Shown here: positions 1 to 64,000 of the stretch, piece by piece | How the letters are laid out: each line of letters opens with the position of its first letter | How positions within the stretch are numbered: position 1 is the stretch's first letter | Origin: Leptolyngbya sp. FACHB-261 | Lineage (GTDB): Bacteria > Cyanobacteriota > Cyanobacteriia > FACHB-261 | Direction of reading: 5' to 3' | Length of the DNA stretch: 64,000 nucleotides | Assembly (NCBI RefSeq): GCF_014696065.1 | Contig: NZ_JACJPL010000027.1 | Coordinates: forward strand, 806,001-870,000 | Made by a program: the position numbers and the translations under genes | Notes under the pieces: generated by a model | What the model was told of the DNA's origin: nothing | Seen by the model: only the letters and a program-made list of their open reading frames with translations | Databases searched by the model: none

Positions 1-96
1 CATTGGACCCAGTCCTACAGCGTGGATAAACTGCCGGAGCGTTTTCAATACTATCTGTCGCAGCAACTACCAGTTCAGCAAGCTCAAACCCGCTAG
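1..96 (+). CDS. C-terminal fragment of an unidentified protein
   Basis: The first 93 bases are open in frame 1 and end at TAG 94-96, giving 31 residues that begin HWTQSYSVDKLPERF and end QQAQTR. The start lies outside the window. The fragment is amphipathic and has no motif I can assign. The reading frame is plausible because it is open from the very first base and followed by a non-coding stretch, but nothing else supports it. Confidence 0.5.
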   Translation, partial: HWTQSYSVDKLPERFQYYLSQQLPVQQAQTR

Positions 97-225
97 AGAT
101 TGGAAAAATTGATTAGGAGAACCTGAGAGACTCAACAATGCATAAACTGAACTTAAACGCAAAGGTTCAGAATAGGGTTCGCGAGTCGCTTGTTCGCCAC
201 TAACTTGAAGCTAGAAAAGACAAGC

Positions 226-255
226 AAGAGCCCCTGACTTCCGTCAGAGGCTCTT
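226..255 (-). terminator. Rho-independent terminator of the WGxxGxW protein gene
   Basis: An inverted repeat with arms close to AAGAGCCnCTGAC and GTCAGnGGCTCTT encloses a short TTCC loop. Read on the minus strand it is followed by a T-rich run. It lies about 40 bases beyond the stop codon at 294, the expected place for a terminator of the minus-strand gene. Confidence 0.75.
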
Positions 256-293
256 CCAGTTATCTAAAAAGCTCAACAACTAAGCGCAAGGGC

Positions 294-599
294 CTAGCGG
301 ATATTGCCAGAAGAACGGCCTACAACATCAGGCTCACGGTAGCGCACTGGCTCTTCCTTCTTACGAGCTAGACCAGCCAAGCCGGCCAAACCGAGCAGGC
401 CAAGCCAGCCCCAGTCAAAGTCGCGATCGCCTTCAACGGGATCAGTTTCTTGCAGAGGAGTGGAATCCAGGGTGGGACTGTTGGGGTCAGTCGTGGTGTT
501 GTTGGTTTGAGCAGAAACAGGCAGGGTTGAAGGCAGAACCGACAAGCTTAAGCTAAGAGCGCCAACGCCGACCAGCTTAGAGACATCAGAAAGTTTCAT
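294..599 (-). CDS. Secreted WGxxGxW-type small protein
   Basis: A 101-residue protein starting MKLSDVSKLVG. A signal peptide with a hydrophobic core ends near SAQT (about residue 31). A Thr/Pro/Asp-rich linker follows, then DFDWGWLGLLGLAGLAGLAR, a Trp-Gly motif fused to a Gly-Leu hydrophobic segment and a basic RKK stop. This is the layout of the WGxxGxW family seen in cyanobacteria, whose tail resembles a C-terminal sorting signal; that role is an inference. I chose the ATG at 599 because AGAGGAA lies just upstream and the signal peptide starts there; an in-frame upstream start at 644 would spoil it. A strong terminator follows at 226-255. Processing partner and function are unknown. Confidence 0.8.
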   Translation of the reverse strand: MKLSDVSKLVGVGALSLSLSVLPSTLPVSAQTNNTTTDPNSPTLDSTPLQETDPVEGDRDFDWGWLGLLGLAGLAGLARKKEEPVRYREPDVVGRSSGNIR

Positions 600-870
600 G
601 ACAAATTTTCCTCTTTTTTCCTTATTTGGCAACTCAGAAAACACTCAGGTTAGGCTACCTGAAAGCGCTATCAATTCAGCCAGTTAAATCAACGAACACT
701 GCCTAGCTTATCGGTTGCTCTTGCCCTAGGTATCCATCCTCAGCCAGAAACCTAGTCTCCTCAAGGCTCTTACTCTGGAGATAGACAAAAACCCAGGTCA
801 AAGCTGTAAAAACAGTTAGAAACAACCTGTTTTTTTGTTAGGCTCTTTGGGGTAAAACACTGCTTCTAAT

Positions 871-1362
871 ATGGATCCCGCTTCCACAGCCTCCCACCTT
901 GAGAGCCAATATTCAGGCCAATACTCAGGTGAGACAAGCAGCGCTGACCATCGTCATATTCAGTTTTGCACTGATCCCCAACGCTTAGAGATTACTCAGC
1001 TACAGTCTCTGTTTAAAGTAGCTGCCTTTTGGGCGCAAGACCGCAAGGCAGAAGATTTAGTCCTTGCGTTAACGCACAGTAATCCAGTTGTGACTGTCTG
1101 GGATGGGGATCAACTAATTGGGTTCGCACGCGCAACATCTGATGGAATATATCGAGCCACAATCTGGGATGTTGTAATTCACCCCAACTATCAAGGCTCT
1201 GGCTTAGGGCGTAAGTTAGTGCAGACCGTTTTGGCCCACCCGCACGTTGCTCGGGTCGAACGGATTTACCTGATGACCACTCATCAGCAGGCGTTCTATG
1301 AGCGCATCGGCTTTACGGTCAATTCCAGTACAACCATGCTGCTCGTCAATAGCGCAGTCTGA
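871..1362 (+). CDS. GNAT N-acetyltransferase, Ycf52-like
   Basis: A 163-residue protein of the GCN5-related acetyltransferase fold. The acetyl-CoA loop HPNYQGSGLGRKLV lies at residues 104-117 after the strand IWDVVI, and the C-terminal YERIGF motif at 143-148 is typical. The run from RATSDGIYRA to YERIGF resembles the plastid/cyanobacterial Ycf52 (NSI/GNAT2-like) group, which acetylates proteins or polyamines; the substrate here cannot be read. About 30 Ser/Gln-rich N-terminal residues look dispensable, so a later start is possible. It stands alone, divergent from the gene at 294-599 and convergent with the gene ending at 1384. Confidence 0.88.
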   Translation: MDPASTASHLESQYSGQYSGETSSADHRHIQFCTDPQRLEITQLQSLFKVAAFWAQDRKAEDLVLALTHSNPVVTVWDGDQLIGFARATSDGIYRATIWDVVIHPNYQGSGLGRKLVQTVLAHPHVARVERIYLMTTHQQAFYERIGFTVNSSTTMLLVNSAV

Positions 1363-1383
1363 GCCCTAACCTGATTCGAGGAA

Positions 1384-3108
1384 TCACTCCCCAACGCGCC
1401 ACGCTTCTAAAGCTTCGTAGGCGGGGCAGTAGCCCTCAGGGCTGACCTTGAAGCTAGACAGCGGCGACTCAGGATTCCAGCAGCGCTGACCCCGGAAAAA
1501 GCGGCAACTGCCACAGGAACGACCTGAGCCTGGGCTCGGTTCGGTCTCGCTTGAGGCACTCAGCAACTCTCGGGGGGTCAGCCCACGTAGCACTAACTCC
1601 TCACCTTGCCAACGAGCTTCAATTAAGCCAGTGTCAGCAAACATTCGCCAGCGGGGATCTTGCTTGATTTCCCCTGGTAGGTCCAAAGAAACCAGCTCAT
1701 CTAGTTCGGTTACTTCACCCTCATAGCGAACTTCAGGCAGAGCCTGAGCGGCAGGCGTTGCTGCATAAAAACTCTCGCCGATCGGCAGTTCCACTAGAAG
1801 CCCAGGATTGGGGGTATGAATTTGATAACGGTTACGCAGCTCATCTAGGTTGGCCAGATCACTGAGATAGGTCTCCGAGCCATGCACAAACACGACATGC
1901 TGAGGACGTAGATTGTGGATCAGTTGGGTCGTGCTAGACCCGTCACAGTGGTCACCAAGCAAGTAAGTTTCCACGCTAATCGGCGTATCGGTCGTGCCAC
2001 TGCCCGAGCGAGAAGCTTGCAACCATGCTTCCCAACCGGCAGGCAGATTATGCTGACCGATGGTCGCTCGCCCACCTACCTCCCGTCCATCTGCCCGTCC
2101 GTTGGGCAGTTGAGGGAGCAACACGCGCCAAGACTGTCCAGGCCCCTCACACTGGCCTGCGGTGGGCAGATAATCACCCAAATCTGTGTACAAGTCGGTG
2201 AGGACTACACAAGGGGAACAGCCAAGGCGGGACCGCTCTTGGGGGCTGTTTACCCGGCGGACCCTCGGCTTAATACGCTCATCCCAGAACAACGGTTGAT
2301 GCTGAGCAAAATTCTGCACCGAGGCAGGCAGGTGAGACAGGATTGCCAGATAGGAATCGCAAGCCTCGGCCACCTGGCCATCCACCCAGATATCTAGCTC
2401 CCGGCCTGTGAAGTAATGGTGGCTCCGCAGCAACATCAACACTTCTTGCCCAGGTCCTAGAGTGGGTAAAGGCAGGAGCACAGACTGACCCGCATTAATT
2501 GCCTGATGCACCCGTTCCGCTAGCTGATTCTCCTGCACGCGACGGTGCGGATGACGAGCCGTGCCGTAACTGCCTTCGAGGATCAGCACGTTTGGCGATA
2601 GGGTGCGCAAATTCTCAAGCGGCAATCCCTCGACCAGACGAGTATTGGAAAGGAAAAAGTCGCCGGTGTAAAGTACCGAGTAGGTCTGCGGTCCGGCATC
2701 GTAATTCAACAAGATGCAGGCAGCGCCGGGTAGGTGCCCTGCAGGCAAAAGTGCCACGGTCAGACCTGGTCGAACTTCGACCGGCGTTTGCCAGGGTAGA
2801 GCCTGACACAGACCCACTCTACTTGCCTCTGAGTCGGCACCAGACCAATTCAGAGGCAATAGGTGGGTCGTAACCTCACTGGCATAAATCGGCAGCTTGG
2901 GACGAGCTTGATGCAGGGCTAGCACCCCCCGCGCATGGTCAGGGTGCGCATGGCTCACTAGAACCAGGTCTGCCATGACCTCGTCAAGCAAGCTCAGATC
3001 TCGCAAACCGCAATCTAGCAATACTCGGTGGGGGCCCAACCGCACCTGAAGGCAGATCCCCTGGTCTGCATGACCAACAGCTAGAGGTAAACACGCTAAT
3101 TCCAACAC
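1384..3108 (-). CDS. MBL-fold metallohydrolase with beta-CASP-like layout and four-cysteine tail
   Basis: A 574-residue metallo-beta-lactamase fold protein. The metal motif HAHPDH is at residues 53-58, PAGHLPGA near 125 and YTGDF near 147, with a later histidine region (VVFVHGSETY). The spacing and a middle block starting SVLLPLPTLGPGQEVL resemble beta-CASP nucleases of the YSH1/RNase J superclass, so RNA or DNA hydrolysis is the likely activity, although the substrate is not shown. The last 45 residues carry Cys 532, 535, 543 and 561, a probable metal or Fe-S site not part of the core fold. The gene stands alone; its upstream region holds three inverted repeats (3125-3290). Confidence 0.85.
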   Translation of the reverse strand: MLELACLPLAVGHADQGICLQVRLGPHRVLLDCGLRDLSLLDEVMADLVLVSHAHPDHARGVLALHQARPKLPIYASEVTTHLLPLNWSGADSEASRVGLCQALPWQTPVEVRPGLTVALLPAGHLPGAACILLNYDAGPQTYSVLYTGDFFLSNTRLVEGLPLENLRTLSPNVLILEGSYGTARHPHRRVQENQLAERVHQAINAGQSVLLPLPTLGPGQEVLMLLRSHHYFTGRELDIWVDGQVAEACDSYLAILSHLPASVQNFAQHQPLFWDERIKPRVRRVNSPQERSRLGCSPCVVLTDLYTDLGDYLPTAGQCEGPGQSWRVLLPQLPNGRADGREVGGRATIGQHNLPAGWEAWLQASRSGSGTTDTPISVETYLLGDHCDGSSTTQLIHNLRPQHVVFVHGSETYLSDLANLDELRNRYQIHTPNPGLLVELPIGESFYAATPAAQALPEVRYEGEVTELDELVSLDLPGEIKQDPRWRMFADTGLIEARWQGEELVLRGLTPRELLSASSETEPSPGSGRSCGSCRFFRGQRCWNPESPLSSFKVSPEGYCPAYEALEAWRVGE

Positions 3109-3124
3109 AGGGAAGCCGGTCGTT

Positions 3125-3290
3125 TGCCATACTCAGACTGTGTACTCAGAGTATGGCAGAGTCGGCCCTTTGATCCATCTTTGATGGATTAGGTCTGAGT
3201 TTTCTGAACTTGCCTAGAGAGTGACCTGCCGGGGCAGGTCCGAACTGAGCCTGGCTCACCCGTCCAGCTAGCAGTGTCTAGCTGAGTGAG
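3125..3290. repeat. Cluster of three inverted repeats
   Basis: Three stem-loops follow each other in a gene-free stretch. TGCCATACTC (3125-3134) pairs with GAGTATGGCA (3149-3158). GACCTGCC (3223-3230) pairs with GGCAGGTC (3233-3240). CAGCTAG pairs with CTAGCTG around 3262-3282, flanked by CTCAC and GTGAG. They lie upstream of the MBL gene and downstream of the 40-residue membrane protein gene, both on the minus strand. The last one could end the small gene and the first could act in the MBL leader. None has a clear T tract. Confidence 0.5.
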
Positions 3291-3389
3291 TCACGCCCCA
3301 CAACTGCCTCCACAATCGCTCAGGAAACCCGAGGGCTTCGAATCTGGAGCTTTATGGTTTAGGCAGGGGCAGGGGCGGGGGGCATGGAA

Positions 3390-3512
3390 CTAGTGGGCTG
3401 AGCCGTTGCCGTGGTAGTTGTCGGTATCGTAGAAGCCGTTGCGGGTGCCAAAGAAGAGGCAACTCACCACAAACGGAATCAGTAAGCTTAACAGCACGAG
3501 TTTGGTATCCAT
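3390..3512 (-). CDS. 40-residue single-span membrane protein
   Basis: A short frame beginning MDTKLVLLSLLIPFVVSC encodes 40 residues. Residues 4-21 form one hydrophobic helix. The polar tail FFGTRNGFYDTDNYHGNGSAH is rich in Gly, Asn, Tyr and His. The size and layout are those of small thylakoid subunits of photosynthetic or NDH complexes, but I cannot match it to a named subunit. On the minus strand its ATG is preceded by AAGGAAAACACCA, a good ribosome-binding site. It is divergent from the glycosylase gene, with starts 42 bases apart. Confidence 0.65.
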   Translation of the reverse strand: MDTKLVLLSLLIPFVVSCLFFGTRNGFYDTDNYHGNGSAH

Positions 3513-3554
3513 TGGTGTTTTCCTTATTGCTTTACCTGTTTTGAGCGTTTCTGA

Positions 3555-4112
3555 ATGAGTGCTTCCGCCCAGATTATAGAAGCTGCTTGGCTATCGCGCC
3601 CATCCCCCGAGGTTGCCCCTGACCTATTAGGTTGCTGGGTGGTTCGGCAATTGCCCAACGGTCAGCTGGTTAGAGGTCTGATTGTGGAAACGGAAGCCTA
3701 TGCGCCAGATGACCCTGCCTGCCATGCCTACCGACGCAAGACCCAGCGCAATGCAGTCATGTTCGGCCCGCCAGGTTTTGCCTACATCTACCGCATTTAC
3801 GGCATCTACCATTGTTTCAACGTGGTGACTGATGTTGATGGCCGTGCCAGTGCAGTGCTGATTCGCGCCCTAGCCCTACCAGGCCAGCCTATGCGCGCAG
3901 CCGCAGGGCCCGGCAAGCTCTGTCTAGCCTTGGAGTTAGAGACGAGTTTGAGTGGTATCCCCCTAACTGCGGCTTCAGAGCTCTGGTTGGAACACCGTCT
4001 GGAAACCGAGGCGCTAGACCTGATACAAACCACAAGAATCGGTTTGAGCCAGGGAGTTGAAATACCGTGGCGTTGGTACATCAAAGCTCATCCTGCTGTT
4101 TCAAAGTTCTAG
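3555..4112 (+). CDS. mpg: 3-methyladenine DNA glycosylase (AAG/MPG family)
   Basis: A 185-residue protein matching the alkyladenine DNA glycosylase family, which removes alkylated and deaminated purines in base-excision repair. Visible family motifs are LLGCWVVR, the catalytic region [18 protein letters not shown], the [21 protein letters not shown] block with the DNA-intercalating Tyr loop, and AAGPGKLC near the C terminus. Length fits bacterial members, which are slightly shorter than the human enzyme. The gene is monocistronic and divergent from the 40-residue membrane protein gene. Confidence 0.92.
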
Positions 4113-4469
4113 GCTTACCAAGCAAACTAAACCCTGGAGGTTCCGGCCTAAAGCCCAATCGATAGGGTGATATTGCTGAACTTTAAGAAAACCTATAAGT
4201 AGCCTTTAAAAGTTCTATAACAGAACTATAAAGTAAGGGGGGAGACAATTGGATTAGCAAGCTTCAACTCCTGTCGCCAGGGGCCGCTTGACCTTTGCCA
4301 AATTGAACCTGATAGAGTTCCAACAGCCAAAGGTATTCTCAATTGTCAGTCTTTGGATGCTTGTTCAAATCGGCTGCTTGACCAGGCTTTTTTCGAGTAG
4401 TCAAGAACCTTAACATAGTCGAGTTATACATCTCACGCGAATATACTTTCGCTAGGCTTTTGGCAAATC
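4113..4469. other. Intergenic region between mpg and the histidine kinase gene
   Basis: No coding frame is convincing here. A short inverted repeat, AGTTCT (4211-4216) and AGAACT (4222-4227) with a 5-base spacer, sits in an AT-rich patch and could be an operator. AT-rich sequence before 4470 probably holds the kinase promoter. Nothing else was seen. Confidence 0.4.
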
Positions 4470-5285
4470 ATGGATGGAAACAGTTGTGATCCTAGCAGTG
4501 TTCGCAGCGTTGCAGATACGAATTCTTCTCGACAAGCAGCCAACTTAGAGCAGGAATGGCTGAAGTTAGCTGTTGCCAAAGAGCAGTTTTTGAGCAATTT
4601 GAGCCATGAACTGCGCACGCCGCTCACCAGCGTTTTGGGGCTATCAAAACTCTTATTAGAAGGGGTTGCAGGACCACTTGGAGACAAGCAGAACCAATAC
4701 GTCGGCATTATTCAAGAGCAGGGCATGAAAATGCTGACAGTGATCAATAACCTGCTAGATTTAGCCGCTTTGGAAGCAGGCGAAATTGCGGTTAAACCCT
4801 GTCGCGTTTCTCTATCCTCTCTCTGCCAGAGCAGCCTATACACGGTGCAATCCTGGGCAGAATGCCAAAATATTGCCTTGTCTTGTCAATGCAAACTCGA
4901 AGACGATTATTTGAGCACTGATCCAGCTCGATTGGGGCAAATTCTTAATCAACTACTGACCAATGCCTTGAAATTTACGCCGATGGGTGGGGCGATAACC
5001 CTAGAGCTAAAACACACTTCAGCGGATGAAATCACAATCAGCGTCATCGACACAGGTATTGGCATTCCACCTGAACAAATTCAAACTTTGTTCCGGGGTT
5101 TTCATCAAGTAGAACCTAGCTTGACCAGACGAACTGGTGGTTTAGGTATCGGTCTAGCCCTAAGTGCCCGCTTGGCCCAACTTCTGGGCGGTCACATTAC
5201 AGTTGAGTCAGAGCTAGGCCGTGGTAGCAAATTCGCATTGCATCTGCCTGCGCCAGGCACCAGAGCTGCTGGCAAATCTCGTTAG
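4470..5285 (+). CDS. Soluble sensor histidine kinase (HisKA-HATPase only)
   Basis: A 271-residue kinase. Residues 1-30 are polar with no recognisable sensor. The HisKA helix starts near residue 38 with the phospho-acceptor H46 in NLSHELRTPL. The ATPase domain shows the N box LNQLLTNALKFTP, the G1 box DTGIGIPPEQ and the G2 box GGLGIGLALS near residue 230. No transmembrane segment and no PAS, GAF or receiver domain is present, so input must come through a partner or the short N terminus. No response regulator gene is adjacent. The start is the first ATG; it agrees with the missing sensor domain. Confidence 0.88.
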   Translation: MDGNSCDPSSVRSVADTNSSRQAANLEQEWLKLAVAKEQFLSNLSHELRTPLTSVLGLSKLLLEGVAGPLGDKQNQYVGIIQEQGMKMLTVINNLLDLAALEAGEIAVKPCRVSLSSLCQSSLYTVQSWAECQNIALSCQCKLEDDYLSTDPARLGQILNQLLTNALKFTPMGGAITLELKHTSADEITISVIDTGIGIPPEQIQTLFRGFHQVEPSLTRRTGGLGIGLALSARLAQLLGGHITVESELGRGSKFALHLPAPGTRAAGKSR

Positions 5286-5301
5286 TTTAGAACCAGTTAG
5301 T

Positions 5302-5625
5302 CTAGAAAAGGCCAGCCCGATCTAGCCCCAGCAGAATAGCGCTCAATAAACCCAGGCCAGCCATCAGTCCAGCAGGCATGAACTTACGCGTTTTCTGAAG
5401 TCGAAGTGCGAAGAATACCGCCAGGAACAACATCACGACAAGAGCGCCCCAAAAGGCTAGTTCCGAGGCAGCGGCTTGCATCAGCCAGGCAGCCAGTAGC
5501 AACAGTCCGCCGCTGATACTCCCTGCAATTAAAGAGGCTCGGCTAGCACTCTTGCGATAGCCCACGATACCGCCTACGAGTGACAGTAGGCCGTAAATAG
5601 CTGCAACCCAACTAGAAATGATCAT
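5302..5625 (-). CDS. TMEM14-family small membrane protein
   Basis: A 107-residue protein with four hydrophobic helices separated by short basic loops (GYRKSASRAS, RLQKTRKF). Gly-rich helices and the SLVGGIVGYRKS start match the TMEM14/UPF0136 family, which includes the plastid fatty-acid exporters FAX1-like; transport of fatty acids here is only a family-based guess. The ATG overlaps the stop of the upstream coiled-coil gene by four bases, so the two are translationally coupled and probably part of one transcript with the ParA gene. Confidence 0.85.
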   Translation of the reverse strand: MIISSWVAAIYGLLSLVGGIVGYRKSASRASLIAGSISGGLLLLAAWLMQAAASELAFWGALVVMLFLAVFFALRLQKTRKFMPAGLMAGLGLLSAILLGLDRAGLF

Positions 5626-7352
5626 CGGCGGCGAGTTAAGAAAGCAGGCAGATCAACTTTGACGGGAGACGCTGCCGAGGGTTGAGCAGGAGCAGGCGTG
5701 GGCGCAGGCGTCTCTGCCTTATCTGGAACGGGCTTATCCGGAGCGGGTTTATCTGGTTTATCTTTAGTGGCAGCTGGTCGTGAAGCCTCCTCTCGCTGGG
5801 GAAGCTCGACCAAATTCATGCCTGTGGCTGTCAAGACGACTTCAAGCTGACGGTTGAGGCGATCCTCTAGCACACGCTCTAGGGCCGTTTTCAACTGCAG
5901 CCCATGGCGTTGACTAACTAGAGAGCGATCCTTCCAGTGTTGGACTGCGGCGACCTGTTCACTGGCCTGCTGCGCTTGCATCAAAACTTGCTCCTGCAAC
6001 TCAGCCACCTGTTTTTCCAGGGCTTCTGTCCGTTGGCGGCTGGTGCCATGCTCCACCTCCAGTTCCCGCAGCGAATGTTGCAGGCGGGCTTGCAGTAGCA
6101 GTTGACGAGCGTGTTGCACTTCGAGCTCATCCCGACGGATCCGGGTTTGGTGCAGCTGAGCCTCGAGTTCTACTTGCGCCTTACGACTCTGATCAGTCTG
6201 GTTCTGAGCAGCTAGCAAAGCGGCTTGGAGTTCCTGCTGCTGCTCTTGCCACTGCTCAAATTCGCTGAGGCGGGCTTCTAAAGTTCGGTTATGAGCTCGG
6301 ACCTCGGTTAGGGTCTTCTCCAAAGCCCGGATCTGTTCGCCCTGCTGCTCACTCAGAAGTTGAGCTTCGGTGAGGAGGGCATTCAAGGTAGCCTGTTCGC
6401 CACTGTTGGCCTGGTGCTGAGCTTCCAGCTCTGTCTGCAGCGCCTGATTGTGCTGGCTTTGAAGGTCAAGTGCTTGTTGCAGTTCGGTCAACTGCTGAGC
6501 CTGCTGATGATTAAGGGTCTGCTGGTCTTTGAGCTGATTGCAGAGGGCTTGCAGTTGGGCTTCTAGTTGAGCAGTGTGATGGACAGAGCGCTCTGCGGAT
6601 TCCTGTGCTTGGTGAAGTGTACCTCTGGCTTCTGTAAGTTCAGCCTCCAAAGCAGCAATCGTGCGTTGATGGCGGTTCGTAAACTCCTGGGCTTCGCTCA
6701 GCAACTCTTCTAGAGCACGGGACTGCTCCTGGGCTCGGCTGTGCTGCTCCGCCAGTTGGCTCTCCAGTTGCGTGATTTTGCTGCGCTGAATCCGATTGGT
6801 CTCCTGAGTTTCAGCGGTCTGATGATCCAAAGCTTGCTGTTGGCGCACCAGTTGTACCTTCAGCTCCGCAATCGCCTGCTGCTGAATATGCGCAATTTCT
6901 TGGGTCGCCGCTAGGTGGGTTTCTAAAGCATGCTGGTCGCCAATTTGTAGCTTCAGCTCGGCCACAGAAGCCTGTGACTGATCGAGAGCCTGCTCCAATT
7001 GTCGAATGCGCTCCTCGCGGTCACGAGTTAGGGTCTGAAGCCGCTCCAGCTCTGAAGCTAGTGCCTGCCTCTCCTGCTGAGCCTGTTGTTCAACCTGTTG
7101 CAAGACTTGGAGCACTCGCTGTTGCACAGCCGTTTCGAAATCAACTGCTGTAAAGTCTTCTGGAGCAGGAGGCTCCTCAAACGTCAGCGCAGCTTCTACA
7201 GCTTCGAGGCTGGTATCAGGTGAAGCGGGTTCTGGAGGAGAGAGCGGCTGAGCAGGATTGGCTCGGCTGGTCTTACCCAGCAGCTTTTTCTTCTGTAAAG
7301 GTTGGCCATCACTGGCAGAGAATAGGCTACGGGCGAGGTTGCGTTCAGACAC
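5622..7352 (-). CDS. Long Gln-rich coiled-coil protein, ParA partner candidate
   Basis: A 576-residue protein, nearly all coiled coil. The N terminus is basic (KKKLLGKTSR), then a Pro/Glu-rich linker to about residue 75, then some 400 residues of heptad-rich Gln/Glu/Leu sequence, then a Pro/Lys/Asp-rich linker (repeats of PDKPAP) and the tail VDLPAFLTRRR. I chose the GTG at 7352, which overlaps the ParA stop and has GGAGG six bases upstream, over an upstream ATG at 7382 buried in parA. Basic N termini of ParA partners commonly stimulate ATPase activity; that this protein is the cargo adaptor is an inference from position. No family name is claimed. Confidence 0.85.
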   Translation of the reverse strand: MSERNLARSLFSASDGQPLQKKKLLGKTSRANPAQPLSPPEPASPDTSLEAVEAALTFEEPPAPEDFTAVDFETAVQQRVLQVLQQVEQQAQQERQALASELERLQTLTRDREERIRQLEQALDQSQASVAELKLQIGDQHALETHLAATQEIAHIQQQAIAELKVQLVRQQQALDHQTAETQETNRIQRSKITQLESQLAEQHSRAQEQSRALEELLSEAQEFTNRHQRTIAALEAELTEARGTLHQAQESAERSVHHTAQLEAQLQALCNQLKDQQTLNHQQAQQLTELQQALDLQSQHNQALQTELEAQHQANSGEQATLNALLTEAQLLSEQQGEQIRALEKTLTEVRAHNRTLEARLSEFEQWQEQQQELQAALLAAQNQTDQSRKAQVELEAQLHQTRIRRDELEVQHARQLLLQARLQHSLRELEVEHGTSRQRTEALEKQVAELQEQVLMQAQQASEQVAAVQHWKDRSLVSQRHGLQLKTALERVLEDRLNRQLEVVLTATGMNLVELPQREEASRPAATKDKPDKPAPDKPVPDKAETPAPTPAPAQPSAASPVKVDLPAFLTRRR

Positions 7353-8136
7353 CGAAGACCTCCAATTGGACCAATTCCTCAAGCCGACGGGTCGCTTCTG
7401 ACTCGGGCTTATGTTCGAGTATCGTTAGTCCCCGATCAAATGCCGTGCGAATGTCAGCACTATCGGGCACAGTCACTGGGCATAGGATATCGCCAAACAT
7501 TTCACGAGCGTGCTGGTAGAGCTGTCCTGTGTGGGAGGCGGCCCAGATTCCCCCGGGTAGATAGCGGTCGTCGAGCATGTTCACCACAACTCGAAATTTC
7601 CGGGGACCGATGTAGCTTTCCGCTTCCTGTATAAACCGGATTGTAGTCTCAGTGCACTGAAAATCAGTGCGGTTCAGGCGGGTTGGTAGCAGAACTTTAT
7701 CAGCAGGAACAAGGGCATTAGCAGTCAGCTCGTTCAGGTCACCGGGGCTATCGATAAAGATGTAGTCGTAGTGTTCTGAGACCCGCTCGATTTGCTTCTT
7801 GAGCACCATTTCCTTGCCCATCTGGATCGATGCCAGTTGGGTAACGGCTTCTGCCATAGAAACGTGAGAAGGGACGATATCCAGTCCCTTCTGACTCTCG
7901 AAGATTACGTCCTCAATATTGCGTTCAGGGCGTTTCTTGAGAAACGTCAGTACGGTGTCGTTCTCGTCTAGAGCTTCCAGGTTGCCCAGGAACAGGCTAC
8001 TCGCAGTCGTTTGCGAAGTCATATCGATCACTAGCACTCGCACGCCTCGACAGGCTACTAAGTGAGCAGTGCTACAGCAAATGGTGGACTTACCTGTACC
8101 ACCCTTATTATTCGTAAACGCGATGACCTTTGCCAT
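7345..8136 (-). CDS. ParA/Soj-family ATPase
   Basis: A 263-residue ATPase with the deviant Walker A KGGTGKST at residues 11-18, including the signature lysine K11 that marks the ParA/MinD superfamily, and the Walker B/switch block YIFIDSPGDLNE near 105-116. Such proteins bind nucleoid DNA or membrane as ATP dimers and position plasmids, chromosomes, chemoreceptors or carboxysomes. No ParB-like gene or parS site is evident. The next gene, in an 8-base overlap, is a long coiled coil, recalling McdA/McdB-type positioning pairs. This is not a plasmid context; housekeeping genes flank it. Confidence 0.92.
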   Translation of the reverse strand: MAKVIAFTNNKGGTGKSTICCSTAHLVACRGVRVLVIDMTSQTTASSLFLGNLEALDENDTVLTFLKKRPERNIEDVIFESQKGLDIVPSHVSMAEAVTQLASIQMGKEMVLKKQIERVSEHYDYIFIDSPGDLNELTANALVPADKVLLPTRLNRTDFQCTETTIRFIQEAESYIGPRKFRVVVNMLDDRYLPGGIWAASHTGQLYQHAREMFGDILCPVTVPDSADIRTAFDRGLTILEHKPESEATRRLEELVQLEVFGV

Positions 8137-8233
8137 GCGCTGAGTACCCTAGCTCCGGATCTCTGACTTTTAAAAGCCACCCTGCTTACACCAGCAACGG
8201 TATCACAATCACTTTAAGGTTCGGAATTTTTCT

Positions 8234-8551
8234 CTATATGGAACCCGGCATTTCTGGTGAGGCAACGGTCTCTGTTAAGCCATTAACTGGTGAGATGCCC
8301 TCCTTTAGAGAACCGTTAACGCCTATTGCCCCGTTTAAGGACCAGCGATAATCCAGCTCTAGCCCACGTTGCTGGCAGTTGGCTTCAATCTGTTTCTGCT
8401 GCGCCGCTGCCTTGCGCAGAGTGATGATCAGTTGCTGAACTTGCTCTCTAAGGGAAGCATCGTCGCGCGCAGCGGCGGGCAAAGTTTGACGTTCTAGGAG
8501 ACGCAGCAGCAGCTCGTAGTGAACGTGCGAGGGAATAGGAATAGATTGCAT
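8234..8551 (-). CDS. Conserved cyanobacterial small protein, DUF5340-like
   Basis: A 105-residue protein. The front MQSIPIPSHVHYELLLRLL and the core LREQVQQLIITLRKAAAQQK followed by LELDYRWSLNG resemble a cyanobacteria-specific family that I recall as DUF5340; that name is from memory. It is largely helical, with a Gln/Lys-rich middle and a less conserved C-terminal tail. It lies 97 bases upstream of parA on the same strand and could share its transcript. Function unknown. Confidence 0.8.
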   Translation of the reverse strand: MQSIPIPSHVHYELLLRLLERQTLPAAARDDASLREQVQQLIITLRKAAAQQKQIEANCQQRGLELDYRWSLNGAIGVNGSLKEGISPVNGLTETVASPEMPGSI

Positions 8552-8978
8552 TCAGGATCCAAACAGGGACTCAAACGAGACGGGGTGTGACTAGGTCAGC
8601 CACCGGCAAGCGAATGCAGCCTGCTGTGGAAACGAATGGTTGGGGTAAGGGATATCCTATCAGTCCTAATCAAGGCAGCATGAAATCTCGCTTAAATATG
8701 TCATTCAGAACCCCATGCAGAGGATGCAGCTAGATTCTGCACTCGAGGCAACAAACACAGGATGAACGGGAGCGTCAAGCAGATTGGGTTACTGATTAGT
8801 TGCTGGTTAACGACTTCGGAGGCTAGCCAATCAAAAACCCCATCGCAGTAGATGGGGTTTCGTAGGTCTCAAGGACAACCTTCAATATTCAGGTTGAGCC
8901 GTGGCAGGTGTCCAAGTCCCAGCTCAAGAGCTAGGCTAATGGCGGACCATACAAGCCCAGACCTGCCAGAGGCGGCTC
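8552..8978. other. Gene-free stretch before the 87-residue secreted protein
   Basis: No frame here looks coding on either strand. The only clear element is the hairpin at 8835-8860, described separately. The remainder probably carries the promoter of the 8234-8551 gene. Confidence 0.4.
8835..8860 (-). terminator. Rho-independent terminator
   Basis: AACCCCATC-type arms at 8835-8844 and 8851-8860 form a perfect 10-bp stem with a 6-base loop. Read on the minus strand the stem ends in a run of T, so it terminates transcripts of the secreted-protein gene that stops at 8979. Confidence 0.8.
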
Positions 8979-9242
8979 TTAGGCTTGCTGAATCAGACCC
9001 GTGTAGTAACCATTAGCTTCGGGGCTAGCGGAAGCAGCAAGGATGTGGTCGACAACCTGGCCGGGCACAGCTGCTTGCAAATTGCGAACCCCGTACTGAG
9101 CATCAGAAGGACCAATCACACTCGCCGAAGCGGTGAGCATGTGGTTCCGGGATTGGGCAGGAATGTTGGCAGCTTGAGCAACGGAAGCTAAACCAAGCGT
9201 GAAGAGAGCAACCAGAGGGGCGTTTTTAAGAGAGCTTTTCAT
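8979..9242 (-). CDS. Small secreted protein with an internal repeat
   Basis: An 87-residue protein with a clear signal peptide (MKSSLKNAPLVALFTLGLA, cleavage near AQAAN, residue 25). The mature part holds two similar blocks: NHMLTASASVIGPSDAQYG and DHILAASASPEANGYYTG, that is, a [ND]H[MI]LxASAS core followed by an acidic/tyrosine segment. No cysteines and no further membrane span. Family not recognised. A strong terminator follows at 8835-8860, and the 5' side is a 274-base gap, so it is probably monocistronic. Confidence 0.75.
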   Translation of the reverse strand: MKSSLKNAPLVALFTLGLASVAQAANIPAQSRNHMLTASASVIGPSDAQYGVRNLQAAVPGQVVDHILAASASPEANGYYTGLIQQA

Positions 9243-9516
9243 TACCTTGATCTCAGACTGTTTGAATTTAAACCTTCGATGTCTTTAATGTAGACTCAGA
9301 CAGTTTGAGTGTCAACAGTCCAAAGAAGATGGATTAAGATGTCCTGACATTCCCCCTTGCAAGCTAGAGCAGCCCAGGCGACAGGGCTGAGCTAGACGCA
9401 GGATAAGTGCCTCAGATTTGTTTAGTTAATCCAGGTCAAAGCGAGAGTGTGGAGTAGAGGGCAAGACTGGCTTATGCTCTGGGAGATCAGACCAAACTGG
9501 GTGGCTCCTAAAAGTC

Positions 9517-9882
9517 ATGATTAAGCCGAGAATCCAGCGTCGGTTGCCCGAATGTGCCCTCTGCCTATTCAACACAGGCAACCCCTTTCTGTTCTGCTCT
9601 GTTCACCCGCAAGGGCTGACGGAGAACACTTGCCTTGACTTTCGCCCAGATCCCGGCCTACCTGTTGAACCCGGGAGTGGAAAATTTGAAGAGGAGCAAG
9701 ACGAGGGGGAGTTGATGGGCTGCGAAGACCACTGGGCTCAGGTCCAGAAGCTAGAGCGGCTGAACAGTCATCCAATGTTTACGGGGCAATGTCCAGACTG
9801 CGGCTATGAGTTCTCACCTGTCATGCATCCCGATGTGTACTGGGACTGTTTGGAATGTGGTTGGGCAGACCAGACGGAGTAA
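9517..9882 (+). CDS. Small protein with two cysteine pairs of zinc-ribbon type
   Basis: A 121-residue hydrophilic protein. An N-terminal group CALC...FCSVHP and a C-terminal pair CPDCGYEF with WDCLECGW suggest two zinc knuckles, the second resembling a zinc ribbon. A middle acidic linker (KFEEEQDEGE) joins them. No enzyme motif is visible. Its role could be nucleic-acid or protein binding, but that is inference. It lies 114 bases before the exonuclease gene on the same strand. Confidence 0.7.
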   Translation: MIKPRIQRRLPECALCLFNTGNPFLFCSVHPQGLTENTCLDFRPDPGLPVEPGSGKFEEEQDEGELMGCEDHWAQVQKLERLNSHPMFTGQCPDCGYEFSPVMHPDVYWDCLECGWADQTE

Positions 9883-9996
9883 GTCTGGCCGGTAGTCACT
9901 ATGACGGTATAAGACTAGGCATAAGCTTCAAGTCTCAGTGAGTCTAGGGGGTTAGAAGCCAAAGTCCAATTAGTAGAACCAGTACATGAACTAAGT

Positions 9997-10497
9997 ATGA
10001 CTAAATTCCTTGCTTTAGATTTTGAGACTGCGGATAACGGAGCAGATAGTGCCTGTGCCATTGGGCTGGTTCGGGTCGAGCAAAATAAAATTGTGCAAAG
10101 GAGTTACTTCCTAATCCGTCCGCCAAGGGACAGTTTTTTGTTTACGCACATTCATGGCATCACCTGGGAGGATGTTGCCTTAGCAGCTGACTTTAGCCAA
10201 GTATGGCCTCAGTTTAGCCACCTATTTGAGGACATTGACTTTATAGCAGCTCACAATGCCTCTTTTGATAAAAGAGTGCTCTATGCCTGCTGTGATGCTC
10301 ATAACATCGCTAGACCAGAGCACAATTTTATCTGCACAGTGCAACTGGCACGCCGAGCCTTTAGGATTTATCCTACTAAATTACCTGATGTTTGCAGGCA
10401 CTTAGAGATCAACTTGGAGCATCACCAAGCACTCTCTGATGCCGAAGCCTGTGCTCGCATTGTTATAGCCGCTAATCACCATGCCAAAAAGATTTAG
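9997..10497 (+). CDS. DnaQ-like 3'-5' exonuclease (DEDDh family)
   Basis: A 166-residue protein that is just the exonuclease domain. The ExoI motif is LALDFETA (D8, E10), ExoII is AAHNASFDKRV (D91), and ExoIII is HHQALSDAEA (H143, D148), the DEDDh arrangement of DnaQ/epsilon and RNase T relatives. No polymerase-binding tail and no helicase fusion. A role in DNA repair or RNA end trimming is possible; the sequence does not decide. Confidence 0.88.
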   Translation: MTKFLALDFETADNGADSACAIGLVRVEQNKIVQRSYFLIRPPRDSFLFTHIHGITWEDVALAADFSQVWPQFSHLFEDIDFIAAHNASFDKRVLYACCDAHNIARPEHNFICTVQLARRAFRIYPTKLPDVCRHLEINLEHHQALSDAEACARIVIAANHHAKKI

Positions 10498-10530
10498 AAG
10501 TAGAGTTTTGGGCAGTCTCTATTTCAGCCT

Positions 10531-10938
10531 TCATTGAGAGTTCTGTGTAACCTCTTGCACAATATCTTGCAAAATATGCAGAGCATTAATTGCAGTTGGA
10601 AAGCCAGCATAGGGAACAGTCTGAAGAATGATTTCCTCAATTTCTTCGGGGGCCAAGCCGACATGGAGCCCTGCACCAATATGAACCCGCAATTGAGGCT
10701 CGCGTCCGCCCATCGCTGTCAGCATGGCAATGGTGGCAATCTCACGCTCACGTAGGTTCAAGCCCTCTCGGTTATAGATATCACCAAAGGCGAATTCCAC
10801 GATATATCGACCTAAATCACCCAAGCGCGACACAACTTCCTCTCCGATCTTGCCATCGACTTCGGCAAGCTTCTTCAATCCACGCTCGTATCGGGTTTGA
10901 GTTTGAGCGTTAACCGGAGTTTGATTAGGCTGGGTCAT
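10531..10938 (-). CDS. Carboxymuconolactone decarboxylase / AhpD-like family protein
   Basis: A 135-residue all-helical protein of the CMD/AhpD superfamily, seen in the block REREIATIAMLTAMGG followed by LRVHIGAGLHVGLAPEEIEEIILQTVPYAGFP. The CxxC pair of peroxidatic AhpD proteins is absent: the equivalent place has no cysteine, so it is more like the gamma-carboxymuconolactone decarboxylase branch. It lies 16 bases downstream of a MerR regulator and is almost certainly its co-transcribed target. Substrate unknown. Confidence 0.85.
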   Translation of the reverse strand: MTQPNQTPVNAQTQTRYERGLKKLAEVDGKIGEEVVSRLGDLGRYIVEFAFGDIYNREGLNLREREIATIAMLTAMGGREPQLRVHIGAGLHVGLAPEEIEEIILQTVPYAGFPTAINALHILQDIVQEVTQNSQ

Positions 10939-10954
10939 GTTTTTACTTCTATTG

Positions 10955-11347
10955 CTAGTTTGTCTCTATTGCTTCGTAGTGCCGAATCTTCGATTCAATC
11001 ACTAACAAATTACGGCTGAGTTCTTCTAACTGCGTTTTAACTTGTTGTTGGTGTACCTCAAGCAGTTGCCGCCGTTCATGCACCGTTTTGCTGCCCTGGC
11101 GTCTCAGTTCTGCAAACTGCTGCATTTGCCGAATGGGCATTCCGGTAGCCCGTAGCCGAGTTAGAAATTCAAGCCAAGCAATATCACTTTGGGCGTAACG
11201 GCGATGGCCACTGCTTGCACGGCTTACGGGATCTAGCAAGCCCACTCGCTCGTAGTAGCGCAGCGTATGCACACTCAGTTGTGTGAGCGCCGCAACTTGT
11301 CGAATTGTGAGTTGATTTGTGAATTGAATTGTGGGTTGGTTTTCCAT
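10955..11347 (-). CDS. MerR-family transcriptional regulator
   Basis: A 130-residue regulator. The winged-helix region is LTIRQVAALTQLSVHTLRYY with ERVGLLDPVSR and the second wing GHRRYAQSDIAWLEFL. A coiled-coil dimer helix follows (VHERRQLLEVHQQQVKTQLEEL). No cysteines are present in the effector end, so it is not a metal or SoxR-type sensor. The start at ATG 11347 is supported by the promoter at 11361-11398: a GTG at 11362 would lie at or before the expected transcription start. It is probably autoregulated and controls the CMD-family gene that follows. Confidence 0.9.
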   Translation of the reverse strand: MENQPTIQFTNQLTIRQVAALTQLSVHTLRYYERVGLLDPVSRASSGHRRYAQSDIAWLEFLTRLRATGMPIRQMQQFAELRRQGSKTVHERRQLLEVHQQQVKTQLEELSRNLLVIESKIRHYEAIETN

Positions 11348-11360
11348 AAAGCTTCGGTAC

Positions 11361-11398
11361 ACAAATTAGTGTGCAACTTCGAGCGCACTCGAAGTCAA
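11361..11398 (-). promoter_or_regulatory. MerR-type promoter and operator
   Basis: On the minus strand TTGACT (11398-11393) and CACACT (11373-11368) are separated by 19 bases, the overlong spacer that defines MerR-controlled promoters. A perfect 8-bp inverted repeat, ACTTCGAG at 11376-11383 and CTCGAAGT at 11388-11395 with a 4-base spacer, overlaps the -35 box and sits inside the spacer. This matches the family's known operator placement and points to autoregulation of the merR-CMD pair. Confidence 0.8.
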
Positions 11399-11601
11399 GG
11401 CCCTCGATCTCGTCTCAACGCTTAAATCTCCTAGTAATGTTCTGATCGGAAGCCCCCGACCGGACCTCAAAAAGGGCCTTAAAAGCAGTACATTCCCTAC
11501 TGCCCGAGGCTTGAGAGCACTACTCTGGCCCCTGAAGATAAGGTGTACGATGGTCAGCACATGCTGCTTGCAGCCTGATTCTCCGACTCTATCCCCTTGC
11601 A

Positions 11602-13956
11602 ATGACCCAGGTAACTCCTGCCTTTTTGAGTACGCTAAACCCATCTCAGCGGCAAGCCGTAGAGCACTACGCTGGGCCTCTGCTGGTGGTGGCAGGGGCT
11701 GGCTCAGGCAAAACGCGAGCGCTGACCTATCGCATTTTCAGCCTGATTGAGACGCACCGGGTCAGTCCTGAGAATATTCTGGCGGTGACCTTCACCAACA
11801 AAGCAGCACGGGAGATGAAGGAGCGCATCGAACGGCTGTTTGCGGAAGAGCATGCCAAAGAGCGCTTCGGCAAACCTCTCTCTGATTTGCAGCCCTACGA
11901 GCAGACCCGCATCCGCTCGCAAATTTATCAGCGTCTGATCAAGCCTTTGTGGATTGGCACTTTTCACAGCTTGTGCGCTCGGATTTTGCGCTTTGATATT
12001 GAGAAGTTTACGGACTATAAAGGCCGCAAGTGGGACCGTAGCTTTTCTATCTTTGATGAATCAGATGTGCAAAGTCTGGTCAAAGATATTGTGATCACGC
12101 AGCTCAATCTTGATGAGCGCAAGTTCAATCCTCGCTCGGTTCGCTACGCAATTAGTAGCGCGAAGAACCAGGGTTGGTCACCGCAAGATCTAGAGGTTCA
12201 AGAGCCCGGTTACAAGAGCCGCGTCATTGCTGAAGTTTATGAAAAATATCAGGACGCGCTATCTGCCAACAACGCCCTTGATTTTGACGATTTGATTGGC
12301 ATTCCAGTACAGCTCCTGAAGCAGAATGAGCAGGTACTGGCCTATTGGCACAGCCGTTTTCGCCATATTTTGGTGGATGAATATCAGGATACCAATCGCA
12401 CCCAGTATGATCTGATCCGCTTGTTGGCAACGAATGACGCAGAGCCGCAGGATATGGATTGGGAGCATCGCTCGATTTTCGTAGTGGGCGATGATTTCCA
12501 GTCAATTTATCGTTTCCGAGGGGCTGACTTCACGATTATTCTGGAGTTTCAAGATTCCTTTGGCGATGGCCTTGTGGATACCACAACACGCACAATGGTC
12601 AAGCTGGAGGAGAACTATCGCTCCACAGCTAATATTCTCAGTGCAGCCAATTGCCTGATTGAGAATAACACCGAAAAAATTGACAAGATCCTGCGGGCAA
12701 CCCGCGAACCAGGTGAGCTGATTTATAGTCATCGAGCTGACAATGAGCAGGATGAAGCCCAATTTGTCATCGACGAAATTCGTAAGCTAGAGCGTCAACA
12801 GCCAGACTGGAATTGGGGCAGTTTTGCAATTTTGTTCCGCACCAATGCTCAGTCGCGCCCCTTTGAGGACGTGATGCTACGTTGGGGCATCCCCTATACA
12901 GTTGTGGGGGGGCTACGCTTCTACGACCGCAAGGAAATTAAAGATATCCTGGCCTATCTAAGGGCCATCGTGAACCCGGCTGACACAGTCAGTTTGCAGC
13001 GGGTGATTAACACTCCTCGCCGTGGCATTGGCAAGACCACTATTGATCGGCTCAAAGTCGCTGCCGAAGAATTAAACGTGCCGTTGTGGGAGATTCTCAG
13101 CGATGAGACTTCGGTGCAAACTTTGGCTGGGCGCTCTGCTAAACCCGTGGTTGCCTTTGCTCAACTGCTCAGTCGTTGGCAGGAGCAGCTAGACACAGCC
13201 AGCCCCAGTCAGATTGTGCAAGGCATTCTGGACGAGACAGGCTATGTCCGCGACTTGCATACCGAAGGCACGGACGAAGCCCTAGACCGCATTCAAAACC
13301 TCAACGAACTGTACAACGCCGTTCAGCAATTTGAGGAGGAAAATGAGGGCGAAGCGACCTTGCGAGAATTTCTAGCTAATGCTTCTCTGGCCTCTGATTT
13401 AGACGACCAGAAGGAAAACACTGACCGAGTCACGCTGATGACGCTGCATGCAGCCAAAGGCTTGGAGTTTCCGGTGGTGTTTCTAGTGGGACTAGAGGAA
13501 GGCTTGTTTCCCCACGGGCGTTCCCTGGATGACCCAGCAGCGTTGGAGGAAGAGCGTCGTCTCTGCTACGTCGGCATCACCCGTGCCCGCGAACGTCTCT
13601 ACTTGAGCCATGCCCGCGAACGTCGCCTCTATGGCTCTCGCGAAGCAGCGGTTAAATCTCGTTTTCTAGAGGAATTGCCCGGCGAGTTGCTGACTGGCCC
13701 TTCTATTCAGTTCACAACTTCCTCTGGCTCGAAGGGCAACTTGCAAAGTGCAATTAGGGCGAAATCAGGGCCAATGAGCGGCACAATTGGCAACTGGTCA
13801 GTAGGGGACAAACTGATGCATCAAGCCTTTGGCGCGGGTGAGGTGACCCGCATCTTTGGGGCTGGGGACAAAATTTGTTTAGCTGTTAAGTTTCCAGGTC
13901 TCGGTCAAAAGATTATTGACCCCAAAATTACTGCCTTGCAGCGGGTCGAATCTTAG
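11602..13956 (+). CDS. pcrA: UvrD/PcrA-type superfamily 1 DNA helicase
   Basis: A 784-residue 3'-5' helicase. Motifs appear in order: Q motif LNPSQRQAV, Walker A AGAGSGKT (about 31-38), Ia TFTNKAAREMKER, II VDEYQDTN, III VGDDFQSIYRFRGA, IV ENYRST, V TLMTLHAAKGLEFPVVF and VI RLCYVGITRARERLYL. The C terminus ends in the Tudor-like domain (WSVGDKLMHQAFGAGEV) typical of PcrA/UvrD. Expected roles are nucleotide excision repair and clearing of RecA or RNA polymerase from DNA. Full length for the family. The adjacent pentapeptide gene is convergent. Confidence 0.95.
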   Translation: MTQVTPAFLSTLNPSQRQAVEHYAGPLLVVAGAGSGKTRALTYRIFSLIETHRVSPENILAVTFTNKAAREMKERIERLFAEEHAKERFGKPLSDLQPYEQTRIRSQIYQRLIKPLWIGTFHSLCARILRFDIEKFTDYKGRKWDRSFSIFDESDVQSLVKDIVITQLNLDERKFNPRSVRYAISSAKNQGWSPQDLEVQEPGYKSRVIAEVYEKYQDALSANNALDFDDLIGIPVQLLKQNEQVLAYWHSRFRHILVDEYQDTNRTQYDLIRLLATNDAEPQDMDWEHRSIFVVGDDFQSIYRFRGADFTIILEFQDSFGDGLVDTTTRTMVKLEENYRSTANILSAANCLIENNTEKIDKILRATREPGELIYSHRADNEQDEAQFVIDEIRKLERQQPDWNWGSFAILFRTNAQSRPFEDVMLRWGIPYTVVGGLRFYDRKEIKDILAYLRAIVNPADTVSLQRVINTPRRGIGKTTIDRLKVAAEELNVPLWEILSDETSVQTLAGRSAKPVVAFAQLLSRWQEQLDTASPSQIVQGILDETGYVRDLHTEGTDEALDRIQNLNELYNAVQQFEEENEGEATLREFLANASLASDLDDQKENTDRVTLMTLHAAKGLEFPVVFLVGLEEGLFPHGRSLDDPAALEEERRLCYVGITRARERLYLSHARERRLYGSREAAVKSRFLEELPGELLTGPSIQFTTSSGSKGNLQSAIRAKSGPMSGTIGNWSVGDKLMHQAFGAGEVTRIFGAGDKICLAVKFPGLGQKIIDPKITALQRVES

Positions 13957-14069
13957 CTGGGACCTAGGGCCTGACCCAAAAAGACCTCGAATTAGCAACA
14001 AGTCTAAGCATCCAGGTTCCCCAGGATTCACCATAGGATTGTGTCCTCTACGCAGGCTTGCGTCTCCAG

Positions 14070-15011
14070 CTAGCTTTTGGAACTAGATGAGCCGCCACCC
14101 CTGGAGAGGTAATCGAGCGTTTCCCGGGTGGTGCGTTGCGCCCAAGGTGGGGTGCCACTGGCCAACAGGCGCAGATAAGACCGAGTCATCTCCGGGAGGG
14201 TGACATTGCTAAATTCTGCACCATCAATTTTCGCTCCCAGCAAATTAGCCTCGCTCAAATCCGAGCCGCTTAAATCTGCTTTGCTCAAATTAGTCCAGTT
14301 CAGCTCTGCTTTGTTTAGAAGGGCACCGCTTAAATTAGCACCGCTCAAGTTAGCTCCCGTTAAATTCACGCCGCGTAATTGCGCAGCACTTAAGTTAGTG
14401 GCCTCTAAATTGGTCTCTTCGAGATTAGCGCCACTTAACTTGGCTTCACTGAGATCTACACCGGCTAAATCTAGCCCTTTTAAATCAACTCCATTCAGAA
14501 ATGCGCCCTGCAACTTGACGCCATTTAGAAATGCGTCTTGTAGGGTTGCACCGCTCAATCTTGCGCCTTGCAAATTGGCCCAATTTAGATTGGCACCCTG
14601 AAGATTAGCCCCGCGAAAATTGCTCTCTTGGAGTCTAGCGCCACACAAATTAGCACGCTGGAGATTGGCACCGCGCAGATTTGCGTGTTTGAGATTACTG
14701 CCACTCAACTTTGCACGGGTCAATTCAGTTTTGACGAGAAAGGCGCCTTGAAGGTTCACCTTGGTCAAATCAGCGCCAGCCAGAGTTCCTTCACTTAACT
14801 TGACAAAACTTAAGTTCGCTCTGTTGAGAAACGCCCCACTAAAGTCAGACTTAGTTAAGAAAGCTCGACTAAGATTAACCCCAATCAAGTTAGCGTCTGT
14901 GAGCTTAACGGCGATCAAAGCTTTGCCGCTGAGATCGGCGCCCTGTAAATCGACTCCAGTGAAGTCCCTCTGCCCCATGTCATAACGCTTCAGCAGCTCA
15001 CTGACTTCCAT
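14070..15011 (-). CDS. Pentapeptide-repeat protein, 313 residues
   Basis: About 50 tandem pentapeptides of the A(D/N)LxX type run from residue 18 to about 270, for example NLRGANLQRANLCGARL. They should fold into a right-handed quadrilateral beta helix. A short helical start (MEVSELLKRYDMGQRDF) and a C-terminal tail with RETLDYLSRGGGSSSS flank it. No signal peptide, so cytosolic. Pentapeptide proteins are widespread in cyanobacteria and mostly of unknown role. The gene is convergent with the helicase gene and about 140 bases from the rarA fusion upstream. Confidence 0.92.
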   Translation of the reverse strand: MEVSELLKRYDMGQRDFTGVDLQGADLSGKALIAVKLTDANLIGVNLSRAFLTKSDFSGAFLNRANLSFVKLSEGTLAGADLTKVNLQGAFLVKTELTRAKLSGSNLKHANLRGANLQRANLCGARLQESNFRGANLQGANLNWANLQGARLSGATLQDAFLNGVKLQGAFLNGVDLKGLDLAGVDLSEAKLSGANLEETNLEATNLSAAQLRGVNLTGANLSGANLSGALLNKAELNWTNLSKADLSGSDLSEANLLGAKIDGAEFSNVTLPEMTRSYLRLLASGTPPWAQRTTRETLDYLSRGGGSSSSKS

Positions 15012-15151
15012 GTTGACCCAGCTCCAGTATCGCTATTTAAGCCGACTGAATGCTTCTAACATACCCAAATGCTGTTACAACCAACAACCCAATTAGATTA
15101 GATAACATCTGAAGATTCTTAAAGCAAAAAAATAATTCACTGAGTAACTTT

Positions 15152-17365
15152 TCAGTAAATAACCTGAACAAAGACAGTGATACTTTTCCAAAGAACAGTC
15201 TGATTGCGTAAACGGGTTGTAAACAAGTCACGAATTAAGCTGATCTCAGCTTGGCTTAAGCAACGAGCTAACCGCTCGGCATAGCTAGGCTGCGGCCCTG
15301 AAGTGGCAAACCAACGCTCAAGCAGTGCCGGAGTGACCCGTAGTTCTGTACTAAAGGGCTCGACCTGCGTTGTGACTGATGCCCCCAGCCCCGCGAAAAT
15401 TGTGCTCAGATCTTCAGCATCCCAGTTCACCATCGGGTCTGAGGTATCGGTGTAGATGGCTTCTTCGGCGACCAGCCAGCGCTCATACAGCTCAGGGTCA
15501 AGCCAGACTGGATCAAGCAGTTGGTAGAGCCGTTGCGTACGGCGAGCGACCGTTTCTGCCAGAACCAGCCGTCCTCCAGGCTGTAGCCAAGCCTGAAGCT
15601 GCTGAGCGGCCTTCTGCTTATCAGGCTCCCGCATCAGGGCATTGCGCCCGATGATCCGGTCAAATCGCAGGTCAGGGGACTGGGCCGTCAAGGTCTGGGT
15701 CAAGTCAGCCAAGCTAGAGGACAGCACGATTGGGCGGCTCAGTTCTGGCAGAGCCGCTGCCTGTTCCTGTAGAGCCTGCGCATCGGTAGCGGTATAGGCA
15801 CAGGCATAAACTCCGCCCTCCGGCACGCTGCGCAATGCCTCCCAGGTCAGCAAACCACTGCCTGCATTCAAATCCAGGATGACCTGATGGCGTTGAGGCT
15901 CAGCAAGCATAAACAGGCGGTCCCGGACCTGACCGAGTTGCTGACCGAACTGGCTTAAGGTTCTCTGGAGCCAGCGTTCTTGAGCTGCATCTGCTGGGCC
16001 ATAGGTTAAGCCCTCTAAGCTTGGACCTGAACGCTCGACTAGAGCGGCTAGCTGGGCTTCCCGTTGACGTGCCACCTGGGTCTGAACCGCGGCTTCGAAG
16101 CCCTGATCGGAGGGCTGGTAGAAGACTTGACCTTGCAGCGAAGTCGGCAAATACTGCTGAGCCACCCAATGTTCTCGATAGCTGTGGGGATACAGGTAGC
16201 CTGTGCCATGCCCAAAGCCCTGTTGGTCACGATTGCCGTCTTTTAGGTGATTGGGCACGTCTGTCTCCCGCTCGCGCTCCACAGCAGCCAGGGCATCGAA
16301 AAAGCCCATGACGCTATTAGATTTTGGGGCATTTGCCAGGTAGAGAGCGGCTTGAGCCAGGGGGTAGCGTCCCTCTGGCAGTCCGACCCGGTCAAAGGCT
16401 TGGGCACAAGCATTGACCACACCAATGGCCTGGGGATCGGCCAGACCAATATCTTCACTGGTCAGAATCAGCATGCGGCGAAAGATAAAGCGCGGATCTT
16501 CCCCGGCATAGACCATGCGAGCTAGCCAATAGAGGGCTGCATCGGGATCGGAGCCGCGCAGACTTTTGATAAAAGCGCTAATCGTATCGAAGTGAGCATC
16601 GCCTTCTTTGTCATAAAGAACAGCACGATGCTGGATCGATTCCTCTGCCACCTCCAGACTGATTTGAGTCGTGCCAGTGGCATCGGGCGGCGTAGTTTCA
16701 ACGGCTAGTTCAAGGGCGTTAAGCAGAGCGCGAGCGTCGCCATTGGCGATGTTAACCAAGTGTTCAACTGCCTCTGGCGCAACCAGAATCGAGCGCTGGC
16801 CATAACCCCGCGATGGGTCAGTTAAGGCCTGCTGCACAATACCGCGCAGATCCTCTGCTTCTAAGGGCCTGAGTTGAAATAGCCGTGATCGGCTGACTAA
16901 GGCTTTGTTGACCTCAAAGTAGGGGTTCTCGGTGGTAGCGCCGATCAGAATCACGGTCCCATTTTCCACCCAGGGCAATAGAGCATCTTGTTGCGCTTTG
17001 TTAAAACGATGCACCTCATCGACGAACAGGATGGTGCGCTGACCGTAAAGGCCACGCTTTTCCTGGGCTGTTTCAATGGCGGCGCGAATTTCTTTCACCC
17101 CAGAAAGAACCGCATTAATCGCGATGAAATGGGCTTGGGTGGTGTTAGCAATAATGCGCGCCAGGGTCGTTTTGCCCGTCCCAGGCGGACCATAGAAAAT
17201 CAAGGACGAGAGCTGATCGGCTTGGATGGCACGGCGCAGCAAGCGCCCAGGCCCAATCAGTGCGGCTTGTCCCACAAACTCATCCAGGGTACGAGGGCGC
17301 ATACGGGCAGCCAAGGGCGCTTCCGTCTCGGTTAATTGCTGGCGATGCTGCTCAAATAGGTCCAT
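15152..17365 (-). CDS. rarA: RarA (MgsA) AAA+ ATPase fused to a methyltransferase-like domain
   Basis: A 737-residue fusion. Residues 1 to about 420 are a replication-associated recombination ATPase: Walker [15 protein letters not shown], Walker [15 protein letters not shown], sensor [13 protein letters not shown], and the C-terminal tetramer region HLKDGNRD...YLYPHSY. The remaining part has the Rossmann SAM-binding signature [16 protein letters not shown] and a later [11 protein letters not shown]...[11 protein letters not shown], so it resembles a class I methyltransferase. I recall this fusion as a known cyanobacterial architecture of unknown purpose. The start is ATG 17365 (MDLFEQ) with AGAGGGA upstream; the further GTG start lacks such a site. 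Confidence 0.92.
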
Positions 17366-17475
17366 GCTGGAGTCCCTCTGCGGTCTCACCCACGCTTTAG
17401 TCTCTCAGTGTTAGGGTAAATGTAGAGCCTCAGGTCGAACCCCTAACCGCAGCTATCCTGCCACTATTCGGTGTT

Positions 17476-17973
17476 ATGCAAATGGTTAATCAAACTACTA
17501 AGATGACCGATTCTTATAGCCAAGAAGACGTCCAGCAGATTCTCCATTTGGCCATCCGACGGCAGGTCCAAGATGGCGATGAACTCTCTCACGAACAGCT
17601 AGTCGAGATTGCCTCAGAGATGGGGATTTCGTCTCAGGATCTCAGAGCTGCCGAGCAGGAGTGGGTAGGCCAACGGCAAGCTTTGCAGCAACAGCAGACT
17701 TTTAATAACTACCGTCGCTACCAGCTGCGAGAGAACGTGGTGAAATTTGGCATTATTAATACTTTTTTAGTGTCATTGAACATAGTCATGACCGGAGAGC
17801 CGTCCTGGTCTCTGATGATCGTTCTAGTTTGGGGTTTAGGGCTAGCCTTAAATACCTGGAAGACCTATCAAACCGAGGGCGAGGAGTACGAAAAGTCCTT
17901 CCAGCGGTGGCGACGCAAGCATCAGTTCAAGCAAACGCTGAACACTGTGCTCGATCGCTTGCTCAAGGCTTAG
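17476..17973 (+). CDS. 2TM-domain membrane protein
   Basis: A 165-residue protein. The first 70 residues form a helical soluble domain (YSQEDVQQILHLAIRRQ, then LSHEQLVEIASEMGISSQDL). Residues 85-125 carry two hydrophobic helices separated by GEPSW, the 2TM fold, and a basic C-terminal helix ends in RRKHQFKQTLNTVLDRLLKA. The N-terminal domain resembles the SHOCT/DUF1707-like helper segments that precede 2TM domains. Several in-frame Met codons (M1, M3, M10) make the exact start uncertain. It is divergent from rarA. Confidence 0.8.
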   Translation: MQMVNQTTKMTDSYSQEDVQQILHLAIRRQVQDGDELSHEQLVEIASEMGISSQDLRAAEQEWVGQRQALQQQQTFNNYRRYQLRENVVKFGIINTFLVSLNIVMTGEPSWSLMIVLVWGLGLALNTWKTYQTEGEEYEKSFQRWRRKHQFKQTLNTVLDRLLKA

Positions 17974-17998
17974 CGAACAAAGACTTAGCGAACAAAGA
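17969..17998 (+). repeat. Tandem 15-bp direct repeat at a stop codon
   Basis: Two perfect copies of CTTAGCGAACAAAGA (17969-17983 and 17984-17998) follow each other, with a third partial copy CTTAGCTAAAG. The first copy contains the TAG stop of the 2TM gene, so the duplication lies at the very 3' end of that gene. A replication-slippage origin is likely. Confidence 0.7.
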
Positions 17999-18201
17999 CT
18001 TAGCTAAAGGCTCAGTTAAGGGTTGGCAGAGCGATTAGACCAGTCCTGAGCTGAGAACTTCTTACCAAAGCTTCTTGACTACTAGGACTTACTGGCGAAG
18101 ACTGCCAAGACTGATGGCTTAACACAACCAGCAGAACCGCTCGGCTTGCCTTTTCAGCCTTCATCTTTATCATTGGGGGTGTCGCGTTTGGCGGTGCCCC
18201 T

Positions 18202-19182
18202 ATGTCTTCAAAATTGTCTCCAGAACTGTCTCCAGCACTCAACACATTAGACAAAATTGCTGTCATTGGTTGCGGGCAGGTTGGCGTCACCTTTGCCTAT
18301 GCCTTGCTAATTGATGGCCTTGCTGAAGAAATTGTGCTGAGCGATGTGAATGCAGCCAAAGCTGAGGGTGAAGCGATGGACCTTCAGAACGCTGTGCCCT
18401 TTGGACGCCCGGCACAGGTGCGCTCAGGCAGTATTGCCGATTGCGCGGGTGCACAAGTCGTAGTGGTCACTGCAGGAGCAGCCCAAAAACCGGGGGAAAC
18501 TCGGCTGGATCTCATTGCGAAGAACGCTCGCATTTTCAGCGAGCTGATCCCAGAAATTGCTCGTCATTGTCCAGACACAATTCTGCTGATTGTGAGCAAT
18601 CCGGTAGACGCACTCACCTACCTAGCTTGGCAATATTCTGGTTTTCCGCCGGAGCGAGTGATTGGCTCTGGTACCGTGCTTGACAGCGGACGGCTACGGG
18701 ATCTGCTGGCTCAGCGTTGTCAAGTAGACCCACGCAATATCCACGCTTACATCATTGGCGAACATGGTGATACTGAATTACCAGCTTGGAGCATTGCCAA
18801 TATCGCCGGTATTCCCCTTGCTGAATTCGCCCAGCAGCGGCAGTTGAATCTGTCTCTAGATGAAATTTATAACCAGGTCAAAAACGCAGGCTACGAAATA
18901 ATTCAACGCAAGGGTTACACGAACTTTGCAGTGGGTCTAGCCCTGGTGAAAATCGTTGAATCAATTGTGCGTAACGAAAACTCAGTGCTCACAGTTTCAA
19001 GCTTGTTACAAGGTCAAATGGGCTTGCAGGATGTTTGCCTGAGCCTACCAACCATCGTTAGTCGTAGAGGCGTTGAGTGTGTCTTGCAACCCAATCTCAG
19101 TGAGGCTGAGCAAAGTGCTCTACAAACCTCGGCTCAAACTTTGCAGGAGGCCATTCGCTCAGTGATGGCTCCTGCCTCCTGA
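18202..19182 (+). CDS. ldh: L-lactate dehydrogenase
   Basis: A 326-residue NAD-dependent 2-hydroxyacid dehydrogenase of the LDH/MDH superfamily. Visible are the NAD motif GCGQVG (23-28), D48 for adenine-ribose binding, the substrate loop AGAAQKPGETRLD with Q95 and R101 (Gln, not Arg, at the discriminator marks lactate rather than malate), DSGRLR with R164, and the catalytic H188 in GEHGDTE. It interconverts pyruvate and lactate in fermentation. A terminator follows. The N-terminal 15 residues are Ser/Pro-rich and not part of the fold. Confidence 0.9.
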   Translation: MSSKLSPELSPALNTLDKIAVIGCGQVGVTFAYALLIDGLAEEIVLSDVNAAKAEGEAMDLQNAVPFGRPAQVRSGSIADCAGAQVVVVTAGAAQKPGETRLDLIAKNARIFSELIPEIARHCPDTILLIVSNPVDALTYLAWQYSGFPPERVIGSGTVLDSGRLRDLLAQRCQVDPRNIHAYIIGEHGDTELPAWSIANIAGIPLAEFAQQRQLNLSLDEIYNQVKNAGYEIIQRKGYTNFAVGLALVKIVESIVRNENSVLTVSSLLQGQMGLQDVCLSLPTIVSRRGVECVLQPNLSEAEQSALQTSAQTLQEAIRSVMAPAS

Positions 19183-19292
19183 ATGTATTTGAAGGGAGTC
19201 TCTTTAGGAATGAAGCTAGCGAAGGAGGTTAAGACCGAAAAACGGATTCCTGGCTTTGCTGTCAATCTCCTGAGGAAGAGCTGCCTAACACC

Positions 19293-19322
19293 AAAGGGCA
19301 GCCTCAACCGAAGCTGCCCTTT
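19293..19322 (+). terminator. Rho-independent terminator after ldh
   Basis: AAAGGGCAGC (19293-19302) and GCTGCCCTTT (19313-19322) form a perfect 10-bp stem over a 10-base loop, ending in TTTCT. It lies about 110 bases beyond the ldh stop and before the convergent protease gene; it may work in both directions. Confidence 0.75.
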
Positions 19323-19380
19323 CTCACCCTGATTGCTCAAGGCTAATTTCTAAAGACCCAAGGCTTTAAAATGTCGGAAA

Positions 19381-20499
19381 TCAAGCAGGACGCACCGCTG
19401 GGCCGCTCTGCATGAGGCGAAGAATAGAAGCCTTCTCCAGTAACCCCACCAATACACCATTGGCACCCACAACAAACAGTTGGCTGAGTTTGCGCTGCTC
19501 TAGCAACTTAACCACATCCAGCAACGGTTGGTCAGCCTGAACGGTAGCGCTTGATTCTACAGGTTTGGCCACGTCACCCACTTGCGTCTCTGACCAGTAG
19601 GCCGTTGGCACAGAACGCAAATCTTCGAGGTCAATCTTGCCGAGCAGCTGTCCTGCAGCATCTACAACCAGATGTCCACTACAGGGTTTCATGATTTGCT
19701 CGTCAGCAAATTGCCTCAGAGACATGGCAGCCGAAACAATGGGTCTCTCAGGACTGACGGCATCAGCTGCGGTGAACTGGCTCAGCTTCGATTCCACTTT
19801 GGCAGATTGCGCAATCTGCCCCGCATTTTGCAGCAGGAACCAACCGATCAGCAGGTTCCAAAAATTGCCTAAACTGCCGAACAATACTAAGGGCAGCAAT
19901 CCAGAAGCAATCGCTAGCCAACCTAAAACTTGACCGGCACGGCTGGCGAACGCGACACCTTTGTAGCGGTTGCCTGTCAGCTTCCAGACCAGTGCTTTTA
20001 GGATGTTGCCGCCATCTAGAGGCAGACCTGGAATCAGGTTAAACAGGGCCAGAGCCAGGTTTACTGAAGCCAGCAAGCCTACGATTGCAGCAAATGCTCC
20101 CGAATTAGCAGTGGCTATGCCAAGCAGAGTGAGCGCACCGAATAGCAATAGACTCACCAGGGGTCCGGCAATCGCCACCCAGAAGGCTTCGGCTGGAGTT
20201 TTCGATTCTTGCTCTAGACGAGCCACTCCCCCAAACAGAAATAGCGTGATCGACTTGACATCAATGCCCTGCCGTAGAGCCACTAGGCTATGCCCTAACT
20301 CATGGGCAACCACAGAGGTAAACAACAGCAGTGCTGCGAACAGCCCTACTAGCCAGGGAAATGGCGCAACTAGTCCTGGAAACTGAGCAGCCAGCCCACT
20401 GCCATAGCTCCAAGTCACTAGCCCCAGAACCAAGAACCAGGACGAATGAATATAAAAGGGAATTCCAAACAAACTGCCGACGCGAAATGTGCCATTCAT
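19381..20499 (-). CDS. M50 site-2-type zinc protease with CBS domains
   Basis: A 372-residue integral membrane protease. HELGH (H66, E67, H70) gives the zinc site and PLDGG near 161 the third ligand, both inside hydrophobic helices, as in the S2P/SpoIVFB group. After six or so membrane helices, residues about 240-370 form CBS domains (VVDAAGQLLGKIDLEDL and FVVGANGVLVGLLEKASILRL) that could sense nucleotides. Such proteases cut membrane anchors of sigma or anti-sigma factors; the target here is unknown. Convergent with ldh. Confidence 0.92.
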   Translation of the reverse strand: MNGTFRVGSLFGIPFYIHSSWFLVLGLVTWSYGSGLAAQFPGLVAPFPWLVGLFAALLLFTSVVAHELGHSLVALRQGIDVKSITLFLFGGVARLEQESKTPAEAFWVAIAGPLVSLLLFGALTLLGIATANSGAFAAIVGLLASVNLALALFNLIPGLPLDGGNILKALVWKLTGNRYKGVAFASRAGQVLGWLAIASGLLPLVLFGSLGNFWNLLIGWFLLQNAGQIAQSAKVESKLSQFTAADAVSPERPIVSAAMSLRQFADEQIMKPCSGHLVVDAAGQLLGKIDLEDLRSVPTAYWSETQVGDVAKPVESSATVQADQPLLDVVKLLEQRKLSQLFVVGANGVLVGLLEKASILRLMQSGPAVRPA

Positions 20500-20831
20500 A
20501 GCGGCAACCTCATGATCTGACCCCCCTCATGCTCTGAATCTGAGGTCTGAAGGGTTCAGCCGTTCTCATATCCCTATCGTAAAGAAATGTAAAAGCAGAA
20601 AGATGGCTCAGTATGGAGCGAAAGCCGTCCTTTTCTGGCCGGTTTTGGGTCGGTAGCAGTCTGGTATGGAAAATATTGATAGGGGAATACAGGGCTAAAT
20701 ACTGGACCAGCCCACTCTCACCTTCAAAGGGCTGCCTCAAAAGGCGAGAGTGGGCTGGTTCTAGGTATTCAAGTCAAGATCCCGTCAAGCGGGCGTCAGC
20801 TCATAACCAAAAAGAGCGATAAGAGCTAACC
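20500..20831. other. Intergenic region with a long inverted repeat
   Basis: No convincing gene is seen between the protease and hemF genes. Its main element is the long inverted repeat at 20707-20758, described separately. The protease gene's promoter should lie near 20510-20600, where AT-rich stretches occur. Confidence 0.4.
20707..20758. repeat. Long near-perfect inverted repeat downstream of hemF
   Basis: CCAGCCCACTCTC (20707-20719) pairs perfectly with GAGAGTGGGCTGG (20746-20758), and inside these CCTT pairs with AAGG after one mismatch, leaving a 17-base loop. It lies 74 bases past the hemF stop on the minus strand. It could be a terminator of hemF, although the T tract is poor, or a structured RNA element. 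Confidence 0.6.
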
Positions 20832-21854
20832 TCACTGCTGAGTTTGCAGCCAGTTTTGGGGCTTGAGGAATTGCTCGTAGAGTTCTGCTTCCGGGCTGCC
20901 TGCTTCCGGGTGGAAATCGTACTCCCAGCGCACCAGAGGAGGCAGGGACATCAGAATCGATTCGGTCCGGCCCTTAGTTTGCAAACCGAAGATCGTGCCA
21001 CGGTCGTAAACCAAGTTGAACTCTACATAGCGACCTCGACGATAGAGCTGAAACTGACGCTGCCGATCGCTGTATTCAGTGTTGCGTCGCCGCTCCACAA
21101 TAGGCAGGTAGGCATCTAAAAAGGCATTGCCACAGCCCTGTACCAACGCAAACAGGTCTTCCCAAGAGCGACGAGGTGGCTCACCCAACCTTGCGCTGAT
21201 TAGCGCGGCTGGTCCATCAGGATCAGGCCCACGATACAGCTCGCCCTCACCATCCTGGTAGTCAAAGAAGATGCCACCTACGCCCCGCGTTTCATTACGA
21301 TGAGCCAGGAAGAAATATTCATCGCACCAGTTCTTGAACACTGGGTAGTAGGACGGATGGTGAGTGTCGCAGGCGGTTTTAAAGGTGCGATGGAAGTGCT
21401 CTGCATCTTCCCGAAAGCCGTAGTAGGGCGTCAGGTCAGCACCACCACCAAACCACCACACAGGTCCCGCCTCAAAGTAGCGATAGTTGAGGTGAACGGT
21501 AGGAATATAAGGGCTGCGAGGATGTATCACCAACGAAGTGCCAGTCGCATAGAAGCCGTGGCCTTTCGCTTCTGGGCGCTGCTGCAAAATCGATGGCGGT
21601 AAGCCCTTGCCAAACACCTCCGAAAAATTCACCCCGGCTCGCTCGAATAGCGCCCCTTCAGTTAGCACCCGGGAGCGACCGCCGCCGCCTTCTTCCCGCA
21701 CCCAAGAATCTTCTCGGAAGCCTGCACCGCCATCGACAGTGGCAAGGGCTTCACAAATGCTGTCTTGGAGACTGCGCATGAACTGGCTGACCCGCACCTG
21801 CCGGGTGCTGACTTTTGCGGGAGCCGCAAGCTGCTGAGTGTCAATCGCTGTCAT
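20832..21854 (-). CDS. hemF: Oxygen-dependent coproporphyrinogen III oxidase
   Basis: A 340-residue enzyme of the HemF family, converting coproporphyrinogen III to protoporphyrinogen IX with O2 in heme and chlorophyll synthesis. Family signatures are [32 protein letters not shown], HKxCD-like [24 protein letters not shown] and [22 protein letters not shown]. Length matches cyanobacterial members. It is monocistronic as far as the window shows, with a 156-base gap to the ClC gene. Confidence 0.96.
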
Positions 21855-22010
21855 ATCAAAAGGGTTTTAGGTCTACAGGCGGCGTTACTCGTCAGACCGC
21901 ATAAGCCTTAGCCTACTTTAAGGGAAGGTCTCTTTAGCCATCGCAGTGCTACAAGTTCTTAAGGACTGTTACAGGCTTCGCAACATGCCAAGGGGTCACG
22001 TTAGACCAGC

Positions 22011-23864
22011 TCAAGTCAGGCTAACCGACTGTTGCACCGAGGTTTCCGAAGCAGCGACGGCGGTGGAAGCAGCGGTTGAACCAGCCACAGGAATCAGGGG
22101 CGTGGGCACAGACTCAGGCACAGTTTCAAGCACAGACTCAGGCAGAGTAACCGGTATACGCCGCATCAAAGCCAGACGGGTGAGCGCCAAACTTTGCGTC
22201 AGCAGAATATCTTCCCGGCTCAACAGCCCTACCACTTGGCTCGGCTCCTCACGGCTGACCACAGGCAATTGGTGTAAGCCCCGTGAACCCATGCGCTTAA
22301 GAGCCACACTCAGAGATTCATCGGGAAAAACGCTCAGCACATCCGCTGTGCAGATATCTTTCACCTTCAGCATGTGCCAATCAGCAAGGCTCAAGGCTCG
22401 TTCCACATCCTGCAAGGTCACAATACCGGCAAGGTGCTCGTCGTTGCCCTGCACCAACAAGCTGCGATAGCGCAGATGAGTCATCAGCTCAGCGGCCTCG
22501 GCCAAGGCTGCAGTACCAGGTAGCGCAGGAGGCAGAGGCCCCATTGCAGCCTCGACAACGTAATCTGCTAGTGGGTCTGCGGCTGGTGGCTCGTCAGTAG
22601 GGGCGGCTGCAGCTTGAACTGGCAGGCGAGGCTTAAAGCGGTCGGTCAGCCAGACGCTGAGGCCGACTGCTGCCATCAGAGGCAGCACAATCCGGTAGTC
22701 CTGAGTCAGCTCAAATAGCAACAACACTGCCGTTAAGGGTGCTCGCACACTGGCTCCCAGCACCGCAGCCATACCGACCATTGCGTAAGCGGGAGGTGCA
22801 GCTAGAGGAATGCTGAGCGGCAGCGTAATCGCCAGAATCTGAGCGTAAGCACTGCCTAGGACAGCACCTAGAAACAGCGAGGGAGCGTAGATACCCCCCA
22901 CAAAGCCGGTTCCTAAGCTCACCGCCGAAAGCATCAGTTTTGCGATCAAGAGGGCACCCAGAGCAGTCAGAGGCAAGGGCACATCTTGCAGCAGCGCTTC
23001 GATGGTCTCATAACCAATGCCCAAGGTTTGGGGCAGAACCAGAGTCACAACCCCCAAAATGCTGCCCCCAATGACCAGGCGCACTGGCAAGGGCAGCCGA
23101 GAGAAGCGCTCTAGCTTAGCAATCTCCCCCTTGGCTACACGCCTGCTCCAACTCACTAAGCAGGTATAAGCCACAGCGACCCCGCTTGCCAGCACGCCCA
23201 AGCCCAGGTATAGAGGCAGTTCCCAAAGGCTGCGCACCTCGTAAGCAGGCAGGGTAAAAGCAGGCTGGGAACCTAGCCCAACTTGCGCCACCAAGGCTGA
23301 CACAACCGCCGCTAACACAACCACACTGGCGGCTGAAGTTGTAAACGGGGCTCTCAAGACAACTTCTAGCGCCAGAAACACACCGGCAATCGGGGCATTA
23401 AAGCCAGCAGCTAAAGCAGCAGCAGACCCCGCTCCCAACAGGACTTGAACGCGTTCCTGCGAAAACTTGAGACCCTGACCAAACAAAGCTCCTACACTGG
23501 CACCCAATTCCACACTGGGTCCTTCTGGCCCTAGCGAGGCTCCTGAGCCTAAAGAAACCGCAGCTGCGGCCAGCTTCAGTGGAATCTGCAATAGGTTGTT
23601 CGCGCGTCGATGTAAAGTCAATAGACCAGCCACTAGCAAGGCCCCAGTTACAGGCACCAAGGCTAGGGTCCAGCTGCCTAGAGGTCCAATCAGACCCATC
23701 AAGTCTTCGAGGAGCAGCCGGTGAGAGGTTTCGATCAGCCAGTGGAATGCCACTACAGCAACACCGCAGGTCAACCCCAGCATTACTGCCAGGATGAGGA
23801 GTACAGTCTCAGCCGAGGGCTGGAGCCGGTTGAGTAGGGCAACGAGTCGCGGAGAAGTACGCAT
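22011..23864 (-). CDS. ClC-type chloride channel/transporter with CBS domains
   Basis: A 617-residue membrane protein. The ClC selectivity motifs are present in order: GSGASLGPEGPSVELG (the gating Glu in GPEGP, residues about 106-121), GFNAPIAGVFLALE, and GTGFVGGIYAPSLFLGA. About ten or more hydrophobic helices fill residues 15-430. A C-terminal CBS pair follows (RYRSLLVQGNDEHLAGIVTL and SRGLHQLPVVS...VVGLLSREDIL), then a low-complexity Thr/Ser/Val/Pro tail. Likely a Cl-/H+ antiporter or channel in pH or osmotic control. Confidence 0.93.
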   Translation of the reverse strand: MRTSPRLVALLNRLQPSAETVLLILAVMLGLTCGVAVVAFHWLIETSHRLLLEDLMGLIGPLGSWTLALVPVTGALLVAGLLTLHRRANNLLQIPLKLAAAAVSLGSGASLGPEGPSVELGASVGALFGQGLKFSQERVQVLLGAGSAAALAAGFNAPIAGVFLALEVVLRAPFTTSAASVVVLAAVVSALVAQVGLGSQPAFTLPAYEVRSLWELPLYLGLGVLASGVAVAYTCLVSWSRRVAKGEIAKLERFSRLPLPVRLVIGGSILGVVTLVLPQTLGIGYETIEALLQDVPLPLTALGALLIAKLMLSAVSLGTGFVGGIYAPSLFLGAVLGSAYAQILAITLPLSIPLAAPPAYAMVGMAAVLGASVRAPLTAVLLLFELTQDYRIVLPLMAAVGLSVWLTDRFKPRLPVQAAAAPTDEPPAADPLADYVVEAAMGPLPPALPGTAALAEAAELMTHLRYRSLLVQGNDEHLAGIVTLQDVERALSLADWHMLKVKDICTADVLSVFPDESLSVALKRMGSRGLHQLPVVSREEPSQVVGLLSREDILLTQSLALTRLALMRRIPVTLPESVLETVPESVPTPLIPVAGSTAASTAVAASETSVQQSVSLT

Positions 23865-24132
23865 CGCCGGGCCATGCAGTCATATAGAAATTAGTAGATA
23901 GTCAGAACTAACAGCTACCCGAAGCCGCCGGTCTAGCCAGCTGCAGTGAGTATCCACTTCTCTAAGTCATCGGCGCAGCAACAAGGAGGCAGTTGCCCTG
24001 CCGACTTCTTAGAATCTCGTTGTAAAGAAGTTCAACTATGTTTATCTTGCGGCACATAATACTTGACCGCAAGGGCTAGAAGCGTGAATCTGGCTAATTT
24101 TTTTGAGGGTTTGCTACGCCCTCAAACCAGGG

Positions 24133-26430
24133 TCACTCTTCTTCGCTAGTTGCCCGTTGCGTGGTGTCGGTTGGCGCTTCCTCATTGTCATCGTCTGCCG
24201 CCTGAGAGCCACCGCCAACGGCCACCAAGTCAATCTGCTGACGGTAGTAATCTACGTTCTTAACCTGGACCTCAACCCGATCGCCCAAACGATACTGCTT
24301 GCGGTTCTTGCGCCCTACTAGAGTTTGATGGCGGGAGCGATATTCATACCAGTCATCTTTAAGGGAGCTGACATGGACTAAGCCTTCTACCAGTAGGTCC
24401 TCGATCTCCACGAAGAAGCCGTAAGACTGAACCCCTGTAATTAAGCCTCGGAAGATCTCACCCGTACGCGCCCGCATAAACTCGGCCTTGCGCAACGCTT
24501 CAAGGTCTTGCTCAGCCTTCTGTGCCAACCGTTCGCGCTCATTGAGATGGGTGACGATTGCTTCCAGGTCGGTTTCAATTTCCTTCTGGATATCAGGAGG
24601 CAGAACGTTCCAGTTTACGTCGCTGTCCAGAACACTGCTGTGGCGCAGCTTCACCCGTTCTTTGACACGGGTGGAACGACGGTCGCGCCCCTCATCAAAC
24701 AACGCCTGCAATACCCGCTGAACTACCAAATCAGCGTAGCGTCGTAGGGGTGAAGTGAAGTGACTGTAGCCTTCACTCAGGGCCAGACCAAAGTGAGTAC
24801 CAGGTTCAGTGCTGTAGGCGGGAGGTTTGAGGGTTCCCAGCAGCAAATAGGTCAGCACGGTCTGAACATCCGAGTCAGCAAACTTGTGGATGAAGGCCTG
24901 GTAGTCGCGGCTGGTTACGACATCTTCCTGTTCCAGGCTAAGTTCCAAGCCCATATTGGTCAGCAGCTTGAGCAACTCTTGGGCACTGCTGAGATCCGAG
25001 GCTGGGTGAATACGATAGATGCCTGGCAAATCTAGAGCTTGCAGATGCTCGGCCACCGTCTCGTTAGCGAGGAGCATAAACTCCTTGACGATCGACTGGG
25101 CACGCAGCGAGGGGGAAACGACAAGGGCGCCAAGTTCCCCTTCGTCATTGTAGTGGAACTTGGCATCGGGCAGACTGAGTTCTAGGGCACCTCGCTCTTG
25201 GCGGTTGGCCTTTAGGAGCAAGCTCAAGCGCAGCATGGCATCGAGCAGCTCGAATGCTGGAGCAAATGCCTGCACAGACTCGTCCGTACGATCCTCTAAG
25301 ATCTGCTGGACTTGCTGATCAGTCAGACTCAGATCAACCGTGATTATTGAAGGCTGCAGTTCGTATTCCAGAACCTCACCCGCAGCATCTAGGGTCAAGA
25401 GCACCGAGATCGCCAGACGGTTCTCTCCAGGCAGCAGGGAACACAGATGGTGGGAAAGGGCCTCAGGCAGCAGGGGCAGAACTGTTTCACCGAGAAAGAC
25501 CGAGGTGGCCCGTCTACGAGCTTCGAGATCAAGGGTTGAATTGAGCGGCACATAGTAGGCAACATCAGCAATGTGCACGCCCAAGCGCCACTTGCCATCC
25601 TCTAGCACTTCCAGAGAGATCGCATCCTCAAAAGCTTTGGCATCAGGACGAGCAATGGTGAGCGTGAACAGCTTACGCAAGTCCACTCGACCCTTGAGAT
25701 CTGCCTTGTACGGCTGATCAGGTAAGTCAGCTGCGGCCTCCAAGACGGTTTCTGAGAACTCCCGAGGCAGCTCATACTTACAGCAAACCAGCTCAATGTC
25801 TGGGGCCACCTGGGGATCCCGCCCCAACACGCGCGCGATGCGTCCTACGGGTAAGTAAGCCCCTAGGGGATAGCGCATCACTTCGATGTGCACGAGCTGG
25901 TCACTGTTATCGGCTAAGCCTTCAGGCAGCGGCGTGCCTTCATCGAGTAGCTCAATCTCACACGGCAGTCGGTCATCGAGCGGAATCGCTCGGTAACCCT
26001 GGTCGGTCTTCTTAACCCGAGCAAGCAGGCTAGAGTTTGCTCGCTCCAGAATCAGACGCACCTCCCCTTCCGGGCTACGACGCCCCTTGCCTTCCTTCGT
26101 GACCCGTACTAACACCCGGTCACCGTTCCAAGCGTTGCTTAGGTGGCTTTCGCGCACGTAAACATCTTCAACTTCCTCGCCGTCTTGAATCGCGAAGCAG
26201 AATCCTTTGCTAGAGCAACGTAGCCGCCCTTCAATTACATCGTCATCGGTTACGCGGCGATAGCGGCCTTTCTCTTTTTCAAGAATGCCAACTTTCTCTA
26301 GCGTGTCTAGAACGATTTGAAGTTTGCGAATACTACTTTGATCCTCGCCAAATCGCTTCTCCAGAACTTTGGGTGCTACCAGCTTGCTGTCAGAGAAGCT
26401 TTCTAGCAGTTCGGAAATCGAGAAGTCCAT
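24133..26430 (-). CDS. rnr: RNase R/RNase II-family exoribonuclease
   Basis: A 765-residue 3'-5' exoribonuclease. An N-terminal winged helix (ISELLESFSDSK to DDDVIEGRLR) and cold-shock domains come first, then the RNB catalytic domain with TIARPDAKAFEDAISL, DVAYYVPLNSTLD and LGLALSEGYSHFTSPLRRYADL. A C-terminal S1 domain (FRGLITGVQSYGFFVEIEDLLVEGLVHVS) follows, then an acidic tail. I chose ATG 26430 over a TTG at 26469. It degrades structured RNA and matures rRNA. It lies 41 bases after phoU, likely in the same transcript. A hairpin at about 24108-24126 follows but has an A tract rather than a T tract on this strand. Confidence 0.92.
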   Translation of the reverse strand: MDFSISELLESFSDSKLVAPKVLEKRFGEDQSSIRKLQIVLDTLEKVGILEKEKGRYRRVTDDDVIEGRLRCSSKGFCFAIQDGEEVEDVYVRESHLSNAWNGDRVLVRVTKEGKGRRSPEGEVRLILERANSSLLARVKKTDQGYRAIPLDDRLPCEIELLDEGTPLPEGLADNSDQLVHIEVMRYPLGAYLPVGRIARVLGRDPQVAPDIELVCCKYELPREFSETVLEAAADLPDQPYKADLKGRVDLRKLFTLTIARPDAKAFEDAISLEVLEDGKWRLGVHIADVAYYVPLNSTLDLEARRRATSVFLGETVLPLLPEALSHHLCSLLPGENRLAISVLLTLDAAGEVLEYELQPSIITVDLSLTDQQVQQILEDRTDESVQAFAPAFELLDAMLRLSLLLKANRQERGALELSLPDAKFHYNDEGELGALVVSPSLRAQSIVKEFMLLANETVAEHLQALDLPGIYRIHPASDLSSAQELLKLLTNMGLELSLEQEDVVTSRDYQAFIHKFADSDVQTVLTYLLLGTLKPPAYSTEPGTHFGLALSEGYSHFTSPLRRYADLVVQRVLQALFDEGRDRRSTRVKERVKLRHSSVLDSDVNWNVLPPDIQKEIETDLEAIVTHLNERERLAQKAEQDLEALRKAEFMRARTGEIFRGLITGVQSYGFFVEIEDLLVEGLVHVSSLKDDWYEYRSRHQTLVGRKNRKQYRLGDRVEVQVKNVDYYRQQIDLVAVGGGSQAADDDNEEAPTDTTQRATSEEE

Positions 26431-26471
26431 GAAGCGTTCTTCGGTTGAGTAAGGTCTGGTGTCAATCAAGG

Positions 26472-27119
26472 CTAATGTCGCTGTCCCGTAACAATGTAAG
26501 CAACGCGCTGGCCGATATTAGTAGCGTGATCTGCCATCCGCTCCAGATGGCGAATCACCAGAACAAGCAGCAACACGGGCTCCAGCGTACCGGATAAATT
26601 GCTCTGACCGGCAAGAAAGCGGTAGAGAACTTCGTAATCCTCATCCACTGCATCATCTTCAATCTTGACATGCAAGCCCGTTTCCGCATTCAAATCTGAT
26701 AAAGCGGCTAACGCATGAGCTAGCATCGTCCGACATCGGTCAGCCATTTCCTGAACCCGCGGCATGCAGGTAAGGGCAGGATAGGGGCATAGACGCACCG
26801 CAATTTCGCCCAAGTCTTTAGCGTAGTCCCCAATTCGTTCTAGATCCCGCACCAACTGCATCACTGCACTGACTAAGCGCAGATCTTGAGCGACTGGAGA
26901 CTGAAGGGCAATTAGGTTGATGCAGTCCAGCTCAATCTGGCGGTAAAACTGGTCGATTTTCTTGTCCTGAATCGCGATTTGACCGGCAGCTTCGAGATTG
27001 TGCCCGAACAGAGCTTGATGAGCTAACCAACAGGAATTTTCAACCAAAGCGCCCATGCGCAAGACATCCTGCTGGACCTTGCGGAGCTGTCGTTCAAAGT
27101 GGGTTCGCGTGGTGCCCAT
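26472..27119 (-). CDS. phoU: Phosphate transport regulator PhoU
   Basis: A 215-residue protein of two PhoU helical bundles. Metal-binding motifs E/DxxxD are seen in QLVRDLERIGDYAKDLGEIA and, in the second half, VIRHLERMADHATNIGQRVAY. PhoU restrains phosphate uptake by the Pst transporter and modulates the PhoR-type kinase; no pst genes are in the window. The start at ATG 27119 (MGTTRTHF) has CGAGG upstream; an upstream in-frame start adds an unrelated 15 residues. Confidence 0.92.
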   Translation of the reverse strand: MGTTRTHFERQLRKVQQDVLRMGALVENSCWLAHQALFGHNLEAAGQIAIQDKKIDQFYRQIELDCINLIALQSPVAQDLRLVSAVMQLVRDLERIGDYAKDLGEIAVRLCPYPALTCMPRVQEMADRCRTMLAHALAALSDLNAETGLHVKIEDDAVDEDYEVLYRFLAGQSNLSGTLEPVLLLVLVIRHLERMADHATNIGQRVAYIVTGQRH

Positions 27120-27301
27120 GGACCTCGCCCTGCCTCCAGCACACTTGGCGAACACAGGCCACAACCGGATTTATCGGCGCGGTTGCGCAACGATCTTGAG
27201 TCTAGCTCAATTAATTCAGCTTTGTATGCAATCGCTGGGTCTCTATAAGTCAATCTGTTAGGGAAAGACCATCTTAGTCTCCCCCTAACAAACGAAAATC
27301 T

Positions 27302-28000
27302 CTAGAAGCCAGGTTTGTGGCGAATGAGGTTCAGAAACTCCTCGCGGGTTTTGTGATCGTCTTGGAACACACCCACCATTGAACTGGTGACAGTCCAAGA
27401 ACCTGGCTTCTGCACACCCCGCATGACCATGCACATGTGAGTTGCTTCAACGACAACGGCCACGCCTTTTGGTTCCAGCACCTGTTGAATGGCCTCAGCA
27501 ACCTGACGGGTCAACCGCTCTTGCACTTGCAACCGGCGAGCATACATCTCCACGATTCGAGCTAATTTGCTTAGACCTACAACTTTTTGATTGGGGATGT
27601 AAGCAACGTGAGCTCTGCCCATGAAGGGCAACATGTGATGTTCGCACAGGCTAAATAGATCGATGTCGCGAACCAGAACCATTTCGTTATGGCCCTCGTC
27701 AAAAATCGCTCCATTCAGCAATTTCTCTAGCGACTGTGTATAGCCAGAGGTCAAGAACTGCATCGCTTCCGCCACTCGCTTGGGAGTCTTGAGCAGTCCT
27801 TCGCGCTCTGGGTCTTCGCCAACTCCTTCAATTAAGGTGCGAACGGCTCCCATCATCTCTTCGCGGAAGGCTTCGTCTTGCTCAAGATCTGGTCTTTGCT
27901 CTTTGAGTTCTTCATCGCTGGGCACATCTAGACGCCCATTTTGAAGGGGCAAAGACAAATCGGTGGGCTGTTTTTTCGAGCGGCGATCAGCAATAGTCAT
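27302..28000 (-). CDS. folE: GTP cyclohydrolase I
   Basis: A 232-residue enzyme that opens GTP to dihydroneopterin triphosphate for folate and pterin synthesis. Visible are [15 protein letters not shown], the zinc motif [11 protein letters not shown], the GTP site [14 protein letters not shown] and [19 protein letters not shown]. The first 45 residues are a basic/acidic leader less conserved than the core. It lies downstream of the SDR gene in the ado-aar-accA run; AGAGG occurs a little far upstream of its ATG. Confidence 0.95.
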
Positions 28001-28125
28001 AACGTTGGAATAACCTCTTGCAAGTGCAATGGATAGGCGGTCAAATCAAGCGAACAGGGCAAAACAGACACAGCAAGTCAACACTTCGGTTTGTCCAGCT
28101 GATTTAAGGGGGAGCTTAACTACTT

Positions 28126-28854
28126 TTAGAAAGCCCCACCGGCTGGCATTAAAACCAATTCTTCAATCACTGCTTCTGGAGGCAGGCTTAAGGTATCTAA
28201 GATTGAGCGGGCAACGACCTCAGGGGTCAGCATCGCAGACCGCTCAAAATCAGCATGAACCGTCTCGGTGTCCCACAGAGGGGTGTTTACTGAGCCCGGA
28301 CACAGAGCAATTACGCGAATACCATGAGTCCGCTCCTCAGCAGCTAAAGCTTTAGAGAACCCCATGACACCGAACTTGCTAGCGCAGTAAGCACCCCAAC
28401 CCGGAAAGGCTTGTCGCCCGCCGATTGAGACTACGTTGACAATAGCGCCGCGACGGTTACGACGGAGTTCCGGTAACAGCGCTTGGGTACAGGCAAAAAC
28501 GCTGGTCAGATTGAGGTTGATCACCTGCTGCCAATCCTGCAAAGGCGTATCCAGCAAATTGGCTGTGTAGCCTATGCCAGCGTTGTTGATCAAGATGTCA
28601 ATGCCCCCAAAATCTTGGGCTAGTGATTGCAGATGGGGCGCAATCTGTTCAACTTGAGCCAAATCCAAGGGATATGCCTTCGCCTCAACCCCCAACTGCT
28701 GAGCTTCAGCGGCCACAGCCATAAGTGGATCTTGGCGACGGCTGACGAGTGCCACATGAACTCCAGCTGCGGCCAAGGCCAGAGCTGTTGCCTGGCCAAT
28801 TCCGCTGCTTGCCCCAGTAATTAGGGCTCGCTGTCCAGCAAGGTGTTTATGCAT
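28126..28854 (-). CDS. Short-chain dehydrogenase/reductase
   Basis: A 242-residue classical SDR. The cofactor loop is GASSGIGQATALAL (14-27), the structural NNAGIG motif near 89, and the catalytic triad Ser in NVVSIGG, Tyr in YCASKFG and Lys after it. The R in SRRQDP after the second strand suggests NADP(H). Position between accA and folE is one I recall in other cyanobacteria next to the alkane genes, which suggests a fatty-acid or pterin related substrate, but the sequence does not fix it. Confidence 0.9.
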   Translation of the reverse strand: MHKHLAGQRALITGASSGIGQATALALAAAGVHVALVSRRQDPLMAVAAEAQQLGVEAKAYPLDLAQVEQIAPHLQSLAQDFGGIDILINNAGIGYTANLLDTPLQDWQQVINLNLTSVFACTQALLPELRRNRRGAIVNVVSIGGRQAFPGWGAYCASKFGVMGFSKALAAEERTHGIRVIALCPGSVNTPLWDTETVHADFERSAMLTPEVVARSILDTLSLPPEAVIEELVLMPAGGAF

Positions 28855-29005
28855 TCAGCTTTGGCCCTCAAAACAGCAGAGCAAGGGGTCAGTCTTGGCA
28901 GTCCCCCATTCATAAATATCCGTTATTAGCAATAGCCCCCGTTGTAGCGCTTAGCAGTAGGTCCTCACTAAGCTAGGCTCGGACCTACACTAATTTTAAC
29001 ACTGC

Positions 29006-29977
29006 TTAACTAGCTTCCTGAAATACGCCCATTTGACGGAATTTTTGGTAGCGTAGTTCCCGCCGCTGACGACCGCTGAGTGACTCTAGATCATCCAGAT
29101 TGCTAAGCAGAGCCTGTTTGAGATTAGCTGCAGCCTCTAGAGGGCGGCGATGAGCGCCCCCCAAAGGCTCTGGTAAGATTTGGTCGATAATGCCCAGTTG
29201 CTTGAGGTCAGGAGCAGTAATCTTGAGCGCTACAGCAGCTTCGGGTGCTTTCTGTGCGTCTCGCCAAAGTATGGCCGCACAAGCCTCTGGAGTCGCAACG
29301 AAATAGACCGAGTGCTCTAGCATCAGCAAGCGATCCCCCACGCCCAAACCGAGCGCGCCACCAGACCCCCCTTCACCGATGACGGTGCACAAAATTGGCA
29401 CTTCAAAGCGAAACATCTCGCGGAGATTGACCGCAATCGCCTCGCCTTGACCTTGCTCCTCGGCAACCAGACCAGGATAGGCTCCGGGCGTGTCAATGAA
29501 GGTAACGATCGGCATGCCAAAGCGATTAGCATGCTCCATGAGGCGCAGGGCCTTACGATAACCACCGGGAGAAGCCATACCAAAGTTACGAGCGACATTA
29601 TCCTTGGTATCACGGCCCTTCTGGTGTCCTAAAATCACTACTGGCCGACCTGCTAACCGGGCCAAACCGCCAATCAATGCTGGATCGTCGTTGCCCCGCC
29701 GGTCACCGTGCAGTTCGATCCACTCATCGGTGATCGCCTGAATGTAATCTAGGGTGCTGGGACGACGGGGATGACGCGCCAGTTGCAAACGCTGGGAAGG
29801 TGTGAGGGTTGAGAAGATCTCGCGCTGAAGTTGGGCGGCTCGGGCTTCAAGGGCTTCGATCTGCTCAGACACATCCACACCATTCTCTTCAGCTAGGCTT
29901 CGGATTTGTTCGATGCGGTCTTCGAGTTCCGCTAGGGGTTTCTCAAAGTCCAACAGCAGCGGTTTGTTGTCAGCCAT
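29006..29977 (-). CDS. accA: Acetyl-CoA carboxylase carboxyltransferase subunit alpha
   Basis: A 323-residue AccA, partner of AccD in transferring carboxyl from biotin to acetyl-CoA to give malonyl-CoA. Family blocks are [12 protein letters not shown] at the start, [53 protein letters not shown] and [16 protein letters not shown]. Length is typical. It is 55 bases downstream of aar on the same strand, so malonyl-CoA supply and acyl-ACP use are likely coordinated. Confidence 0.96.
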
Positions 29978-30032
29978 GCAACGTGTTAGGGGAGGTAGAG
30001 CGTAGAGATGGTTCGAGCTGCGCTAGCTCGAG

Positions 30033-31082
30033 CTAAGCTGGACTAGCCAAGACGGGACGGAAACCGTGCTTCACTGAAACGCGGCCAATTTCATCCATCT
30101 TTTCGACCGTGATTTGATTGCGCCCCCAGGAGAAATTGGTATGCAAGCCTTCAAACTCCAGGAGCATTGACTCTGCAAAGCAGGCAAACAATTGCCGAGC
30201 CGGTTGAGTCATACGGAACAATTGCGAGGTGCGATTGACAATTTGAAGAATCCGCCAATCAATATCGAGGGAGTGCTCAACAATGCCTCCGTCAATGACA
30301 TGAATTCCAGGCTCCTGGATACTCAAGATCATATTCTTGGGATAGCCCCCATCCACAACTAAGCAAGGGCGCTTGAGCACTTGTGGATCGATTTCCATGC
30401 CCTTGGCCATGCTGGCGACCCAGACGATGATGTCTGCTTGGGGTAGGGCTTCGTCAATGGTCATGACTTTGCCACGACCCAATTCAGCTTGCAGATCCTG
30501 CAACCGTTCTGGGTTACGGGCTACCAGTAGCAGTTCAGCAACGTCTGAACGGGAATCCAGCCAACGACAAACGGCACTGCCAATGTCTCCAGTGGCTCCG
30601 CAAACCGCAACGGTTGCTTGCTTAAGGTCAATGCCGTACAGTTGGGCTCCCTGTTCTACCTGACGGCAGATGATGTAGGCAGTGTGCGTGTTGCCTGTAG
30701 TGAACCGCTGCAACTCTAGCCGTACATTGCGGACTTGCTGAATTTGAGCGAGGTTGAAGTTCTCGAAAATAATTGACGAAAAACCGCCCAAAGCAGTAAT
30801 GTCAATGCCCTGCTTCTGAGCGTGAGCCATAGCATTAACAATCTTGCGCGTGGCTGCCTTGAAGCGTTTCGTTGCCAGCATTTCTGGCAAGAAACAGGAC
30901 TCAACATACTTGCCGTAAATTTTTTGACCCGTGACGCTGGTGACGGTGATGTCATCCACGATTTGAGGTGGTGCCATGCACCAAAAATCTAAACCTTGGT
31001 CAGCGTACTCTTCGTAACCCAATTCTTTTGCGACTGACTGCGCATGGACAAGGCTGGTCAGATGTCCAATGAGACCAAACAT
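30033..31082 (-). CDS. aar: Long-chain acyl-[acyl-carrier-protein] reductase
   Basis: A 349-residue enzyme reducing acyl-ACP to fatty aldehyde with NADPH, first step of cyanobacterial alkane synthesis. The opening [18 protein letters not shown], the [15 protein letters not shown] block, the [13 protein letters not shown] stretch with the active-site-like Cys and the nucleotide motif [16 protein letters not shown] are family hallmarks. Length matches the usual 340-350 residues. It lies 96 bases downstream of ado. Confidence 0.96.
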
Positions 31083-31178
31083 TGATGCCTAGCTAAGGGT
31101 AAGGAGAAACAGACTAAAGACAAACTAGAAGACCGAGGCACCCAATGAAAACTGTCAAGAACAGCGGCAGTTGAAGAA

Positions 31179-31880
31179 TTAAGCCGCTAAACCCATGGCT
31201 GACATTTTCATAATGTCACGGGTATTGAAGCCAATATTGCTCAGCGCTTCGCCGTATTGGATCATGAAGTCCTCAACTAAGGCTTCTTTTTCCATACCCA
31301 GAATGTGGGCATCATTCTCGACTTGATTCAACATTTGCCAAACGATTGGCAGGTTTTGGCGATTTGCTGCTTCAATTCCTGCTTTCATTTGCTCGAAGCG
31401 AGCTTTCAGCCATTCTTCACCAAAGTTCAGGTGGCTGTACTCATCTTTGACAACGCCTTCAGTAATTTTGCGAGCGAAATCATCCGCAACTGGAATGTAA
31501 ATGTTGTAGGCAGCAATCGCAAAACATTCAATAATCAAGGATTGAATGACCAGACAGGCTGCTAAATCGCCTTCTGCTGCTGCAGTCTGAAAATTGCCAT
31601 GAAGCCGAGAAAAGAACTCGCGAGCGTAATCCATATCTGGAGTCACGCTTAAGTTGCGCCCACAGGCTTCAAAGCCTTTTCGGTGCCGATTTTCCATCTT
31701 GGCTAAAGACTTTAAGTCCGCAGCTGAGTCAGGCAATAATTCTGCCAATCTAAGGTAATTCTCGTGGGCTTCCTGCTCACCCTCGATCACAATGGCATTG
31801 ATGCGGCTGTAAGCATCCCGGTAGATCTCACTTTGGAAATCCAGTGAACTGGCCTCTGGAGTTGCTTCAAGCTGCGGCAT
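31179..31880 (-). CDS. ado: Aldehyde-deformylating oxygenase (alkane synthase)
   Basis: A 233-residue ferritin-like di-iron enzyme making alkanes from fatty aldehydes. Iron-ligand motifs are in [33 protein letters not shown] and [12 protein letters not shown]. The start is ATG 31880 ([11 protein letters not shown]) with AGAGGAG upstream; the reading frame is open further upstream but that stretch has no family similarity, and ADO proteins are usually about 231-233 residues. First gene of the likely ado-aar-accA run. Confidence 0.96.
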
Positions 31881-32103
31881 ACGGATCCGGTCTCCTCTAG
31901 TCTTGCAAACCTTAGCAAATTTGACGATCTTGGGCTTTAGGCGGAATTCTCTGTGTATTCTACCGCTTTCTTCAAACCACAAACGGTTGCAGAGATTTCC
32001 GCCTGGACTCACTCTGGCGCTCTAGATTTCAGAGTTTAAGCTACTAGATCCAGAGCTAGCTTCTACATTAAGTTGCAGATGGTTTCCGGCCTGTGGAGGT
32101 TCC

Positions 32104-32964
32104 ATGAAATTTGCCCTGCCCACGTTTCTAGCCGAATCAGTTCAGGACTATTCGTTTTCTGGCGGTCGTTGGGCATTAGGGCTACTACTTAGACTGGGGG
32201 CTCTGCTGGTTCTGCTGCCGCTGTTAATCGTGTTGCTGACTTCGTTCCAACCCGCAGACTACGTGCTTGGGGCTGGCTTGTGGCCGCGACACTGGGCTCT
32301 AGACAGTTACCAGCGTGCTTGGAATGGCGCCAATTTTTTGCTAGCGTTTGCCAACTCCACCTTGGTGGCTTTGGGAGTTAGTGCTTGCCAAATTCTGACT
32401 TCGGCTTTGGCCGGTTATGCTCTGGCTCGGCTCAACTTTTGGGGACGGCAAGGTCTACTGCTAGCAGTTCTCGCTACCTTGATCATTCCCTTTCAAGTGC
32501 TAGTCATTCCAGTATTTTTGGTGCTGAAGTGGGGCCATCTAGTCAATACCTACGGCGCGTTGATCTTACCAACAGCTGCCAATGGCTTTGGTATTTTTCT
32601 ACTGCGGCAGTTCATTCGTAGCATTCCTGTGGAGCTGGAAGAAGCCGCACTCCTAGATGGGGCAACTCGGTTACAAGTGTTAACGCAGGTGCTACTGCCG
32701 CTCTGTCGTCCGGCACTGGTCACGCTGTTTCTCTTCACTTTTATTGGAGAATGGAATGACCTGTTTAAGCCTCTGGTCTTTACGACCCGTCCAGAACTGA
32801 TTACGGTGCAATTGGCTCTTGCCAGTTTTCAGGAGCAATTCACTGCTGACTGGCCTCTTTTAATGGCAGCGGTTGTGCTCGCCACTTTACCGGTCGTCCT
32901 GCTGTTTCTAGTGGGGCAGCGTCAGTTCATTCGAGGCATTGCAACAGCTGGGATCAAGGGCTGA
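32104..32964 (+). CDS. Carbohydrate ABC transporter permease (MalG type)
   Basis: A 286-residue inner-membrane permease with six hydrophobic helices. The EAA loop is EEAALLDGATRLQVLTQVLLP, the coupling helix to the ATPase. Overall layout matches the MalG/UgpE type of sugar permeases. No binding protein, second permease or ATPase gene is next to it, so it must work with subunits encoded elsewhere. GGAGG lies 5 bases before the ATG. It is divergent from ado. Confidence 0.92.
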   Translation: MKFALPTFLAESVQDYSFSGGRWALGLLLRLGALLVLLPLLIVLLTSFQPADYVLGAGLWPRHWALDSYQRAWNGANFLLAFANSTLVALGVSACQILTSALAGYALARLNFWGRQGLLLAVLATLIIPFQVLVIPVFLVLKWGHLVNTYGALILPTAANGFGIFLLRQFIRSIPVELEEAALLDGATRLQVLTQVLLPLCRPALVTLFLFTFIGEWNDLFKPLVFTTRPELITVQLALASFQEQFTADWPLLMAAVVLATLPVVLLFLVGQRQFIRGIATAGIKG

Positions 32965-32989
32965 AGACCCGGTTTGGTAAAGTGAGCCT

Positions 32990-33742
32990 ATGGATGATGA
33001 AGATCTGTCCCTTCTGGACATCACACAACCTGATAGCCCTCTCGATCATCTAGAAGATCTAGATGCTGAGACCGATGTGCCAGGTCCAGATCCAGAAGCC
33101 ATGCTGGCCTTGCTGGAGCTTCCAGACCCTGGCCAGCGCATGCAAGCAGCACGAGCCTTCTGCGAGCTGGTAGATGAGCGTGCAGTTGAGCCACTGATCC
33201 GCTTACTGGCCGATCCCTGCCCCTTGGTCCGAGTCAGCGCCGCTTACGCCTTGGGCCGCAACCCTTCCCCTAAAGCGGTTGCGCCTCTGATTGCCCAGCT
33301 TGAGCAAGATTGGAACGGTTATGTCCGTAAGGGAGTGGTGTGGGCTTTGGGCAATAGTCTGGCGCGTGAGGCGCTCTCACCACTAGTCAACGCGCTACAA
33401 ACTGACATTACCGCTGTGCGTCTATGGGCAGCGAGCAGTCTAGCTCAGGTCGGTGTGGCTTGTTCTGACCTTAGCAACGCAGCTATTCGAGCCTTAGCCA
33501 GTGCTCTGAACCAAGATCCAGCGACGGTCGTTGGTGGTAACTGTGCTTGGGCGATTGGTCAAATTTGCCGGGAGTTGCCCGCTGGACCTACCTATACTTT
33601 TGGCGTGGACGCCCTGATTCAAGCTTTAGAAGACGTCCGGGATCTGGGGGTTCGAGATGACGCCCGTACAGCTCTACTCAAACTTGGGGACTCGCGAGGT
33701 CTTCAGGTCATTGAGGAACTGGAAGGGGAGGGCTTGCTTTGA
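32990..33742 (+). CDS. HEAT-repeat protein (PBS-lyase type)
   Basis: A 250-residue protein. After an acidic first 45 residues it has five or six HEAT repeats, for example DERAVEPLIRLLADPCPLVR and PKAVAPLIAQLEQDWNGYVR, with the VRxxAAxALG signature. Such repeats are found in phycobilin lyases (CpcE) and NblB-like proteins, but no lyase active-site feature can be assigned. It is 25 bases after the ABC permease gene and overlaps the convergent flavoprotein gene by 35 bases. Confidence 0.88.
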   Translation: MDDEDLSLLDITQPDSPLDHLEDLDAETDVPGPDPEAMLALLELPDPGQRMQAARAFCELVDERAVEPLIRLLADPCPLVRVSAAYALGRNPSPKAVAPLIAQLEQDWNGYVRKGVVWALGNSLAREALSPLVNALQTDITAVRLWAASSLAQVGVACSDLSNAAIRALASALNQDPATVVGGNCAWAIGQICRELPAGPTYTFGVDALIQALEDVRDLGVRDDARTALLKLGDSRGLQVIEELEGEGLL

Positions 33743-34991
33743 GCGCTTCAGCCATCGCCTGTCCTGCCAACCAGCCCGTGCTCCAGGCGCTTTGAAAGTT
33801 AAAGCCGCCTGTCACGCCGTCAATGTCTAGGACTTCCCCGGCGAAGTAGAGTCTGGGACAGCGGCGGCTTTCTAGCGTGCGAAAATCTACGTCTTTCAAG
33901 TCAACGCCGCCACAAGTGACGAACTCCTCTTTGAACTTACCTTTGCCTGCAACTGTGTACTGACCTGCACAAAGTTCTTGCAGCAATGCATTGAGGCCCT
34001 GTTTGGTGACTTGTGCCCACTGGGTTTCTAAAGACAGGTCGGCAGCTTCTAGCAGTCGCTCCCAAAGGCGGCGCGGCACATTGTCAAAAGGGCTAACACG
34101 CCCAACGGATTTACGGGAGTTGGTTTGCCGATAAGCCAAGAGATCTGCCTGGGCCGCTTCCCGCTCCATGCCACCAAGCCAATTGATAATCAGGGGCGCT
34201 CGATACTGGTGGGCCTGCAACCCCCGGGCGCCCCAAGCAGAAAGTTTGAGCACTGCTGGCCCACTGAGCCCCCAGTGAGTAATCAGTAAAGGGCCGGTCT
34301 GGCTTAGCTTGAGGGGCTTTTTGCCTTTGGCTTCAACGTTACTCAAAGCTAAGGTCAGCTGAACCTTCTCGAGCGAGATACCCTCAAGACCCAACAAGCG
34401 GGGATCTTGTAGGTTAAAGGTAAATAGGGACGGCACTGGCGGCAGTACCGTATGGCCGAGTTCAGCTGCCCAACGATAGCCTTGAGGATTACTGCCTGTT
34501 GCCAGGAGCAGCGACTGAGCGATTAGAACTTCGCCTGATTTGAGTGTGACTCGGAAGCCGTCGGTTAGGTGGTTGATTTGCTGCACGGGAGCTTGAGTGC
34601 GTAGCTGTACACCAACCTGCTTAGCCGTCTCGATCAGGCAATCAATAATGGTCTGTGAGTCATCAGTCACCGGAAACATACGGCCATCGGCCTCCGTTTT
34701 CAGCTTGACACCATGTTGGGCGAACCAGGTAATCGTGTCTTGAGGCTGAAAGCGGGTGAAAACGCCGCGCAGCGCTTTGCTACCACGCGGATAATTTTGG
34801 CTCAAGGCAACCGGATCGAAGCAATGGTGAGTGACATTGCAACGACCACCCCCCGAAATTTTGACCTTGCCTAGTGGTTGAGGCGATGCCTCCAGGAGCG
34901 TGACTCGAACAGCAGGGTTAGTTTGAGCACAGGCAATCGCACCAAAGAAACCGCCCGCTCCGCCCCCAATTACCAGTGCCTGCGGCCTCAT
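33708..34991 (-). CDS. FAD-dependent oxidoreductase, HI0933/BaiN family
   Basis: A 427-residue flavoprotein. The N-terminal FAD motif is IGGGAGGFFGAIACA, followed by GKVKISGGGRCNVTH and, near the C terminus, YFAGEVLDIDGVTGGFNFQSAWSTG, the signatures of the HI0933-like (YhiN/BaiN) group. Members reduce double bonds of steroid-like substrates or have no known substrate. Length is normal. Its 3' end overlaps the HEAT gene. Confidence 0.93.
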   Translation of the reverse strand: MRPQALVIGGGAGGFFGAIACAQTNPAVRVTLLEASPQPLGKVKISGGGRCNVTHHCFDPVALSQNYPRGSKALRGVFTRFQPQDTITWFAQHGVKLKTEADGRMFPVTDDSQTIIDCLIETAKQVGVQLRTQAPVQQINHLTDGFRVTLKSGEVLIAQSLLLATGSNPQGYRWAAELGHTVLPPVPSLFTFNLQDPRLLGLEGISLEKVQLTLALSNVEAKGKKPLKLSQTGPLLITHWGLSGPAVLKLSAWGARGLQAHQYRAPLIINWLGGMEREAAQADLLAYRQTNSRKSVGRVSPFDNVPRRLWERLLEAADLSLETQWAQVTKQGLNALLQELCAGQYTVAGKGKFKEEFVTCGGVDLKDVDFRTLESRRCPRLYFAGEVLDIDGVTGGFNFQSAWSTGWLAGQAMAEALKASPPLPVPQ

Positions 34992-35331
34992 TATGAATAT
35001 CGGTTCTGTGAATACTGTCTAATACCCCTCACGATAATCAAGAAATATATTTCTGTCTAATGTTTTACAGACTCAGTCAAAAGTAAGCTGTAAGCCCTGA
35101 AATCACCCAGTGGCCTCTGCCGTAGGTTCGATTATCAGTTCTTAAAGCTAGAGTTCGGATAGCCTTATCCTGAGCTGCCTGAGCAAATCATTAAGTTGTA
35201 TATCTTTTTATTGATCTTATCTGAGCTTCCTCATAGGATGAGCAGCAAGTTAAGCCGCAAGACTAAGTATTTTCAGATACAGATTTTCTGCTGACCTTGT
35301 GCTAGACCCTCACACCCATACGGAGAACCCT
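34992..35331. other. AT-rich intergenic region
   Basis: No coding frame was found on either strand. The AT-rich block around 35190-35290 (with TATATCTTTTTATTG) probably carries the promoter of the 60-residue membrane protein gene, and the 5' side that of the flavoprotein gene. Nothing else stands out. Confidence 0.4.
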
Positions 35332-35514
35332 ATGAAGTCTGCTGCTGATGTTGAAGTTCAGGTTGTAGAGCAAGCCCCTTCCCAGTCAGTGGTTTCCAGA
35401 GCGATGGACCTAACACGGGGCAAGGATCGTGGCTTGCTGCTGTTAGTGCCTTTCGCGTGCTACTTCGTGTACTTCGCAGCGATGGCAGTTTACGTCATGC
35501 GTTCATTCGGCTAG
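35332..35514 (+). CDS. 60-residue single-span membrane protein
   Basis: The frame from ATG 35332 (MKSAADVEVQVV) gives 60 residues: a polar, acidic first half with DLTRGKDRG and one membrane helix, LLLLVPFACYFVYFAAMAVY, then VMRSFG. ACGGAGAACCCT precedes the ATG, supporting it over a GTG at 35299. A strong terminator follows, so it is expressed as its own short transcript with a long leader. Size suggests a small thylakoid or respiratory subunit, but I cannot match it. Confidence 0.7.
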   Translation: MKSAADVEVQVVEQAPSQSVVSRAMDLTRGKDRGLLLLVPFACYFVYFAAMAVYVMRSFG

Positions 35515-35581
35515 GTCTGCTGAGTTTAGATTTTGTGAACTAGGTTGTCAGCTTAGTTTGTCTGTTCAATAATTTCTGACG

Positions 35582-35613
35582 AGCCGGTGTGATGGAAAAT
35601 CACACCGGCTTTT
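35582..35613 (+). terminator. Rho-independent terminator
   Basis: AGCCGGTGTGAT (35582-35593) and ATCACACCGGCT (35599-35610) form a perfect 12-bp stem with a GGAAA loop, followed by TTTT. It ends the 60-residue membrane protein transcript. Confidence 0.9.
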
Positions 35614-35678
35614 GATGTCGGCAGATGGGTTGACAAAGGCTAGAAGGGTAGCTGTCGCCTGAACCTAAAATGAGAAGC

Positions 35679-36092
35679 ATGAGTACACCGCCTAACGCCT
35701 CTTCTTCTCGTCATCCTGAGCGGACTCGGAGTCAGAAGCGCATTCTCTCGCTGCTGAAGGACTTTAAGCGCTCGCTCTCCGCCCAGGAGATTTACCTGGA
35801 GTTGCGTCAAGAAGGCCAACGCATCGGTTTAGCAACGGTTTATCGAGCATTAGAGGCACTCAAGCTTGAAGGCGAAATTCAAAGCCGAACCTTAACCTCC
35901 GGTGAGGCACTTTATGATCTACCCCATCGAGACGAACACCACCTGACTTGCTTACAGTGTGGTGTTTCAGTTCCTATCGATGATTGTCCTGTACACGAAT
36001 TGGAAACGCGTCTCAGCCAAAATCAGCGTTTCAAAATCTACTATCACACCCTAGAGTTTTTCGGTCTGTGCACAGATTGTCAACCGGTTTAG
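35679..36092 (+). CDS. zur: Fur-family regulator, FurB/Zur type
   Basis: A 137-residue metalloregulator. The winged helix shows LKDFKRSLSAQEIYLELRQ and GLATVYRALEALKLEGEI. The metal region has HRDEHHLTCLQCG, a structural CxxC, and the tail HTLEFFGLCTDCQ a second CxxC. The DCPVHELE and YYHTLEFFGLC stretches resemble cyanobacterial FurB (Zur) more than FurA or PerR, so zinc sensing is probable. The start at 35679 is preferred over an in-frame ATG 9 bases earlier, though either is possible. The stop overlaps the next, convergent gene by 4 bases. Confidence 0.88.
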   Translation: MSTPPNASSSRHPERTRSQKRILSLLKDFKRSLSAQEIYLELRQEGQRIGLATVYRALEALKLEGEIQSRTLTSGEALYDLPHRDEHHLTCLQCGVSVPIDDCPVHELETRLSQNQRFKIYYHTLEFFGLCTDCQPV

Positions 36093-37189
36093 CGGACGTT
36101 CCAGCCGCGAAGCCAATCCAGGTCTGCTTGCTCTAGAGCAACGCCAATTCGGTAACAGTTACGGCCGTGGAAGTAACCGGACGAGCGCACGTTGAGCTTA
36201 ACGATCCGGCTGCCACTGGGCGTGTAGTAGCTGGTGGTTCGGTTGGCAAAGCGTTCGGGTTGCACAAAAACTTGAATGAATTCGGCGCCTCGCTCTAGGC
36301 AAAAATCCAGGACATTAATGAAGGACTGAACACTCTGTACATCCTGGAAGACTAGCTCTAGGTCTAGGCCCAGAAAGGTGATTTGACAGAAGTTTTTGCG
36401 CTGACCGTAGGTTTCAAAGCGAGTGCTTGAAGCCCGCAATACAGTTAGCAATTTAGCGACAAAGACTTCTGAACAACTGCTCAGGGTTTCATCAACCGTT
36501 TGCTGGTAGCGAGTTTGCAGCTTACTCATCTGACGGCGCATCTGCACAACTTCCTGAGCAGAGCGTTGACTAGCTGCAACCCGACGCTCAAAGGTGAAGA
36601 CAATGCGCGTGAGATCCTGGTAAACCTTGAAGATCTCGCTGATGTAATCGACCGGCAAGTTGTTCGGTGGCAAATTGCTGGGAGGTACGGGTGGCAGAGA
36701 GCCACCGGGCCGAGGCCGCATTTTTCTCTCGTGCCCGTTGGTTGGGGCAGCCGAAAGAGGGCGAACTGGAGTTGGGGTTGCTAGAGCTTCTGTCCCCTGC
36801 CGAGACTGCTCCATAGTTGACAATTTCTGATCCAGCGCATTGACGGCTTGACGCACCTTCTTCAGGATCAAGTAAGCCGTTTCCTCCTGACGCCGTACCT
36901 CTAGATTGACGTCAATCCAGTGGTTGACTTCCCGCAAAGTTTCCTGAAGCGTCGCCTCCAGATTGCTGATCTGGCTCTCCAGCTTGCTGATCTTACGGTT
37001 CGCCCGGTGATTAGCCCGTAGCAGGAACACGTTGCGGCCCAATGACAGCAGAACGGCTATCAACAGACCACCAACAATCGAGCCAAGGTAGGGATCGTGA
37101 AAGATGTCGCGATTGATAACAGACTTGGACCAAACGGGCGCCTCAGGCTGGGCCTGGACCGTGATCAGGGAAGAGGAGGTAGAGCGCAT
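36089..37189 (-). CDS. Membrane-anchored coiled-coil protein of unknown function
   Basis: A 366-residue protein. A single membrane helix (IVGGLLIAVLLSLGRNVFLL, about residues 37-56) is followed by a coiled coil (ISKLESQISNLEATLQETL), a Pro-rich linker, a second helical segment (IVFTFERRVAASQRSAQEV) and a C-terminal globular part ending SSGYFHGRNCYRIGVALEQ. No enzyme motif. It looks like a conserved cyanobacterial protein but I have no name for it. Convergent with zur, with a 4-base overlap. Confidence 0.82.
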   Translation of the reverse strand: MRSTSSSLITVQAQPEAPVWSKSVINRDIFHDPYLGSIVGGLLIAVLLSLGRNVFLLRANHRANRKISKLESQISNLEATLQETLREVNHWIDVNLEVRRQEETAYLILKKVRQAVNALDQKLSTMEQSRQGTEALATPTPVRPLSAAPTNGHERKMRPRPGGSLPPVPPSNLPPNNLPVDYISEIFKVYQDLTRIVFTFERRVAASQRSAQEVVQMRRQMSKLQTRYQQTVDETLSSCSEVFVAKLLTVLRASSTRFETYGQRKNFCQITFLGLDLELVFQDVQSVQSFINVLDFCLERGAEFIQVFVQPERFANRTTSYYTPSGSRIVKLNVRSSGYFHGRNCYRIGVALEQADLDWLRGWNVR

Positions 37190-37479
37190 ACGATCTAGCA
37201 GGGGCAGATGCTACCGTTTTAACGCCTAGTCTAGGGGTTGCGTGTCACAAACGATGCATTCAGAGATAGGAAAATACAAAGGATTACGGTGTTTAGCAGA
37301 TGCCAAATTCTAGCGAATGGCCTCAATTCCACTGCTGCTCAGCATTCCCCGTTCCTGTTTTAGGGACACAGCCCCACAGTTAGCGCACAGTTAACGAATT
37401 ATTAATTGATCGCTAGAGCCCTGGCTGGAATTGCTTCTTGATTTTAGGAATCGTAATCATACCTGCTTGAGCTACTGCA

Positions 37480-38259
37480 ATGGTCAGCCCTTCAGTCCTA
37501 GCCTTAGATTTTGATGGTGTTCTCTGCGATGGCTTGCGCGAATATTTTCAGACAGCTTGGCGGGTTTATCAGCAAGTATGGCAATCGTCGCCAGAACCCC
37601 CTCTTGGTCTTGAGGCAGCCTTCAGCCGCTTGCGCCCAGTAGTCGAAACGGGTTGGGAGATGCCTGTGCTATTGCGAGCCGTATTGCTAGGTATTCCGGA
37701 GACAGAGATTCTGAGCGGCGATCATTGGCGAACTCAAGCTCAAGATGCACCGGAAGCTACACCTACTCATCTAGCGGCCGCGCTTGACCAGGTTAGAGAT
37801 CAATGGATCCGCCAAGATCTGGCAAGTTGGCTGGGATTGCAGCGGTTCTATCCAGGTGTGGTTCAACGGCTACATTCGCTGCTCGATTGCGGTTTGCCAG
37901 TCGTGATTATCACCACCAAAGAAGGTCGCTTCACCCAGCAGCTTTTGCAACAGCAGGGGATTCAACTCCCGCACCATCAGGTGATTGGCAAGGAATATAA
38001 CCAACCCAAAACCCAGAGTTTACGCGCTGTCCAACAAACCTACGAAATTCCTGCGGACGAGATTTGGTTTGTGGAGGACCGGCTGAAAACCCTGCAGACA
38101 GTGCAACATCAACCAGATCTACAGGGGCTACATCTCTTCCTGGCAGAGTGGGGATATACAACCTCTGAGAACCGGAACTTAGCGCGTCGGGATCCGCAGT
38201 TAGTCAGCCTGTCGTTAGCACGCTTCTGTCAGGACTTTGCTGCCTGGCGTGAGCATTAA
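37480..38259 (+). CDS. HAD-superfamily hydrolase
   Basis: A 259-residue phosphatase-type HAD protein. Motif I is LALDFDGVLCDG (nucleophile D10, acid D12), motif II VVIITTKEGRF, motif III the Lys in GKEYNQPK, and motif IV WFVEDRL. A helical cap of about 110 residues lies between I and II (GLREYFQTAWRVYQQ...). Substrate unknown; small phosphorylated metabolites are typical. A conserved relative exists in other cyanobacteria as far as I recall. The next gene starts 37 bases later. Confidence 0.88.
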   Translation: MVSPSVLALDFDGVLCDGLREYFQTAWRVYQQVWQSSPEPPLGLEAAFSRLRPVVETGWEMPVLLRAVLLGIPETEILSGDHWRTQAQDAPEATPTHLAAALDQVRDQWIRQDLASWLGLQRFYPGVVQRLHSLLDCGLPVVIITTKEGRFTQQLLQQQGIQLPHHQVIGKEYNQPKTQSLRAVQQTYEIPADEIWFVEDRLKTLQTVQHQPDLQGLHLFLAEWGYTTSENRNLARRDPQLVSLSLARFCQDFAAWREH

Positions 38260-38296
38260 CTTGGTGGTCCGTTTTGAGTCCTCTGCTAGCTACCCC

Positions 38297-38737
38297 ATGC
38301 TTCTGCAACCTTTGGTTTCGACCTTAGTTTTGACCATAGCCTTGGTGTTTTCGAGTCTGCTTGGCCCAAGCATAGCCAAAGCGTTAACTGTGCCAGACCG
38401 GGTGCGTCAGGGCTCCGGCCTGGCTTGGGAACAGCTCAGCTACCTAAACTTCAGCCCGAGCCAAGAGCAGAAATGTACCCAGATCTTGCAGAAGTGGGCG
38501 CAGCAACTAGAACCCATGCAGACCCTCCTCACCTTGCGTCAGGCACGCCTCAAAATTGAGGCTGCTGACCCTAGCCAGTCCGCTGCCCAGATTCGGGATC
38601 TTTGGTTTGAAACTGAGCAGTTGCAACGGGAAATTGGCCTGCTGCAACTGCGTGCTTGGCTAGATGTCCAGGAGGTTCTCAACCGGACGCAGCAGGCCCA
38701 GTTATGGAACCAGGTTCAAGGTCAGCCACGCCCCTAA
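38297..38737 (+). CDS. Secreted helical protein, Spy/CpxP-like layout
   Basis: From ATG 38297 the frame gives 146 residues: a signal peptide (MLLQPLVSTLVLTIALVF, cleavage near AKA) and a mature all-helical part with FSPSQEQKCTQILQKWAQQ, a heptad-like middle and RAWLDVQEVLNRTQQAQLW near the end. The LNRTQQAQLW motif recalls the LTxxQ repeat of periplasmic Spy/CpxP proteins; assignment is tentative. An upstream in-frame start overlapping the HAD gene would hide the signal peptide. Its end overlaps the convergent gpgP by 59 bases. Confidence 0.65.
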   Translation: MLLQPLVSTLVLTIALVFSSLLGPSIAKALTVPDRVRQGSGLAWEQLSYLNFSPSQEQKCTQILQKWAQQLEPMQTLLTLRQARLKIEAADPSQSAAQIRDLWFETEQLQREIGLLQLRAWLDVQEVLNRTQQAQLWNQVQGQPRP

Positions 38738-39599
38738 GCCCTTCAGAAAGGTCATGCTCCTGCTCTAACCAGGCCAAAACTGCCTCATTCCAACCTTCAG
38801 GTCCTGCCGCTGGAGCCAAAGTCCAACCATTGCCGCGCTGTGACCACACATCAGCCGAGCGCCGTCCTGGAATGACTACGGCCCGATCCACGGCCTGTAA
38901 CAGGGGCAGATCATTGGGGCTATCGCCCAGCCCTAAACAAGTTACTGGCCCATATTGGCGACGATAGCAAGACAACAAAATCCTCACTGCTTGCCCTTTG
39001 TCTGCGGGTCCTGTCAACGACCAGAAGCGCCCACCCCGTTGCAGGTTCAAAGGGACGCGGCTGAGCCCGGCGGCCAGTCGTGAGTGACTCACAGCGGCCA
39101 CCACGCCCTGCAACAAATCGGGCTGGATTGCCTCACACAGAAACGGCTCGGTGTATTCACGCTTGTGGGCTCGCGCAGCATCTTCTAGGGGCAAACCAGT
39201 AGCTGCGGCAACCTGCTCCACACTCCAATCGCCAAAACCCTCGATTGAAACCTCTTTGAGGGCTGCCCTCACCTGATGTAGAGCAGCCCGGACTTGGTCA
39301 TAGGGAACCCCTAGCTCCAGAACCCGGTAGCGGCCCCGCCACAGCCACTCCGAGCCCAACAACTTAGCAGGAAAGTAATCGTGAGGGATAAAGACAGCTG
39401 AGCCATTCTCTGGAATCAGCGGGTGATTGAGCTTGAGTTGCTGGGCTAGCAGCTCAAGCTCAGCCCGCGTTTTACTGCTGACCAGGATCAGAGGAACATC
39501 ACGACGACACAGAGCGCTCAAGGCTGGCAAAGCAGCACTGTAGCGGTAGGTTTCGTGATCCAGCAGGGTGCCATCCAGGTCAGTAAAGACGATCCTCAT
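38679..39599 (-). CDS. gpgP: HAD-IIB phosphatase, mannosyl/glucosyl-3-phosphoglycerate phosphatase type
   Basis: A 306-residue HAD-IIB protein. Motif I is FTDLDGTLLDHETY (D7, D9), motif II ILVSSKTRAELE, and the tail GLGDSPNDLPLLQAVD has motif IV. The stretch LNHPLIPENGSAVFIP and the cap resemble mannosyl-3-phosphoglycerate phosphatases (MpgP). Because the next gene is a glucosyl-3-phosphoglycerate synthase-like enzyme, I infer it removes phosphate from glucosyl-3-phosphoglycerate to give glucosylglycerate. The gene symbol follows that inference. Confidence 0.85.
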   Translation of the reverse strand: MRIVFTDLDGTLLDHETYRYSAALPALSALCRRDVPLILVSSKTRAELELLAQQLKLNHPLIPENGSAVFIPHDYFPAKLLGSEWLWRGRYRVLELGVPYDQVRAALHQVRAALKEVSIEGFGDWSVEQVAAATGLPLEDAARAHKREYTEPFLCEAIQPDLLQGVVAAVSHSRLAAGLSRVPLNLQRGGRFWSLTGPADKGQAVRILLSCYRRQYGPVTCLGLGDSPNDLPLLQAVDRAVVIPGRRSADVWSQRGNGWTLAPAAGPEGWNEAVLAWLEQEHDLSEGLRGVADLEPGSITGPAASG

Positions 39600-39718
39600 G
39601 GAGCATCGAAACGAGAGGGGAAAGCAGACAACTTGAGCAACCGATACCAGTTAAGGGGAACACCTGGCAGGCTCAGCAACTGGCTTGTAACTGGACTCAT
39701 TGTACTGGCTATCTCGAT

Positions 39719-40957
39719 TCAGGCACTGTGACTCGCTTCTACCCCCTGTCGCACAGCACCTGCCATCTCGGCTTGGGTCACCTCTAGCAGCGACTCTCGC
39801 AGAGTGGGTAGGGCAGCCAGTGCTCTTGTCCAATCGGGAATTTGGCTACGGATTGGTGCCTCTAAGTAATCGGTACCTGCCTCTAATACAACCTGCTCAA
39901 ACAGATCGACGGTGAGTTCTTCCTGGTGACGGTCGTAAATCAGGCCATTAAAACTGGCATCAACAAAATACTGGCGAATAAAGTCTTGTGCTTCTCGGCA
40001 GTACTTGACCCGTAGCGCCCGCAAATCCTCGTAAGAAAGAGTCACTCGCTCCATCTCGGTCAGGGTTTGCAGAATCGATTGCAGAATGTCGCGGCACATC
40101 TTCTGCAACCCCTGTTGCGAGGAGTTGCCCAGAGCCTGATGTTTGTGATCAAACACGCCGAGGTCAATTTGCGCCACTCGTTTAGTGGCGACATTGCGGT
40201 AGACCTCCGCCAGCATGCCAACCTCCAGACCCCAGTTGCCAGGGAAGCGCATGTTCAGGGCTAAATCACTGTTTAAAGCAAACTCTCCAGAGAGAGGATA
40301 GCGGTAGGCACTAAGATAACGCAGGTAGGGCAGCGAGCCAAATAGCTCGATCAGCGCATCTAGAACCGGAGTCAGAAACAGTCGGGCCACCCGACCATAA
40401 AGACAACGGCTCTCGGAGCCAATACGAGCATAGTAGGCCTTGACAAAAGCTAGGCCGAAGCCTGGCTCTAGCAAGGGATAGAGTAGCTTCAGCGGATAGG
40501 ATGCATCGTAGGTCACGATGTCAGCATCATGTAAAGCGATGGCACGAGCTTCCAACGTAGCGATGCCCAGCGCTAGCCAGACGGCTCGCCCCTTACCTCG
40601 ATAGGCCGTTAAATCCAGGTTGCGGTCCTTGAGTTCTTCGAGAATGCCAGCAACACCGGCGCCGTTCTCCCACAGCACCAGCGTTTGCTGAGGTAGAGGA
40701 GCAAAAAAACGTACAGCACTGGCATATTGCTCAGCATTGTCAGCGTAGAGCGAAATGATCACCCGACTAATAAACGGGCAATTCTGTAGATGGTTACGGA
40801 TGTTGGTGAGGGCCGGTCGTTCCAACTCTGCATAAAGGGCTGGAATAATCAGGGCGGTGGGCTCCCGTTGGCTAAGCTCGGTCAATCGTTCAGAAAGCGG
40901 CTCTAGGTTGCGTCCAAAGTCATGAACTGTGGTGATAAGTTCCTGCTTATAGTCCAT
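39719..40957 (-). CDS. gpgS: Glucosyl-3-phosphoglycerate synthase-like glycosyltransferase (GT81)
   Basis: A 412-residue GT-A fold transferase. The acceptor/donor region shows ALIIPALYAELERPAL, GKGRAVWLALGIATLEARAIALHDADIVTYD with the metal-binding DAD, and the later FPGNWGLEVGMLAEVY and FDHKHQAL blocks typical of GpgS and MpgS-like enzymes. It would join NDP-glucose and 3-phosphoglycerate, the first step to glucosylglycerate, a compatible solute. The start is ATG 40957 with GGGAG ten bases upstream; a GTG two codons earlier is an alternative. It lies 119 bases from the phosphatase gene downstream. Confidence 0.87.
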   Translation of the reverse strand: MDYKQELITTVHDFGRNLEPLSERLTELSQREPTALIIPALYAELERPALTNIRNHLQNCPFISRVIISLYADNAEQYASAVRFFAPLPQQTLVLWENGAGVAGILEELKDRNLDLTAYRGKGRAVWLALGIATLEARAIALHDADIVTYDASYPLKLLYPLLEPGFGLAFVKAYYARIGSESRCLYGRVARLFLTPVLDALIELFGSLPYLRYLSAYRYPLSGEFALNSDLALNMRFPGNWGLEVGMLAEVYRNVATKRVAQIDLGVFDHKHQALGNSSQQGLQKMCRDILQSILQTLTEMERVTLSYEDLRALRVKYCREAQDFIRQYFVDASFNGLIYDRHQEELTVDLFEQVVLEAGTDYLEAPIRSQIPDWTRALAALPTLRESLLEVTQAEMAGAVRQGVEASHSA

Positions 40958-41171
40958 CTGCACACTACTCCCTGATTTGGTAGGTCAGCAGGTTTTCCTT
41001 AACTGGCCTAGGCTCTATGCCTGATGGAGTATAGGCACAGGTTGTGTCTTCTGACTGTTGCGCAGAATGCTAGATACCAGCTTTTGCATCCTAAACTTAG
41101 GCACAGATTTAGGATTTTTGGGGCTAGACTATCTGTGCTGAATCAGTTGCCTAATTACGTTTGCCCCAAGC

Positions 41172-41864
41172 CTACTGGTCTCCCTGAATCACTAGGGGTT
41201 CACCGATACGAGTGGGTTGCTCATAGACTCGCTTAAGCGTATTGAGGTCCCGAGGCGAGATCAGAGGGGGGTTGCGAACCTGAGCAAAGTACAAAACGTC
41301 GGTTTCGATAGGACTATGGCCCCAAAGGCCTAAAGCATGTCCTATTTCATGTCGGGCCGAGGCTAGGGTGTAAGGGAGGGTCTGCGATGGGCGCAACTGG
41401 ACCGTAACGCGCTGCGCTAGGGTGTCGGCCCTGCTGTAGAACTGAACCTGGGTCAGCCCTGAGCGAGCTCGATTGCCAGTTATCGGTGGCTCTCGCCTCA
41501 CCGTGATGTCAGCAATTTCAGTAACGCTAGCAGCCATCTCCTGGAGGGGAATGTAGGCACTCCACTCTTGCACTGCCTGTCGTACCGCAGTGGCCCAAGC
41601 CAAAGCTTGTCTATCCTCTGACTTCGCATCAATAGCAATGGTCACAGGGAAGCGAGTCCAGCGCAAATAGCCAGCTTGAGAAGGCTGGATTTGGTCAAAA
41701 TAATCACCCCTGTTGCTCGGATCTTGCCAGGCTGATAGGGCCGCAGGCAGAGCATGTAGACGGGCAGGCGGCAAACTTTGAGCAAAAGTTCCGGATACTA
41801 GTGCCAAAAGCACGACTAAAAAGAATGCCCCTCCGTATATTCCGCTGTTCGCTTTGCGACTCAT
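41172..41864 (-). CDS. Secreted matrixin-like metalloprotease
   Basis: A 230-residue protein with a signal peptide (GGAFFLVVLLALVSGTFAQ, cut near residue 30) and one catalytic domain. The zinc site is HEIGHALGLWGH (about residues 168-179), the long HExxHxxGxxH form of metzincins, followed by a downstream DVLYF segment in place of the Met turn; the Met itself is not obvious. The front of the domain (RWTRFPVTIAID) matches peptidase M10-like cyanobacterial proteins. Periplasmic or extracellular. Monocistronic. Confidence 0.87.
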   Translation of the reverse strand: MSRKANSGIYGGAFFLVVLLALVSGTFAQSLPPARLHALPAALSAWQDPSNRGDYFDQIQPSQAGYLRWTRFPVTIAIDAKSEDRQALAWATAVRQAVQEWSAYIPLQEMAASVTEIADITVRREPPITGNRARSGLTQVQFYSRADTLAQRVTVQLRPSQTLPYTLASARHEIGHALGLWGHSPIETDVLYFAQVRNPPLISPRDLNTLKRVYEQPTRIGEPLVIQGDQ

Positions 41865-42027
41865 GTTCTGCCCTTAAGCCCTACCTTCTGAGAAGATAAC
41901 AGCCCAACTCCTCAGACCTATCTCGTTAGTCCGTCTACATCAACCAAATGCCTTGATCCAGTGCAGAGCGGCAGTGTGAAGCGCACAGGCGGCAGTTCCT
42001 TCCCAGCCCTTTTTGCAGGAGTGTTTC

Positions 42028-42453
42028 ATGGTTCGCAAGCGTAGTCGGTTCAAAACCCACACCATTCTCGCGACCTGTCCTCATCGAGGCTGCTCTGAGC
42101 CTCTGCGACGGCTAAATAGTCAAAGGCACTATGTCTTTGCGGAGGGGGTTGAGGAAATCATGGCTCTAGCGGGTCAGACTCGTAAGAAGGCTACGTTTAC
42201 CGCTCAGTTAGGCCAAGTCGTTGATCGTAAATTCTGGCTAGAAGAATTTTTCTGCTATCAACACGGGCGCATGTGGCTGGCGGTTTACCGCTCACCAGAA
42301 GGCAAACACAATGTTTCCCTGCCCGCAACTCGTCTCTGGCAGCGGACAACAGGCACCGTGGATCCAGAGCACCCAAACCCTTCAATTGGCGAGTACACCC
42401 AGCGCATGAGTCGGTGCGCCTCTCTAGAACTCAGATGTCGCTACGGCTCCTGA
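42028..42453 (+). CDS. Uncharacterised cyanobacterial protein with Cys/His motif
   Basis: A 141-residue basic protein beginning MVRKRSRFKTHTIL. A front group CPHRGC and a later FFCYQHGRMW give Cys/His residues that may bind zinc. The middle (AEGVEEIMALAGQTRKKATF) is helical. AGGAG lies 6 bases before ATG 42028, which I prefer to an in-frame start at 42013. No family recognised; possibly nucleic-acid binding because of the basic start, which is only a guess. Confidence 0.72.
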   Translation: MVRKRSRFKTHTILATCPHRGCSEPLRRLNSQRHYVFAEGVEEIMALAGQTRKKATFTAQLGQVVDRKFWLEEFFCYQHGRMWLAVYRSPEGKHNVSLPATRLWQRTTGTVDPEHPNPSIGEYTQRMSRCASLELRCRYGS

Positions 42454-42531
42454 AGGTCTAGCCTCACACTCCTTACGCTCCTTCTTGAAGTTGCTGCCCC
42501 TGAGAAACCTGAAGGCATAAGCTGCGCGGGG

Positions 42532-43317
42532 CTAAGGCAACGGTTGGCGTAACCCCACAGAGTTGTGCAGCGAACCAATGCTCTCGATCTCCACCCGCAC
42601 CTGATCGCCTGCCTTCAAGGGACCCACCCCTTCTGGGGTACCGGTCAAAATGACATCACCCGGTAACAGAGTCATCACTTGAGAGATGTAAGCGACCAAT
42701 ACCTCCGGGCTGTAGACCATGTGCTCAATGCTGTCCGATTGCACGGGCTCTGACCCATCTCCTACAAAGGTTTGCAAGCGTGCACCAGCACTGACTTCTC
42801 GGACAATCCAAGGCCCTAGGGGGCAGAAGGTGTCGAAACCTTTGGCCCGTGCCCACTGCTTGTCGCTGCGTTGCAAATCACGGGCAGTTACGTCATTAGC
42901 AATGGTGTAGCCCCAGATCTTGCTGCGGGCGACCTCAGGGGTGCAGTTGAAACAGGGGGAACCGATCACCAAAGCCAGTTCTCCTTCATAGTCCACCCGT
43001 TGAGATTGAGGTGGCAGTAGAATTTCGCCTTCAGGCGCTAACACTGCTGACGGAGGCTTGAAAAAGAGTAGGGGTTCCGACGGCACCTCCGACGCCATTT
43101 CAGCGGCATGGGCTGCATAGTTCTTGCCCACTGCCACAATTTTGCTAGGAGAACAGGGAGCCAGTAGTTGATAGGTATCAGGTGCTAACTCCAGCTCTAT
43201 GGCTTGCCCACCTAACCAAGGCGGCGCATCTAGAACCTGAACGGCTCGGTTTAACTGCAGTAATCCATAGTAGGCCCGACCTTCCGCCGTTTTTACCCGG
43301 ACATAGCGCGGTGCCAT
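42532..43317 (-). CDS. Fumarylacetoacetate hydrolase-family protein
   Basis: A 261-residue FAH-fold protein. The conserved KNYAAHAAEM, FFKPPSAVLAPEGEI, VDYEGELALVIG with acidic metal ligands, GYTIANDVTARDLQR and DVILTGTPEGVGPL motifs are all visible. Family members cleave C-C bonds of oxo-acids or act as isomerases/decarboxylases. No aromatic-degradation genes are close, so the physiological substrate is open. Divergent from rpsF. Confidence 0.92.
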   Translation of the reverse strand: MAPRYVRVKTAEGRAYYGLLQLNRAVQVLDAPPWLGGQAIELELAPDTYQLLAPCSPSKIVAVGKNYAAHAAEMASEVPSEPLLFFKPPSAVLAPEGEILLPPQSQRVDYEGELALVIGSPCFNCTPEVARSKIWGYTIANDVTARDLQRSDKQWARAKGFDTFCPLGPWIVREVSAGARLQTFVGDGSEPVQSDSIEHMVYSPEVLVAYISQVMTLLPGDVILTGTPEGVGPLKAGDQVRVEIESIGSLHNSVGLRQPLP

Positions 43318-43457
43318 TCGTTGATTACTCCCAAGTGTTAGCGGTGCCCAGGGTAGTATAGGGTGAGAAGATGTGCCATTCCTTGCCTCCTACCCAACTC
43401 AGTTGGGTTACTTGAGCGGAGGCCATTACTGTCCATAAGGAACCTTAGAGATTTCCC

Positions 43458-43853
43458 ATGACTAAGTCCTACGAAACGATGTACATTCTGCGGCCCGATC
43501 TGTCTGAAGAGCAGATGGACCAGGCAATTGATAAGTACCAAAAGCAACTCGGTGAATTGGGGGCAACCACGATTGACACTCAACATCGAGGCCGCCGCCG
43601 TCTAGCCTATGAGATTAATAACCACCGTGATGGCATCTATATTCAGATGAACTATCAGGGCGAACAGGTGATGATTGACACCCTAGAACGCTCTCTGCGC
43701 CTAAGCGATGAAGTCATTCGTTACTTAACCATCCGCCGTCCAGAAACTAAAGCTGCCCCTGCAGTTACTGATGAGCAGCCTGACGCAGAGGCCAGTGTCC
43801 CAGATCCAGCAGAAACCAGTTCCGCGGCTGCTCTGCAAACGAGCCGTCGCTAG
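43458..43853 (+). CDS. rpsF: 30S ribosomal protein S6
   Basis: A 131-residue bS6. Residues 1-95 hold the core, [20 protein letters not shown] at the front and [16 protein letters not shown] with the family's aromatic residues. The last 30-odd residues are an Ala/Pro/Glu-rich extension ([19 protein letters not shown]), as in other cyanobacterial S6 proteins. Binds S18 and the central domain of 16S rRNA. The usual partner genes rpsR and ssb are not adjacent; rpsF is followed by a flavoprotein gene. Confidence 0.95.
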
Positions 43854-43937
43854 AGCTAGAGCTGTCTGGAAGACAGCACGTTAAGGCAGGAGCAGGCGGG
43901 GCACAATGGAGAGAAGGTTTGCCCAGGGACCAGCATT

Positions 43938-44957
43938 ATGAAGCTCTCTAAGAAAAACCTGGATCAGAGGCTCAATCATGTTTATGACGCCGTCATTGTT
44001 GGTGGCGGTGCCGCAGGGTTGTCAGCAGCGATCTACTTGGCTCGTTATCGCCTGTCCTGCCTAGTGATTGAGAAAGGGCGAGGCCGCTCCTTTTGGATGC
44101 AGGAGTTACGTAACTATCTGGGCCTGCACCCCACTACGCCTGGGCGCGACTTGCTGCAACAGGGTGAGCAGTACATTCAAGAACTAGGCGCCGATCATTT
44201 GCGGGGCTTCGTTGAAGATGTGGTTGATGAAGGCGATAGCTTTGCGATCAAGGTCAAGGTTGGCAAGGCAGATAGCATCTACCCAGTCTTCCGAGCTAAG
44301 TACGTGATCGCAGCTAGCGGTATTATTGATCACCTGCCACAGCTAGCCGACATGCAGAACGTCTATGACTATGCAGGCTATAACCTGCATGTCTGCTTGA
44401 TCTGCGATGGCTACGAAATACGCGATGGACGCTGTGGCTTGTTTGTCGGCAGTGAGGGTGCGATCAATACAGCCTTTGTGCTCAACTGGTTTACGCCGTA
44501 CATCACAGTGCTTACCAATGGCACGGTGCAGGTGGGTGAAGCCATGCGGCAAAAACTGCAAGAGCACGGCTATCCTCTGATTGAGACGCCCATTGCCCGC
44601 TTACTCGGCCACGACCATACGATGACTGGCGTGCAATTTGCGGATGGCTCCACCATTGAGCTAGATACAGGCTTGGTGGCGATGGGTTCTCATTATTACA
44701 ATGATTACCTTAAGGGTTTGCCTCTGTCCTGGGACGGCGAAAATTTGGTGACAGATGAAATGTGCCGGACCAGTCATCCTCGTATCTTTGCTTTAGGCGA
44801 CCTCAAACGCGGCCTGAATCAGGTGTCAATTGCGGTAGCCGATGGTACATTAGCTGCAACGGCTATCTGGCGCGACATTCGACGAGCTTCACCCCCTCGA
44901 CGCTGGGAAGAAAACCTCGCTTTAGTAGAAGCCCCAGCAACTGTCCGTACTCCGTAG
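43938..44957 (+). CDS. Thioredoxin-reductase-like flavoprotein
   Basis: A 339-residue two-domain flavoprotein of the low-molecular-weight thioredoxin reductase fold. The FAD motif is IVGGGAAGLSAAIYLARY, the C-terminal FAD motif IFALGDLKRGLNQVSIAVADG. The active site is CLICDGYEI (CxxC) instead of the usual CATCDG. The second nucleotide motif reads FVGSEGAINTAFVLNW, lacking the GGGDSAxE NADPH consensus. That combination recalls the cyanobacterial diflavin-linked disulfide oxidoreductases (Slr0600-like); a canonical NADPH reductase is the less likely reading. It starts 84 bases after rpsF and is followed at 33 bases by a three-gene unit. Confidence 0.85.
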   Translation: MKLSKKNLDQRLNHVYDAVIVGGGAAGLSAAIYLARYRLSCLVIEKGRGRSFWMQELRNYLGLHPTTPGRDLLQQGEQYIQELGADHLRGFVEDVVDEGDSFAIKVKVGKADSIYPVFRAKYVIAASGIIDHLPQLADMQNVYDYAGYNLHVCLICDGYEIRDGRCGLFVGSEGAINTAFVLNWFTPYITVLTNGTVQVGEAMRQKLQEHGYPLIETPIARLLGHDHTMTGVQFADGSTIELDTGLVAMGSHYYNDYLKGLPLSWDGENLVTDEMCRTSHPRIFALGDLKRGLNQVSIAVADGTLAATAIWRDIRRASPPRRWEENLALVEAPATVRTP

Positions 44958-44990
44958 GAACTACTTGATTTTGATGGGAGCGACAAGCAC

Positions 44991-45539
44991 GTGAGCCAGG
45001 ATTCGCCTACCTTTGAGAACCTCCAAGCTGAGGTTGCTGGCCTAAAGCAGGAGCTACAAGCTAGGGACCTGCTCGTGCAACAGCTCAGCCAAGAGCTGTT
45101 CCGCTTGGTAAAGGGCAACACTGGCTTTCTGCCCAGCCCGGAGGTGTCTGAAAAGCACCTAGCTGAGATGAAAGTCCTGCGAGAGCAGTTAGCCCGGGTT
45201 GAAGAGCAACTAGAGTTTTACCAAAACCAAATAGCCAACCGAGACGAAGAGATCCAAGCATTGCGACGCTCTGTTCAGGAATTGACAGACCGTAGTCGCA
45301 CGCTAGAGCAGGTTGTGCAAGATCTCCCCGAGGTGTATCGCCGCAAGTTTGCTGAGCGGATGGTTCCAGTTCGGGAGAAGGTAGCTGCAATTCAGAAAGA
45401 AAATCGGCAACTATATGCCGAGTTGCAGAGCGTTAGCTATAGACTTGCTGTGCGTTCACGGCGCTCCGGTCGAGTCGAACTCCCCAACTTTCTACAACAG
45501 GGCGACAGTGTTGAACTGCCGACAGCGTCTCAAGGTTAA
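44991..45539 (+). CDS. Coiled-coil protein of unknown function
   Basis: A 182-residue hydrophilic protein. Residues 8-145 are mostly coiled coil (FENLQAEVAGLKQELQARD, later VLREQLARVEEQLEFYQNQI), with the C-terminal tail SRRSGRVELPNFLQQGD. The start is GTG 44991 with GGGAG upstream. It lies 17 bases before the next gene on the same strand, probably one transcript. No family name. Confidence 0.75.
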   Translation: MSQDSPTFENLQAEVAGLKQELQARDLLVQQLSQELFRLVKGNTGFLPSPEVSEKHLAEMKVLREQLARVEEQLEFYQNQIANRDEEIQALRRSVQELTDRSRTLEQVVQDLPEVYRRKFAERMVPVREKVAAIQKENRQLYAELQSVSYRLAVRSRRSGRVELPNFLQQGDSVELPTASQG

Positions 45540-45556
45540 GTATTCCTAAGCAGAGA

Positions 45557-46117
45557 ATGAAAGACTGGGTTATCGTGGGAACTGCTGCTCAGCATCAGGC
45601 AGTTGAGGCATTTGCTCAAGTTCTTCAGGTAGCAGGCCAGTCGGTGCAGATTTGTTGGGAGCCAACCGTCGTAGATGGACAGGTGTGTGAATTTACACAC
45701 CCAGTCACCATCGGGAAGGTTGCTGGTGATCTATGGTTGCCAGTCGTTTGGACAGCAAAGGGACCCCTCTATGCCGAAGTGATTGGTCGGGCAGGCGACG
45801 CTTATCGTCAGCCAATTCACTTGAAGGATGAACAGCGTCAGGTTTTGTACGCCTTGGCGCGGCACTGTCTGCTTGAATTAGCTGCCAAGAGCCCTTCCTC
45901 CGGGAAAACGCCTAGAGTCACGCCTGGAGTTTATCTCGTGCAATTCAGCCTAAGCGGAACTGAAGTTCAGCTTGGACAGATATGGCCTTTTCCAGCTGAG
46001 CCAGCCCTAGCCAGCATTGGTGTGCAGAGCCTAGACCTGTTTACCTGTCATTGGTACTGCCTAACTGGTCTGCCAATTCTGGATCTCACTATTGACCCCC
46101 GTGTGACTTCTCTATGA
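45557..46117 (+). CDS. Uncharacterised protein, 186 residues
   Basis: The start MKDWVIVGTAAQHQAVEAFA looks like a strand-helix of an alpha/beta domain; the middle has PVTIGKVAGDLWLPVVWTAK and the C-terminal part YCLTGLPILDLTIDP. No known motif is visible. It overlaps the hydrolase gene by four bases (ATGA), a sign of translational coupling, and follows the coiled-coil gene at 17 bases. Function not recognised. Confidence 0.72.
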   Translation: MKDWVIVGTAAQHQAVEAFAQVLQVAGQSVQICWEPTVVDGQVCEFTHPVTIGKVAGDLWLPVVWTAKGPLYAEVIGRAGDAYRQPIHLKDEQRQVLYALARHCLLELAAKSPSSGKTPRVTPGVYLVQFSLSGTEVQLGQIWPFPAEPALASIGVQSLDLFTCHWYCLTGLPILDLTIDPRVTSL

Positions 46118-47001
46118 CCGCCACTGCTTCAACATCCGTTGGGTCTGGAACTTACTGGACCTGGCGGGGCCAACCTATCTACTACGTCAAGGCAGGCAAC
46201 AATCCCACTGCACCTCCCTTGCTGCTGATCCATGGTTTTGGTGCTTCCACTGACCACTGGCGCAAAAACATTGAAGGATTGCAAGACCACTGTGAAGTTT
46301 GGGCAATTGACCTCCTGGGGTTCGGTCGCTCCGCTAAACCGGAGTGGACCTATCACACCGATCTGTGGCGGAGCCAATTGCAAGACTTTATCGAGCAGGT
46401 AGTCCAGAGGGCAGTGGTTGTAGCGGGTAACTCCTTGGGCGGCTACGTTTCTTTGAGCTTAGGTGTGGACGCGCCTGAGCTAGTACGTGGCGTGGTTCTG
46501 GTTAACTCTGCTGGCTCCTTCACAAATCCGGACCAGCCACCGCTTGCCCAACGCTTGGTGAGTGGGTTGGGGCAGAGTATCTTGCGCCAACCTTGGGCTA
46601 GCTTTCTGCTGTTCCAATACATGCGCCAGCGTTCCAAGATTCGAGAAATCTTAGAAAACGTTTACCTGGACCACAGCGCTATTACGGACCAGTTAGTCGA
46701 TGACATCTACCGCCCCTCCTGTGATCCGGGGGCCCCTCAGGTTTTCGCCTCAGTCTTTAGCTCTCCCAGCGGACGAACTGTGGATGAGCTACTTAAACAC
46801 TTCAAGCTTCCCCTACTAATGCTCTGGGGTGAAGCGGATCCCTGGATGAACGCTCAGGAGCGGGCGAGCCGATTTCGCGACTGCTATCCTCAGCTGACCG
46901 AGCATTTCCTGAAGGCTGGTCACTGTCCTCACGATGAGGTGCCTGAGCAGGTGAATGACCTAATCGAGCGTTGGCTGCAAAGCCTCTCAACAGCCCTCTA
47001 A
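46114..47001 (+). CDS. Alpha/beta-hydrolase
   Basis: A 295-residue alpha/beta-hydrolase of the esterase/haloperoxidase-like group. The oxyanion HG is in LLIHGFGASTDHWR, the nucleophile elbow GNSLGGYVS (Ser), the acid in LLMLWGEADPWM (Asp) and the histidine in LKAGHCPHDEVPE. No signal peptide. Translationally coupled to the gene before it. Substrate unknown; the cyanobacterial relatives I recall are also uncharacterised. Confidence 0.9.
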   Translation: MTATASTSVGSGTYWTWRGQPIYYVKAGNNPTAPPLLLIHGFGASTDHWRKNIEGLQDHCEVWAIDLLGFGRSAKPEWTYHTDLWRSQLQDFIEQVVQRAVVVAGNSLGGYVSLSLGVDAPELVRGVVLVNSAGSFTNPDQPPLAQRLVSGLGQSILRQPWASFLLFQYMRQRSKIREILENVYLDHSAITDQLVDDIYRPSCDPGAPQVFASVFSSPSGRTVDELLKHFKLPLLMLWGEADPWMNAQERASRFRDCYPQLTEHFLKAGHCPHDEVPEQVNDLIERWLQSLSTAL

Positions 47002-47004
47002 ATG

Positions 47005-47034
47005 CAGAACGCCCAGCTATGGCTGGGCGTTCTG
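47005..47034. terminator. Bidirectional hairpin between convergent genes
   Basis: CAGAACGCCCAGC (47005-47017) and GCTGGGCGTTCTG (47022-47034) make a perfect 13-bp stem with a 4-base TATG loop. It lies between the convergent hydrolase (stop 47001) and STAS (stop 47046) genes. T tracts are weak on both sides, but its position suits a shared terminator. Confidence 0.75.
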
Positions 47035-47045
47035 TAGAAGCTTGA

Positions 47046-47417
47046 TCAAGCGGCAGAAGCTTTAAACGCTTCGCAGTTTTCGAAGATCTCAAAAACCCGA
47101 TCCATCTGGGTGATCTCGAAAATGAGGCGGACAGGGCCTTTCAGAGAGCAAAGCACCAAACGGTTACCCATTTGACGGGCTTGCTTGAGTCCAGTGACTA
47201 GCGTCACCAGCCCTGAGCTATCCAGGAACTCCACTTCAGCCATATCGACTAAAAGCGTCACATCGCGCTCACTGACGACGGCATCAAGCTGCTTCTGAAG
47301 CTCGGTTGCACTGGTGGTGTCAATGCGACCCTTTGGCTGAAGAACCACTAGCCTCTTTTCGATTGTGGGAGCCATAACTTTCGCCTGAACAACTTCACGT
47401 GGTTTTACGCTTGACAT
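47046..47417 (-). CDS. STAS-domain anti-sigma factor antagonist-like protein
   Basis: A 123-residue single STAS domain. The phospho-site region is LVDMAEVEFLDSSGLVTLVT, with the candidate serine in LDSSG, as in SpoIIAA/RsbV. The front (PTIEKRLVVLQPKGRIDTTSATELQ) and end (ITQMDRVFEIFENCEAF) also match. No anti-sigma kinase (RsbW-like) or PP2C gene is near. The upstream 190-base frame is not convincing. It could serve in a partner-switching circuit with components elsewhere. Confidence 0.9.
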   Translation of the reverse strand: MSSVKPREVVQAKVMAPTIEKRLVVLQPKGRIDTTSATELQKQLDAVVSERDVTLLVDMAEVEFLDSSGLVTLVTGLKQARQMGNRLVLCSLKGPVRLIFEITQMDRVFEIFENCEAFKASAA

Positions 47418-47606
47418 CTAACGAATATAGTCGGGCTGATGGCTGCTGTCTGCGTGAAAGCTCGGTTTTCGCCGAATCTTTATCACTTCACTGAACTCGT
47501 ATGAAGTTTCGGTGTTGGGACTCGCAGCTTCGGTATACCTAAATACCTGAACAGCCCCATCGTCAGTTTTAGAATCTCCCTGAAGTAGCTGTGCGGTCAC
47601 AACCAT

Positions 47607-47940
47607 AGGGCTTTGGCTGAAGAAGCAGAGTGGACTTGCCTCCCAAGATTTATCAAGTTTTGATTAAGATTTGATCTTGCTATAGGTAGAAGCTACCAGT
47701 TGTGTCGTGAATCACCGCTTAAAACTTTATTGAGAAAAACAGGTCAGCTGAGAGGTATTGAAGGTAACCACGTTTGTGAGGTGAGCTGTTAAGCAGTCGT
47801 CTCGCCTCTCAGTTGTCTTCCAGTTACCTCTTCGTTTCGGGAGGCCCGCTTTACTCAAGGCTGCCCGGAGTGGCAAATCCATGAGTTGAATGGCTCAATT
47901 CTTTTATCCTGGTGCTAGCCGTCTCTGATAACCTACCTTT
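47607..47940. other. Gene-free stretch between STAS and the 181-residue protein
   Basis: No convincing coding frame. Weak inverted similarities occur (CTGAGAGG near 47748 with CCTCTCAG near 47810) without a clean stem. Divergent promoters for the flanking genes are expected. Nothing else was seen. Confidence 0.35.
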
Positions 47941-48486
47941 ATGGCGGACCGACCAATTGCTTCTGTCTCTTTTGAAGAGGCTATTGAGCAGAGCCAACTA
48001 TTGCTCAGCCAATGGGAGCAAGGCCAACTCTCCACTACCGAGGCTCAAGCTGCAGTCAGTCAGCTACTCGATAGTGCAAACGGTGCTCGAGGCTTCTTCG
48101 TGGCCTTTCTTACTGGTGACTCTCCTCTAGCTGACCAACCTCCTCCAGAGTTCTTGGCGGCCCTACAAACAGCCCCTCCGGCGGTTGCTGAGTTACTAGT
48201 CAAGAATCTGGCAATGCCCACAGCAATGGCTCTGACACACCAGCGCAATGGCGATACTGAGCAGCAGCAAGACTCTGAGCGAGTGGCTCGTCGAACGATA
48301 GCCCTGCTCAAACAGCTCCACCCGTCTGTTGTCGTCCCTCTAGCTCGGGCTATGCAGACATCAGCGCAAACTGGCAGCGGAAACTACGCTGAGTTTCTCA
48401 ATCGCTGGCGCTATGACACTGAACAGCGCCAAGCAATCGCTACAGCGATGGCAGCGCTCTTGCCTACTGAGCAGCCTGCTTCATAA
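47941..48486 (+). CDS. Conserved hypothetical, 181 residues
   Basis: A helical soluble protein starting MADRPIASVSFEEAIEQS. The Gln-rich N-terminal part (LLLSQWEQGQLSTTEAQAA), a middle block AARGFFVAFLTGDSPLADQP-like stretch, and VVPLARAMQTSAQTGSG near the C terminus suggest a conserved fold, but no motif is known to me. Monocistronic and convergent with the histidine kinase gene. Confidence 0.72.
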   Translation: MADRPIASVSFEEAIEQSQLLLSQWEQGQLSTTEAQAAVSQLLDSANGARGFFVAFLTGDSPLADQPPPEFLAALQTAPPAVAELLVKNLAMPTAMALTHQRNGDTEQQQDSERVARRTIALLKQLHPSVVVPLARAMQTSAQTGSGNYAEFLNRWRYDTEQRQAIATAMAALLPTEQPAS

Positions 48487-48523
48487 GCTGCTGCTCAGTC
48501 TGGCGTACTGCTTGCTAACCCCG

Positions 48524-50284
48524 TTAAATCATCACTGGCTTTTGATAAAGGGGAATCGTGAAGGTGACGGTTGAGCCTAGCCCTTCTCCCATGCTGTAGA
48601 AATTCACTTCACCACCCATGGTTTCCACCAGCTTCTGACTAATTGCTAGGCCCAAGCCGGTGCCACCATATTGCCGCGTTCGCGAACCGTCAACTTGAAA
48701 GAACGACTGAAATAGCTTCTCTTGCTTGTCTAGAGGCACACCGATGCCAGTATCTGCCACACGAATACGAGCAGTATTCTGGTCCTTGAGAATCTCGGCA
48801 CTAACTGTAACGCCGCCATCGTGAGTGAATTTCACCGCATTGCCTACTAAATTGAGAACTACTTGCTTCAGGCGTGTGTAGTTTCCATAAAGCACCAATT
48901 CGTCCCGAGTCTGAGGCCGTTGAATCCGGAAGTAAAGCCCTTTCTGTTGGATCTGAGGCCGCATCAAATCCTCAACGTCGCCCAGTAGCTCTTCCAACTT
49001 GACGGGAGTTAAATCAATTTGCATCTTACCGGCTTCAATTTTGGCGATGTCCAATACATCGTTAATGATTTGAAGCAAGTGCAGCGCCGAGCTATGGGCT
49101 TCCTGAATGAACTCGCTTTGCTCCTCAGGGTCATCGGTCATGCCGTCCAAGACCAGCCGCAGAAAGCCGATCATGCCGTTGAGAGGTGTACGCAGTTCGT
49201 GGGAGGTGTTGGCCAGAAACTCACTTTTCAAGCGGGACGCTTCTTCGGCTTGCTTACGCGCTTCTTCAAGCTCACGGTAGCGCTGGCTGAAGTCAGCATT
49301 GATTTTCTGCAGCTGGATTTCCAGAGTTTGCAGACGGGCTTGCAGGGTCGCGTAGGCAATTGCACTGCCTAATTGTCCTGCCACTTCGCGTACGAGTTCG
49401 GTTTCTTCGCGGCTCCAGTGGCGCTCGCGATCACATTGGTGCAAACTGAGCAAACCGTTAGTCTGGCTTTGGTAACCAGTGGCAACTGAGAGCATAGTGC
49501 GCTGCTGAAATGGTCCAGGCTCAGCAGTTTGAGTGACGAGGGAGCCAGAATTGAACCAAACCTCCCGCAGATGAGCATCATCGGGCACGACCAGCTCCAG
49601 ATCGAGCATTGAGGGATAGGGCAACCGACAATACTCAGCAACCACCCGTACCCGGTCGGTATAGCGCTGCTCTAAGCCAAACCACTCTGTGCGTCCTGGT
49701 AATTCCAGACGGCTACCGCGGGCGTAGGTACCAACAACGCAGCGGCTGACAGCTAGAACTTCTCCCAACCGCCTCGCAGTTTGATTGAGCAGCGTGTTCA
49801 GATCTCGGCTTTGCCGAATATCGACAGCTAGCTGGTTTAGAAACAGAGGGTAGCAATGGGGCGGCAGTCGAGCAGGTTCTTCCTCAGACTCGGTAGCCAA
49901 GTCCAACAGGTCCAAAACTGCTAAATCAGGATCGACCAACAAACCGTTGGTGTCAGCAATGGGCCGCGCCCGAACAACGACAAGGGCAGCAGTACCATCA
50001 GGGTTCAATAGGGGGCTGAGGGTTAGGTTGAGCAGCTTCACTTGCTCACCACAATGGAAAGCCATACTTAGCTGCTCCGACACCCGCTCCGCCAAGACCC
50101 GGCGAACTCGGCTCAGATAGACCGACAAGCTCACAGGCCCGAAACGGTTGCCAAACTGTATGCCGGTTACTTCAGCTGGAGATAGCGGAGGAACCCCTGG
50201 CCAAAACAGAGACAGCAGCAGGCCATCGGCAGTATGAGTGAAGACAATTTCCAGGCTTTTATCTGAGACTTCAATCTCACCCAT
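48524..50284 (-). CDS. Sensor histidine kinase with GAF domain
   Basis: A 586-residue kinase if started at ATG 50284 (MGEIEVSDKS), which has GAGGTG just upstream; an in-frame ATG at 50437 would add a basic, low-complexity 51 residues. Order: an N-terminal domain (FTHTADGLLLSLFWPG), a GAF domain (DLNTLLNQTARRLGEVLAVSRC), a coiled coil, then HisKA with NTSHELRTPLNGMIGF and HATPase with LVGNAVKFTHDGG, DTGIGVP and YGGTGLGLAISQKLVE. No transmembrane segment. No receiver domain. The partner regulator is not adjacent. Confidence 0.9.
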   Translation of the reverse strand: MGEIEVSDKSLEIVFTHTADGLLLSLFWPGVPPLSPAEVTGIQFGNRFGPVSLSVYLSRVRRVLAERVSEQLSMAFHCGEQVKLLNLTLSPLLNPDGTAALVVVRARPIADTNGLLVDPDLAVLDLLDLATESEEEPARLPPHCYPLFLNQLAVDIRQSRDLNTLLNQTARRLGEVLAVSRCVVGTYARGSRLELPGRTEWFGLEQRYTDRVRVVAEYCRLPYPSMLDLELVVPDDAHLREVWFNSGSLVTQTAEPGPFQQRTMLSVATGYQSQTNGLLSLHQCDRERHWSREETELVREVAGQLGSAIAYATLQARLQTLEIQLQKINADFSQRYRELEEARKQAEEASRLKSEFLANTSHELRTPLNGMIGFLRLVLDGMTDDPEEQSEFIQEAHSSALHLLQIINDVLDIAKIEAGKMQIDLTPVKLEELLGDVEDLMRPQIQQKGLYFRIQRPQTRDELVLYGNYTRLKQVVLNLVGNAVKFTHDGGVTVSAEILKDQNTARIRVADTGIGVPLDKQEKLFQSFFQVDGSRTRQYGGTGLGLAISQKLVETMGGEVNFYSMGEGLGSTVTFTIPLYQKPVMI

Positions 50285-50610
50285 GCTCACCTCGCTTGCC
50301 CGAGTGATCGGTCTGCCAATACCCGAAAGATCGGAAAGATTGGATCGACTTCGGCGCACTTTGAGGAGGCCACGTCCCTTGGTGCTCCGCTTGGTCTGAT
50401 GGTCGGAACCGCTACTACGAATCTGATCAGCAGACATAACAGGCACCGTTAGAAGAGTTGGCCTAAGGCGCAGAAGCAGAGATAGCACCCAGAGAAGGTC
50501 TGAAATTCACAGCTAATAGCCCCAGCGCTACCAGTATTCCCACAAAGGGCCCTGGAATTGCCTGGGGCAAAGCTCGGGTTAGATGCTGCTTAGACCGCAC
50601 GCCAACACGT

Positions 50611-51081
50611 TTAGAGCACCTTGTGCGTGTTGGGGTGCTGCTTGATGTTGTCTTCCGTGGTGACAACCCGCTCAGAATTGAGAACCCTTTTACGATCTAG
50701 AGAGAAGTTTAAGCCTTCCTTACGGGTAGTGCCTAGACTAACGTGCTGCTGAGCCGCAGGGCGAGCTCTGTAAGTGCGAGCAGCAGAAAGCGCCCGGAAG
50801 GCAAATTCAGGACAGGGGTTGACATCTTCAGGAAAGACGTCAGGGTTGAGTCTGACAGTTTGAGCTTCCAGCACCTCTCCTAGCGTGGTGGCATACACCA
50901 GTTCATAGGAAGTGGGAATGCCTTTAAGCACAGCTTCAAGCGCAGCAGAGGGTATTGGCTCAACTACGCGAACCTTTTGAACTTCACCATCCTGCTTGGT
51001 GAAACAGGTCGCTAAACCTAGAACCAAATATTCGGTACCGGTGAGATCAGGAGCAGTGGGGTAGCGGGTAGCAGTGGACAT
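50611..51081 (-). CDS. Conserved cyanobacterial protein of unknown function
   Basis: A 156-residue protein starting MSTATRYPTAPDLTGTEYLV. The N-terminal half (TGTEYLVLGLATCFTKQDGE and the helix AALEAVLKGIPTSYELVYAT) and the basic C-terminal tail (LDRKRVLNSERVVTTEDNIK) are the kind of sequence I recall as widely conserved in cyanobacteria without assigned function. No motif, no membrane span. The gene is about 100 bases from ureF upstream and 330 from the kinase downstream. Confidence 0.8.
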   Translation of the reverse strand: MSTATRYPTAPDLTGTEYLVLGLATCFTKQDGEVQKVRVVEPIPSAALEAVLKGIPTSYELVYATTLGEVLEAQTVRLNPDVFPEDVNPCPEFAFRALSAARTYRARPAAQQHVSLGTTRKEGLNFSLDRKRVLNSERVVTTEDNIKQHPNTHKVL

Positions 51082-51179
51082 AGGAGCTTGAGGATGGGGG
51101 ACTGGAGGTAGAGGTGGAGCAGCGTTGATGCCTAGTCTGACATCCTAATCTCTAGTTACCGCAAATGAGGGCTGAAACT

Positions 51180-51863
51180 TTAGGACTGAAACAGGCGGGA
51201 ATAGAGGTTTTGGTGAGCTTGGCAAGCCAGTTCATGCTGAGGAGTGAAACTGCCTAGGTGAGTCAAGGGGTCAGCCCTACCAGCCGTGGCACAACACCAG
51301 CGAGCTTGCTCAAATACCTGAGTATGCAGAGCGGCCAGCACCTGCTGACCCTGAGAATGTCCCAGTGGAATCAAACGTACAGCTGCTGAGGTCAGACTCA
51401 TCAGATTGCTGAGCAGGTAAGCTGTCACTGCCGGTTCTATAGCGATATTCAGCTGATAGGTTAGCCAGCCGAAAACCGTACAGTGGTGCCAGTATTGACC
51501 GGGGGGAAGTTCCTGCAACCAGTCCAAACGCTGCGCCAGACTGACCAACCGTCGTCCTAAATCTAAACTGGCCCGTTGTGGCTCCTTAGCCCACTTGGTC
51601 GCAGTCAAAATCTGGTTGAGTTGAATAAAGTCGGGACCACCCAGGCGATTGGCAGAAGCCTGATATGCCATTGCACAGGCTAAGCCATCGACAGGGGCGA
51701 TTGATTGCTCCAGGAGAGTTCGTAATACAGCTAGCAGCTCGTCGCTGCTGCTGAGTTGTCCTTGCTGTACCCAAGTCTCTAACCCCCAGGAGTGGGAGTA
51801 GCTGCCAATGGGCAGAGCCGAATCGCTGAGCTGAAGTAACTTCAGAAGGGCTGGGTCAAACAT
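51180..51863 (-). CDS. ureF: Urease accessory protein UreF
   Basis: A 227-residue UreF, partner of UreG and UreD in nickel insertion into urease. The family opening ALLKLLQLSDSALPIGSYSH is followed by GLE, and the middle has GLACAMAYQAS and WLTYQLNIAIEPAVTAYLL. The start at ATG 51863 is set by the family's usual opening. The next base pairs upstream are tRNA-Pro, which ends at 51870, so only six bases separate them. ureG and the urease genes are not in the window. Confidence 0.92.
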   Translation of the reverse strand: MFDPALLKLLQLSDSALPIGSYSHSWGLETWVQQGQLSSSDELLAVLRTLLEQSIAPVDGLACAMAYQASANRLGGPDFIQLNQILTATKWAKEPQRASLDLGRRLVSLAQRLDWLQELPPGQYWHHCTVFGWLTYQLNIAIEPAVTAYLLSNLMSLTSAAVRLIPLGHSQGQQVLAALHTQVFEQARWCCATAGRADPLTHLGSFTPQHELACQAHQNLYSRLFQS

Positions 51864-51869
51864 ATAGAA

Positions 51870-51943
51870 TCGGGATGACAGGATTTGAACCTGCGGCATC
51901 CTGCTCCCAAAGCAGGCGCGCTACCAAGCTGCGCTACATCCCG
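51870..51943 (-). tRNA. tRNA-Pro (anticodon UGG)
   Basis: On the minus strand a 74-base tRNA starts CGGGATGTAGCGCAGCTTGG and closes with CATCCCG plus the discriminator A. The anticodon stem CCTGC/GCAGG holds the loop TTTGGGA, giving anticodon TGG (Pro). The T arm contains GGTTCAAATCC. CCA is not encoded. It lies directly upstream of ureF and is nearly identical, outside the anticodon arm, to the tRNA at 59474. Confidence 0.96.
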
Positions 51944-51983
51944 AGATCGTGACTCCAGATAGTATAACCTGTTCTCTTCGCTC

Positions 51984-52427
51984 ATGAAGCTCACGCGACG
52001 CGGACATTACAGCGTACGGGCGCTTCTAGATCTAGTTATGTGTGGAACTCAAGGACCTGTTCCCGTGCGGGATATCAGCCGCCGGCAGGGATTGCCAGCC
52101 CCTTACCTAGAAAAGTTGTTGATCGAATTGCGTCAGGCAGGCATTGTTCATTCAGTGCGGGGCGTACAGGGGGGTTATCAACTCAGCCGCCGCCCTCGTG
52201 AGATTTCACTATCCGAAATCCTGGCTGCAGTGGGTGAAACGGTGGAGCCGCTACCCCGGCTAGCGCCCGACGCTCAACAAGCTGGGGATTGGGTTACTTT
52301 CGCCCTTTGGCAACGGCTGCATCAAAAGCTTAAGGAAGCTCTGGACAGCATCAGTTTGGAGGACCTGTACTACGACGCCCGCAGTTGGCAAGCGTCGCAG
52401 GGAGAAGACACGGGCTTTGTGGTTTGA
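51984..52427 (+). CDS. Rrf2-family transcriptional regulator without cysteines
   Basis: A 147-residue Rrf2/IscR-like regulator. The winged helix is MKLTRRGHYSVRALLDL with VRDISRRQGLPAPYLEKLLIELRQAGIVHSVRGVQGGYQLS. The region that holds the Fe-S cysteines in IscR reads ETVEPLPRLAPDAQQAGD, with no cysteine, so cluster binding as in IscR is not expected. It is divergent from tRNA-Pro/ureF, and rsmI follows at 63 bases. Confidence 0.92.
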   Translation: MKLTRRGHYSVRALLDLVMCGTQGPVPVRDISRRQGLPAPYLEKLLIELRQAGIVHSVRGVQGGYQLSRRPREISLSEILAAVGETVEPLPRLAPDAQQAGDWVTFALWQRLHQKLKEALDSISLEDLYYDARSWQASQGEDTGFVV

Positions 52428-52490
52428 GGCTTTGTAGTTTGAGCTGTGGGCTTGACTGAGAGAGGAGCGAGATGGCCTTAAGATCAGGAC

Positions 52491-53345
52491 GTGGACTCTC
52501 CTACAGCAGCCGGTACGCTCTACTTAGTTGGTACGCCAATTGGCAACCTGGAAGATATGACCTTCCGGGCAGTGCGTGTGTTGCAGAGTGTTGATCTAAT
52601 TGCGGCTGAGGATACACGCCACACGGGTAAGTTGCTGCGTCACTTTCAGATTCAGACGCCTCAAACCAGCTACCACAGCCACAACCAGCGCAGTCGCACA
52701 AGCGAGTTAGTCAGTCGCTTGCAAGAGGGCAGTTCAATAGCTCTGGTCACTGATGCAGGCATGCCTGGCATCTCCGACCCAGGTGAAGAACTTGTGCAGG
52801 CTTGTGCCGAGGCGGGAGTTCCTGTAGTACCAATCCCTGGACCAACCGCAGTGATCACAGCGCTCAGTGCCTCTGGGCTAGCAACAGCACGGTTTGCCTT
52901 TGAGGGTTTTCTGCCCCTACGGGGAGCTGAACGCCGAGAGCACCTAGAGCAATTGCGCTACGAGCCTCGCACACTACTGCTTTATGAAGCTCCCCACAGG
53001 CTGCGGCAAACTCTGGCAGACCTGGCAGCTATATTGGGGCAGGAACGCTCGATTGCCCTGGGCCGAGAACTGACTAAGCTGCACGAGCAGATCTGGCGTG
53101 GCACCCTAGCGGAAGCCTTGACCTACTACCAGAGCCGGGAGCCACAAGGTGAATTTACCTTAGTGGTTGCTGGAGCCCTCCCCACCCAGGCAAAACCTTC
53201 GGATGGCGAGTTGCGGCGCGAACTGCAAAGCTTGATTGGCTCTGGCCTTTCTCGCTCAGAGGCTAGCCGTCAACTGGCTGAAACCACGCAGCTCCCGCGC
53301 CGCCACCTCTACCAACTAGCGCTCTCACTTGAGGATGAGCATTAG
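52491..53345 (+). CDS. rsmI: 16S rRNA 2'-O-methyltransferase RsmI
   Basis: A 284-residue SAM-dependent methyltransferase of the tetrapyrrole-methylase fold that modifies C1402 of 16S rRNA. Motifs are GTLYLVGTPIGNLEDMTFR, AAEDTRHTGKLL, SHNQRSR and LVTDAGMPGISDPGEELV, then PGPTAVITAL. The start is GTG 52491. The 3' end overlaps the convergent chlG by four bases. Confidence 0.95.
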   Translation: MDSPTAAGTLYLVGTPIGNLEDMTFRAVRVLQSVDLIAAEDTRHTGKLLRHFQIQTPQTSYHSHNQRSRTSELVSRLQEGSSIALVTDAGMPGISDPGEELVQACAEAGVPVVPIPGPTAVITALSASGLATARFAFEGFLPLRGAERREHLEQLRYEPRTLLLYEAPHRLRQTLADLAAILGQERSIALGRELTKLHEQIWRGTLAEALTYYQSREPQGEFTLVVAGALPTQAKPSDGELRRELQSLIGSGLSRSEASRQLAETTQLPRRHLYQLALSLEDEH

Positions 53346-54421
53346 ATTCCAGCCCGTCCTAACGCCAGTCCTGCAACCAACATGCCGAGCACTAGGAAAG
53401 GCTGAGCACTGGCCTGGTACTTCACGTCATTCTTAAGCGGATCGCGCAGGAAGTACATGTCTTGAAAGGTGATCTGAGGAATGACCAGCAGCCCCAGAAT
53501 GGCAGCGTAGAGATTTTGACCAATGTAGGCCAGATACAGGGCAATCCCAATCTGGAAGGCATCGATCATAAAAGCCGAGATCCAAGCTGCTCGTTGCACG
53601 CCAAACATCACAGGTAACGACTTGAGACCCAGTTGGGCGTCGCCTTCCACGCTCTTGAAATCATTCACCACAGCAATTCCCAGCCCTGCCAAGCTATAGA
53701 ACAGGGTCAGCACCATAATCGTGGGGGTAAGGGTGCCAAACAGGGCATGTCCAGCCCACCAAGGCAAAGCAATATAGCTAGCGCCCAAGGCATAGTTACC
53801 CAGCCAGCCGTTTTGCTTCAGTTTCAGTGGGGGTGCTGAGTAGATGTAGGCGACGAAGGCGCCTCCCAGGGTGAGCACCACCATGATGGGAAACGAGTGA
53901 CCGGCCCAAAAATCTAAAGCAACAGAAAGCCCTATACCGGCTAGCAGTAGCCCCCAGATTTGGGCAGTCACCTGAGGGATAGAGATTGCACCAGAAGGAA
54001 TGGGACGGTAGGGCTCATTAATTGCATCTAACTCACGGTCGTAAAAGTCATTTAAGGTCTGGGTATAACCTGCCATCAAAGGCCCTGAGAGCAGCATGCA
54101 GGCCAAGGCGATGAGAAAGTTCTCCAGGTTCCACACATAATTGCCACTGGAGGCTGCACCACAAACTACCCCCCAGATCAAGGGAATCCAGGTAATCGGC
54201 TTCATCAATTGCAGACGGATCTTCCAGATCGAAGTCTCCTTAACGTCTGCTCCTTTCATGCCCAAGAGCTGTCGGGCACGGCTACCTTTGTTTGCTGTTG
54301 CTAAATCACCAGCAGCTGGCAAGGGTTGAGCATCCAGCGTGGCTGGAGTCGGCGTAGCCTCATCAACCAACAGAGGGGGTTGCTCAGGCTCAGGGCTCAG
54401 GTTAGGGCTCAGATCAGGCAT
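53342..54421 (-). CDS. chlG: Chlorophyll synthase
   Basis: A 359-residue UbiA-family prenyltransferase that attaches phytyl or geranylgeranyl to chlorophyllide. After about 60 Pro/Ala-rich residues the conserved start is QLMKPITWIPLIWGVVCGAA, followed by GYTQTLNDFYDRELDAINEPYRPIPSG (NDxxD motif) and the second Asp motif AVVNDFKSVEGDAQLGLKSL. About eight membrane helices. Strong evidence for a chlorophyll-making organism. The long N-terminal extension is somewhat variable among cyanobacteria. Confidence 0.96.
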   Translation of the reverse strand: MPDLSPNLSPEPEQPPLLVDEATPTPATLDAQPLPAAGDLATANKGSRARQLLGMKGADVKETSIWKIRLQLMKPITWIPLIWGVVCGAASSGNYVWNLENFLIALACMLLSGPLMAGYTQTLNDFYDRELDAINEPYRPIPSGAISIPQVTAQIWGLLLAGIGLSVALDFWAGHSFPIMVVLTLGGAFVAYIYSAPPLKLKQNGWLGNYALGASYIALPWWAGHALFGTLTPTIMVLTLFYSLAGLGIAVVNDFKSVEGDAQLGLKSLPVMFGVQRAAWISAFMIDAFQIGIALYLAYIGQNLYAAILGLLVIPQITFQDMYFLRDPLKNDVKYQASAQPFLVLGMLVAGLALGRAGI

Positions 54422-54682
54422 GGGAGTAATGGGAGTCGCGGCATCCAGACGATCAGCCTAGCAGGTATCCGTAGGTTACTTAGGGCCTTTTCGCATCCTG
54501 CCCTCGTATGACTGAGGGACTTCGGGTATGAACCTTAAAGATTTTAGAGTTCAGTCATTAAATATACTGATTATTTTTGACTATAAGTTCAAGCTAGAAT
54601 GCGAATCCACATCAAAGAGTTTCAGAGGTTATTGCCCCTGTAGATTCGTATCTGTTCGAGCATCAGGGTTCAACTTATCGCT

Positions 54683-54871
54683 ATGATCAAACACACTTTT
54701 CTTGACGCTCATCTCGTTGGGCGCGGTTTGCTGACTGAATCTCAATTGGTCCAGGCGCGTGTCCAACAACACAAACTTAAATCTAGCCTACCCGTTACCT
54801 TACTGAAGTTGGGCTGGATTGATCTAATGACTTTCGAGGAACTACTGGACGTTAAAGATAGCGTGCGTTAG
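54683..54871 (+). CDS. Small protein, DUF2949-like
   Basis: A 62-residue protein starting MIKHTFLDAHLVGRGLLTES. The layout, a helix LTESQLVQARVQQHK followed by LPVTLLKLGWIDLMTFEELLD, resembles DUF2949-like cyanobacterial proteins and the N-terminal helical fold of type II/IV secretion ATPases. The name is a tentative match. A terminator follows at 54901. Confidence 0.65.
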   Translation: MIKHTFLDAHLVGRGLLTESQLVQARVQQHKLKSSLPVTLLKLGWIDLMTFEELLDVKDSVR

Positions 54872-54900
54872 AGCAGACAAGCCGCTTTTACCATATCAGA

Positions 54901-54936
54901 AAAGCCCCAGTCTTCAGTGAGAAAACGGGGCTTTTG
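54901..54936 (+). terminator. Rho-independent terminator
   Basis: AAAAGCCCC (54901-54909) pairs with GGGGCTTTT (54928-54936) around an 18-base loop and ends in a T run. It stops the 62-residue protein gene. Confidence 0.8.
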
Positions 54937-55081
54937 CCTTTCATGAGCCTCTTATAAATCTTTTGAAGTGAGTAAAATCACAAAAAATTACAGGAGAGCT
55001 GCTAAGGCAGAAGTTGTTGGTTCTTTAAGGCCGTTCAGTATGACCTGAAAGCACAGTTAGAGCTGAGGAATTGAGCCAAAT

Positions 55082-55495
55082 TTAATTAGGCTGAGTCAAA
55101 CTTTCATCCAGTTCTCTCAGAGTTTGGGCCACAACTGCATTGGCTTTGTAATCAATCCGTTGCCAGTCAATTTCACCTGCTTCATCCAACAGGCTAGGGT
55201 CTACGCTGCTGGTATCTGGCGTAGCAGAGGGCTGTAAATCTTGAGCACAGATGCGGTAGCACAAATCCCACAAATTTACCTCAAAACGCTGTCCTGACTT
55301 CTCTAAGCAAATCTTATAATGAGGCAAGTCCTGCACCTCTATTGAGGCATCTTTCCAGTCGGAGGTTTCTAGATGTTTACGCAACTGGTCAACGAGCCGA
55401 ATCAGGGCGGGCTGCATCAACACCAACTCTGCCAATTGCCACTCACTCAGTTCATTCAGCGAAGGAGGGACAGGGGGTAAGTCACTTGGATTCAT
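55082..55495 (-). CDS. Conserved hypothetical, 137 residues
   Basis: A protein starting MNPSDLPPVPPSLNELSEWQ. The front contains helices LAELVLMQPALIRLVDQLRK, and the middle has VQDLPHYKICLEKSGQRFEV with FEVNLWDLCYRI. The C-terminal part is acidic with DWQRIDYKANAVVAQTLREL. No cofactor or catalytic motif seen. Codon usage looks like that of neighbours, and the length and folding pattern support a real gene. Function unknown. Confidence 0.72.
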   Translation of the reverse strand: MNPSDLPPVPPSLNELSEWQLAELVLMQPALIRLVDQLRKHLETSDWKDASIEVQDLPHYKICLEKSGQRFEVNLWDLCYRICAQDLQPSATPDTSSVDPSLLDEAGEIDWQRIDYKANAVVAQTLRELDESLTQPN

Positions 55496-55747
55496 GAAGG
55501 AGTACAGAAACAGGTCAGGGCGAACCAGTGCAGCTATCCTACCCCAAACTTCTGGCAGCTGATTGTTATGGGTTCCCAGCCCACTTCACGAACTTTTCGA
55601 GCCTTCTGTAAGAGCAGTCTCAGAGTTTTTAAACGTCTCTTTCTTTCGGAGGAGACGTCCTTGCAAACGCCTCAATGTTGATTCTACGATCAACAAGCTG
55701 ACATCAGCAGTGAATTTACCGTGATATTCGAAAGGGTTATTCAAATC

Positions 55748-56326
55748 CTAGATCAGCAGTTGCCAGTAGATAAAAGCCGTATACAAAAAGCTCGTCAGGG
55801 CAGGACTCTTGCCAAAATCCTCAGCTTCAATGAGTAGGAGAGAGAGTACAGTTCCAGCAGTAAATAGGTCTAAAGTGGCATAGGCGGATGCAATAAAACT
55901 AGTGTCTCGAATAGCTTGGATATGTAAAACAGCTAAGCGAAATTTGCTTTGTTCTGTTTCACAGCTGATTAGGGAAGCGCTACTTCGTTTAGCTAAAGAA
56001 ACCAATTCAACATTTAAATATGTAATCTGGGCTAGATTTTAATCTGGATTCTCTTCTTTTAGCAACCAATTATGAATCCATTGAAGAAGCTGAATCAGGC
56101 CTTATAAGGGTTTAAGATCATAGTTAGGATGATTAGCCGACTCAAACAGATTGTAGTCGTTTAGCGTTTCTATCGCGTTACAGATTTTGCTAGATAAACT
56201 TTCACTGTCTTAGTAACTGCCCATCGTGCCACTTAAAGCGAAAGCTAGTACGAAGGAGGTCTCTAGGGCAACTTTCACATTCTTCTGGCCTAGGCCCTGC
56301 TTCGAGCATTTGGAGACAACAGTCAA
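55748..56326 (-). pseudogene. Decayed membrane-protein frame with three in-frame TAA
   Basis: On the minus strand one frame reads like protein from a TTG at 56326 to TAG at 55748 but is broken by TAA at 56210-56212, 56102-56104 and 56039-56041. Segments read KVALETSFVLAFALSGTMGS, then DSESLSSKICNAIETLNDY, then GLIQLLQWIHNWLLKEEN, then VELVSLAKRSSASLISCETE and a hydrophobic end (SFIASAYATLDLFTAGTVLS, SFLYTAFIYWQLLI). Each TAA stands where a Gln codon would fit. The last 85 residues alone are open but have no ATG. I read it as a degenerate gene; homology is unknown, and a chance frame in AT-rich DNA is possible. Confidence 0.4.
56202..56309 (-). CDS. Possible 35-residue cysteine-containing peptide
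   Basis: An ATG-to-TGA frame starts MLEAGPRPEECESCPRDLL and ends FKWHDGQLLRQ, with a CxxC pair. Its ATG lies 13 bases after the stop of the 70-residue gene, as a second cistron would. It overlaps, in another frame, the decayed gene, so at most one of the two readings is genuine. No clear ribosome-binding site. Weakly supported. Confidence 0.25.
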   Translation of the reverse strand: MLEAGPRPEECESCPRDLLRTSFRFKWHDGQLLRQ

Positions 56327-56535
56327 TTAGTGCTTAAGTAGGCATTTAATAAAGAGAGCTGGGCTTCAGCTTGATAGAGAGCTACTTGTGTTTGCAGCCG
56401 TTGCGCTTCCCAGGTAAGCAGCATCTCTGGGGTTTCAGGCGGATGGAGAAGGAGTTGATCTAGATGATGGGTTAGGGTTCTGTGCTTGAGCCTGAGCACC
56501 CGTACCTGAGTGTCGAGCCTCCGGGTTGAATTCAT
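56323..56535 (-). CDS. 70-residue helical protein
   Basis: From ATG 56535 the frame reads MNSTRRLDTQVRVLRLKHRT, then HHLDQLLLHPPETPEMLLTW and RLQTQVALYQAEAQLSLLNAYLS. It should form a two-helix hairpin with a Pro-rich turn. No family recognised. It lies on the same strand downstream of the GNAT gene (65 bases), so they may share a transcript. Confidence 0.55.
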   Translation of the reverse strand: MNSTRRLDTQVRVLRLKHRTLTHHLDQLLLHPPETPEMLLTWEAQRLQTQVALYQAEAQLSLLNAYLSTN

Positions 56536-56600
56536 AGACGCCTTTGCAGCAAATTCTGGTAGTGGATTCAGGATCAAAGTGCCCCTCAACGAGCTTCAAA

Positions 56601-57047
56601 TCACACCTCTCCCAAGGGCCATCGCTCCATCAAACGTTCAGGATGACGAACCTGAGAAAATTGGAACTTACGATAAAAGCCGTGAGCATCTATTGTTCCC
56701 AGCATCCACTTACGCAAACCTTGAAGCTCAGGATGTGCAATGACTACCTGCAGCAGCCATTGCCCTAAACCTTTTCCTCGAAACGCCTCCACAACAAATA
56801 CATCAGCGAGATAAGCGAACGTGGCATAATCCGTGATCACACGTCCAAAGCCAATTTGCTGACTTTCCCTGTACAGCCCGAAAGATAAAGAATTCTCAAC
56901 TGAGCGCTTAACAACTTCGATAGATCTACCATTAGCCCAGTACGAATGAGTCAGGAAGTCGTGAATGAATGGCAAGTCCAGACGAGCCGCATCTGTACTA
57001 ATCAAATATTCACCTCTGCACCATTCCGAGCTCAGTTCCTGGCTCAT
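56601..57047 (-). CDS. GNAT N-acetyltransferase
   Basis: A 148-residue acetyltransferase. The acetyl-CoA loop is VVEAFRGKGLGQWLL, preceded by ATFAYLADVF, and the C-terminal end has DAHGFYRKFQFS with the Tyr of the family. The N-terminal part (DLPFIHDFLTHSYWANGRS) resembles a group of small uncharacterised GNATs. The start at ATG 57047 (MSQELSSEW) has AGGTGA upstream. The substrate cannot be predicted. Confidence 0.88.
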   Translation of the reverse strand: MSQELSSEWCRGEYLISTDAARLDLPFIHDFLTHSYWANGRSIEVVKRSVENSLSFGLYRESQQIGFGRVITDYATFAYLADVFVVEAFRGKGLGQWLLQVVIAHPELQGLRKWMLGTIDAHGFYRKFQFSQVRHPERLMERWPLGEV

Positions 57048-57321
57048 CTCAGTCACCTGCAAAAGTTGGGTTTACTGATTATTGAGCTAACTGAGTTGAT
57101 CTAGTCAAGCTAATCTCTAAGCTGCTCCCGAAAGGATGCGCCCAGATATAGCCATCAGACAATCGCAAAAGTTAACAGGTAACCTCTATTACCTTATTTT
57201 ATGTATATTTTAATACAGGCCAATGACATAGTTTTACTCTTCTTAAGCTAGACGTCTCCCACAGATAGACTGAGTTTAATAAGGACTAGTGCGATGCATA
57301 CAGAAAACACCAAACAGCTTT

Positions 57322-57356
57322 GCCCCCAGCTTAGAGCCAGTTGGGGGCTCTTTATT
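57322..57356 (+). terminator. Terminator-like hairpin, possible end of a small RNA
   Basis: GCCCCCAGCT (57322-57331) pairs with AGTTGGGGGC (57339-57348), with one G-U pair and a 7-base loop, and is followed by TCTTTATT. No protein gene ends just before it on the plus strand; an ATG frame beginning at 57295 runs through it and is unconvincing. The AT-rich block at about 57185-57285 could be its promoter. Confidence 0.5.
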
Positions 57357-57452
57357 GAGGATCCAAATCCACCCTTTTGTCCTGGCCGCCGAACACAAGA
57401 TAGCGGCACGAACAGTTATTCAAGTAGCTACGTTTAAATGGCCCAAAACAAA

Positions 57453-57482
57453 TTTTCCCAAAGGTTATAACCTTTGGGAAAA
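57453..57482. terminator. Perfect 30-bp palindrome, probably a bidirectional terminator
   Basis: TTTTCCCAAAGGTTA (57453-57467) is followed at once by its exact reverse complement (57468-57482). The A/T ends flanking a GC-containing stem suit termination on both strands. It lies 83 bases past the stop of the 69-residue gene read on the minus strand. An operator or recombination site cannot be excluded. Confidence 0.6.
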
Positions 57483-57564
57483 ACAGATTGAACCTTGATC
57501 TTCCAACGCTTCTCTTAACGCTTTCCGGCTCTTGTATAATTAAGGCGCAAAGCTGAGCGCCTTG

Positions 57565-57774
57565 CTAATCTTGCTTGTCCCCTTTCGATTCTTTGCTCGG
57601 TCTTTGCGTTGCTTCAAAATTCTCTGGAGCTTCATCAGTCCGAGTAGATTCAGTTTCTTCACCGAGAAGATCTTGTGGATTTACGTTGAGATCCGCAGCG
57701 GTATCAATTTGTCCGTTAGCATTTGTGTTTGGCTTGACAGAGAAGCCTTTTTTGCTGGCATGACCACCTGGCAT
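57565..57774 (-). CDS. 69-residue disordered acidic protein
   Basis: A hydrophilic protein starting MPGGHASKKGFSVKPNTNAN with a later LNVNPQDLLGEETESTRTDE and a Lys/Asp-rich end. No hydrophobic core, so probably disordered. GAGG lies 9 bases before the ATG. It is the sort of small disordered protein seen in cyanobacteria; function unknown. A palindromic terminator candidate follows at 57453-57482. Confidence 0.6.
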   Translation of the reverse strand: MPGGHASKKGFSVKPNTNANGQIDTAADLNVNPQDLLGEETESTRTDEAPENFEATQRPSKESKGDKQD

Positions 57775-57906
57775 CGCTATTTCCTCAAGCAGAAACCTGA
57801 ACAGGCTCTAGGCTAGGCCTACTCGCTGTGGAGAATAACCTACCGTGAGACTTAGAAAGTCTGGGTTTTGCCAGAATACTGTCCCGTCGTTCCATGCCTG
57901 TAGCGC

Positions 57907-58143
57907 CTAGCGCGGCACCACGGAGCGTACGAGAGAAGCAACTGAATTAGATTGAGAGTTAGGGGCAGCTCCGAAGCTATACCCTAGGCCAAAAGTTACA
58001 GAGCTCAACGTCACAGCCCCCACGATCCAGAGCGTCCTCCGCAAAAAGGATGTTCTACGGTAAGTCAAATATCGGCGATACTTCAATTCGTCAGTGAACT
58101 TGTAGCTCAACCGTTGACAATCATCAGGCGTGGGGCGAGACAT
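57907..58143 (-). CDS. 78-residue single-span membrane protein
   Basis: A basic N terminus (MSRPTPDDCQRLSYKFTDEL then KYRRYLTYRRTSFLRRT) precedes one membrane helix, LWIVGAVTLSSVTFGLGYSF, and a Ser/Val-rich tail ending SVVPR. GGAGAGTAAATAAATT precedes the ATG. The cytosolic arginines make it positive-inside, N-in. No family recognised. Its upstream 250-450 bases hold a hairpin repeat array. Confidence 0.65.
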   Translation of the reverse strand: MSRPTPDDCQRLSYKFTDELKYRRYLTYRRTSFLRRTLWIVGAVTLSSVTFGLGYSFGAAPNSQSNSVASLVRSVVPR

Positions 58144-58397
58144 AATTTATTTACTCTCCGGTTCCAGATTGAGTGACAGATTACGAGTAAAGCTATTGGG
58201 CGCTCGTTTCAGCTGAATTGTCCCGACAGACTTTCCTTAGAACTGCCAAGCCACAAAACCATGCTCCCCAGTAGCAGAAGTTTTCTGGGGAGCGCGGTAG
58301 GTAGTCGGATTGTCTTAAACAATCTACTTATCGTGTTCATGGGCTAAAACTAGCCCACAGCAGAAGGTAGTCAGGCGCGGAGCACCAACCTAAGGAG
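58144..58397. other. Intergenic region with a hairpin
   Basis: No coding frame. A hairpin, GCTCCCCAG (58263-58271) with CTGGGGAGC (58285-58293) and a 13-base loop, sits in the leader side of the 78-residue gene. It may be a structured leader or a terminator of a plus-strand transcript. Nothing else seen. Confidence 0.45.
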
Positions 58398-58595
58398 AGG
58401 TAATCCACGAAGGACCAGCAGTCTAGCTGTCCTGGCTAGCTTCGCGACTTTGAGTGAAAAGGTAATCCAGGTAGTCACCGAAGAATCGGCAGCTTAAGGT
58501 GATCCAGGTGGTCCAGATGCTCACCGGCAAGCCGGTCACTTGAGGTGGTCCAGGTGATCACGGGTGGTAGCCCGCAGCTTTGAGGTGTTCTTGGT
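58398..58595 (+). repeat. Array of imperfect hairpin-bearing repeats
   Basis: A motif AGGTRRTCCAGGTRRTC recurs at 58398, 58460, 58497, 58543 and, degraded, 58583 (spacings 62, 37, 46 and 40 bases). Most units carry a small GC-rich stem-loop, for instance CACCGGC with GCCGGT near 58521-58538 and CGGG with CCCG near 58561-58574, and end in AGCTT(T)G. Units are diverged and not CRISPR-like (no constant spacer). The array lies between the 78-residue gene (minus) and the small plus-strand frame at 58681. Confidence 0.55.
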
Positions 58596-58680
58596 TTGAA
58601 CCGTTTTGGCTCTCTCCAGCCATGAGAATCAGTCTAGCGGTAGATGCGTTCTTGCGACATACGCCAAATTGCTGAGGTTC

Positions 58681-58848
58681 ATGAGCGGTTTCCTACAGCT
58701 CTGGCTAAATCTACTTAGCTTTCTATCTCTCCACCGACTGCTAAGCAAGGCTCCAGACCTGCCACCCGGTGCTCAACCTGAATCTCAGAGCAAGCTCAAG
58801 ATCAGTTTGGCGCTGCTTTTGACTAAAGGTTTTAAGGGAGAGCCATGA
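58681..58848 (+). CDS. Possible 55-residue protein
   Basis: From ATG 58681 the frame reads MSGFLQLWLNLLSFLSLHRL, then LSKAPDLPPGAQPES and ISLALLLTKGFKGEP. A hydrophobic first half could be an amphipathic or membrane helix. TGAGGTTC precedes the ATG at a good distance. An upstream TTG would extend it by 25 unlikely residues. No family match and an isolated position keep confidence low. Confidence 0.35.
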   Translation: MSGFLQLWLNLLSFLSLHRLLSKAPDLPPGAQPESQSKLKISLALLLTKGFKGEP

Positions 58849-59473
58849 GAAGATATGTCACAGAATCCTGACAAGGAAGACTGCCCATCTGAGCTAGGAC
58901 AACGGTACTATGCTCCAACCCAGTCTTCCCGCATCCAATTGCACCAAATTTGATTGCACCAAACCGATGCACCAAACTGGCCACTGAGGGCACTCTCGCT
59001 TGCTCTTCTCTCCTACTTACAGTCAAAGTAATTTAAATACTGTGTCTGTCGTTTTCACATCATCCAGTCAGGTGAAGTTAGTAGTTAAGCAGTATCATAA
59101 TTTTATATTTGAATTAACCTATTCACAAACACCTAAAGCCACGACTTATTTCTAATAGCTTCTTGGTTATCTCCGATTAATTCCTGGTCTTTTGCTTTGG
59201 ATTTTACCTCTGGGATCCATAGATTAACTCCAGAAGAAATGAACGATTTTCACTCGAGGGAAGCGAGCCTTCACAAGTGTTTAAACAGCTCGGCGCAGCA
59301 ATTCCCCTAATGTCTCAGCGCCGGCAAAACTGGTCCTTTGTGACACCCACTCTGACACAGAGAGCTAATGCCTTTAAGCAGGAAGTTGAGCACTACCCAT
59401 ACGCTGCGGCCTGGATGCAGCTTCGAGTCCTATGGAAACAGCAAAAGCCGCCCCTAGAGCGGCTTTTAGTGAA
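58849..59473. other. Gene-poor region before tRNA-Pro
   Basis: Mostly AT-rich sequence. A plus-strand frame at 59277-59492 runs into the tRNA on the other strand and is probably not a gene. A terminator at 59443-59467 is the only clear element. No repeat or mobile element was recognised. Confidence 0.4.
59443..59467 (-). terminator. Terminator of tRNA-Pro(CGG)
   Basis: AAAAGCCGC (59443-59451) and GCGGCTTTT (59459-59467) form a perfect 9-bp stem with a 7-base loop. On the minus strand it lies 6 bases after the tRNA 3' end and ends in TTTT. Confidence 0.85.
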
Positions 59474-59547
59474 TCGGGATGACAGGATTTGAACCTGCGA
59501 CCCCCTCGTCCCGAACGAGGTGCGCTACCAAGCTGCGCTACATCCCG
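59474..59547 (-). tRNA. tRNA-Pro (anticodon CGG)
   Basis: A 74-base tRNA on the minus strand with the same acceptor stem (CGGGATG/CATCCCG), D arm and T arm (GGTTCAAATCC) as the tRNA at 51870. The anticodon arm CCTCG/CGAGG has the loop TTCGGGA, giving CGG (Pro). No encoded CCA. It is close to the start of the ABC exporter gene region and is followed by its own terminator. Confidence 0.96.
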
Positions 59548-59557
59548 TGAAGCCTCT

Positions 59558-61411
59558 TTAGTATACTGCCCCAGCTGACCCCTGGCGACCATCGATTTGG
59601 TAGCTGGCGGCTTGCAGGCGGAACATACGTTCGTATAGGCCACCCTGAGCCATCAGTTCTGCATGACTGCCAACCTCGGTAATTCGGCCCCCATCCAGCA
59701 CCACAATTCGATCTGCCATGCGTACTGTTGAGAAACGATGGCTCACAAGAAAGGTCATTTTGCCCTTGGTGAGGGTCCGGAAGCGCTGAAACAGGTCGTA
59801 TTCAGTCAGAGCATCCACAGCAGCGGTAGGTTCATCCAGGATCAGAATTTGAGCAGGAGTCATGAAGGCGCGAGCTAGGCCGATCTTCTGCCACTGACCA
59901 CCTGAGAGTTCAACGCCACCCGTAAAGGTCTTGCCCAAGATGGTTTGATAGCCTTGCTCTAGGCTGGCAATTACCTCGCTGGCACCACCCTCAGACGCCG
60001 CTCGTTCAATGCGCTCCCAATCGTCTTGAGCTTGAATATCACCAAAGCGAATGTTGTCTTCAACGCTAAGAGCATAACGGGCGAAGTCTTGAAAGATTAC
60101 GCCAATGTTGCGGCGTAAGTCGGCTAAGTCTAACTCCTGAACCGGAATACCATCGAAGCTAATTTCACCGGCCGTGGCATCGTAGAAGCGGGCCAGCAAC
60201 TTGAGCAAAGTCGTCTTACCAGCTCCGTTCACTCCCACGAGGGCAATGCTCTCATCAGGCCGAACGGTGAGGTTGAGATCGCGTAGGGTTGGCTCATAAG
60301 CACCAGGGTAGGTAAAGCTAACATCGCGCAGAACTAAACCCGAGCGTAAGGGGCTGGGAAAGACACGAGGCTTTGGCCGGTTGATCACCTGGGGTTTCAA
60401 GTTAAGAAACTCGAAATACTGGGAGACGTAGAGGTTGTATTCATACACCGAGGCGATGCTTAGCAGAATGCCTTGAATAGCACTCTGGGCTTGCTGAAAC
60501 GCTCCGGAGTACATGGTGAGGTCACCAATAGTAAGAACGCCTTGGAGCGTTTGCCAGATCACCAGAGCATAGGCAGTATAAAAACCGAGATTGGCAACAA
60601 TCCCAATGCCAAAGCGGGCACTAGAGTGACGCGCCTGCAATGCCTCCGACTCCTCATTGAAGCGGTTACGAATCTCACGCCATTGGCTCAGCAGATGTTC
60701 ACCAAGGTTGAACAGACGAACTTCTTTGACAAAGCCCTGCTCGGTGAGAACTCGTTGCAAATACTCGGCTAAACGTCCGCTTTGAGTTTGGTGGCGAACC
60801 ATCCAGAAGCGTCTGCCAGAAAAGCGTACACCGACCCAGAAGGCTGGAAACGAGGTCAGCAGCAACAGGACCATAATCCAGGGGCTAAACCGCAACAGCA
60901 GGGTGAGTAGTCCAGCAAAGCTCACCAGTTGCCCGACCAGAGTCGTCAACGTGCTGAGGGTTCTGACGGGGTAGCTACTGCCGCTCTGTTGGGCTCGGTT
61001 GAGCGTGTCGTAGAACTCAGGCAGTTCGTAGTGAGCCAGATCTAGCTGGATTGCCTGTTGCAGCAGAACGCTGCTGGCATGAAGGGTGAAGCGGTCATTC
61101 AACACCTGGGAAACGTAGCTACTGCCCTGGTTCAGAGCGCCTTGCACCAGCACTAGGCCAAATCCCATGCCTACCAAGACGGCTAGGGGCATTAAGTCTG
61201 GAGTAGGTTGACCTACAGTACTGACAACCTGATCGACGATTAGCTTACCGATGTAGAGCTGTGCAACAGGAATGAGGGCTCCAACCAAGATCACAACCAG
61301 GGACAGCAATAACCAGGTAGGAGCTGCATGCCAAACCAGGCGTAGCAAGCGGGGCGTATTGGCAAGCATGGCCCACAAGCGGGCCTGTTCATTCGATGAG
61401 GGGCGAGACAT
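59558..61411 (-). CDS. ABC exporter, fused permease and ATPase
   Basis: A 617-residue half-transporter. Six membrane helices occupy residues 25-330 and the ATPase the rest: Walker A GVNGAGKTTLLKL, Q loop IFQDFARY, signature ELSGGQWQKIGLARAF, Walker B ILILDEPTAAVDA and the H loop LVSHRFSTVRMAD. It belongs to the MsbA/lipid-peptide exporter type; the family does not fix the substrate. It ends 10 bases upstream of tRNA-Pro(CGG) on the same strand, so exporter readthrough into the tRNA is possible. Confidence 0.93.
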   Translation of the reverse strand: MSRPSSNEQARLWAMLANTPRLLRLVWHAAPTWLLLSLVVILVGALIPVAQLYIGKLIVDQVVSTVGQPTPDLMPLAVLVGMGFGLVLVQGALNQGSSYVSQVLNDRFTLHASSVLLQQAIQLDLAHYELPEFYDTLNRAQQSGSSYPVRTLSTLTTLVGQLVSFAGLLTLLLRFSPWIMVLLLLTSFPAFWVGVRFSGRRFWMVRHQTQSGRLAEYLQRVLTEQGFVKEVRLFNLGEHLLSQWREIRNRFNEESEALQARHSSARFGIGIVANLGFYTAYALVIWQTLQGVLTIGDLTMYSGAFQQAQSAIQGILLSIASVYEYNLYVSQYFEFLNLKPQVINRPKPRVFPSPLRSGLVLRDVSFTYPGAYEPTLRDLNLTVRPDESIALVGVNGAGKTTLLKLLARFYDATAGEISFDGIPVQELDLADLRRNIGVIFQDFARYALSVEDNIRFGDIQAQDDWERIERAASEGGASEVIASLEQGYQTILGKTFTGGVELSGGQWQKIGLARAFMTPAQILILDEPTAAVDALTEYDLFQRFRTLTKGKMTFLVSHRFSTVRMADRIVVLDGGRITEVGSHAELMAQGGLYERMFRLQAASYQIDGRQGSAGAVY

Positions 61412-61505
61412 GCAAGTATTGTTGGAGAGCGCAGCGGACGGGACTGGCTCTCCTCAATAGCACATTTGACAACTCAGTGACCGTTCAAGCAGCTGGCGTG
61501 CGGAA

Positions 61506-62150
61506 CTAACTATCTTGCCAAACATCCCCTGAAGCAGACGTGGCCAAAGTATCCATAAACCGAGGCCCTTCTAGCTCTCGGTATCCGTTGTCGTACTCGT
61601 GCTCTGATAGTGGCGTCTCAGGAAGCAGAGCGAGATCGAGGTTCAGTTGGACAGTTCCAAACTGCCAATCACTACCGGGTTCTAGAAATTCAGCACTGGC
61701 AGGCTCGATCAGAATCTCGATATCAGGGGTGAATTTCTTGATTTGCTCTCTGCGGCTTTGCATTAAGTCTTCGACCCGAGCCGGTACCCGGAACAGTGGG
61801 CTTCTATCGGACTGGATCACAGCTGAATCGGATATGACCAGACTACCAAGTTCCGGTGGCTGTCCGGTTGCCAAGTCTACAACCAGGTTGGTACTTGAGG
61901 ATTGGAGCGTTAGGGTTGGCAAAAGGCGGATATTGCCTGTCCTCCAAAACTGGTTGGGCTCGATCATTCTGCCCTTGACGCCATCAACAAGTTGTTTGAT
62001 GGAATAAGAGCTGCGAGTCACGCTCCAAAGCAGAATGGCAATCAGGTCTTCGGACAGAGAATACTCGTGCCAGAGCTGGGTCTTGGGCAGTTTAATCAGG
62101 GTTCCGTTTGGGATTAGGCCAGGTCTGGTAGATGCTGAAGTTCTGACCAT
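61506..62150 (-). CDS. Uncharacterised protein, 214 residues
   Basis: The front SASTRPGLIPNGTLIKLPKT leads into WHEYSLSEDLIAILLWSVTR; the middle is beta-rich with PPELGSLVISDSAVIQSDRS, and the C terminus ends GPRFMDTLATSASGD. No membrane span, cofactor or catalytic motif stands out. It lies 94 bases upstream of the exporter on the same strand. I do not recognise the family. Confidence 0.7.
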   Translation of the reverse strand: MVRTSASTRPGLIPNGTLIKLPKTQLWHEYSLSEDLIAILLWSVTRSSYSIKQLVDGVKGRMIEPNQFWRTGNIRLLPTLTLQSSSTNLVVDLATGQPPELGSLVISDSAVIQSDRSPLFRVPARVEDLMQSRREQIKKFTPDIEILIEPASAEFLEPGSDWQFGTVQLNLDLALLPETPLSEHEYDNGYRELEGPRFMDTLATSASGDVWQDS

Positions 62151-62426
62151 TGGGACGCCTCCTAGGTGTGAGTTTGAGGAAAGTAGTGGTCACGAGTCGG
62201 AATAGCGACGAAAACCCGAATCGAGCGATGCTTTTTCTTACGGTTTCTGCATTAGTGATTATGTCGCTCTAATACATATTTGCTGACTGCTTGTGGCATC
62301 AGAATGCGAGGATTTTACCTATAGGTTACTCGGCAATCTAGATTAATGAGCAAAGTACACAGATACCCTATTTAATCTCAATAAATTATTTAGGTTTTGC
62401 AATGTTAAGCCCTATGAGTTAAAACC

Positions 62427-62816
62427 TTAACAAAAGGCATTCACGAGGTAGTCCTGCAAGCTCAAAGTACCCGCCTGGCAACGGACTAACGCGAGGTCAA
62501 AACGGCAATCAGCATCAGCAAATCCAGGATTCTGACCTAAGAAATCACGCGCTGTTTGCTCAATCTTTTGTTGCTTGCGCAAGGTTAAAGCCAGTAAGCC
62601 ATCGCTATCCCAATTCCCTCGGCTACGGGTCTTCACCTCAACGAACGCGAGTTGTAGCGGTGGCTCCCGTAGAGCAACCAAGTCTAACTCACCCCAGCGA
62701 CTGTGCCACTGTTGAGCCAAAATTTGCCAGCCCTGAGTTTGAAGGTAAGCAGCAACGAATGCTTCCCCTTGTAAGCCAACCTGTCGAGAACGGGAGTTTC
62801 TGGAGGTCATCGGCAT
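62427..62816 (-). CDS. YraN/UPF0102 family protein
   Basis: A 129-residue nuclease-like protein of the UPF0102 family. Residues include [20 protein letters not shown], the catalytic-like [12 protein letters not shown] with Glu/Asp of an endonuclease core, [15 protein letters not shown] and [17 protein letters not shown]. The fold resembles a restriction-endonuclease-like fold (E-ExD-EVK), but activity in YraN is not established. Start at ATG 62816, with 62810 an alternative. Divergent from the pentapeptide gene. Confidence 0.88.
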
Positions 62817-62880
62817 AGAGGCTGACAGAGGCGCAGCCGGAATTCGGTACGATGAAAGCAAAATCCAGAAGTTTGAAGCA

Positions 62881-63393
62881 ATGGGATCGCGACACGAACA
62901 CGATTGGTTTCACCTCAAAGTTCCCCACCTGCTGCTGGCCCTCCCGCTAGTGCTGCTGCTTGTTCTGGGCGTGATGCTTCCGGTTCAGGCAACAGACTAC
63001 AACAAGGAGTTCCTAGTTGGTTCTGACTTTTCGGGTCGAGTGCTGACCGATTCTAGCTTCACCAAAGCTAATCTGCGCAATGCTAATTTCTCTGGCGCTG
63101 ACCTCAAAGGTGTCAGCTTCTTCGGGGCTAATTTGGAGGCGGCAAATCTGACAGGCGCTGATCTGCGTCAGGCAACGCTGGATGTTGTTCGCTTCACGAA
63201 TGCAGACCTCACCAACGCTGTTCTTGAAGGGGCATTTGCGGTCAATGCCACCTTTGATGGCGCGAAGGTTGATGGCGCTGACTTTACCGACGTGGATTTA
63301 CGTCGGGACGCTCAAATCAGCCTGTGCAAAAAGGCTCAGGGAGTAAATCCGGTAACAGGGCGGAGCACACGCCAAACCTTAGACTGTGACTAA
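62881..63393 (+). CDS. Lumen-type pentapeptide-repeat protein
   Basis: A 170-residue protein. A signal peptide or anchor ([20 protein letters not shown], cut near ATDY) is followed by about 16 pentapeptides ([20 protein letters not shown] and similar) to about residue 135. A C-terminal tail, [19 protein letters not shown] up to TLDCD, carries two cysteines that could form a disulfide. This layout matches thylakoid-lumen pentapeptide proteins of plants and cyanobacteria; function unknown. It starts 64 bases from yraN, on the other strand. Confidence 0.92.
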
Positions 63394-63848
63394 ATTAGCT
63401 TCGTCTGTGTGACTCTTGATACCAAGTTTTGATGCTGGTTGAACTGCCAGGTGCTTTGCTCGGTCTCAGTTTTGCGCTGCTTCTAAAGAGTTCTAGAGAT
63501 GCATTCAGCTTGTGTCTAGCTGACCGAAAGCTGTCAGCACTGTGGGTAGAAAGCTAAGGGGCGGATAAAGGTCCGAGCTCCGAGCAGCTACAGTCAGCAA
63601 CTGAGTTCTGAGCCCCCAGCCGCTGCAGCGAACACCGGTTGCACCAGTAGTCCCGGTTTGTACTTTGCCAAGGTCAGCTGTCTTAGCCAACGGGCTCTGA
63701 GGATTGTTTCGATAGTTGCACCGCAGAGTAGAACTCTCATCTACTGTTGTTCGAGTCCCCTCTAAGCGTAAAAGCTTCGCCCGTTAAGCTTCTCATGGTT
63801 TAGTAATAACTTGTGAAGCGTCTATACCTTGAGTAATAAACACTCTTC
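63394..63848. other. Gene-free stretch before the CNNM-type gene
   Basis: No convincing coding frame. A TTCGAGTC patch near 63750 resembles a tRNA T loop, but the stems do not pair. The promoter of the 63849 gene should lie in the last 60 bases, where AT-rich runs occur. Nothing else seen. Confidence 0.4.
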
Positions 63849-64000
63849 ATGTCCTCCGTCACTTTCGAGATTTTGTTGGTTTTCCTGTTGATCCTCGCTA
63901 ACGGCATTTTCTCAATGTCGGAGATGGCGGTCATTTCTGCACGCAAAGCTCGGTTGCAGCAGTGGGCCAGCGAGGGAGATGGTAAGGCCCAGGCTGCTTT
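63849..64000 (+). CDS. Start of a CNNM/CorC (HlyC/CorC-like) transporter, partial
   Basis: The frame from ATG 63849 runs off the window after 50 codons. It starts MSSVTFEILLVFLLILANGI and continues FSMSEMAVISARKARLQQWA. The FxxSEMAxIxxRKxRLxQ pattern is the start of the DUF21 (CNNM) membrane domain of hemolysin/CorC-like cation efflux proteins. The rest, usually with CBS and a C-terminal domain, is outside the window. Confidence 0.88.
   Translation, partial: MSSVTFEILLVFLLILANGIFSMSEMAVISARKARLQQWASEGDGKAQAA

Follow-up and report, generated by a model that had tools for sequence, protein, structure and literature searches.

A ParA-type ATPase and a coiled-coil partner with an FtsZ-like tail as a possible link between chromosome and division machinery in some cyanobacteria

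Our analysis of the window, the whole 64,000-nucleotide stretch of Leptolyngbya sp. FACHB-261 DNA, and of related genomes indicated that a ParA-type ATPase and its coiled-coil partner could constitute a two-component positioning system of some deep-branching cyanobacteria, with the partner coupled to the division machinery, a reading that we consider quite possible, at a confidence falling a little short of even. Judged from sequence, the pair suggests an undescribed connection of the chromosome to the division machinery. This was taken as the best explanation because the pair is kept in 20/20 genomes, an FtsZ-like tail closes the coil in 11 of the 12 genomes of families f1 and f23, SepF is single-copy, minC and minD adjoin the pair in one genome (G310), and Thr40 of the ATPase is invariant. 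Counted against it are the shortness of the tail, its divergence in family f5, the unconserved neighborhood, a second coil with an LDLPSF motif, and the many cyanobacteria that lack the pair. No description of such a system was found in the titles and abstracts of open papers, a scope within which the survey of McdAB-type systems (10.1093/molbev/msz308) does not fall.

Three genes lie on the minus strand of the window, an orientation left unstated in the original prediction. The parA-like gene (7345-8136) encodes 263 amino acids with the Walker A motif KGGTGKST, the coil gene (5622-7352) runs from a GTG start at 7352 to a stop at 5622 and encodes 576 amino acids (16% glutamine), and the TMEM14 gene (5302-5625) encodes a 107-amino-acid membrane protein of Pfam family PF03647 (Tmemb_14; E value, 1.3e-20). 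Their overlaps had been correctly recognized: the parA stop and the coil GTG start share 8 bp (7345-7352), and the coil stop and the TMEM14 start share 4 bp (5622-5625). The same -8 offset between parA and the coil was observed again in 8 of the 11 genomes of a Pseudanabaenaceae-like family (f23; -14 or -17 in the other three), so chance does not account for the 8-bp GTG overlap; in genus g5, from the second family, the offset is -4. Overlaps of 4 bp are a common arrangement in bacteria, and the one between the coil and TMEM14 did not recur in a TMEM14 search among the 20 genomes with the pair. Directly upstream of parA lies a DUF5340 gene (8234-8551, minus strand), which was not seen beside the pair in other genomes.

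A ParA search of 390 Cyanobacteriia genomes revealed 20 matches, including the window's genome, all with E values below 1e-86, and no other match down to 1e-30; most cyanobacteria are thus without the pair. The matches were confined to three families, namely, the window's own (f1, one genome), f5 (eight genomes), and f23 (11 genomes with the pair), the last of which is probably Pseudanabaenaceae. Five matching contigs in a named collection were labeled Pseudanabaenaceae, Oscillatoriales, or unclassified cyanobacteria. Within f23, none of the 26 genomes sampled from genus g23 has the pair, and the seven other genera have it. A search of 386 genomes of the phylum with a ParA profile at 1e-60 retrieved just the window's own genome and two from f5. 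The ParA orthologues in the 19 other genomes share 51-73% identity, and ParA was never seen without the coil gene, which stands 3′ of it in 20/20 genomes; in 19 of them the two genes overlap by 4 to 17 bp, and in G100 a gap of about 115 bp separates the ParA stop from the coil start. The flanking genes, inspected in neighborhoods of up to 9 kb, vary from genus to genus, indicating that the pair is the unit; for instance, the upstream neighbor is a divergent glgC in f5 and a gamma-carbonic-anhydrase-like gene in genus g98, and no conserved third gene was found beside the pair. Division genes were not recognized within these neighborhoods, with the exception of G310 (locus L041), where minC and minD lie divergent beside the pair, about 190-1960 bp upstream of the parA Walker motif.

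The ATPase belongs to Pfam AAA_31 (E value, 3.2e-35), and its AlphaFold2 model (pLDDT 92) adopts a ParA fold, for which the best solved match was Soj from Helicobacter pylori (Z, 34.8; rmsd, 1.7 over 250 residues), with Cyanothece McdA as a poorer match (Z, about 31). The deviant Walker A motif KGGxGK[ST] with its signature lysine is present, and K11 to T18 are invariant in the 20 orthologues. At position 40, the second aspartate of the IDxD(PQ) motif (the catalytic aspartate) is threonine in 20/20 orthologues (codon at 8017-8019, minus strand). In the alignment with Soj, Thr40 falls on D41, which is replaced by alanine in the deposited D41A mutant (8jmj/8jml); by motif, its counterpart in McdA is D38, the residue substituted in the McdA(D38A)-ATP structure. 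Seven other ParA-type proteins read from the same genome retain DxD at this site. An aspartate at the Soj D41 position is needed for ATP hydrolysis. As this residue is threonine in all members, very slow ATP turnover would be expected unless the partner supplies the missing function, and we infer that turnover in this ParA clade is slow or partner-dependent. The conservation of Thr40 and the tail of the coil had both been missed in the original prediction.

The Pfam scan identified no family in the coil, the length of which varies freely (153-576 amino acids across the 20 genomes). In its AlphaFold2 model (pTM 0.28, from which only the helix/disorder pattern was used), residues 1-68 and 510-576 are predicted to be disordered, and helices at 69-136, 147-315, and 327-509 would form a rod (residues 69-509; 5826-7148, minus strand). 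The presumed ParA-contacting end is the predicted disordered N-terminal segment VSERNLARSLFSASDGQPLQKKKLLGK (7272-7352, minus strand), which carries a [DN][LI]A[RSA][SN]LFS-like motif and a basic stretch; the motif recurs at the N terminus of other coils, often followed by basic residues, and is absent in genus g98. The proposal that the coil is an adaptor is a fair reading, since it partners ParA in 20/20 genomes and has a disordered, often basic N-terminal arm. The basic N terminus anticipated for a ParA partner is frequent but not universal, as the 40 N-terminal residues carry a net charge of anywhere between -6 and +9, depending on the genome. In an alignment of 12 coils, residues 441-495 form the best conserved block (5868-6032, minus strand), and a helical block near the rod end is recognizable in f1 and f23 coils (LExQvaELQEQvL...HWKeqSl...ALERll). 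The C-terminal peptide follows after a linker, which ranges in length from a few residues to over 100.

In the window, this peptide reads VDLPAFLTRRR (5625-5657, minus strand) and resembles the conserved C-terminal peptide of FtsZ, the own-genome FtsZ tail being GLDIPEFLQKRRPPR. Coils of this genome and of the Pseudanabaenaceae-like family end in [VI][DE]LP[AS]FLx[RK]x[RK], and the tails match [DE][ILV]PxFLx[RK] in 11 of the 12 f1 and f23 genomes, with aspartate at the acidic position in eight, glutamate in three, and both P and F present. The twelfth genome, G306, has ALPGFLGRR in another frame, where it was probably displaced by an assembly frameshift. FtsZ tails of the same genomes follow [GPS]xLDIP[DE]FL[QRK][RK]RR, with the G100 contig stopping short of the FtsZ tail. 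Composition-preserving shuffles of the tails matched the coil pattern at a rate of 4e-5. In f5, all eight coils have the ending xMP[SPT][FY][LM]LD, so that just MPx[FY][LM] is kept; P and F/Y persist, and the acidic residue adjoining the hydrophobic one and the basic residues are lost. The conserved C-terminal peptide of FtsZ spans eight residues, among which D, P, and F are invariant (PMC9939409), and the peptide crystallized in SepF of Corynebacterium glutamicum is DDLDVPSFLQ, with D, P, and F sitting in the pocket (PMC7118173). This SepF-bound peptide is identical to DLPSFLV of several coils at 5/7 positions and to DLPAFLT of the window at 4/7.

For the base rate of the motif, four genomes were scanned with a DNA pattern able to encode the tail string, and genome-wide matches were close in number to those of the reversed pattern, i.e., at chance level. 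Among open reading frames of over about 130 amino acids, only FtsZ and the coil had the motif among their last 20 residues in the four genomes (in G164, both were identified by coordinates), and one further coil in the window's own genome also did so. When the tail profile was run against the PDB, FtsZ was not retrieved and unrelated short matches scored, such as VDIPSFLVR in ribosomal uS4; a search with a single tail returned nothing. Given that FtsZ was missing from the profile search and that other short matches score equally, we regard the likeness of the coil tail to the FtsZ tail, which would point to a shared receptor, as suggestive. A second coiled-coil gene in the window (44991-45539, plus strand) adjoins a thioredoxin-reductase-like gene and encodes RVELPNFLQQ near its C terminus.

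Of 59 cyanobacterial genomes sampled, 47 encode relatives of the 44991-45539 coil, and those whose tails were read bear the LDLPSF type; because this second, widespread coiled coil carries a related motif, the motif may serve another partner. The tail would then be a short linear motif, common to both coils, for a cyanobacterial factor other than an FtsZ receptor, which we consider quite unlikely, as the two coils have only LDLPSF in common, the leucine after the phenylalanine and the basic residues, common to the ParA-linked coil and FtsZ, are usually missing in the second coil, and the latter may be an FtsZ-tail mimic too. An accidental FtsZ likeness in a pair that positions cytosolic cargo (a carboxysome, condensate, or enzyme cluster) as McdAB does is somewhat unlikely. 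Gene order, the glutamine-rich coiled coil with its helices, and the C-terminal aromatic motif are McdB-like; the signature lysine and the lack of a mid-protein extension are those of beta-McdA type 2 (PMC8262871); putative McdB-like proteins associated with other microcompartments have Tyr/Phe motifs at their C termini (PMC11321042); and short motifs of the tail kind arise by chance too. On the other hand, the tryptophan that is invariant within the last 20 residues of McdBs (PMC11321042) was found in 0/20 coils, on which ground McdAB identity was rejected and the predicted difference from McdA/McdB was borne out. The pair further differs in the threonine at the McdA D38/Soj D41 site and in its tail, which follows the FtsZ consensus in nearly all genomes outside f5. 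Carboxysome genes, with which McdAB is frequently but not universally associated, were not recognized by eye beside the pair in neighborhoods of up to 9 kb. The length of the partner, previously proposed as a mark against McdB, had to be discarded, since the coils vary so widely within the family and beta-McdBs reach 394 amino acids (PMC11321042). The same genome encodes a homologue of the crystallized Cyanothece McdA (C32:16119-16871; SGGQGKTT; 321 bits), with a 144-amino-acid partner ending in TLTWLD; as its 108-kb contig may be a plasmid and an McdA homologue was found at an E value of 1e-30 in only 10 of 26 genomes checked, it weighs little either way. At five f5 loci (L175, L177, L178, L180, and L181), an McdA-like ParA (SGGSGKTT) is followed by a protein of 244-289 amino acids that bears an N-terminal stretch, KKxPKKKLPTGP, and lacks a C-terminal tryptophan, constituting another ParA pair of interest.

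Partitioning of the chromosome or of an integrated element by ParA and a ParB-like adaptor would agree with the chromosomal Soj as the nearest solved fold. The ATPase and Soj also share the deviant Walker A motif. Unlike Soj, however, the ATPase has no ParB partner and carries threonine in place of D41 in all orthologues; the coil contains neither ParB nor another known domain in Pfam, no plasmid relative exceeds 29% identity, and the orthologues reside at unrelated loci. ParABS identity was therefore rejected, and a partition role appears very improbable. The original prediction had also treated the three genes as one system, in which ParA, the adaptor, and TMEM14 tie cargo to the membrane. 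Although the genes overlap in this window, TMEM14, single-copy in 16 of the 20 genomes with the pair and not found in four, adjoined the pair in none of the 15 other genomes having it, the nearest copy being about 8 kb off (G191). Synteny across cyanobacteria consequently held for the ParA-coil pair and failed for the third gene, and the conserved trio was rejected. The trio is a local arrangement, and TMEM14 is no part of the conserved system; we rate the three-gene reading as very improbable, although a lineage-specific role of TMEM14 is conceivable.

The preferred reading, coupling of the partner to the division machinery, has its closest parallel in the PomXYZ system of Myxococcus xanthus, which recruits the divisome to a nucleoid-borne cluster (PMC10307791). 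On paper, the pair would work most like PomXZ, with an FtsZ-tail-like peptide replacing PomY. Both have a ParA-type ATPase, a coiled-coil partner whose N-terminal arm is disordered, and a proposed link to the FtsZ ring. Unlike in PomXYZ, no conserved PomY-like third gene adjoined the pair in the scanned neighborhoods, and the proposed FtsZ link would be a tail-like peptide, whereas PomY is a condensate recruiting FtsZ. MipZ, MinD/MinC, and SlmA/Noc would share with the pair the task of placing FtsZ relative to the nucleoid or pole; these proteins act on FtsZ or bind its tail, whereas the coil would imitate the tail.

In the mechanism that we propose, the ATP-bound ParA dimer would reside on the nucleoid, the N-terminal arm of the coil would bind the dimer, the rod would oligomerize and act as a spacer, and the tail would dock in the SepF pocket that accepts the FtsZ tail, on ZipN (Ftn2), or at both sites. 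FtsA and ZipA are missing from cyanobacteria, which rely on SepF and ZipN; ZipN is a principal FtsZ membrane tether and SepF an essential Z-ring component (PMC6391411, PMC12288457). SepF is single-copy in 20/20 genomes with the pair, and the own-genome SepF matches solved SepF cores, including that of C. glutamicum. The pair could either move a divisome seed along the nucleoid, as PomXZ does, or keep SepF/ZipN from FtsZ over the nucleoid in an occlusion-like manner; given very slow ATP turnover, long-lived nucleoid occupancy would be expected instead of a fast ratchet. That a ParA without the catalytic aspartate sits on the nucleoid, its FtsZ-tail-mimicking coil captures SepF/ZipN, and the nucleoid thereby dictates the Z-ring site is possible, and we advance this specific form tentatively, with somewhat less confidence than the coupling to division as such. 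A whole ParA clade with threonine in place of the catalytic aspartate would make it possible to examine to what extent ParA systems require ordinary ATP hydrolysis. How cyanobacteria place the division plane with respect to the nucleoid is poorly understood, and a ParA partner with an FtsZ-like tail would offer a direct, testable handle on this question.
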